This document shows positions 1-34,134 of a stretch of DNA of 34,134 bases, in pieces. The translations under genes were made by a program, and so were the position numbers. Origin of the DNA: Planctomycetota bacterium (lineage in GTDB: Bacteria > Planctomycetota > Brocadiia > SM23-32); the NCBI GenBank assembly GCA_030628375.1, contig DAOVRD010000005.1, positions 1 through 34,134 on the forward strand, given 5' to 3'. Numbering within the stretch: the stretch's first letter is position 1; each line of letters begins with the position of its first letter. The notes under the pieces are model-generated. The model ran no database searches and was not told where the DNA came from. It worked only from the letters and a program-made list of their open reading frames with translations.

Positions 1-299
1 AGCCCGTCGTTGACGGAAGCGTAGGGCAGGCCCGTTTCCTCCAGGATCGGCAGCGCATCCATGTCCGCACGGAGGGCGACGGTCTTCCCGCGGCGAGCAC
101 CGCGCAGCAGCCCTATGACGCCCGTCTCCGCCACGCCGGTCCGGACTTCGTCCACACCCGACTCACGCAGGGCTTCGGCGACCACCGAGGCCGTCCGCAC
201 CTCCTCGTAACCGAGTTCAGGATGTCGGTGCAGGTCTTGCCGGCGCTTCCTGGCCCTGTTCAGCAACCCTCTAGGCAGCTTCTTCAACGTCACTGTCAT
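1..299 (-). CDS. M20-family amidohydrolase/peptidase, N-terminal part (truncated by window edge)
   Basis: Reverse-strand translation MTVTLKKLPRGLLNRARKRRQDLHRHPELGYEE...VALRADMDALPI; HRHPELGYEE and ALRADMDALP are typical M20 motifs; AGGAGG just upstream of the ATG (tcctcct at 301-307). Confidence 0.88.
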   Translation of the reverse strand, partial: MTVTLKKLPRGLLNRARKRRQDLHRHPELGYEEVRTASVVAEALRESGVDEVRTGVAETGVIGLLRGARRGKTVALRADMDALPILEETGLPYASVNDG

Positions 300-381
300 A
301 TCCTCCTATCAGCCTGTTGAGAAACAAACAGCTCCCGCAACACTCAATCCCTCGGCGCTCCAGACTGCCGTATGTATGTAG

Positions 382-503
382 CTCAGGCGCCCTCGCCTGA
401 GTTCCGGCCATCGTCATCCGCCGCAGCCGAGGGCGGCTGCGCTACATTACAAGCCGGGCCTCCGTCGCTCCTGTCGCAGCTTTGCAGCCTGCGAGGGCGG
501 CTG
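382..503. repeat. Cluster of three short GC-rich inverted repeats (ctcaggcg-ccct-cgcctgag; gcagccg-aggg-cggctgc; cagcc-N9-ggctg)
   Basis: Read directly: perfect stems at 382-401 and 423-440 and a weaker one at 485-503, sharing a CCCTCG/CGAGGG core, in a region without a convincing gene. Confidence 0.6.
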
Positions 504-600
504 AGCCACATTTTTCAACGGGCTGCTGTGCCAGGCGTGATTCAGGACCGACCGACGCCGGACGGCCCGTCCGGCGCGTTGTCCCGGCAAGAGCGTGGCC

Positions 601-1119
601 TCACTCGCCGAGCATAGCCTGTGATATCCGGGCAGTGTCTCGGGCTCGCTTGGCAAGCGCCAGCCAACGCCGTCGCTCGTCCTTGTCGTGGCACCGACGC
701 GCACGCTCCTCGCAGTCCTCTGCCCGACCCAACTCATCCTGCACAAACGCCTGTAGGTCTCGCCGGAAAGCCTCATGGAGTGCTGGATTCTGTTCCTTCA
801 GAAGCTCAAGAAGCTGTCTCTTCTGTTCCAATTGCTCGCGTTGCTTCCCGTTGTCTGCGGCGGCCGTGGCGGCCGGGAGTTGTTCCAGTGTTCCCACTGT
901 GCCGGCCTCACGTTGGCCTATTCTCTGTCGTTCCTTCCGCAACTCAGCCAGTACGTCTCCCCCATCCTTCGTGGCCTGCTGAACGTCAGCTTGCACCCTC
1001 TCGAGAAGCTGCCGCTCTCTGTTGACCTGGCTGGGCCACAGGAGACAGATGGCGACAACGATACTGACAAGCACAGTGAGTGCTGCCCACACTGCAATCC
1101 TACGTGTTCGACTCGCCAT
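601..1119 (-). CDS. Hypothetical membrane-anchored coiled-coil protein
   Basis: 172-aa ORF with N-terminal hydrophobic segment (VWAALTVLVSIVVAICLLW) followed by Glu/Gln/Arg-rich heptad-like sequence. Confidence 0.6.
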   Translation of the reverse strand: MASRTRRIAVWAALTVLVSIVVAICLLWPSQVNRERQLLERVQADVQQATKDGGDVLAELRKERQRIGQREAGTVGTLEQLPAATAAADNGKQREQLEQKRQLLELLKEQNPALHEAFRRDLQAFVQDELGRAEDCEERARRCHDKDERRRWLALAKRARDTARISQAMLGE

Positions 1120-1288
1120 AGCCTGGACCCCCTTGTCTGATAGGCCGACGACATTCTACCACAAGGCAGACCGGGCAGGCCGGATTCTCCAGCCTCACAT
1201 TACCCGGGCAGGTTGAGGTACAAAGGAGGGGTGCCGCCGCCCTCCCCGGAGGGTCGCCCTGGTCGAGGTGCCCTACGTGTGGCCGGTG

Positions 1289-1317
1289 TTGACAGAGCAG
1301 CGCGACCGTCGGATAAT
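1289..1317 (+). promoter_or_regulatory. Sigma70-like promoter TTGACA-N17-GATAAT
   Basis: Read directly; about 30 bp upstream of the HNH ORF at 1350. Confidence 0.5.
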
Positions 1318-1349
1318 CCCGTTCCTACGGGACTAAGGAATGGATAGCG

Positions 1350-2084
1350 ATGTGCAGCGGGCACAAGAGTCCCGGGCAGTCTATCTGTCACCTCTGCGGG
1401 AAAGCATTGGAGGATGACCGAAGCAGGGAACACGTTCCGCCCCAGCAGTTCTTTCCGAAGGACCTCAGGGACGGCGTGAATCTTCTGACTATTCCCACGC
1501 ATCGAGAGTGTAACGCGTCCTACGCCAAAGACGAGGAGTACGTGTTCCAATCCCTGTCAGCAACCGCTGTCCAGTCGCCTGTGGGATGGGCGCTTCGTCG
1601 GGACCGGCGCCATCGCGTCCGCAGTATGGGCAGGCCAGGTCTAGTCCTGCACGAGAAGGTTCTGGCAGAGTTCGACCAGCGTCCAGGTGGGCTCCACTTG
1701 CCGCAGTACCTGGTCGCTAAGACGTTCGATGGGCCTCGTGTCCACCGGGTGATGTGGAAGATTGTGCGGGGTCTGTTCTTCCATCATGATGGCAGGTTCC
1801 TGCCAGAGAACACCCCTCACAACTGGGACGCGTTCGGCCGACCAGAGGACGTTCCGCGGGGGATCCAGGAGATGCTGAACCTCGACCTTGACATCCACGG
1901 GGTTGAGAAGTCCGTCTTCGCGTACCGCTTCGTGAATGTGCAGGGAGAGGATATGAAAGCATGGTGGTGGGACATGCTTCTCTGGGGAAGCGTAATGGTC
2001 GTCGTGCCCTTCCATGATCCGACATGCGATTGTGGGATATGCGTCAAAGTCGGACGAAAGGCTGAGGAGGGAGAGGGGGGCTAA
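1350..2084 (+). CDS. HNH endonuclease-like protein
   Basis: N-terminal CHLCGKALEDDRSREHVPPQQFF...LLTIPTHRECNASY: CxxC...EHVPP...H..CN pattern typical of HNH proteins. Confidence 0.65.
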   Translation: MCSGHKSPGQSICHLCGKALEDDRSREHVPPQQFFPKDLRDGVNLLTIPTHRECNASYAKDEEYVFQSLSATAVQSPVGWALRRDRRHRVRSMGRPGLVLHEKVLAEFDQRPGGLHLPQYLVAKTFDGPRVHRVMWKIVRGLFFHHDGRFLPENTPHNWDAFGRPEDVPRGIQEMLNLDLDIHGVEKSVFAYRFVNVQGEDMKAWWWDMLLWGSVMVVVPFHDPTCDCGICVKVGRKAEEGEGG

Positions 2085-2284
2085 GGGTCCTATGCCGCAG
2101 CGCCAGGATCACCTCGGCATGTGGACGACGCTGTTTCACCCTCGCGAGACAAGAGAGACCCCGTTACGCCCTTATTTTACCAAGAGGCCGTGGCCTGAAA
2201 CAAGACTGCGCCTTCTGAAATCCTGTTTCAACTGTCTGAAACAACGTACGTTGCGTATCATGGCAGATCCCTCCCGCCGGTGCC

Positions 2285-2896
2285 TCACACGGAGTCCACC
2301 TTGCGGCAGATCACCGTGAAGTCGCCGTCGAGGTAGTCGTCCAGCACCGTGACGTGGCAGGACATCGCCTCTAAGTCCTTGAGGACTTCGGCCGGGTCGT
2401 AGTAGACGTAGCCCTCGTGGCAGACGGCCGCCCGCCTGTGCAGAAGGTTGAAGACGGCACACTCTCCGGCCAGATCAAGAAGGCGCCGCACGGCCCGGGG
2501 CAGGAACGCCCGGTTGTTCCCCAGGTCAAGATTGAACACGCCCGAGGCGAAAACGACGTCGAACGCCCCCGGAGGAAAGACCACGTCCTTGAAGACGTCG
2601 GCGTTGACAAACACGGCGTCGGGGTGGAGTCGGCGCGCGGCGCAGAGCATCTTCTCGGACAGGTCCACGCCAACGTACCGGACGCTGATGTCCTGCGCAT
2701 TCAGGAACGCCCACAGGTCCCCAAGACCACAGCCGACGTCCAGCAGTATCTTGCCGTCGAGCTCGACGTTGGCCGGCAGCACGGCGAAACGCTTCAACTG
2801 GGAATCCCTGTCGGACCAGTCGAGTACCTCGAAGCTGGCCCGGCCGGGCCGGATGCGCCGGTCGTAGTGGTCAAGGATTCTGCGCGTTCTAGTCAC
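2285..2896 (-). CDS. Class I SAM-dependent methyltransferase
   Basis: LDVGCGLGDLWAFLN (motif I), YVGVDLSEKML, FDVVFASGVFNL; start overlaps the stop of the upstream ORF. Confidence 0.85.
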   Translation of the reverse strand: MTRTRRILDHYDRRIRPGRASFEVLDWSDRDSQLKRFAVLPANVELDGKILLDVGCGLGDLWAFLNAQDISVRYVGVDLSEKMLCAARRLHPDAVFVNADVFKDVVFPPGAFDVVFASGVFNLDLGNNRAFLPRAVRRLLDLAGECAVFNLLHRRAAVCHEGYVYYDPAEVLKDLEAMSCHVTVLDDYLDGDFTVICRKVDSV

Positions 2897-4517
2897 GGGA
2901 CGCCCCGTCGGGAACCGGTTCGGCGTTCAACTCCGCTTCTGCAATCAACCTATTGTAGAATTCCTCGCCGCCCAGCGCCACGCTCCAGGGCAGCAGCGCC
3001 CCGCGCGAGTCGAAGTAGTCCAGGTCGCGCACCTGGTAGTCGGTTGCAATCTGCCGGACCAGCTTGTCGGTCAGCTCGGTCTGAAGGGCTTTGATTTCCC
3101 TCCACAGGGTCCGGATCTCCGGTCCTTTCGGGTCCGTCCGGGCCAACTGGCGGCGTCGGCTGTCCAGCGCCTCGATTGCCCGGGCGGTCTCGGGGCAGTT
3201 ATCGTGCTGCCAGCGCTGCCGAGCCTGCGGGTCCTTGAATGCTTCGAGGCGGTCGGTCGCTTCCCTGGCCAGCGCCGCGTAGTTCTCGCCCAGCACACTG
3301 GCGGGCACGGTGTCGCGGCCAAAGGCTGCGGCCACGTGCGGCGGCAAACGGACGGCCGTGTCCAGTTCCCGGAGCCTGTCCAGGAAGTGAAACCGGATGC
3401 GCACCACCGGGTGGAGTCCGGCGGGCAGCAGGTTCTGCTCGGCAAGCTTCTGCGCCAACCGGTCGGCGGCCGGCATGTAGGGCGAACCCCGATAGGGAAG
3501 CACCAGCGGACCGCCCTGCGTGCCCAGTCTCACCTGGATGACGAGCACTACGGCCTTGCCGGCCAGACACCGCACGCCGGCGCGCGCCATTTCGTCCAGC
3601 GGCAGGCGGCCGTCAGTTGTGCGCCGGAATGCCATGTCCTGCACCTGAATCTGGTCCCCGCGCAGGAACGTGCCCGTCCGCACCGCGTGGCCTTCGTGCT
3701 CCAGAACGGCGAAGAAGGGCAGCTCGCCGTCCGAGATCTTCAGCCGCCGGAGGCCGCAGTCGGCCTCCTCGACGGCTTCGTTGTACAGCGTTGCTGCCAG
3801 TTCGTAGTCCCTGACGAAGACGTCCAGAATCTCCGTCCCCGGAGCGCCGCTCCGGCAGGCGAACAGCGAGAAGGTCAGACCAATCTCGATGTGCTCGTCC
3901 GCATAGAGGCCCAGCCAGTCCTTGCAGACCTCCACGAGCCTGCCCCGCGCGTGGCGGCGCAGCATCTCTTCCACACGCCCCGTCTCGCGGCCAAACCACT
4001 CCTTCAATCGCCGCTGCGAGGCCGCTTCAGGGAACCGTTCCAGCATGTCCGCCATCGCCAGGGCGAGCGTCTGCCGCACGAACTCGGCCGTCTCTGCCAC
4101 CGTGAGGTCGGCGATCACGCGATGGTGTTGCCGGCTGCCGGCATAACTCGGGCCGACGAGCTGCCAGTTCTCACTGGGGGAGAACTCCTCGTAGAGGTCG
4201 TCAACGCTCCGGCCGAGTTGCCGGGCCAGGACACTAGTTCTCACGCCGGTCAGCGGCTCCCATTGACGCACCTCGACGGGCAACCGGCCCAGGAACTTGG
4301 AGTAGAACAGCGCCGCACCCCAGTCCGACCCGCCGCTGCGGTGGAACCGCTCCGGCGCCAGGCGAAGCTGGCCCGAGTTGATGCCCGAACCCAGCGACGT
4401 GAAGGCGACGTCAACGTCCTCGATGTAATGGCGCACGCTGCATCCGCGCAGGGCCAGGGCCTGGAGCTTGGGCACAGTATCCCAGAGGCTGTGGCAGTTC
4501 TGGTCTATGCTGAGCAT
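2889..4517 (-). CDS. Uncharacterised conserved-looking protein (~542 aa)
   Basis: Long ORF; likely start MLSIDQNCHSLWDT at 4517 overlaps the dapF stop (GTGCAATGCTCAGCATAG); no family recognised. Confidence 0.7.
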   Translation of the reverse strand: MLSIDQNCHSLWDTVPKLQALALRGCSVRHYIEDVDVAFTSLGSGINSGQLRLAPERFHRSGGSDWGAALFYSKFLGRLPVEVRQWEPLTGVRTSVLARQLGRSVDDLYEEFSPSENWQLVGPSYAGSRQHHRVIADLTVAETAEFVRQTLALAMADMLERFPEAASQRRLKEWFGRETGRVEEMLRRHARGRLVEVCKDWLGLYADEHIEIGLTFSLFACRSGAPGTEILDVFVRDYELAATLYNEAVEEADCGLRRLKISDGELPFFAVLEHEGHAVRTGTFLRGDQIQVQDMAFRRTTDGRLPLDEMARAGVRCLAGKAVVLVIQVRLGTQGGPLVLPYRGSPYMPAADRLAQKLAEQNLLPAGLHPVVRIRFHFLDRLRELDTAVRLPPHVAAAFGRDTVPASVLGENYAALAREATDRLEAFKDPQARQRWQHDNCPETARAIEALDSRRRQLARTDPKGPEIRTLWREIKALQTELTDKLVRQIATDYQVRDLDYFDSRGALLPWSVALGGEEFYNRLIAEAELNAEPVPDGASRD

Positions 4518-5455
4518 TGCACGCCCGACAGAGCGCACTTGCAGGTCTCGCACCGGGCAGCCGGGGCCAGCGCGCGCTCCGCCAAGTCGAGATGGATCCG
4601 GCCGTAGTAGGAGAACCGGACGACGGTCTCCAGACACAGGTCGTCGTAGGTGCCGTCATTCCTTTGCTCGACGTACACCCTGAGGACGTCGCCGCTGCGG
4701 GCACGGACCAGGACCGGATGCTCGCCGGAACGGAAGCGCTCCGACCAGCCGAATCGCCTGAGGCACAGAACGGCTGCGGCTGCCGAGCCGGTGCCGCACG
4801 ACAGCGTTTCCCCCTCCACACCGAACTCGAAGGTCCGAATGGCGATTTCGCCTTCCGCAATCACCTGCACGAAGTTCGCGTTGGCCCCTCTCGGCTGGAA
4901 CTGCTCGTGGTTCCTCAGCGCTCGTCCGTACCGCAGCACGTCGGTCTTACCCAGGTCTTCGACATAGGTGACAACGTGAGGGACGCCCGTGACAGCAAAA
5001 TCGCACCTGAAGCGAGCATCCTCGGCCTCCAAGACCAGGTCGGATTGGATGTCCTCCGGCAAGGGAATGCAAACGCGCACGTAACTCCCGTCCGCGTTTC
5101 TCCCCCGGATAACGCCGGCGGACGTCAGCACCTTCACTTCCCTATCGGCGATCCAGCCGTTGGCGACCACCCAGCGGACGAAACAGGCCGTCCCGTTGCC
5201 ACAAAGCTCCGCCTCCGAGCCGTCCGGCTCGAAGAAGCGTGCACCGATGTCGCTCACGCCGTCCAGTTCCGGCCGGCAGGCGAACATGACGCCGTCGGCG
5301 CCGATCGCCAGGCGGCGACGGCACAGCGAACGGACCAGCCGCCCGATCCGGCCGGGATGGGAGATGGTCTTGTCGAACCGGCCGTCCCTGTTATCAATGC
5401 AAATGAAATCGTTGCCGCTGCCACAGAGCTTGGCAAACTCGATGGGTTCAGTCAT
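4505..5455 (-). CDS. dapF: Diaminopimelate epimerase
   Basis: MTEPIEFAKLCGSGNDFICIDN...ELCGNGTACFVRW...ETLSCGTGSAAAAV: both catalytic Cys motifs present. Confidence 0.93.
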   Translation of the reverse strand: MTEPIEFAKLCGSGNDFICIDNRDGRFDKTISHPGRIGRLVRSLCRRRLAIGADGVMFACRPELDGVSDIGARFFEPDGSEAELCGNGTACFVRWVVANGWIADREVKVLTSAGVIRGRNADGSYVRVCIPLPEDIQSDLVLEAEDARFRCDFAVTGVPHVVTYVEDLGKTDVLRYGRALRNHEQFQPRGANANFVQVIAEGEIAIRTFEFGVEGETLSCGTGSAAAAVLCLRRFGWSERFRSGEHPVLVRARSGDVLRVYVEQRNDGTYDDLCLETVVRFSYYGRIHLDLAERALAPAARCETCKCALSGVQCSA

Positions 5456-5769
5456 GGTCTGCTCCGTCGGGTCTGCGGGATGGCCCGCTGGTTGCAGGGT
5501 AACGCTGCCTCGGACGCCGGCAGCACGGGCAGGAGACCCCCTGGCGCGGTGAAGACCTCTGCAACAAGTAACTCGGCCCTGCGCCTCAACAGGGGCGCGA
5601 AGCGACGATGATACCATAACCTCGCAGGTTGGTCCACCGGAAGGGCCGCAGCCACGCCGGCAGTTGGCCTTCTCGCACCGAATCCGCAAGTTCTAGAATC
5701 GGCGCCCCTCAGTGTGCCATCTGCGCAGGCGGGAAAGGCCCTGAGGGAGCGAAACACGGTTCTTGGTGA

Positions 5770-5819
5770 GTTGGCTTCCCGGCCTGGACTCGAACCAGGA
5801 ATGGCAGGACCAAAACCTG
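5770..5819 (-). repeat. Truncated tRNA-Gln 3' fragment (putative distal attachment-site copy)
   Basis: 50 bp identical to 7306-7355, i.e. anticodon stem-loop to the CCA end of the intact tRNA-Gln; no 5' half present. Confidence 0.85.
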
Positions 5820-6222
5820 GGCCTGCCCCCGCCGCCCCTGGCAGGTGCCGCGTTGCTACGTCCTGCGTAACGCAAGCGACAAAAGAGACTTGCGCCCTGC
5901 GCCGAAGCGACTCTTTCATGGGCAGCACAACGGGGCGGGTGCGGGAATAGGTGCCGATATCGGCGAATAAGAGCGGTTGGTGCAACCAGTTGCAACCAGC
6001 AGAGCTGACCTGGGTAACGAAAACGCCAGATTACCCAGATGCGGGATGCTGTTCTGTCGCGACTTTCCTTCTCCCGACGTGCGCGGCTTGGTAGTCGCCT
6101 GGCGCAAGCCCAGCCGCAGTCTCCCCTTGTGATCGCTTGTCTCAGGCCGAACATGGGTGACGACCTGGAAGCCGGCACACAGCCATAATCCCCACGAAGT
6201 CGGATCTGTGGAGGCTGTTGGC

Positions 6223-6468
6223 TCAGGCGTCTCTGAATTCCTTGTCCGACACGCCATCGGCGGGAAGAAGCTTGAACCTCCTCCGTGCCTTCCGCACGTA
6301 GAGATTATCTACCCCTCCTCCGGCTTCAACTGCAACGTAGATAACCACTTGGGCGCCGATCCGCTTGCGCATTTTGATGTGCGTAGGCTTGCGTTTGCTG
6401 CGGGAGAGCTTCACACCATAAGCCCGGAATTTTCGCTCGAAATCATGAACGGGCAGGGGGCCGGGCAA
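6223..6468 (-). CDS. Small HicA-like protein (putative toxin), TTG start
   Basis: 81 aa; KPTHIKM...YVRKARRRFKLLPADGVSDKEF resembles HicA-type dsRBD-fold proteins with a conserved His; 2 nt downstream of the HicB-like ORF. Confidence 0.5.
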   Translation of the reverse strand: MPGPLPVHDFERKFRAYGVKLSRSKRKPTHIKMRKRIGAQVVIYVAVEAGGGVDNLYVRKARRRFKLLPADGVSDKEFRDA

Positions 6469-6470
6469 AA

Positions 6471-6893
6471 CTAACCCCCGACCGGGGCCAGGCGAAAAGC
6501 ACGAACACTGTCACGCACGGGGCGCAACTCCCTGATATTCCGGAAGCGGTAGGGCGCAGTTGGCGGCTCTTCGGTCTCAGCCAATACGGCGATAACCAGA
6601 TACTCTTCTTTCCTGCGTGCGCGTTCCCACTCATCGGGCTCCGACGGGTTAAAGAAGTTGACGTCCTCCGCTGTGTTGAGAATCTCCGTCAGATAGGTGT
6701 CGACAACGCCCTGCAGCTCAGTGAACGCCTTGCGCTGAGTGGAGCCAATGCCGACCAAATCGAATTCAAGCGCCGTGCAGACCCAATGGCTGGCAGTTCG
6801 GCGATATCCCACCGTGACTGGTCCGCTCAGTGTAGATATTACAAAGTCTCGTGCCACTACCTGGACTCCCTTCCTTCCTTTCCCACAAAACAT
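6471..6893 (-). CDS. HicB-like protein (putative antitoxin)
   Basis: WVCTALEFDLVGIGSTQRKAFTELQGVVDTYL resembles the HicB fold; possible alternative GTG start at 6857 preceded by GGGAG. Confidence 0.5.
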   Translation of the reverse strand: MFCGKGRKGVQVVARDFVISTLSGPVTVGYRRTASHWVCTALEFDLVGIGSTQRKAFTELQGVVDTYLTEILNTAEDVNFFNPSEPDEWERARRKEEYLVIAVLAETEEPPTAPYRFRNIRELRPVRDSVRAFRLAPVGG

Positions 6894-7109
6894 AATCTAC
6901 CAAAAATGTCAAGCCCGAAACACAAGATTTCCGAGAAGAGACCACCCTCAACGACCAGGGCAAACAGCGTGCCGCACCTGCCATTCTAGTTAGTGGCCCT
7001 CGTGGGCCTGCCTTGCCTTATCCGGTGGCGTGACTCGACGCAAGTATAGCCATACGTGGTGCATTTTTCAACGGTGCGCAAACACCCCGGGGCCGCAACC
7101 CCAAGGGGG

Positions 7110-7134
7110 CCGGGCAACCCGACAGGTTGCCCGG
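7110..7134. repeat. Perfect 10-bp inverted repeat CCGGGCAACC-cgaca-GGTTGCCCGG
   Basis: Read directly; lies between the HicB-like gene and tRNA-Gln. Confidence 0.75.
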
Positions 7135-7307
7135 GATGAAGTCTGCGCCCGTCCCGCCGGGCCGTTGCGCGGGGGGAGGGTTTCATGAAGGGGCTCTGCT
7201 TTCGGCATCCTACTCTGGTCGTGCCGCCATAGCTGGCCTGGCCGGGCGTCGCTGAGCGCAACGGGAGGCGAATCGTCCTATCGGCCCCCTGCCCAGAACG
7301 ATGAGGT

Positions 7308-7382
7308 TGGCTTCCCGGCCTGGACTCGAACCAGGAATGGCAGGACCAAAACCTGCTGTGTTACCAATTACACCACCGGGAA
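7308..7382 (-). tRNA. tRNA-Gln (anticodon UUG), CCA encoded
   Basis: TTCCCGG-TG-GTGT-AATTGGTA-ACAC-A-GCAGG-TTTTGGT-CCTGC-CATT-CCTGG-TTCGAGT-CCAGG-CCGGGAA-G-CCA: all four stems pair; TTG anticodon. Confidence 0.95.
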
Positions 7383-7472
7383 ATCAGGAACGAAAGGTGG
7401 GTGCCCTGCGCGGGCCGACACACGGGAAAGGGACAACGCCGCGGCGATTCACCCAGGGAAGGGCAGAAGGGC

Positions 7473-8570
7473 TCAGATGCGGCCCCCGCCGCCCGCCTGC
7501 GCGGTCTCGGTCTCCCTGTGGAGCCAATCCCACCGCTGCAGGGACACGAAGGAATCGCCCTCGAGGACGTACTCGCCCCGCTCCTCTCCGACTATCGTGG
7601 CAAGCGACGTGTGCTCGTAGACCGCGCCGACCAGGATTTCTCCCTTCTTCCGGCCCCTGCCATCAGGCGTGAGGGTGTAGACGACCAGCCGGTCGCTCTG
7701 CGACATGCCCCTGTCCTTGCCGCCTTGGATAAGGACGAAACGATAGTCGCTCCGCACCTCGATGACTTTGCCCTCAGGGACGAGTTTGTCCGCCTCACCG
7801 GGCCCGCGAACCAGTTCCGCATAGCGTTTCTGGAGCGCAGCCAGTTGGTCCTGGAGTTGGACTACGTCCCTCTTGCGCTCGTTGACTTCCTGCTGGTATT
7901 TCGCGCGCCAGTCCACTGCTTCCTGCCGCTGTCGGTCGTGGCGCGTCTGCAGATCGTTGTTCACGGTGCGCTGCTCGGACAGGTCCCTCTCGAATTTCTC
8001 CGTGGCATCTGTGAGCTGACGCTGGAGGCGCTGTTCGGTCTCCGCCAGCGACTTCTTGGCTTCATCCAGGCGCTGGGCCAGATCGTCGTTGCGGGTCTCC
8101 AGCCCCGCGATGTCCGCCAGGAACTGGATGTAGCTGTCCTCATAGGACTTCAGCAGAGGGCGCAGCATATGAAAGGTGGCCTCTCCTTCCTCCTCGGCCT
8201 TCTTCTGCACGGGGGACTCGGCCAGGGCGCTCCGCATTCCTTCCAGGCTTTCCCAGCCCAGGAAAGGCAACGCCTCCTTCTCATACTCGGCCGCCACTGC
8301 CAGCTTCGCTTTCACGTCGGTGTAGCTTTCCTGGGTGTACTTGACGCCCAACTCCGTGGGGCTCTGCTCGGAAAGGTGCCAGCCGTTGGCGGCGAACTCC
8401 CTGCCAACGATGTCGGAGAAAACCAGTTGGTCGGTATCAATGGCCTCCTTGTGCATGCGGAACTGCTGATAGAAAAAGAGGGCGGAACCGATGCCCACGA
8501 AGGCCAAGACCACAAAAATGACCAGCGCCACCACGACTCCCGAACCTGAACTTCGTCTCACGGCGGCCAT
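7473..8570 (-). CDS. Hypothetical membrane-anchored coiled-coil protein with C-terminal beta-rich domain
   Basis: MAAVRRSSGSGVVVALVIFVVLAFVGIGSALFFYQQF (TM), long Gln/Glu/Arg heptads, then VPEGKVIEVRSDYRFVLIQGGKDRGMSQSDRLVVYT. Confidence 0.75.
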   Translation of the reverse strand: MAAVRRSSGSGVVVALVIFVVLAFVGIGSALFFYQQFRMHKEAIDTDQLVFSDIVGREFAANGWHLSEQSPTELGVKYTQESYTDVKAKLAVAAEYEKEALPFLGWESLEGMRSALAESPVQKKAEEEGEATFHMLRPLLKSYEDSYIQFLADIAGLETRNDDLAQRLDEAKKSLAETEQRLQRQLTDATEKFERDLSEQRTVNNDLQTRHDRQRQEAVDWRAKYQQEVNERKRDVVQLQDQLAALQKRYAELVRGPGEADKLVPEGKVIEVRSDYRFVLIQGGKDRGMSQSDRLVVYTLTPDGRGRKKGEILVGAVYEHTSLATIVGEERGEYVLEGDSFVSLQRWDWLHRETETAQAGGGGRI

Positions 8571-8901
8571 GTCTATCTCCCCTGTGCTTCCAGCGAAGCG
8601 GTTTGCCGGCCGCGGCCTCCGCTCCCTGTGCCCGCACGCCGGGCCGGGATCGTCGCCGCTGCTGCCGATTTGCCCATATAAAGTTATACGCAAGGGAAGC
8701 CGTTGTCAACTCGCAAACACCTAATCTTTTGCCAGGAACCGCCGTGCCGCAGCCGCAGAGACTCCGCGCGCCGCATCTTAAACCAGAGGAAGCCCGCTCC
8801 AGGTGCGGTTGACAGTGGCAGAGCCGACCGTGAGAATAGGCGGCGGAGCCAGCCCTCTGGCGCTGCCGGCAAGCCCGTTACCCTCACCGCACGAACCGCA
8901 C

Positions 8902-11166
8902 ATGACGCAAGGTAGTCAGACAGACACCCCGGCCGACCGGGTCGCCTCCGTGGCCCTCAACCTGCCCCTGGACAGGACTTTCGACTACCTGGTGCCCCAG
9001 AGCCTGCGAGGCCAGGTGGTGGTCGGGGGACGGGTGCGCGTGCCGTTCGGCAAGCGCCTCCAGGTGCTGGGCTACTGCGTCGGACTCAAAGCAAGCTCCG
9101 AAGTGCCCGAAGCGGGCCTGAAGGCCATAAGCCGCTCGCTCGACAAGGAGCCCGTGTTCACGCCCCTCATGCTGAAACTGGCGCGCTGGATGGCGCAGTA
9201 TTACCGCTGCTCGCTGGGGGAGGCGCTCCACGCGGCGCTGCCTTCGGCAGTGCGTAAGGGCAGGGAAAGACGCAAGGTCCGGTTCGCCTGCCTGCGACTG
9301 CCGGGTGAGGAAGCCGAACGCATAGCCGACGAAATATTCGACAAGAGCCCCGCCCAGAGCAAGATACTCCGCACGCTGGCGCTCATGGGCGGCGAAGCGC
9401 CTGCGGCCGAACTGAAGAAGGCCACTGCCACTTCGCAACCGTCTCTGAATGCCCTGGAGAAGCGCGGCTATCTGAAGTCCGAAATGCGCCTGGTGGAATC
9501 CGAGGACCCGCTCCCCCACCCGCCGACATCCCCTCAGCAGCCACCCAGACTCACGCCCGAGCAGCACAGGGCCTACGACGTCATCACCGAGGGGATGAGT
9601 CGCGGGCGGTTCGACGTCGTGCTCCTGCACGGCATTACGTCCAGCGGCAAGACGGAGGTGTACTTGCAGTGCATCGCCGAGCTGCTGCGCCTGGGCAAAC
9701 AGGCCATCGTGCTGGTGCCCGAGATCAGCCTCACTCCGCAGACGGTGCGGCATTTCGGCAGCCGGTTCGCCAGGCTGGCCGTCCTGCACAGCCGCCTGAC
9801 CGAAGCGGAGCGCCTGCGCCAGTGGCACCGCATCCGCAGCGGCGAGGCCGACGTCGTGGTCGGCGCGCGCTCGGCAATCTTCGCCCCGGTGCCCGCCCTG
9901 GGGCTCCTGGTGATTGATGAAGAACACGAGAACAGCTTCAAGCAGGACACGGTGCCGCGCTACCACGCCAGGGACGTGGGCATAATGCGCGCTCGCTTCG
10001 ACGACGCACTGGTCGTGCTCGGCTCGGCGACGCCTTCTCTGGAAAGCTACCACAACTACCAGGTGGGCAAATACACAAGGGTGATGCTGACGTCCCGCAT
10101 CGGCGGCCACCCACTGCCCCCGGTGGAGGTGGTCAACATGAGCGAGGAATGGGCCGGCCGCGGGCGGCTTCGGGTGATCAGCCGGCGACTGGAGTCCCGG
10201 ATGCGCGAGAGCCTGGAGCGCGGGGAGCAGGTCATTCTGTTCATCAACAGGCGCGGCTTCTCGACCTTCATTCACTGCCCGCGCTGCGGATACGCGCTGA
10301 AATGCCTGCGCTGCGACATCACGTTGAACTATCACCAGAAGATCAACGCTCTGGTCTGCCACTACTGCGGGTTCGAGCGGAGGCCGCCGTCCTCGTGCCC
10401 CGAGTGCGGCCTGGAGCAGATGCACTTCAGCGGCACCGGCACCGAGCGCGTCGAGGCGGCGGTGCGAGAGCTGTTCCCCGAACGCACGGCCACCCGAATG
10501 GACAGCGATACCACCAAGGCCCGCCAGGCACACCGGGACAAGCTCGAAGCATTCCGAACCGGGCGCGCCGACATCCTCATCGGCACGCAGATGATCGCCA
10601 AGGGGTTGGACTTCCCCAACGTGACAACGGTGGGAGTCGTCAACGCCGACGTGGCGCTGCACCTGCCGGACTTCCGCTCCCGGGAACGCACGTTCCAACT
10701 GCTGGCGCAGGTGGCGGGCCGCACCGGCCGGGGCCCCGCGGGCGGTCGGGTGATCGTCCAGACCTTCATGGCGCAAGACCCCAGCATCCAGGCGGCGGCG
10801 CATCACGACTACGAGGCGTTTGCACGACACGAACTCCCCCTGCGCCGGGAACTGCGCTACCCGCCTTACGGACGCATGGTGCGCATCATCTGCAGGGGAC
10901 GAAAGGCGGAGGCCGTCGAGCAGTTCGCCAGCAGCCTTGGCACGGCCCTGCGCAGATTGTGCGAGCAACTGGGCGACGGCGCCCAGGTGCTGGGCCCCGC
11001 GCCCGCGCCCATTTCCCAGATCAGAGGACGGCATCGCCGCCACCTGCTGATCAAGTGCCCGAATTCCCGATCGGTCGCAGACCTTATGCAGGACGCGGCC
11101 GGAATGCTCAAGGGCCCGGCCAGCGTGAAGGTGGTGGTGGACGTGGACCCGCAGTCAATGCTTTGA
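8902..11166 (+). CDS. priA: Primosomal protein N' (replication restart helicase)
   Basis: LHGITSSGKTEVY (Walker A), VIDEEHE, zinc-binding CPRCGYALKCLRCD...CHYCG...CPECG, GTQMIAKGLDFPNVTTVGVVNAD, QVAGRTGRG. Confidence 0.96.
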   Translation: MTQGSQTDTPADRVASVALNLPLDRTFDYLVPQSLRGQVVVGGRVRVPFGKRLQVLGYCVGLKASSEVPEAGLKAISRSLDKEPVFTPLMLKLARWMAQYYRCSLGEALHAALPSAVRKGRERRKVRFACLRLPGEEAERIADEIFDKSPAQSKILRTLALMGGEAPAAELKKATATSQPSLNALEKRGYLKSEMRLVESEDPLPHPPTSPQQPPRLTPEQHRAYDVITEGMSRGRFDVVLLHGITSSGKTEVYLQCIAELLRLGKQAIVLVPEISLTPQTVRHFGSRFARLAVLHSRLTEAERLRQWHRIRSGEADVVVGARSAIFAPVPALGLLVIDEEHENSFKQDTVPRYHARDVGIMRARFDDALVVLGSATPSLESYHNYQVGKYTRVMLTSRIGGHPLPPVEVVNMSEEWAGRGRLRVISRRLESRMRESLERGEQVILFINRRGFSTFIHCPRCGYALKCLRCDITLNYHQKINALVCHYCGFERRPPSSCPECGLEQMHFSGTGTERVEAAVRELFPERTATRMDSDTTKARQAHRDKLEAFRTGRADILIGTQMIAKGLDFPNVTTVGVVNADVALHLPDFRSRERTFQLLAQVAGRTGRGPAGGRVIVQTFMAQDPSIQAAAHHDYEAFARHELPLRRELRYPPYGRMVRIICRGRKAEAVEQFASSLGTALRRLCEQLGDGAQVLGPAPAPISQIRGRHRRHLLIKCPNSRSVADLMQDAAGMLKGPASVKVVVDVDPQSML

Positions 11167-11229
11167 GAGCAGTTCGAGGAGCGCTTTGGGGACTGGCCGG
11201 CCGCACGGGGAAAACGGGCTCGAAGGCAG

Positions 11230-11258
11230 TTGACAACGGTGTTCCGATAGGCTATCAT
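11230..11258 (+). promoter_or_regulatory. Sigma70-like promoter TTGACA-N17-TATCAT
   Basis: Read directly; upstream of the ORF pair at 11458-13583. Confidence 0.6.
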
Positions 11259-11457
11259 CCTGCCCGCAGTTGTCCGGCGACCGTTCTCGCCGGGGGCATT
11301 GGGGGATTCGGATGCATCAACCGGTCCAAGTCCAGGGGTTTTCTTTGTGTCTCTTTCGGTTCGACCAGCGGGAGGAGGTGATGCTTCCCTTACGTACGCT
11401 GCAGGAAACAACCGGAATGCGTAGGCGTTTGGAGTTCTCGTTCTAGGGGAATGCAAA

Positions 11458-12375
11458 ATGAGCGCAAGTGAGCAGCAAGCGGAGGATCAAGTGGCTCAAA
11501 TGCGCGAGGCCCTTCGGTCCGTCGCCAAGTCGCGGCGCATATCACGCGTTGTAGGCATAGTCGCGGTGGTAGTGGGCCTGTGCATCGTCGTGCTTTTCCT
11601 GTGGAGTCTGCGCAACATCGCGGCCTCGGTGACGGAAAACCCTGAGCCGCTGCGGGAAGCCTTCACGAAGCGAATCCAGCTGTTGGGGCTTGAGAGGAAG
11701 GCCACACAGGTTGCCAAAGAAGTGACCCCGGTGGTCCAGGAAGAGACAATGGCTCTGCTGAAGGACCTCGAGCTGCCGAAAATGGTGATGGAAGAGGCCC
11801 AGATCATGGCAGAAGACCTCGAGCCCATCCTGCGCAGGGAACTCGAGCGGGTGCGCCCGCGTCTGGAGGGACTGCTGGAGGCGCAGAAAGAAAAGACCGC
11901 TGAGGGCCTGCGGGACCTGCTGGAGGAGAGACTCAGCGGGCGGTTCGTCGCGTCCATCGAGCTTCACAGGACCCAACTGGAAACACGGACCGGCCTGACG
12001 GAAGAGAAGCTGGCCGAGGTCATCCAGAACCTGCAGACAGTCTGCGGGGAGGCCCTGGCCAACGTCATCCAGAGGCGCACGGGCGACGTGAGGACGGAAA
12101 TGGAGAAGATCGGCCACATGCTGGAGCAGATCCCGCCGCTGCGCAAAGAGATGAGCCAGGATACGCTGCTGGCCGAGATGAAGGACGTACTCCTGGCCTT
12201 GCTGAAAGACAGCTTGCCCGACTACCCCATCGCGGCTCAGGAGTTCGCCCCTGTGCGGCGAGCCCCGCCAGGGCCCCCAATCGGGGTGCCGCCTGAAGTG
12301 CTGAGACAGATAATGGAAGAGGAGAGAAAAGCCGCAGAGGCAGCCAGGAAAGCGGCCGGGGAGGGCGGACAATGA
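11458..12375 (+). CDS. Membrane-anchored coiled-coil protein, paralogous to the next ORF
   Basis: TM segment VVGIVAVVVGLCIVVLFLWSL, helical body, C-terminal GPPIGVPPEVLRQIMEEERKAAEAARKAAGEGGQ. Confidence 0.75.
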   Translation: MSASEQQAEDQVAQMREALRSVAKSRRISRVVGIVAVVVGLCIVVLFLWSLRNIAASVTENPEPLREAFTKRIQLLGLERKATQVAKEVTPVVQEETMALLKDLELPKMVMEEAQIMAEDLEPILRRELERVRPRLEGLLEAQKEKTAEGLRDLLEERLSGRFVASIELHRTQLETRTGLTEEKLAEVIQNLQTVCGEALANVIQRRTGDVRTEMEKIGHMLEQIPPLRKEMSQDTLLAEMKDVLLALLKDSLPDYPIAAQEFAPVRRAPPGPPIGVPPEVLRQIMEEERKAAEAARKAAGEGGQ

Positions 12376-13583
12376 ACGAAAAGAACACCGAAATGACTCC
12401 GCAAGCGGAAGAGTCCAAAGGTGGCGCGCCGCAGGACCTGACGGCCCTTGCTGCGGAAGTGAGCGCCATGGAAAGGAAGGCGGCGTCTGCATGGAAGATG
12501 GCGCTGGTTGGCTGGGCGATCCTGCTGGCGATCATCTTCAGCTACCTGAACTTCTGGCTGTTGCAGAGCGTCATCAAACCCGCCGCGCAGCCCGATAGGT
12601 TGGTGGCACTGGGCTTTGTGGCTGTGGACAGCGCGCTGGCCAGTCGGGGCCTGCCAAGCCTTGAGTCCTCCCAGCTCCCCGTCAAGGTGGCAGACCTGCT
12701 GAAAGAGCGGACGCCCATTGTGATCGCGGAGCAGGTCAGGCCGCGGCTCATAGAGCTCCAGCAGAAGCTGCCCGAACTGCGCAAGGAATACACCGAGAAG
12801 GTCGCCCAAAAAGCGCCAGAACTGATGGACGACGCCGTTGACTACCTCCAGAGCAATCTGCTGCCCATGGCCCACGACAGGCTCATCGGGTTCGTGGAGA
12901 GCAGGGTGGACGAGATCCTCGAACGGGCGGAGGAAACCATCGGCCGCGCCGTTGGAGAGGTCATTGCCTCCACTGACGATAGCCTGGCCCTCATTAGTCA
13001 GGACGAGAGGCTTCGGCTATCCCTGGAGGAGGCCTTCGAGGAAGAGATGGGCGAGGTCCTGGACATGCTGTTCACGGACCTGGATAAGAAAATCGCCAAG
13101 GTCGGAGGAGACATAGGCGACCTCATCGGGAAAATGGACGCCGGCACGCTCGACAAGAGGGACATGCTGGAACTGCGCCTGATCCAGATCACCAACGCCC
13201 TGTTCACTTCGCTGGTGGAAGCTGTGCCCGCGGCCGAGGGCGAGGATATCTTCCAGCAACTGATGAACAGGCTGAAAGAGCTCAAGCTTGAAGCACCTGC
13301 AAGGCGTCGCATCGGCGTGGACGTCATGACAGGAGAGGCGCCCGACCTCAGCGCTGTCCCCGAGGAGTTCCGCGAGGAAGTCCGGAAGCAGATCCAGGAA
13401 GCCCGGGAAGCGGCCCAGAAAGCGGCAGGAGACCTGCCAGGGGGTCCGGGAGCGCCGCGCGCGCGCGCGGCGCCCAGAGCGCCGTCTGGAGGTCCGCCGC
13501 CTGAAGTCCTGAAGAGGATCCAAGAGGAAGAAAAGAAGGCCCGAGAAGAGGCAATAAAGAGGGCAGAAGGGGCAGGACAATAA
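12372..13583 (+). CDS. Membrane-anchored coiled-coil protein, paralogous to the previous ORF
   Basis: ATGA overlap with the upstream ORF; TM MALVGWAILLAIIFSYLNFWLL; C-terminal SGGPPPEVLKRIQEEEKKAREEAIKRAEGAGQ. Confidence 0.75.
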   Translation: MNEKNTEMTPQAEESKGGAPQDLTALAAEVSAMERKAASAWKMALVGWAILLAIIFSYLNFWLLQSVIKPAAQPDRLVALGFVAVDSALASRGLPSLESSQLPVKVADLLKERTPIVIAEQVRPRLIELQQKLPELRKEYTEKVAQKAPELMDDAVDYLQSNLLPMAHDRLIGFVESRVDEILERAEETIGRAVGEVIASTDDSLALISQDERLRLSLEEAFEEEMGEVLDMLFTDLDKKIAKVGGDIGDLIGKMDAGTLDKRDMLELRLIQITNALFTSLVEAVPAAEGEDIFQQLMNRLKELKLEAPARRRIGVDVMTGEAPDLSAVPEEFREEVRKQIQEAREAAQKAAGDLPGGPGAPRARAAPRAPSGGPPPEVLKRIQEEEKKAREEAIKRAEGAGQ

Positions 13584-14219
13584 GCTGCCCGGATGACTCC
13601 GCAAAGGAGCGCAATCCACGGCGAAGTCGCCGGCCTCGGGGTAGAGAGATTTGACTTCTCATCGCCTCATCAATCCCCAGGCGGGACGAGCGGGTTGCGC
13701 TCCTTCCTTTCCCCGGCCCAGGTCCACGACGTGTTTCAACTGAGCGCCGCTCCGGCCGGAGGCGTGTCCTGCGTTCTGGACGCCCTGAATCTGTTCCCCG
13801 GAGCAGCAGCCGCGACTTGCCGTTGCTCTTGACATGGACCTCCGGAAAGTGTACCTTGAATGTGTTCACTTCAAGGGGCATCCAATACTTATGACGCTGG
13901 TTCTTCACCGGCGTCGGCTGTTCGTCGAGTAGTCCAAGAACATAGCAGGCATCTCTGGCACGACTTCAGCGCGCTGACCATGATCTGCGTTGATTGGGCA
14001 GGTTGAAGGATCGCTCGCCATTGAGTCCCGATTAAGCCCGTGCCGTCCGGTGTCACTCTGGTAGTTCTCAGCGACTCCCGCGGGGACATCGCACAGGACG
14101 TTGCCGGCACGAGGCGATCTTGTGCAACGGCTTGCGCGGCGCGTGCATGCGACCCGCCACGCCGTCAGCCAACAAAAGGGCTCTGCGTCGTAATCCAGAC
14201 TCTGAGCAAGGCGGGCCAC

Positions 14220-16958
14220 ATGCCGGAGACTCTTTTTGCGGTCGACGCGTACGCCCACATCTACCAGTTCTTCTATGCCATCAAGGGCCTGACAGGGCCG
14301 GACGGGGAACCGGTCAATGCAGTCTATGGCTTTGCCCGAATGCTCGAAAACCTGCGTCGGGATTACGGGGCCGACTACCTTGTGGTGGCGTTCGACGGGC
14401 CAGGGAAACTCGTCCGGAGCGAAGTCTACGAACAATACAAAGCCAACCGGCCTCCGATGCCCGAGCCGCTGCAACGCCAGATACCCGTCATCCGAGAACT
14501 GCTGGAGGTCCAGGGAATACCACAGCTCTCTGCGGAAGGACACGAGGCCGACGACGTGCTCGCCGCCGTGGCAAAGCAAGCCGCCCGGAAGGGAATCAAC
14601 ACGGTGATCGTCACCACAGACAAGGACGCTGAGCAGTTGATAGACGAGCGGACAAGCGTCCTTCACATCCACAAGGACAGGGAACTCCTCCTGGGGCCGG
14701 AAGAGCTGATCGAACTCAAAGGGGTCGAGCCCTGGCAGGTGATCGAAGTGATGTCCCTGGCCGGAGACCCCACGGACAACGTCCCCGGCGTGCCTGGCAT
14801 CGGCCCAAAGACCGCGCTGAAGCTCATCCAGCAGTTCGGCAGCGTGGAGAATCTCTACGCGAACCTGGACCAGGTCAAGAGCGAGAGCCTGCGCCAGAAA
14901 CTGCTCGATCACCGCGAGGACATGGAGCTGGCGGCCGATCTCGTTAGACTGAATCCTGAGATCCCCGTGGAACTCGATCTGCAGCAGTGCCGCACAGGAA
15001 AGGTGGACCCGGCAGAGCTTCAGCAATTCTACGAGGCGCTCGGCTTCCGCTCCTTCCGCCGGGACACTGCCCGGCCAACGGCCGAGGCGGGCCAGACGGC
15101 GCTTTTCGGCCAGGAGGCGGAGCCGGAGGTCCGGCTCGATACGCTCGAATCCCTGGAGAAGGACTACTCGACTGTGACCGGCCTGGAGGCCCTGGGGAAG
15201 CTGGTAGAGACGCTGAGCCGCCAGGAGACGATTGCCGTCGACCTGGAGACCACGAGCCTGCAGCCGCGGGCGGCCCGGATCGTCGGTTTCGCATTCGCGT
15301 GGCGCCCTCATCAGGCCGTCTACGTGGCCACAGGGGGCCCGCCGCGGGAAGTGTTCTGCCCCCTGGAGGAGGCGATCGCCGCACTGAGGCCCATCCTGGA
15401 GTCAGAATCGCCGGGCAAGGTGGGGCAGAACCTGAAGTACGACATGGCCGTGCTGAAGAACTACGGCGTGGAACTGAACGGACTGCGCTGTGACTCCATG
15501 GTGGCTTCCTATCTCCTTCATCCCGCCAGCAGAAGCCACGGGCTGGACGCGCTGGCCCGCAGGCACCTGAACTACAGTACGGTGAAGATCGCCGAGGTGA
15601 TCGGCAAGGGCAGCAAACAGGTCACCATGGACGCCGTCCCCATCGAGAAGGTGGCTCCCTACGCGTGCGAGGACGCCGACGTGGCGCTTCAGCTCAGCAA
15701 ACTGCTCACGGGCCAACTCCAGGAGCAAGGCCTGTGGGAGCTTTTCACGCGGCTCGAACTGCCCCTGGTGCCCGTGCTGGCCGAGATGGAATGGGTCGGC
15801 GTCAAAGTGGACACGGGGCAGTTGGCCGACATCAGCAAGGAATTCGAGGCAAAGCTGGCGGAGCTGGCAAAGGAGGTGTTCCGTGAAGCCGGGCGGGAGT
15901 TCAACCTCAACTCGCCCCAGCAGCTCAGCAAGGTGCTGTTCGAAGAGCTGCGCCTCCCCGCTCCGGCCGGCGGCCGACGCAAGACGGGGTATTCGACCGC
16001 CAGCGACGTCCTCACCGGCCTGAAGGACCGCTACCCCATCGCGAGCCACGTGCTGGAGCACCGCGAACTGAGCAAGCTGAAGTCCACCTATGCAGACACC
16101 CTCATGGAGATGGTCAACGCGAACACGGGCCGCGTTCATACATCCTTCAACCAGACCGTCACGGCGACCGGGCGGCTCTCCAGCAGCGACCCCAACCTGC
16201 AGAACATCCCTGTGCGCACCCCGCTGGGCCGGCGCATTCGGCGGGCGTTCGTGGCCGGAGCACAGGACATGTCCTTGCTCGGCGCCGACTACTCGCAGGT
16301 GGAACTGCGCATTCTGGCCCACTGTTCCGCAGATCCCACCCTCTGCGAGGCATTCGAGCAGGACCGAGACATCCATCGCTTTGTCGCGGCACAGGTGAAC
16401 GACGTGCCGGAAGACGACGTGACCGACCAGATGCGGCAGCAGGCCAAATCGGTGAACTTCGGCATCATCTACGGCCTGAGCCCTTACGGACTGAGCCGCC
16501 AGATCGGCGTCGCAGTCCCGGAGGCCGAGCGGTTCATCCGGAGCTATTTCGAGCGCTACCCCGAGGTCAAGCACTTCATCGGCAAGACGATAGACCAGGC
16601 GCGGCGCGACGGATGTGTCAGAACCCTGGCGGGACGGAAGCGGACCATCGAGGGCATCGAAGCCACAGGGGCCGCCCGGAGTGCTGCAGAACGCATCGCC
16701 GTCAACACCGTCATTCAAGGCTCGGCTGCGGACCTCATCAAGCTGGCAATGATTGAGATACATCGCGGTCTCCCCGCTGTCAGTAGCCGGGCGCAGATGC
16801 TCATACAGATCCATGACGAACTCGTTTTCGAGGTGCTGGACGCCGAGATGGACCGGGTCCGCAGCTTCGTCACCGAGAAGATGACCAACGCCCTGAAGCT
16901 GACAGTGCCGCTGAAGGTGCACACCGCTGCGGCCAAGAACTGGGCGGATGCAAAGTGA
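14220..16958 (+). CDS. polA: DNA polymerase I
   Basis: 5' nuclease domain (LFAVDAYAHIYQFFYA, EGHEADDVLAAV), exo domain (IAVDLETTSL, YACEDADV), polymerase motifs (DYSQVELRILAH, QAKSVNFGIIYGLSPYGLS, IQIHDELVFEV). Confidence 0.97.
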   Translation: MPETLFAVDAYAHIYQFFYAIKGLTGPDGEPVNAVYGFARMLENLRRDYGADYLVVAFDGPGKLVRSEVYEQYKANRPPMPEPLQRQIPVIRELLEVQGIPQLSAEGHEADDVLAAVAKQAARKGINTVIVTTDKDAEQLIDERTSVLHIHKDRELLLGPEELIELKGVEPWQVIEVMSLAGDPTDNVPGVPGIGPKTALKLIQQFGSVENLYANLDQVKSESLRQKLLDHREDMELAADLVRLNPEIPVELDLQQCRTGKVDPAELQQFYEALGFRSFRRDTARPTAEAGQTALFGQEAEPEVRLDTLESLEKDYSTVTGLEALGKLVETLSRQETIAVDLETTSLQPRAARIVGFAFAWRPHQAVYVATGGPPREVFCPLEEAIAALRPILESESPGKVGQNLKYDMAVLKNYGVELNGLRCDSMVASYLLHPASRSHGLDALARRHLNYSTVKIAEVIGKGSKQVTMDAVPIEKVAPYACEDADVALQLSKLLTGQLQEQGLWELFTRLELPLVPVLAEMEWVGVKVDTGQLADISKEFEAKLAELAKEVFREAGREFNLNSPQQLSKVLFEELRLPAPAGGRRKTGYSTASDVLTGLKDRYPIASHVLEHRELSKLKSTYADTLMEMVNANTGRVHTSFNQTVTATGRLSSSDPNLQNIPVRTPLGRRIRRAFVAGAQDMSLLGADYSQVELRILAHCSADPTLCEAFEQDRDIHRFVAAQVNDVPEDDVTDQMRQQAKSVNFGIIYGLSPYGLSRQIGVAVPEAERFIRSYFERYPEVKHFIGKTIDQARRDGCVRTLAGRKRTIEGIEATGAARSAAERIAVNTVIQGSAADLIKLAMIEIHRGLPAVSSRAQMLIQIHDELVFEVLDAEMDRVRSFVTEKMTNALKLTVPLKVHTAAAKNWADAK

Positions 16959-17602
16959 GAGTCGTTGACCGCAAGAAGGCCCGGCCGTTCGTTCTGGGTA
17001 TCGGAGGAGGACCGGCAAGCGGCAAGAGCACCGTTGCCCGGCTCCTGGCCCGGCGCGGGGCCAGAGTGGTGGACGCAGATCGGATCGGGCATCAGATACT
17101 GACGCGCCCACGGGTCAAGCAGTCGCTCGTGGAGGTCTTTGGCAAACACATACTGGACAATTCGGGCCGCATCAGCAGACCCAGGCTTGCAGAAGAGGTG
17201 TTCGGCAATCCGGATAAGCTCGAAAGACTCGATCGGATTGTGCACCCGCCGCTGCTGGACGAGATCCGCGCTCAGGTGGATCGGCTGAAGCGGGAAGACG
17301 ACGTCCTTATGGTAGTTGTTGACGCGGCCCTTCTGATAGAGTGGAACTTGCACAGCGAGCTGTGCAACGCCGTCGTGTTCGTGGACGCGCCGGTGGACGT
17401 GCGGCGTCGGCGCGCCGTCTGCGGCCGACAGATGCGCCCCGAGCAGTTCGACAAGCGGGCGCAAGCTCAACTGCCGCAAGAAACACAAAGGCAGCAGGCA
17501 GACTACCTGCTGGACAACACTGCATCATTGGCACAACTCGAACAGGAAGTGGAAAGACTATGGAACGCAATCCTCACCGAAAGCTCGCCAACGGCAACAT
17601 GA
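16955..17602 (+). CDS. coaE: Dephospho-CoA kinase
   Basis: [39 protein letters not shown] start overlapping the polA stop (GTGA). Confidence 0.92.
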
Positions 17603-17661
17603 GAGCATCAGGGCGATTCGAGAGGGGTTCTTCTCGGGGCCAGAACCACAGGAGAACCCAA

Positions 17662-18987
17662 ATGGACAACGGAAGGACGCCAAGGCAAGGGACTCCCGAG
17701 CAAGGGCGCGTGCCGTCTGGCGAGGGGTTCCACATCGCGGAACTCCAGAAGATGACGGTCAAGCAGCTCCAGAAAGCAGCCAAGGAAGAAGGCATCGTGC
17801 ACACCAGCGGGCTGAAGAAGCAGGAGCTGATCTTCCAGATGCTCAAGATGCGAGTCACCACCAGCGGCGCCATGTACGGCGAAGGCGTGCTGGAGGTCTT
17901 GCCCGACGGATTCGGGTTCCTGCGGTCGCCCGATTACAGCTATATGCCCAGCCCCGACGACATATACGTCTCGCCCAGCCAGATACGGCGCTTCGGGCTG
18001 CGCACCGGCAATCTGGTCAGCGGCCTGATTCGTCCTCCCAAGGACAAGGAGCACTACTTCGCACTGCTCAAGGTGGAGGCCGTCAACTACGAAAGCCCCG
18101 ACGCGGCGATGAACCTTACCGTCCTGGAAGACCTGACGCCCTACCACCCCACCAAGAGGCTCCTGTTGGAGCGCGAGGCCGAGGAGGTGGACATGCGGAT
18201 CGTGGACCTGGTGACGCCCATCGGCCAGGGACAGCGCGGCCTGATCGTCGCCGCGCCGCGCACCGGCAAGACGATCCTGCTGCAAAAGATCGGCAACTCG
18301 GTCGCCAAGAACCATCCCGAGATCGAACTCATAATACTGCTGATCCAGGAGCGGCCCGAGGAAGTGACCGACATGCAGCGCAACGTCCCGGACGCCCAAG
18401 TCATCAGCTCTACGTTCGACGAACCGGCCAGCCGGCACATTCAGGTTGCCAACATGGTGCTGGAGAAGGCCCGCCGCCAGCTGGAGTACGGCAAGGACGT
18501 GGTCATCTTGCTTGACAGCATAACCCGACTGGCCCGCGCCCATAACACCGAGATCCCTCACAGCGGCAAGATCCTCAGCGGCGGCGTGGAGGCCAGCGCC
18601 CTGCAAAAGCCCAAGAGGTTCTTCGGCAGCGCTCGCAACATCGAGAATGGTGGCACCCTTACCATCATCGCCACCGCCCTGATCAACACCGGCAGCCGAA
18701 TGGACGACGTTATCTACGAGGAGTTCAAAGGCACCGGCAACATGGAGTTGCATCTGGACCGCAACCTGGCCGACAGAAGAATCTGGCCGGCCATTGACAT
18801 CACCATGAGCGGCACCCGCAAGGAAGAACTCCTGCTCGACCCCGAGGAACTCAAACGCATCCAGCTACTCCACAGGATGCTCAACGACATGAATCCCATT
18901 GACGCGATTACGGCGCTCCGTGACAGGCTCGCCAAGACCCAGAACAACGCCGAGTTCCTGATGAGCATCAATGTAGACCAGCGGTAG
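17662..18987 (+). CDS. rho: Transcription termination factor Rho
   Basis: [87 protein letters not shown] before the ATG at 17662. Confidence 0.97.
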
Positions 18988-19001
18988 CCGCCGCCGGAAG
19001 A

Positions 19002-19021
19002 CCCGAAGTCGGGACTTCGGG
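19002..19021. repeat. Perfect hairpin CCCGAAGT-cggg-ACTTCGGG just after rho (no T-run)
   Basis: Read directly, 15 bp past the rho stop codon. Confidence 0.7.
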
Positions 19022-19096
19022 CGCGCCTTCCGCTGCGGGCGGACCGTCCGTCTTGCTCAGTTTTTTCATCCCCTGCTCTTCAGCTTTCGCACCGCC

Positions 19097-20053
19097 ATGT
19101 CCCTCGCCCTGGAAGAACGGCTGTTCGGCGGCATGGTTGGCGCCGTCGCCGGCGACGCGCTGGGCCTCCCCTTCGAAGGAGCGCCCCGGGCATGGCTCGA
19201 CGCAGCCCCGCTCAAGGGAATGACCCCCGGCGGGCCGCACGGCCAGCCTCGCGGCACCTGGTCGGATGACAGTTCACTCCTGCTCTGCCTGGCCGACAGT
19301 CTGTGCTGCGGCTGCGACCCGGACGACATCGGCAGCAAGTTCCTGGCCTGGTGGCAGCAAGGACTGTGGACGCCCTTCGGTCGCCCGTTCGGCTATGGGT
19401 ACACCACAGCCATCGCGATGTACAGGATGACGGTCGGCGTTCCTGCCCTGCAGGCCGGCGAGGACAGCGAAGGGTGCAACGGAAACGGCTCGCTGATGCG
19501 CACGCTGCCGGTCGCCCTCTACTTCTCAACCCAGCGCGAGCGGATGCTCGAAGCCGCCCACCAGGTCTCCTCCATCACCCATGCCCACCCCCGCGCCATG
19601 ATGTGCTGCGGCGTCTACTGCCTCGTCGCCTCCTGCCTGCTGGAAGGCATGGACAAGAAGGAGGCGGTCGAAACCGGACTGCGGCTGGCGGCCGAGCACT
19701 ACCGCGGCAACCGCTGGGACGCCGAGCGGCAGCACCTGGAGCGAATCCTGTGCGCAGAGGTCTCCGCGCTGCCGCGTTCGGAGGTCAGGTCCAGCGGCTA
19801 CGTTGTGGACACGCTCGAAGCGTCCCTGTGGAGCCTGCTTCAGGGCGACTCATTCCGCGATTGCCTGCTGAGGGCCGTCAACCTCGGCGACGACACCGAC
19901 ACGGTCGGATCGGTCACGGGCGGACTCGCCGGAGTCCACTATGGCCGGGACGGCATACCCCAGGAGTGGCTTGAGCCGCTCGCGCGCCGCGAAGACATCC
20001 TCGCGCTCTGCCAGCGCTTCGCGGCCGCCGTCAGCTCCCAAAGAACGGCATAG
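19097..20053 (+). CDS. ADP-ribosylglycohydrolase (DraG/ARH) family protein
   Basis: GGMVGAVAGDALGLPFEG...GTWSDDSSLLLCLADS...NGNGSLMRTLPVALY...VNLGDDTDTVGSVTGGLAG: metal-binding motifs of the family. Confidence 0.92.
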   Translation: MSLALEERLFGGMVGAVAGDALGLPFEGAPRAWLDAAPLKGMTPGGPHGQPRGTWSDDSSLLLCLADSLCCGCDPDDIGSKFLAWWQQGLWTPFGRPFGYGYTTAIAMYRMTVGVPALQAGEDSEGCNGNGSLMRTLPVALYFSTQRERMLEAAHQVSSITHAHPRAMMCCGVYCLVASCLLEGMDKKEAVETGLRLAAEHYRGNRWDAERQHLERILCAEVSALPRSEVRSSGYVVDTLEASLWSLLQGDSFRDCLLRAVNLGDDTDTVGSVTGGLAGVHYGRDGIPQEWLEPLARREDILALCQRFAAAVSSQRTA

Positions 20054-20073
20054 CCCGGGCCCGATCACGCCCC

Positions 20074-22869
20074 TCACGCGCGAGACGAGGCCGGCTTCCG
20101 GGCGACCACGCGCCGGTACAACTGCCCGGCCGCCAGCGGCATCAGCGCGCAAGCGCCGATGACGAGCCAGTCCACGGCGGCCGGCGGCGAGGTCCTCATG
20201 ACCGTCTTGAGCCCCGGCATGTAGACGGCCGCGAGCTGCAAGCCCACCGTCAGAACCAAGGCCCCCAGCACGTAAGGGTTGCTGAACCACTCCCTGCCGC
20301 GCAGCGGCCCGCGCTCCTTGCGCGAGTTGAACACGTGGAAAAGCTGCGCCAACCCTATCGTCAGGAAGCTCATCGTGATGGCGGGATCCACCCGCCCGAC
20401 GGGCTGGTAGCCGCGCACGAATCGCCCGTAGAAGAAAGCCGTCAGCGCCGCCAGCGTGATCAACAGACCGTAGCCGACGATCGAGCCCACGGTGCGCCTG
20501 TCCAGCAGCGAGGACTCCGGCGGCCGGGGCGGCCTGTCCATGATATCGGCCTCCCCGCGCTCCAGCGCCAGCGCCAGGGCGGGGAACACGTCGGTCACCA
20601 TGTTCAGCCACAGTATCTGGAGCGGCAGCAGGGGCAGCGGCTCGCCCAGCATGGTGGCGAACAGCATGGTGGCCACCTCGCTGAGATTGCAGCTAAACAG
20701 GTAGTGGACGAACTTCTTAATGTTGGCATAGATGATTCGGCCCTGATGCACGGCGGCACCGACGGTCACGAAGCGGTCGTCCAGGAGCAGCATGTCGGCG
20801 GTTTCCTTGGCCACGTCCGTCCCCTTGATGCCCATCGCCACGCCGATGTCAGCCCTCTTCAGGGCGATGGCATCGTTGACCCCGTCTCCGAGCATGGCGC
20901 ATATCTCGCCGCGCCTCTGCAGCGCCTCCAGCACGTCCACCTTCTGCTCGGGACTGACGCGCGCAAAGACCTGCACTTCCTCAAGCCTGGCGGCCAGCTC
21001 GTCCCGGCTCAACGCTGCCAGATCGCGCCCGGTCAGGACCTGCGGTTCCGTCGGAGCGATGTGCAATTCGGCTGCAATGCGGGCGGCAGTGGCCGGGTGG
21101 TCGCCCGTTATCATCACGGTCTTCACCCCGGCACGGGTCAGCATGTCCACGGTCTGCCGCACCCCCTCCCTGGGCGGATCCACCAGGCCGGCCAGGCCCA
21201 GCCAGGTCAGTCCCGAGTATGCCTCCTCCGGGCCGGCCGGCGCCCGCCCCACTGGCTTGAAGGCCACGCCGAGCACCCGCAGGCCGCCGGCCGCCAGCGA
21301 CCGGCTCTCCTCCAGGGCACGCTCGCGCTCCGCCTGCGTCAGGTCGCGAAGGCCGGCCGTGGTGAGAACGGAAGAGCATCGCTCGGCCACCGCCTCCGGG
21401 GAGCCCTTGACGCACAGCACCACGCCCTGCCCCGGGTTCATCTGTTCATCCAGACCGTCGTTCACGGTCGCCATCATCATGGTGGTGCTGGAGAAGGCGA
21501 ACTCCTTCAGCTCGGGGTGTCGCCGGCGCAGTTCGTCCGGCGCCCAGCCGGCCTTCGTCGCAGCCACGGCGAGGGCGACCTCGGTCGGGTCTCCGGTCAC
21601 CTCCGGATCTCCCTCGCCACGGGACAGGACCGTGGCATTGTTGCAGAGCACGGCTACCTTCAACAGGCCGCGAAGCTGCCGGTCCCCGGCGGGCTCGACC
21701 TGGCGACCGTTCTCCGTGAACCGCCCCGCCACGGCGTAGCCAATCCCCGAGACGTGCACGGTGCGCTCCCACACCCGTATCCTGGTGACCGTCATCTCGT
21801 TGCGCGTCAGCGTGCCCGTCTTGTCCGTGCAGATGCAGGTGGCGGAGCCCAGCGTCTCCACGGCGGGAAGGCGCCGTATCAGGGCGTTCTGCTTGGCCAT
21901 CCGCCACATGCCCACGGCCAGTGTGATCGTTGCCACGGCGGGCAGCCCTTCCGGCACGGCGGCGACCGCCAGCGCGATGGCGGCCTCCAGCATCAGGCCG
22001 ACCGGCACGCCCTGGATTATGCCGGCTACGGCCACGACCGCCGCAACGGCGAGGCACAGGACGACCAGCCGGCGCCCGATGTCGGCCAGGCGCCTCTCGA
22101 TGGGCGTCTCCACCTCGGGGGTCTCGCTCACGAGCTTGCTGATGTGCCCGATCTCCGTGGCCATACCGGTAGCGATCACCAGGGTCACCCCGTTGCCGCT
22201 GGTCGCGTGAGTGCCCTTGAAAACCATGTTGCGGCGCTCGGCCAGCGGCGTGTCTTCATCGTCCAAGGGGTCCGTGCCCTTCGCCACAGGGACGGACTCC
22301 CCCGTGAGCGGCGCCTCGTCCACCTGCAGCTCCGCCGATTCCACAACCCGCGCATCGGCGCAGACCGACTGGCCCTCCTGGAGGATCACAACGTCACCCG
22401 GGACCAGGTCCGTCGCAGGAACGGCGAGGCGCGTGCCGGACCGGAGCACCAACGCATCCTGCGCGCCCAGTTTCTGCAGGGCCTCCATGGCGCGGCTGGC
22501 GCGGTACTCGGTCGCGAATCCGATCCCGGCGTTCAGCAGGATCACCACCACAACGCTGAGCGCCTCGAGGTTGTCACCCAGGAAGAAGCAGATGACGGCG
22601 GCAACGACGAGCAGCAGCACCACCAGGCTCTTGAACTGAGCCGCGAGCACCCGCCACCAGGGGACCGCCCGCGAACGGCGAAGCTGGTTCGGACCGTACC
22701 TGCTCAGCCTGCGGCCGGCCTCGCGCGCACTCAGCCCCCGGGATACGACCGCTGCGAGGAGTCCGGCCACTTCCCCGGTCGGCATCGCGTGCCAGGGGCG
22801 CTTGAGCTGCGGCCACAGGCCCGACTGCTGTCTGCCGCCGGTCTCTTCCGCTGACGTGTTGCCAGACAA
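20074..22869 (-). CDS. Cation-translocating P-type ATPase, Ca2+-type
   Basis: CTDKTGTLTRNEMT, VPEGLPAVATITLAVG, TGES, MLGDGVNDAIALKRADIGVAMG, LWLNMVTDVFPALALALE. Confidence 0.95.
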   Translation of the reverse strand: MSGNTSAEETGGRQQSGLWPQLKRPWHAMPTGEVAGLLAAVVSRGLSAREAGRRLSRYGPNQLRRSRAVPWWRVLAAQFKSLVVLLLVVAAVICFFLGDNLEALSVVVVILLNAGIGFATEYRASRAMEALQKLGAQDALVLRSGTRLAVPATDLVPGDVVILQEGQSVCADARVVESAELQVDEAPLTGESVPVAKGTDPLDDEDTPLAERRNMVFKGTHATSGNGVTLVIATGMATEIGHISKLVSETPEVETPIERRLADIGRRLVVLCLAVAAVVAVAGIIQGVPVGLMLEAAIALAVAAVPEGLPAVATITLAVGMWRMAKQNALIRRLPAVETLGSATCICTDKTGTLTRNEMTVTRIRVWERTVHVSGIGYAVAGRFTENGRQVEPAGDRQLRGLLKVAVLCNNATVLSRGEGDPEVTGDPTEVALAVAATKAGWAPDELRRRHPELKEFAFSSTTMMMATVNDGLDEQMNPGQGVVLCVKGSPEAVAERCSSVLTTAGLRDLTQAERERALEESRSLAAGGLRVLGVAFKPVGRAPAGPEEAYSGLTWLGLAGLVDPPREGVRQTVDMLTRAGVKTVMITGDHPATAARIAAELHIAPTEPQVLTGRDLAALSRDELAARLEEVQVFARVSPEQKVDVLEALQRRGEICAMLGDGVNDAIALKRADIGVAMGIKGTDVAKETADMLLLDDRFVTVGAAVHQGRIIYANIKKFVHYLFSCNLSEVATMLFATMLGEPLPLLPLQILWLNMVTDVFPALALALERGEADIMDRPPRPPESSLLDRRTVGSIVGYGLLITLAALTAFFYGRFVRGYQPVGRVDPAITMSFLTIGLAQLFHVFNSRKERGPLRGREWFSNPYVLGALVLTVGLQLAAVYMPGLKTVMRTSPPAAVDWLVIGACALMPLAAGQLYRRVVARKPASSRA

Positions 22870-22891
22870 GTCCTGCCCCCCGTCACGCAGG

Positions 22892-23932
22892 TCACAGATA
22901 CCAATGGTTGCTCAGGTAGTCGTGATAGAACAGCGCATTCTCCACCGGCACGTTGCTCGGGATGTGGTTGCCGACAGCGAACACGAAACCGGGACAGCCC
23001 AGGGCCAACTCAAGTGTGGCCTCTATCTGGGCTCTGATCCGATCGCGCGTGCCGAACGTCAGTGCGCGGCAGTCCACCTTGCTGCCCATTATCACGTGCG
23101 TCTTGCCGAACTTCCCGACGACCGTGTCCAGATCCACCATCGGCTCGAAACAGAACCCGTCCAATCCCGCCTCCGCAAGGTCGTCCAGGAACATGGTGTA
23201 ATCGCCGTCGGACGTGTACAGCACCACCTTGCCCGCATCCTTGAGAACCCGCCACAACCGGGCGTAGCGCGGAAAGATGACCCGCCGGCAGAAGTCAGGG
23301 TGCACGAACGGGCCCTCGCTCCAGACCATGTCGTCGTGGCACATGAACACTTCGATGGAGGTCCGAGACCACGCCCGGTAGTGGTGCATGCTCAGGCGGA
23401 AGAAGCTGTCGAGCACGCGCTCGAACTTGTCCTGGTCGGAGGCGGCCGTCAGCAGCATTTCCCACCCGAACGCCTCGATGGCGCCCGACACCAGGGTCTT
23501 GTAGTAGCCTCCCGGACAGACCTGTTCGGGATTGGCGGCCTGCGTGTCCCGATGCCACCGCTCGTAGTACCGGACAAGCTCGTCGGAATCCGGCAGGCCA
23601 TATTCCTCCACCGCGTCGAACTCCCACACCTGGTCAACGGACGAGAACGGGCAGTGGCGGCTTTCCCGCTTGTCCCGACCCCCTTCGAGGAACTCCGCGT
23701 GGCCCATGTCGGTCGTGCGCCCGCGCTGCGCCCACGGGATCGCTCCGTCGTTCGTCATCCACAGGAAGTCCAACTGCCATGCGTCGTTGAAGAGTCTCCG
23801 GGCGCCGTCATCCTTGAGCGGGTCCAGCCCCGTCACGGCCCGCATCAGGGCATCGTTGCTGCAGTACTCGGTGTGCGCCAGCCGCTCGGTCGGCTTCAGG
23901 CGGATGGTGTCCATTCCGATGCGGTAACTCAT
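22892..23932 (-). CDS. Uroporphyrinogen decarboxylase (URO-D) family protein
   Basis: MSYRIGMDTIRLKPTERLAHTEYC...VVLYTSDGDYTMFLDDLAEAGLDGFCFEPMVDL: URO-D/methyltransferase-like architecture. Confidence 0.8.
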   Translation of the reverse strand: MSYRIGMDTIRLKPTERLAHTEYCSNDALMRAVTGLDPLKDDGARRLFNDAWQLDFLWMTNDGAIPWAQRGRTTDMGHAEFLEGGRDKRESRHCPFSSVDQVWEFDAVEEYGLPDSDELVRYYERWHRDTQAANPEQVCPGGYYKTLVSGAIEAFGWEMLLTAASDQDKFERVLDSFFRLSMHHYRAWSRTSIEVFMCHDDMVWSEGPFVHPDFCRRVIFPRYARLWRVLKDAGKVVLYTSDGDYTMFLDDLAEAGLDGFCFEPMVDLDTVVGKFGKTHVIMGSKVDCRALTFGTRDRIRAQIEATLELALGCPGFVFAVGNHIPSNVPVENALFYHDYLSNHWYL

Positions 23933-23966
23933 GCTTGATCCAAACTTGCGCGAGGACAGCGGCCGG

Positions 23967-24731
23967 TCAGGACTGGGCCGCCGTGAGCGCAGCGCCCAGG
24001 GCAACCACGAACTGCGGATCCTCGGGCACGAGCAGTTCCTTGTCCAGCGTCGCCTCCAGCGCCTTCTTCAGGGCAGGGCTGTTGGCACCGCCGCCAATGA
24101 ATGCGTAGCGGGAGGCCCAGCCGATGTGCGCGGCCAGCGACGCGACCCGGGACGCTATCGCGGCGAACAGCCCCGCTGCTATGTCAGCTTCGGGCACGCT
24201 GCGCGCGATCAGCGACACCACCTCGCTCTCGGCGAAGACCGCGCAGGTCGAGTTCATCCGGGCCGGGTTAGTCGCGGCCTCCGCGAGGCTGCTCAGCCTG
24301 TCCAGGTCCACTCCCAGAGCCGAAGCCATAAGCTCCAGGAACCGCCCCGTGCCCGCGGCGCATTTGTCATTCATTGCGAAATCGGCGACAGTTCCACCCG
24401 TCCCCAGGCGTATGACCTTTGTGTCCTGCCCTCCCAGGTCTATGACGCCGTCCACGTCGGGGGCCACGTGGTTGGCGCCCCGGGCTGCCGCGAGGATCTC
24501 GGTGATGGTTCGTGCACCTGTCTGGGCGGTCACGCGACCGTATCCGGTAGTCACGCACGGCAAATCGCGCCCCGCCATCCCGGCCTCCTCCAGCGCCTGC
24601 AAGTAGACTTGCTCGCCTGCCTTCCTGGGGTTGGTGCCGCTCCTGAGCATCGCTTTGCCTATCAGCCGGCCGTCGCGCACCACGGCCGCTTTCGTCGCCA
24701 CCGACCCGATGTCTATTCCCGCCGTAATCAT
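23967..24731 (-). CDS. BadF/BadG/BcrA/BcrD-type ATPase (2-hydroxyacyl-CoA dehydratase activase-like)
   Basis: ITAGIDIGSVATKAAVV, VDGVIDLGGQDTKVIRL, NDKCAAGTGRFLELMA, STCAVFAESEVVSLI: ATPase motifs plus the two Cys of the activase [4Fe-4S] site. Confidence 0.9.
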   Translation of the reverse strand: MITAGIDIGSVATKAAVVRDGRLIGKAMLRSGTNPRKAGEQVYLQALEEAGMAGRDLPCVTTGYGRVTAQTGARTITEILAAARGANHVAPDVDGVIDLGGQDTKVIRLGTGGTVADFAMNDKCAAGTGRFLELMASALGVDLDRLSSLAEAATNPARMNSTCAVFAESEVVSLIARSVPEADIAAGLFAAIASRVASLAAHIGWASRYAFIGGGANSPALKKALEATLDKELLVPEDPQFVVALGAALTAAQS

Positions 24732-25024
24732 GATTTTCTGCGCTGCTCCACTATCATCTCCAGAAAGGTTTCGACACCAAGGGGAGGCAGGGGATCCTTT
24801 CCGCCGCGTTTGCGCAACCTGCAGCCCACAACCACCTCGCCGGGCACAGGGGCCTCAGGGTGATCATTGCATCCATCAGCCGCGCAATCAAGGGCTAAGC
24901 GGGTGAGGCATAGCGGATACCACGGGAGACCGGGATGTGATGGCCCCGAGGATGCCAGCCCCGCCCCACCGAGCGTGCTCCAGATCAGACGGCGGAGGCC
25001 GACCTGGCCGCGCAGTCGCGCCAC
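24728..25024 (-). CDS. Short ORF; possible remnant or small protein coupled to the activase
   Basis: Stop overlaps the activase ATG (ATGA); C-terminal PPLGVETFLEMIVEQRRKS looks protein-like, the N-terminal part less so. True start uncertain. Confidence 0.3.
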   Translation of the reverse strand: MARLRGQVGLRRLIWSTLGGAGLASSGPSHPGLPWYPLCLTRLALDCAADGCNDHPEAPVPGEVVVGCRLRKRGGKDPLPPLGVETFLEMIVEQRRKS

Positions 25025-26259
25025 CAGACCCAGACCATTATGACCAGGCCCACGACGACCAGCACCACGGTGAATAGAAACACGTATCGCATGGGGAACA
25101 GGCCCCTGTCAACGATGCACACGACGGCGCTGGCCATCAGTATCCAGCGGAGGCCCCAGAGGGAGAAGTGCAGGGCCATGCCGCGGGCCGTCTCCGATGA
25201 GTGGGTGAAGTGCATGACCATGGGGAAGAAGGCCAGCATATTGCCCGCCTGAAACAGCCCCCGTGCGGCGACCAGAAAGAAGAAGAGAGGCCAGCTCTTC
25301 ACGAAGAACATCGGGACGAATACGGCGCACTGAAGGGTCCACGCGAGCACAACGGTGAGCGCGGCGCCAAACCGGTCCAGGAAGATGCCCCAGAAAGTGA
25401 AACTCACCAGCATCGCCGCCATGAACCCAGCGCGCGCGTAGCCCCACTGCGCCGTCGTGAGCCCCAACTGGTCCCTGGCAAAAAGGGGCAGCACGTTGGC
25501 ATAGGCCACCGCGCCGCACGTGGTGATGAAATAGCCGATGAGAAAGACCAGGAGCAGCCTGTTGCGGAACGTCGCACGCAGGGCCGCCATGACCTGAGCC
25601 GATGCAGAGAAGCGCGTCTGCCCCTCGGCGTCACTGCGGACGCCGCGGCTGCCGCGCACTCCCCGGAACAGCGCGCCGCTGACGATCAGGGACACGCCGG
25701 CCGCCGGGAAAACCCAGCGGAAGAGGCCGATATCCTGCCTCAGCAAGCGGCCCACCAGGACCAGGCACAGCACACGAGCCAGCATGGCAGCCGTGTTGGG
25801 AAGGGCCAGGAGCTTGCCGCGCCAGCGGGTGGGATAGATCTGCGCAAGCGCAGTGCCGAGGGCGGGCTGCGAAATGGCACTGAGGGCCATCCCACCGGCC
25901 AGCACGAGCGCCAGCGACCAGGTGCTCCGAGCCAGTGCGCTGAACACGACCAGCAGCCCGCCCAGGCCCAACAGCAGCCCGGTCAGCCGCACGGGGTTGC
26001 GCTTCTCCAGGAACGGCACCCACACGAGTGCGAAAAGCAGCGGCAGGCCCAGCCCGTAGTTCACAAGCAGGCACTGAAGCGCCGAACCCCCCAACTGGCG
26101 AATGACGAAGGGCCCCTGCCCGACGGCGATGGAGAAACAGGCCCCGTAGAACACCCAACTCGCCGTGTGGCGGTAGCCGCGCCTGCGGTACTCCGACGGC
26201 ACGGAACTGAAGATGCCCCGCTCTCCGCCCGGTTCCCGCGACATAGACAGAATCCCCAC
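24985..26259 (-). CDS. Major facilitator superfamily transporter
   Basis: ~12 hydrophobic segments across 424 aa (e.g. FAVWVPFLEKRNPVRLTGLLLGLGGLLVVFSA-like stretches, FLIGYFITTCGAVAYANVLPLFARDQLG). Confidence 0.82.
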   Translation of the reverse strand: MGILSMSREPGGERGIFSSVPSEYRRRGYRHTASWVFYGACFSIAVGQGPFVIRQLGGSALQCLLVNYGLGLPLLFALVWVPFLEKRNPVRLTGLLLGLGGLLVVFSALARSTWSLALVLAGGMALSAISQPALGTALAQIYPTRWRGKLLALPNTAAMLARVLCLVLVGRLLRQDIGLFRWVFPAAGVSLIVSGALFRGVRGSRGVRSDAEGQTRFSASAQVMAALRATFRNRLLLVFLIGYFITTCGAVAYANVLPLFARDQLGLTTAQWGYARAGFMAAMLVSFTFWGIFLDRFGAALTVVLAWTLQCAVFVPMFFVKSWPLFFFLVAARGLFQAGNMLAFFPMVMHFTHSSETARGMALHFSLWGLRWILMASAVVCIVDRGLFPMRYVFLFTVVLVVVGLVIMVWVWWRDCAARSASAV

Positions 26260-26297
26260 CGGGGAAGCTCAAGCCCGGACAGGCGCGCTCGCTCGGA

Positions 26298-26732
26298 TCA
26301 CTTCGACCTGAGGCGCGGCGTGCCCAGCTCCGGGTGTGTGTCCCGCTCAAGTTCCCTGCCGGTTAACCTGGCGATGACGACCTCGGCCAGGTAAAGCACC
26401 TTGCAGCCCGGTTCGAGGTGGCCGGCGAACAGCTCGTTGCCGCGCAGCGCCATCGTACAGTGCATGTGCGGCATATAGTCGGTGATTATGCCGTCAACCG
26501 AACACAGCTCGACCGGCCCTTCGATCTCCACGAACCTGTTCTCAGACGGGAACTCCGTGTGCACGATGTGGTGAATGCGGGCGCGGTCGAACGTGCCGAT
26601 GCCGCTCAGTATCGCACCGGTCCGGATGTCCTTCTCGCGCGCCGCTTCCTCGATGCACTCGTGGAAATCGTCCCCGTATTCCATGTAGATGCAGACGATC
26701 TCTTCGATCTGCATTCCGTCCATTACGTCCAT
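26298..26732 (-). CDS. PPC-domain (DUF296) protein
   Basis: DDFHECIEEAAREKDIRTGAILSGIGTFDRARIH...PHMHCTMALRGNELFAGHLEPGCKVLYLAEVVI: typical PPC/DUF296 pattern with H.H and GHL. Confidence 0.85.
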   Translation of the reverse strand: MDVMDGMQIEEIVCIYMEYGDDFHECIEEAAREKDIRTGAILSGIGTFDRARIHHIVHTEFPSENRFVEIEGPVELCSVDGIITDYMPHMHCTMALRGNELFAGHLEPGCKVLYLAEVVIARLTGRELERDTHPELGTPRLRSK

Positions 26733-26861
26733 GCTCGTACCTCCCGAAGTGCGGCCCTCTACGACGGTCCACGGCGTCACTGGCCGGGGACCTCGCCCGC
26801 AAGAACGCCCATTGCGACGCGCCCTGAAGGGCCGGATACGTTCGGCGGCGAGGGCCGCGTC

Positions 26862-28781
26862 TCATTCTACCGGAATGGCGCGCGGCAGTTGATAGAAGGG
26901 AGGAATCTGGCCCGGGGCGACGCGGTAGATCCGAGCGTGGCTACGCCTGGCCGCGGAGACGATCTCCTCGTGTGGTTTCTGGCAGATGTCAACGAGGCCG
27001 ATCTGCCAGTTCTCGCCGTCGTAGCGTCCCACCACGTGCTGGTCGTTCCACTGGAAGTAGTGCGTCCCGACAAGGGCGGGAATCGCGGCCCCGTGCTCCA
27101 CGTAATAGCGATATGACTCGGCACGTTCACGCTGTGCCACCACCGTGCGCAGCCCGCCCGCCGGCAGCCCGCGATCCAGCGCTCCCGTGTGGAACTCGCC
27201 GATCAGCACGGGAGCGTTCACAGCCTTCGAGCAGCGCTCGATCACCTCTGCATCGGGCTTGTCCTCGTAGCAGTTGATGCTGAACACGTCGAAGACCTCG
27301 GCCCCCGCCAGCAGGTCTTCGTGGGCAAGCCAGGCGTAGCGCAGTCCCAGGTTCAGGTGGTTGGGGTCCACACGCTTGCATTCCTCGCTCGGCACGCGGG
27401 CGTACTGCTCGATCATCATCCGGTTGAACTCGCCGAGGTCGGCGCGCGCCGCCTCAGAGGTCAATCGGTCCTCCGGGACCGCGGCGGCAGCCAACGTCTC
27501 AAAGTCGGGGAAGGCCGTGCCCCAGGCCCCGTTCAGCCCCCCGACGTCGCCGTGGCGCTCCTTGAGCCACTGCACGAGCCTGTCCCGCGAGGCGGACGGC
27601 CCGGCCTGGACAAGCATGCGTTCGGCCAGGTTGTACGCGCCGAACGCCCAGTGCGGCTCGTTGCGCAGGAAATAGCCTACCAGGTATTGATCGTCGCCTA
27701 TCTGCGCGAGCTGCCCGGCGAAGTGGCGGCTGTTCTGCACGTACTCGTCCGAGAAAACGTCGGGGAAATCGCGGAAGATCCTCTTTTCCGTCGTCGGGAA
27801 GTCCAGGAGTTGCATCACGTAGGGCAGCCCGGCGAGGGCGCAGAAGTCCGGATGGGACCAGTTCCCCACGGTGTTGAAGCCCCATTTCACGACTCTCTCC
27901 CTGCACAGCTCCATCCATTTGTCAAACCAGTCGTCGCCGAACGCCCGCATCAGGTTGTAACGCATGCCGTCGAACAGGGTCCTCTGGCCGTCGCCCCGCG
28001 AAGTCCACAGATGGTTCAGCGGACCTTCCTTGTCCGGCAGATCCACGAAGAGGTCTTCGTTGCCCTGAGTGTCCACCTCGCAATTGGGCCGAATGCAATC
28101 CACCCCAACGCTGTAGAAAGCACATCCGTCCGGGTCCACCAGCCACCAACGTTGGCCGTCGTGCTCGGTGCGGAAGAAGCCGGTCGCCTCGAACTGCTTC
28201 TGCGTCCAGCCGCCCCACCGGTTCAACTCGTCGTCAGCCGAGAACTCGCTAGAGAACATCTCCTCGGTCAACATCTCTGCCGCGATATCCAGCGAAAGGG
28301 CTTTGCCGGGCCAGTCACGCTCGGACCACTGGTGCAACTCGTCCACTATCGGATACCGGGCCTTGGGCCACTCCTGGGGCATGCTGTCGGTGAGCTGCGG
28401 CTCGGAGATGCGGATCGCCGCCTCACCCCCCACCATCAGGCCCGCCAACCGGGCCGACGTGACCTTCGCGGGGTCTACCGGACCGCCGGAACAGACGCAC
28501 TTGAAGCGGTGGGGCGTGCGCCCCGGGATGACGACCTGCGACTCCAGGTATTGCAGGGGCACAACGAGCCGCGTCAACAGGCCCGGGAAGATCCCCACTC
28601 TGACGCGCATCTCCACGTCGTCCTGGACGAAGAGACACTCAACATCAGCCATGTACGGCCCGTCGTTTATGGCGTCGAAGACCAGGAACTTCTCGCTCCC
28701 CCATTCCGGGGACGGGGCCAGCTCGTGGGGCAGCTTGATGGTCAGACGGCCCTGACCCGACTGGCCGGCGGCCTCAGCCAT
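26862..28781 (-). CDS. Glycoside hydrolase, clan GH-A, agarase/beta-galactosidase-like
   Basis: GFFRTEHDGQRWWLVDPDGCAFYSVGVDCIRP; acid/base region YFLRNEPHW; nucleophile region VLIGEFHTG; ALVGTHYFQWNDQ. Confidence 0.75.
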   Translation of the reverse strand: MAEAAGQSGQGRLTIKLPHELAPSPEWGSEKFLVFDAINDGPYMADVECLFVQDDVEMRVRVGIFPGLLTRLVVPLQYLESQVVIPGRTPHRFKCVCSGGPVDPAKVTSARLAGLMVGGEAAIRISEPQLTDSMPQEWPKARYPIVDELHQWSERDWPGKALSLDIAAEMLTEEMFSSEFSADDELNRWGGWTQKQFEATGFFRTEHDGQRWWLVDPDGCAFYSVGVDCIRPNCEVDTQGNEDLFVDLPDKEGPLNHLWTSRGDGQRTLFDGMRYNLMRAFGDDWFDKWMELCRERVVKWGFNTVGNWSHPDFCALAGLPYVMQLLDFPTTEKRIFRDFPDVFSDEYVQNSRHFAGQLAQIGDDQYLVGYFLRNEPHWAFGAYNLAERMLVQAGPSASRDRLVQWLKERHGDVGGLNGAWGTAFPDFETLAAAAVPEDRLTSEAARADLGEFNRMMIEQYARVPSEECKRVDPNHLNLGLRYAWLAHEDLLAGAEVFDVFSINCYEDKPDAEVIERCSKAVNAPVLIGEFHTGALDRGLPAGGLRTVVAQRERAESYRYYVEHGAAIPALVGTHYFQWNDQHVVGRYDGENWQIGLVDICQKPHEEIVSAARRSHARIYRVAPGQIPPFYQLPRAIPVE

Positions 28782-28814
28782 CTTCGCGCTCCTTCCGAGC
28801 GGGGGGGCAGCGCG

Positions 28815-29837
28815 TCAAATCAGGCCCATCTCGACGGCCTTCTCGGCGATCTGCACAGCGTTCAGGGCCGCCCCCTTCAGCAGGTTATCCGAAACGCACC
28901 ACATGTCCAACGCGTTCGGGCTGGACGGGTCTTCGCGAATGCGGCCCACGAACACGGCGTCCTGCCCGCCGGCATCCGCCGCCAGGGGGTACCGCGACGC
29001 AGCAGGATCGTCCACAACCACAACGCCGGGGAACCGGGAGAGGATTTCCCTGGCTTCCTCGGCGGACAGTTGCCGTTCGAATTCGGCGTTTATGGCCTCG
29101 CTGTGGCCGTTCGCGACCGGCACACGCACACAGGTGGCCGTGATAGGCAGGTCCGGGCGGCCCAGGATCTTCCGCGTCTCCCGGATCATCTTGACCTCCT
29201 CGCTGTAATACCCGGGGAAATGCTCATTGAGGCCGCCCACCTGGGGGATGACGTTGTCATAAATGGCGTGTGGGTAGGGGCCAAGGTCCATCGGGCCGCC
29301 GTGCGCAGCGGCCTTTCTCTGCTCCGCAAGCGCCTGGACGCCGGACCGGCCCGTGCCGCCGACCGCCTGGTAAGTGCTGACCACAACCCTCCGGAGCGAG
29401 GCGGCCCCGTGCAACGGCGCCAGGACCATGACCATCTGGACGGTGCTGCAGTTCGGGTTGGCAACGAAGCCGCTGTGCCGGCGCATGGCTTCGGCGTTCA
29501 CCTCGGGCACCACAAGGGGGACGCGCGCGTCCATTCTGAAGTCGCCGCCGTTGTCAACGACGAAGACGCCCTTGTCGGCGGCCTGCCAGCCGAAGCGGAC
29601 GCTGGCGCCGCTCTCACCCTCCGTGCCGGCGAAGAGGGCGATGTCCAGCCCGTCAAACGCCTCCGGCGAGGCCGCTATGACGTCCCGCTGGCGCCCGGCC
29701 ATCTCCTGCTTGCGGGCCGAAGTAGCCATGATGCGCAGCTCTTCCAGCGGGAAGTGCCGCTCCTCGAGCCCGGCCACAAGTCGGTCGCCCACCATCCCGG
29801 CACCGACGACGCCAACCCTGTACGCCTTCTCACTCAT
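28815..29837 (-). CDS. asd: Aspartate-semialdehyde dehydrogenase
   Basis: RVGVVGAGMVGDRLVAGLEERHFPLEELRIMATSARK...FVANPNCSTVQMVMVLAPLH (catalytic Cys)...VSTYQAVGGTGRSGVQAL. Confidence 0.95.
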   Translation of the reverse strand: MSEKAYRVGVVGAGMVGDRLVAGLEERHFPLEELRIMATSARKQEMAGRQRDVIAASPEAFDGLDIALFAGTEGESGASVRFGWQAADKGVFVVDNGGDFRMDARVPLVVPEVNAEAMRRHSGFVANPNCSTVQMVMVLAPLHGAASLRRVVVSTYQAVGGTGRSGVQALAEQRKAAAHGGPMDLGPYPHAIYDNVIPQVGGLNEHFPGYYSEEVKMIRETRKILGRPDLPITATCVRVPVANGHSEAINAEFERQLSAEEAREILSRFPGVVVVDDPAASRYPLAADAGGQDAVFVGRIREDPSSPNALDMWCVSDNLLKGAALNAVQIAEKAVEMGLI

Positions 29838-30273
29838 CCACGAATTCCTCTCCCAGGTCCTCGATACAGAACTCGCGATAGGATTCCGCCTTCAGCAAAC
29901 GGTCCAGTGCGCGCGGATCATAGACCCTTATCTTCAGCAACCAACCGGCCCCGTATGGATCAGTGAGCAGCTTCTTTTGATCCCAGACCAACTCATCGTG
30001 GACCTCGATAATCCTGGCCTCCGCCGGCGGGTAGAGCTGATAGGTCTCGGCCACTCCTTCCAGCTCGCCGAACGGCAGCTCCACCATGAGCTCGTCATCG
30101 GCATCCGGCAGCTCGATCGAGATCAGAGGCCGCAGCTTGCGCAGAATGGGCTCGGTGAGCCCCAACTCCACGAATGCCGTGTCGGGCCTGATCCATTCAT
30201 GGTTCTTCGTGTAGACGCGGTCATCGGGGATCATGGGCACCAGCCCCCGCATTGTTTGCTCGGACGAGCGCAT
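29830..30273 (-). CDS. Glycine cleavage H-like protein lacking the lipoyl lysine
   Basis: YTKNHEWI...VELGLTE...GELEGVAETYQLYPPAEARIIEVHDEL...DPYGAGWLLKIR aligns without gaps to GcvH; stop overlaps the asd start (ATGAGTGA). Start codon uncertain (30273, 30252 or 30234). Confidence 0.8.
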   Translation of the reverse strand: MRSSEQTMRGLVPMIPDDRVYTKNHEWIRPDTAFVELGLTEPILRKLRPLISIELPDADDELMVELPFGELEGVAETYQLYPPAEARIIEVHDELVWDQKKLLTDPYGAGWLLKIRVYDPRALDRLLKAESYREFCIEDLGEEFVDE

Positions 30274-30407
30274 CTCGGCTATGATAGCAACTCGGAACCA
30301 GGGGCGCAAACTAACCCGCTCCGCTCTCACCGGGCACCGGGACACGCGGCACCGACAGATCGGATGCAACAGCCGCAGCGCCGGCCCGACCGGCTCATTG
30401 GGCGAAC

Positions 30408-30872
30408 GTGGAATTGACGGCCTACATCGGACTGGGCTCGAACCTCGGCCCTAGGGAAGAGACGCTGCGGCAGGCGCTCCAGGACCTGGCCGGCCGTGGC
30501 GGCGTGACCGTGACGCAGGTCTCTGGCTTCGCCGAGACCGAACCGGTGGGCGGTCCCCCGCAGGGCCCCTTCATAAACGCGGCGGCGGGGCGGCGCACCG
30601 CCCTGAGCCCGCGCGAGTTGCTGGGCGTCCTTCAGCAGATCGAAGATCGGTTCGGCCGCGAACGCGACGTCCGGTGGGGGCCGCGCACGCTGGACCTCGA
30701 TCTTCTTCTCTATGGCGACCAGATTGTGAGCGACCCCGAATTGCAGGTTCCTCACCCCTTGCTGCACAAGAGGCTCTTCGTCCTCGAGCCGCTCTGTGAG
30801 ATCGCACCCGATGTGGTCCACCCCATCCTGCACAAGACCGTGAAGCAGCTTCTGGAAGACCTGGCGGGATGA
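30408..30872 (+). CDS. folK: 2-amino-4-hydroxy-6-hydroxymethyldihydropteridine pyrophosphokinase
   Basis: AYIGLGSNLGPREETLRQAL...EDRFGRERDVRWGPRTLDLDLLLYGD...PHPLLHKRLFVLEPL; GTG start. Confidence 0.94.
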   Translation: MELTAYIGLGSNLGPREETLRQALQDLAGRGGVTVTQVSGFAETEPVGGPPQGPFINAAAGRRTALSPRELLGVLQQIEDRFGRERDVRWGPRTLDLDLLLYGDQIVSDPELQVPHPLLHKRLFVLEPLCEIAPDVVHPILHKTVKQLLEDLAG

Positions 30873-30900
30873 ATTGACCTGCGAGGCGCGGAGTGGAAGC

Positions 30901-30929
30901 TTGACAAGACGAGCCGCCGCCGGTATCAT
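30901..30929 (+). promoter_or_regulatory. Sigma70-like promoter TTGACA-N17-TATCAT upstream of aroF leader
   Basis: Exact -35 consensus, 17-nt spacer, TATCAT -10. Confidence 0.65.
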
Positions 30930-30976
30930 CGTTGGTTAGCTCGAAGGCCTCAGTCTCCCGTCCGGAGTTGACCCGA

Positions 30977-31093
30977 ATGGACGAACGCACGATCGGCATT
31001 CCGCAAGTAACGGTCCGGGGCTGCACTTGCGCAGTCAGCGGGCAGCGTGCGTTCTTCTATTTCTATTTCGGCTCCGAAGGGGAGGCCGGCTAA
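30977..31093 (+). CDS. Putative 38-aa leader peptide of aroF with FFYFYF run
   Basis: ATG...TAA reading MDERTIGIPQVTVRGCTCAVSGQRAFFYFYFGSEGEAG; GGAG 10 nt before the ATG; Phe/Tyr run at 31052-31069 precedes a terminator hairpin. Confidence 0.7.
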   Translation: MDERTIGIPQVTVRGCTCAVSGQRAFFYFYFGSEGEAG

Positions 31094-31131
31094 CGGGCAG
31101 ATAGCTTGCAGACCTGAGACGAACTGCGTAG

Positions 31132-31164
31132 GCCCCGAAGTCAGCCGACTTCGGGGCTTTTTTT
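31132..31164 (+). terminator. Intrinsic terminator-like hairpin GCCCCGAAGTC-agcc-GACTTCGGGGC-T7 in the aroF leader
   Basis: Perfect 11-bp stem, 4-nt loop, seven T; 33 bp upstream of the aroF start codon. Confidence 0.88.
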
Positions 31165-31196
31165 GTGCCCGGCAGCAGGGAAAAGGAGGCAGTGCA

Positions 31197-32210
31197 ATGA
31201 TTATCGTAATGGAACCGGCCGCCACCCAGGAGAACATCCAGAATGTGATCGAAAGAGTTGAAGCAGCCGGACTGGAAGCCATCCTCCTGCGTGGAGAGAG
31301 CCGCAACGTAATCGCTGCCATCGGCGACAAGCGGGAGCAGGTCATCAACGGCTGGCTGGCCTCGCCGGGCGTGGAGCGGGTCATTCCGATACTCAGCCCA
31401 TACAAGCTTGCCAGCCGGGAGGCCTCCGCGGGAGCCACGCCCGTGCGGATCAACGGCAGCGTCATCGGCCAGCAGAAGGTGCAGGTCATCGCCGGTCCGT
31501 GCGCTGTGGAGGATTTCGACAGCACGCTCGACACCGCCGAAGCCGTGAAGCGGGCCGGCGCGGTGGGCCTGCGGGGCGGCGCCTACAAGCCGCGCACCAG
31601 CCCGCATTCCTTCGGGGGCCTGGAGGAAGAAGGCCTGAAGATCCTGCACGAGATCGGCAAGCATACGGGCCTGGCCATCGTGACCGAAGTGCTGGGCGTG
31701 GAGCACGTGGACCTGGTGGCCGGGTACGCCGACGTGCTCCAGGTCGGCGCACGCAACATGCAGAACTTCATGCTCCTGAAGGCCCTTGGCAAGATAGGCA
31801 AACCCGTCCTGCTCAAGCGCGGCATCAGCGCGTCGGTGGACGAGCTGCTGCTGGCCGCCGAGTACATCATGAAGGGGGGGAACAGCCAGGTGATCCTGTG
31901 CTGCCGCGGCATCCGGACCTTCGAGACGCACACGCGCTTCACCCTGTCCCTGAGCACCGTGGCCCACCTGAAGGAGGTCACGCACCTGCCCGTCATCGCC
32001 GACCCCAGCCACGGCACGGGCCGGCAAAGCCTGGTGCCTCCGATGGCCAAGGCCGCCGTGGCATGCGGCGCCGACGGGCTGCTGATAGAGGTGCACCCCA
32101 ACCCGGAAAGGGCGCTCGTGGACGGTCAGCAGTCGCTGACCCGCGAAGGATTCACACAACTGATGAAGGAGCTCCGCCCCGTGGCCGCAGCGGTCGGCCG
32201 GACGATCTGA
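31197..32210 (+). CDS. aroF: 3-deoxy-7-phosphoheptulonate (DAHP) synthase, AroF/AroA(Q)-beta type
   Basis: MIIVMEPAATQENIQNVIERVEAAG (N-terminal regulatory-like domain), QVIAGPCAVED, GAVGLRGGAYKPRTSPHSFGGL, LPVIADPSHGTGRQSLV; AAGGAGG RBS. Confidence 0.95.
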   Translation: MIIVMEPAATQENIQNVIERVEAAGLEAILLRGESRNVIAAIGDKREQVINGWLASPGVERVIPILSPYKLASREASAGATPVRINGSVIGQQKVQVIAGPCAVEDFDSTLDTAEAVKRAGAVGLRGGAYKPRTSPHSFGGLEEEGLKILHEIGKHTGLAIVTEVLGVEHVDLVAGYADVLQVGARNMQNFMLLKALGKIGKPVLLKRGISASVDELLLAAEYIMKGGNSQVILCCRGIRTFETHTRFTLSLSTVAHLKEVTHLPVIADPSHGTGRQSLVPPMAKAAVACGADGLLIEVHPNPERALVDGQQSLTREGFTQLMKELRPVAAAVGRTI

Positions 32211-32213
32211 CAT

Positions 32214-33380
32214 CTATTCGAGCAAGGTCAGGTTATCCCGGTGCACGACTTCGTCGTAGTAGCTGTAGCCGAGGATCTCCTCGATCTGCGAGGTCTGGCA
32301 GCCTCTGATCCGCTGGACCTCCTCGCCGGCGTAGTTCGAGAGTCCGCGCGCGAACTCCTCGCCTTTCGGCCCCTTGATGCGGACCACGTCCCCGCGCTTG
32401 AAATCGCCCTCGACGCCCTTTATCCCGCTGGGCAGCAGGCTCTTGCCCCTCTCGACCAACGCAGTGCGCGCCCCGGCGTCCACCTGCAGGCTGCCGCGCG
32501 GTCGGCTGGTGAACCGAATCCAGCGCTTGTAGCTCTTCAGCCGTCCGGCCCTGGGCAGGAACAATGTGCCAACGAGCTCGCCGGCCATGATCTTGCGCAG
32601 GATCACCGGGTCGCGTCCGTCGGCTATCAGCGCGCCCTCGCCGGCCTCCGTGGCCACCCTGGCCGCCTCGATCTTGCTCCTCATCCCCCCTACGCCGGAC
32701 AGCGACGTCCCTTCGTACGCCAGCTTCTCAATGTCCTGGTCAACGCGCTCCACAACCTCGACGATCTTCCCTGGCGAGCCGCCGCGGGGCCGCTCCAGGT
32801 AGAGCCCCGCAACCGAGGTCAGCAAGATCAGAAGCTCGGCGCGGATCAGATGCGTCACCAGCGCGGCCAGGCGATCATTGTCCCCGAACTTGATTTCCTC
32901 GGTGCTGATCGTGTCGTTCTCATTGATGACGGGGACACAGGGCAGATCGAACAAGGCGTGGAGGGTGTTGGAGGCATTCAGGTAACGCTCGCGGTTGTCG
33001 AAATCCTCGTGAGTCAGCAGCACCTGAGCGGCGTGGAGGCCGTGACGGCGGAAGTGACGCTCATAGCACGCCATCAGGACCCCTTGCCCCACGCTGGCCA
33101 CAGCCTGGCTCAGCGGCAGCGCGACGGGACGGTTGCGCATGCGCAGCTCCGACATGCCGCAGCCTATGGCGCCGCTGGTCACCAGGGCCACCTGTCGGCC
33201 GCCCTTGACCAGGGACGCAACCTGCTCGGCAATGGCGCCGACGCGCTTGTCGTCCAGTCCGCCGTAGGGCGGACCCGCTGCGGCCAGCATGTTCGTGCCG
33301 ACCTTGACCACGATGCGCCGGGCCGAGCAGACGTGCTTCCGCCTGAGCTTCTGGAGATCCTCCACGATTGCACCTCGCAA
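32214..33380 (-). CDS. proB: Glutamate 5-kinase with C-terminal PUA domain
   Basis: RRIVVKVGTNML, VALVTSGAIGCGMSEL, VPVINENDTISTEEIKFGDNDRLAALVTHL, GVGGMRSKIEAARVATEAG; C-terminal PUA-like region. Confidence 0.95.
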   Translation of the reverse strand: MRGAIVEDLQKLRRKHVCSARRIVVKVGTNMLAAAGPPYGGLDDKRVGAIAEQVASLVKGGRQVALVTSGAIGCGMSELRMRNRPVALPLSQAVASVGQGVLMACYERHFRRHGLHAAQVLLTHEDFDNRERYLNASNTLHALFDLPCVPVINENDTISTEEIKFGDNDRLAALVTHLIRAELLILLTSVAGLYLERPRGGSPGKIVEVVERVDQDIEKLAYEGTSLSGVGGMRSKIEAARVATEAGEGALIADGRDPVILRKIMAGELVGTLFLPRAGRLKSYKRWIRFTSRPRGSLQVDAGARTALVERGKSLLPSGIKGVEGDFKRGDVVRIKGPKGEEFARGLSNYAGEEVQRIRGCQTSQIEEILGYSYYDEVVHRDNLTLLE

Positions 33381-33431
33381 CGAACGGCTGCCCGATGCCG
33401 GGCAACGCCCGCCGTGACGGGACAGGCCCCC

Positions 33432-34133
33432 CTATCTGCTGAACTCCCTGTAAATGATCCAGTTCTGACCGGGGGCAAGTTGGAGAAGCAGGCACACACC
33501 GGACACTGTGATCTGCTCGAACTCACCGAAAACGCGACCGAGGACTTCCATCAGCCCTTCGCGATCCTCGCCCGTATACGGGTCCAGCAGCGTGAAGTGC
33601 GGCGCGTAGCTGTCGAAGATGGTCGGGCTGAAGAACTTCTTGATCCTGGCAACGTGACAGGCCTCCTCAGCGAATCTCTCCTGGTTCTTCAGGTAAACCC
33701 GGAGGAAGCCGGACTCCAGGGCGTACGGATGAAGACGAGCCACAAGGACCGCGTGGAGGATCTTCAGCGCTTCGCTGGCGGCGTATTTCAAGACAACGGC
33801 GCTCTTGTCGGGCCCGAAAAAATCTACGAAATCCTCCTCCGCCGTCAGCGTGAAAGGGCTCCTTGGACTGAAGCACGCCAGGATGTCCTCTATCTCGTGC
33901 TCGATCTGCGCAATGTCCCCCATCCGGAAGGTCATCGAGTCGGTGATCGTCATGTGAAAGCCGTACTGTTTGCACCGGCTCGTCCAATCCTCGGCGAATC
34001 CCTGCAGTCGCTCGCGCACTTCCGGCCGCGCCAGGTCCCGTCTTATGGGCGACCGAAGGTCGTAGCCCAGGATGCTCGACCCCAGATCATAGAACCTGCC
34101 TTGCGGGACGAAATAGACGGCGAATTTTGCCAT
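33432..34133 (-). CDS. 2H phosphoesterase superfamily protein (DUF1045-like)
   Basis: Two HxTx motifs: YGFHMTITDSM and YAPHFTLLDPY; overall pattern like DUF1045. Confidence 0.75.
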   Translation of the reverse strand: MAKFAVYFVPQGRFYDLGSSILGYDLRSPIRRDLARPEVRERLQGFAEDWTSRCKQYGFHMTITDSMTFRMGDIAQIEHEIEDILACFSPRSPFTLTAEEDFVDFFGPDKSAVVLKYAASEALKILHAVLVARLHPYALESGFLRVYLKNQERFAEEACHVARIKKFFSPTIFDSYAPHFTLLDPYTGEDREGLMEVLGRVFGEFEQITVSGVCLLLQLAPGQNWIIYREFSR

Positions 34134-34134
34134 G

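Follow-up and report, generated by a model that had tools for sequence, protein, structure and literature searches.

A recombinase-less islet at a planctomycete tRNA-Gln gene with a probable HicBA-like toxin–antitoxin operon

In the window (the whole stretch of DNA analyzed, a single contig of 34 kb), a 1486-bp islet at positions 5820–7305 lies between two identical direct repeats that derive from a tRNA-Gln gene. The islet holds no detectable recombinase gene, is foreign-like in composition, and carries a two-gene operon that probably encodes a HicBA-like toxin–antitoxin pair. The reading that we favor, with moderate confidence, is that it is an integrase-less element seated in the 3′ half of tRNA-Gln and flanked by putative att sites, most likely what is left of a larger island (a solitary structure resembling a cis-mobilizable element, or CIME) that has kept its toxin–antitoxin pair.

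Repeats, recombinases, and flanking genes

The original prediction described two identical 50-bp copies spaced 1536 bp apart, the right one part of an intact tRNA-Gln gene and the left one comprising the 3′ half only, and all of this was borne out. Repeat search places the copies, 100% identical over 50 nucleotides, at 5770–5819 and 7306–7355 on the minus strand. The right copy falls within a single intact tRNA-Gln with anticodon TTG (7308–7382, minus strand), which both ARAGORN and Rfam (RF00005, 59 bits) recognize and which would represent the regenerated target gene. The left copy, at the far end of the islet, drew no tRNA call from either program and corresponds to tRNA-Gln nucleotides 28–75 plus two downstream bases. 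Beyond the repeat edges, identity drops abruptly to 6 of 27 positions on the 5′ side (in the tRNA sense) and 9 of 40 on the 3′ side; the two places are unrelated outside the repeat, and thus the left copy represents a 3′ half with clean ends and not the decayed form of a second tRNA. The original prediction named a tRNA 5′ half next to position 5819 as the mark of tandem tRNA decay. Comparison of the flanks revealed no such remnant beside the left copy, by which that history is ruled out. In the whole genome assembly, these two places are the only long matches to tRNA-Gln, and chance does not produce an exact match of 50 bp whose end is set by a tRNA.

Could two genome regions simply have been misjoined at the repeat? 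The source assembly is fragmented (412 contigs, 85.8% complete), and a 50-bp repeat can mislead short k-mers. However, both repeats lie inside the 34-kb contig, with flanks that are alike in composition, and the same anatomy is seen in independent assemblies of sister genera, as described below. We regard an assembly artefact of this kind as extremely improbable.

The predicted lack of a recombinase gene between the repeats also held, as neither the open reading frames nor searches with Pfam and other profiles yielded an integrase or recombinase there, and a PF00589 profile search of the genome gave no match on the window contig. Nor were remains of deleted island genes found between the repeats. 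The host genome as a whole has nine PF00589 matches, several of them beside tRNA-Ser, tRNA-Leu, and tRNA-Arg genes, so that a recombinase is available in trans; none of the recombinases in the host genome is tied to tRNA-Gln.

Two further sites in the host genome were recorded during this work. A displaced 5′ part of tRNA-Leu(CAA), nucleotides 1–39 (L115, G000:C288, 1718–1756), and an intact tRNA-Leu(CAA) that has an integrase gene 5′ of it (L262, G000:C35, 1195–1283) are possibly the two ends of one 5′-type island. At the other site (L265, G000:C184, 2438–3203), fragments of tRNA-Lys and tRNA-Arg flank a partial integrase match, probably a decayed integration site.

Outside the islet lie the diaminopimelate epimerase gene dapF on one side (4505–5689, minus strand; Pfam PF01678) and a gene for a coiled-coil protein on the other (7473–8693, minus strand). 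The coiled-coil gene has a counterpart in seven of eight further family genomes, always beside tRNA-Gln(TTG); in relatives, dapF sits on other contigs. The DNA 3′ of tRNA-Gln differs in all relatives compared, with the coiled-coil linkage kept. No sequence is common to the window islet and the relatives' loci, no relative was found to carry a full element with the same ends, and no empty tRNA-Gln site turned up in the eight other genomes. A scan of genome contigs for closer relatives found no genome of the same genus.

The original prediction read the polarity as that produced by tyrosine-recombinase integration. That interpretation is partly supported: it gains from the polarity, the sharp boundary in the anticodon arm, the lack of a 5′-half remnant, the foreign-like composition, and the fact that sister genera show this anatomy again at other tRNAs, whereas neither an empty site nor an excised circle was found. 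A different origin, in which illegitimate recombination or replication slippage duplicated a segment of tRNA-Gln and caught the operon by chance, would involve no site-specific recombinase at all, and both the missing recombinase and the missing empty site agree with it. But integration would predict ends at the anticodon arm and the tRNA 3′ end, the correct orientation of the copies, and further cases at other tRNAs, all of which are seen, and the left copy has no adjoining 5′-half remnant. Thus, duplication seems quite improbable.

Cargo of the islet

The islet holds a two-gene operon of low GC3 on the minus strand that had escaped the original prediction. Its two small genes are the only open reading frames with support between the repeats and the most telling part of the islet. 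The first gene (6471–6893, 140 aa) probably encodes a HicB-like antitoxin; the second (6223–6468, 81 aa), which follows directly, is tentatively assigned as a HicA-like toxin from alignment with its counterparts. A candidate sigma-70-like promoter, a consensus match only (10 of 12 positions), lies upstream of the HicB-like gene at 7043–7071 on the minus strand.

The HicB-like protein weakly matches HicB-type proteins from four genomes within the same class or phylum (G022, G032, G063, and G115), and W37, L42–E43, G48, and G50 are kept in the alignment. The relative in G032 (L015) adjoins a HicA recognized by Pfam. Those in G063 and G115 adjoin small open reading frames whose products align with that of 6223–6468, and one histidine and, at the C terminus, a motif around DGVxDxxF are common to the three sequences. 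Profile libraries, Pfam among them, gave no match at cut-off for either islet protein, the AlphaFold models are poor (mean pLDDT 70 and 40), and a single fold search with the HicA-like product returned nothing significant. Since there is no profile match and structure prediction was unhelpful, HicBA-like is a probable name for the pair, one drawn from sequence comparison. The HicB-like protein had no match in plasmids and phages.

The composition of the islet sets it apart from its surroundings. Its GC content is 0.60 versus 0.646 in the rest of the window, at about the 3rd percentile of the window, and GC3 is ∼0.64 in both operon genes (0.64 in the HicB-like gene) versus 0.80–0.85 in three neighboring genes. 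Both the low GC3 and the low overall GC fit what is expected of acquired DNA.

Similar islets at other tRNA genes

We scanned ∼180 tRNA genes, mainly those of seven family genomes (G000, G002–G006, and G008), for displaced tRNA pieces. Exact displaced repeats of at least 38 bp with both ends on one contig were found three times, the window included. One of the others, an islet of 2.4 kb at tRNA-Thr(CGT) on G005:C171, is of the 3′ type, with a 46-bp repeat that runs from nucleotide 35 to beyond the 3′ end; it encodes a DUF3368 PIN protein and a helix-turn-helix/IrrE protein whose end is UPF0175-like. The second, an islet of 1.4 kb at tRNA-Arg(CCT) on G003:C43, is of the 5′ type, with nucleotides 2–39 (38 bp) displaced on the 5′ side, and carries UPF0175 and DUF3368 proteins. 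No recombinase was present among the listed open reading frames of either. All three islets, 1.4–2.4 kb in size, contain a toxin–antitoxin pair, a probable one in the case of the window, with three different modules at three different tRNAs in three different genera. Each junction maps to the anticodon stem-loop or its edge, the pattern left by tyrosine recombinases on integration. The three share no sequence, and the polarity is 5′ in one and 3′ in two. Across nine family genomes there are only four DUF3368 matches, two of which fall within the G005 and G003 islets; the probability of such placement by chance is ∼1e-7 to 1e-6, a value computed after the pattern had been seen and to be taken as a guide only.

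The pattern is claimed for the family only, as there is no excess of tRNA at DUF3368 loci across the phylum. At 29 such loci, no intact tRNA was found within ∼1.5 kb, and at 20 larger ones, solitary tRNA fragments were no denser than at other loci, counts that do not support a general association of DUF3368 pairs with tRNA genes. Two solitary fragments were noted in G029, 2–5 kb from DUF3368 genes: a tRNA-Met 3′ half beginning at the anticodon loop (L315, 7519–7565) and a sequence resembling the 3′ end of tmRNA (L316, 4210–4330). Fragments of this type occur no more densely than at other loci.

How might a 1.5-kb islet of this kind arise? In the course that we favor, in which the islet is a stub, a tyrosine recombinase encoded outside it would have recombined a circular element with tRNA-Gln at a site within or close to the anticodon arm. 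The 3′ half borne by the element would have restored tRNA-Gln, and the original 3′ half would have been displaced to 5770–5819. Subsequently, the other genes of the larger island may have been deleted, with the toxin–antitoxin pair selecting against complete loss of the stub, which, if the toxin is active, could be retained through addiction. What is left today would then be the two ends and the HicBA-like operon. Several points count against this course: no empty site, no genome of the same genus, no excised circle, no recombinase tied to tRNA-Gln, no traces of deleted genes, a HicA-like alignment of three sequences, and, at DUF3368 loci outside the family, no excess of tRNA fragments.

An alternative is that the islet never had an integrase of its own and is a minimal mobile element, made up of one tRNA end and a toxin–antitoxin pair and moved in trans by the recombinases that resident islands supply, that is, a satellite with addiction as its sole cargo. 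Three islets of 1.4–2.4 kb built on one plan from different modules, at different tRNAs and in different genera, would accord with such a satellite, as would the 50-bp ends, which are still identical and so look like usable att sites. On the other hand, the islets have no shared sequence and hence no visible common carrier, their polarity is mixed (one 5′ and two 3′), and deletion remnants would look no different. We judge a satellite origin unlikely. The broader proposal, that a dedicated class of minimal islets, each consisting only of a tRNA end and a toxin–antitoxin pair, spreads among the tRNA genes of this family through recombinases acting in trans and has been overlooked by island finders, is in our estimation unlikely.

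A locus in another family bears on the choice between these histories. In L307 (G258:C84, ∼7985–8977), a UPF0175/DUF3368 pair is separated by ∼170 bp from a displaced 3′ half of tRNA-Gln that begins at the anticodon loop. At a distance of 14.4 kb, the same strand carries a tRNA with no assigned isotype (22401–22472), and the genes between these ends include resolvase-, replication-, and SIR2-like genes, named by eye from their translations. The locus is possibly a larger counterpart, an island of ∼14 kb, and as such slightly favors a history of shrinking over a satellite.

Known systems and tRNA-adjacent nuclease genes

Among described elements, the islet is best filed near the CIMEs, known for example from Streptococcus, which are flanked by att sites, lack recombination and transfer genes, classically span 1.2–13 kb, and are abundant at tRNA-Lys in S. 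agalactiae (PMC7563491, PMC5704250). Like them, the islet has att-like repeats at both ends, no recombination, conjugation, or mobilization genes, and a size within the CIME range. It differs in being solitary, with no functional element in tandem, and in having a toxin–antitoxin pair as its only cargo. We do not claim membership, which presupposes descent by deletion from an integrative and conjugative or mobilizable element (ICE/IME) and the capacity for mobilization in cis once an element accretes at one att site. A comparison can also be drawn with the islands cataloged by Islander, in which anticodon-type sites account for about half of the mapped tRNA islands and which requires an integrase inside and a length of 2–200 kb (PMC4383910). 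As in those islands, an intact tRNA is accompanied by a correctly oriented, displaced 3′ fragment at an anticodon-type site, but the islet has no integrase and measures 1536 bp between repeat starts, and so it passes neither filter. A parallel in target is PYG1 of the archaeon Pyrococcus yayanosii, which is likewise bounded by a partial and a complete tRNA-Gln(TTG) with direct repeats, there of 44 bp, but is an island of 21.4 kb (PMC9897764). Compared with HicAB systems, the islet has the same two-gene operon layout, and its HicB-like protein has a relative in G032 whose neighbor is a HicA by Pfam, but its antitoxin-like gene comes first, its toxin-like reading frame is divergent, and neither product reaches the Pfam cut-off.

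That a toxin–antitoxin pair can stabilize a tRNA-integrated island is already known from HipAB and the 48-kb tRNA-Trp island of Shewanella putrefaciens, which has an integrase and tested excision (PMC8978831), and the novelty here is accordingly modest. The likeness is a toxin–antitoxin pair on a tRNA-integrated element; stabilization is experimental there, whereas for our islet it is a reading of the gene content. What stands out is the unusual recurrence of toxin–antitoxin-only content in tRNA-bounded islets. Elements without an integrase or shorter than 2 kb are discarded by a standard island finder and go uncounted. The three islets suggest that toxin–antitoxin modules may be what persists as tRNA-integrated islands decay or, alternatively, that they travel as minimal satellites. 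Under either history, a genome scan run without both filters could test whether it is addiction that determines the part of an island left to survive.

A final class of tRNA-adjacent genes deserves mention. Stand-alone small GIY-YIG nuclease genes in the host genome lie, in four of four cases, directly 3′ of a tRNA gene on the same strand (tRNA-Pro, tRNA-Met, tRNA-Asn, and tRNA-Glu; L072, L073, L074, and L075 on G000:C102, C138, C371, and C389). Two more occur in G002 at tRNA-Pro (L079 and L080) and one in G006 at tRNA-Gln, as in the window (L016, G006:C244), with distances of 26–260 bp over the seven loci in three genomes. GIY-YIG loci sampled from other families had no tRNA, and we found no description of such an association in bacterial chromosomes in the open-licence literature. 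Such genes suggest another route to the islet, in which a small tRNA-adjacent GIY-YIG nuclease cleaved the tRNA gene and break repair then copied in a fragment homologous to the tRNA. This is consistent with the spacing of these genes from tRNAs in three genomes and with the presence of one at the same tRNA-Gln in G006, where a 20-bp repeat of the tRNA 3′ end is found. However, the window islet contains no GIY-YIG gene or remnant, and the repeats at GIY-YIG islets are short or diverged versus the exact 38–50 bp of the toxin–antitoxin islets. We therefore hold break repair to be very improbable as the origin of the islet, which we continue to read as the stub of an integrated island.

In their own right, the GIY-YIG loci may constitute a homing-type tRNA islet. 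Repeats of the tRNA 3′ end at these loci measure 20 bp in G006, 16–20 bp on G002:C216, and a diverged 46 bp on G000:C389. On G000:C138 (L130, 5153–6224), an intact tRNA-Met is followed by four copies of its last 15–16 nucleotides within 1 kb, around the GIY-YIG gene. On G000:C102 (L072, 301–1117), three successive tRNA-Pro(TGG) calls fall in near-identical repeats of 137–150 bp, and the GIY-YIG gene lies between the first and second of them in transcription order.
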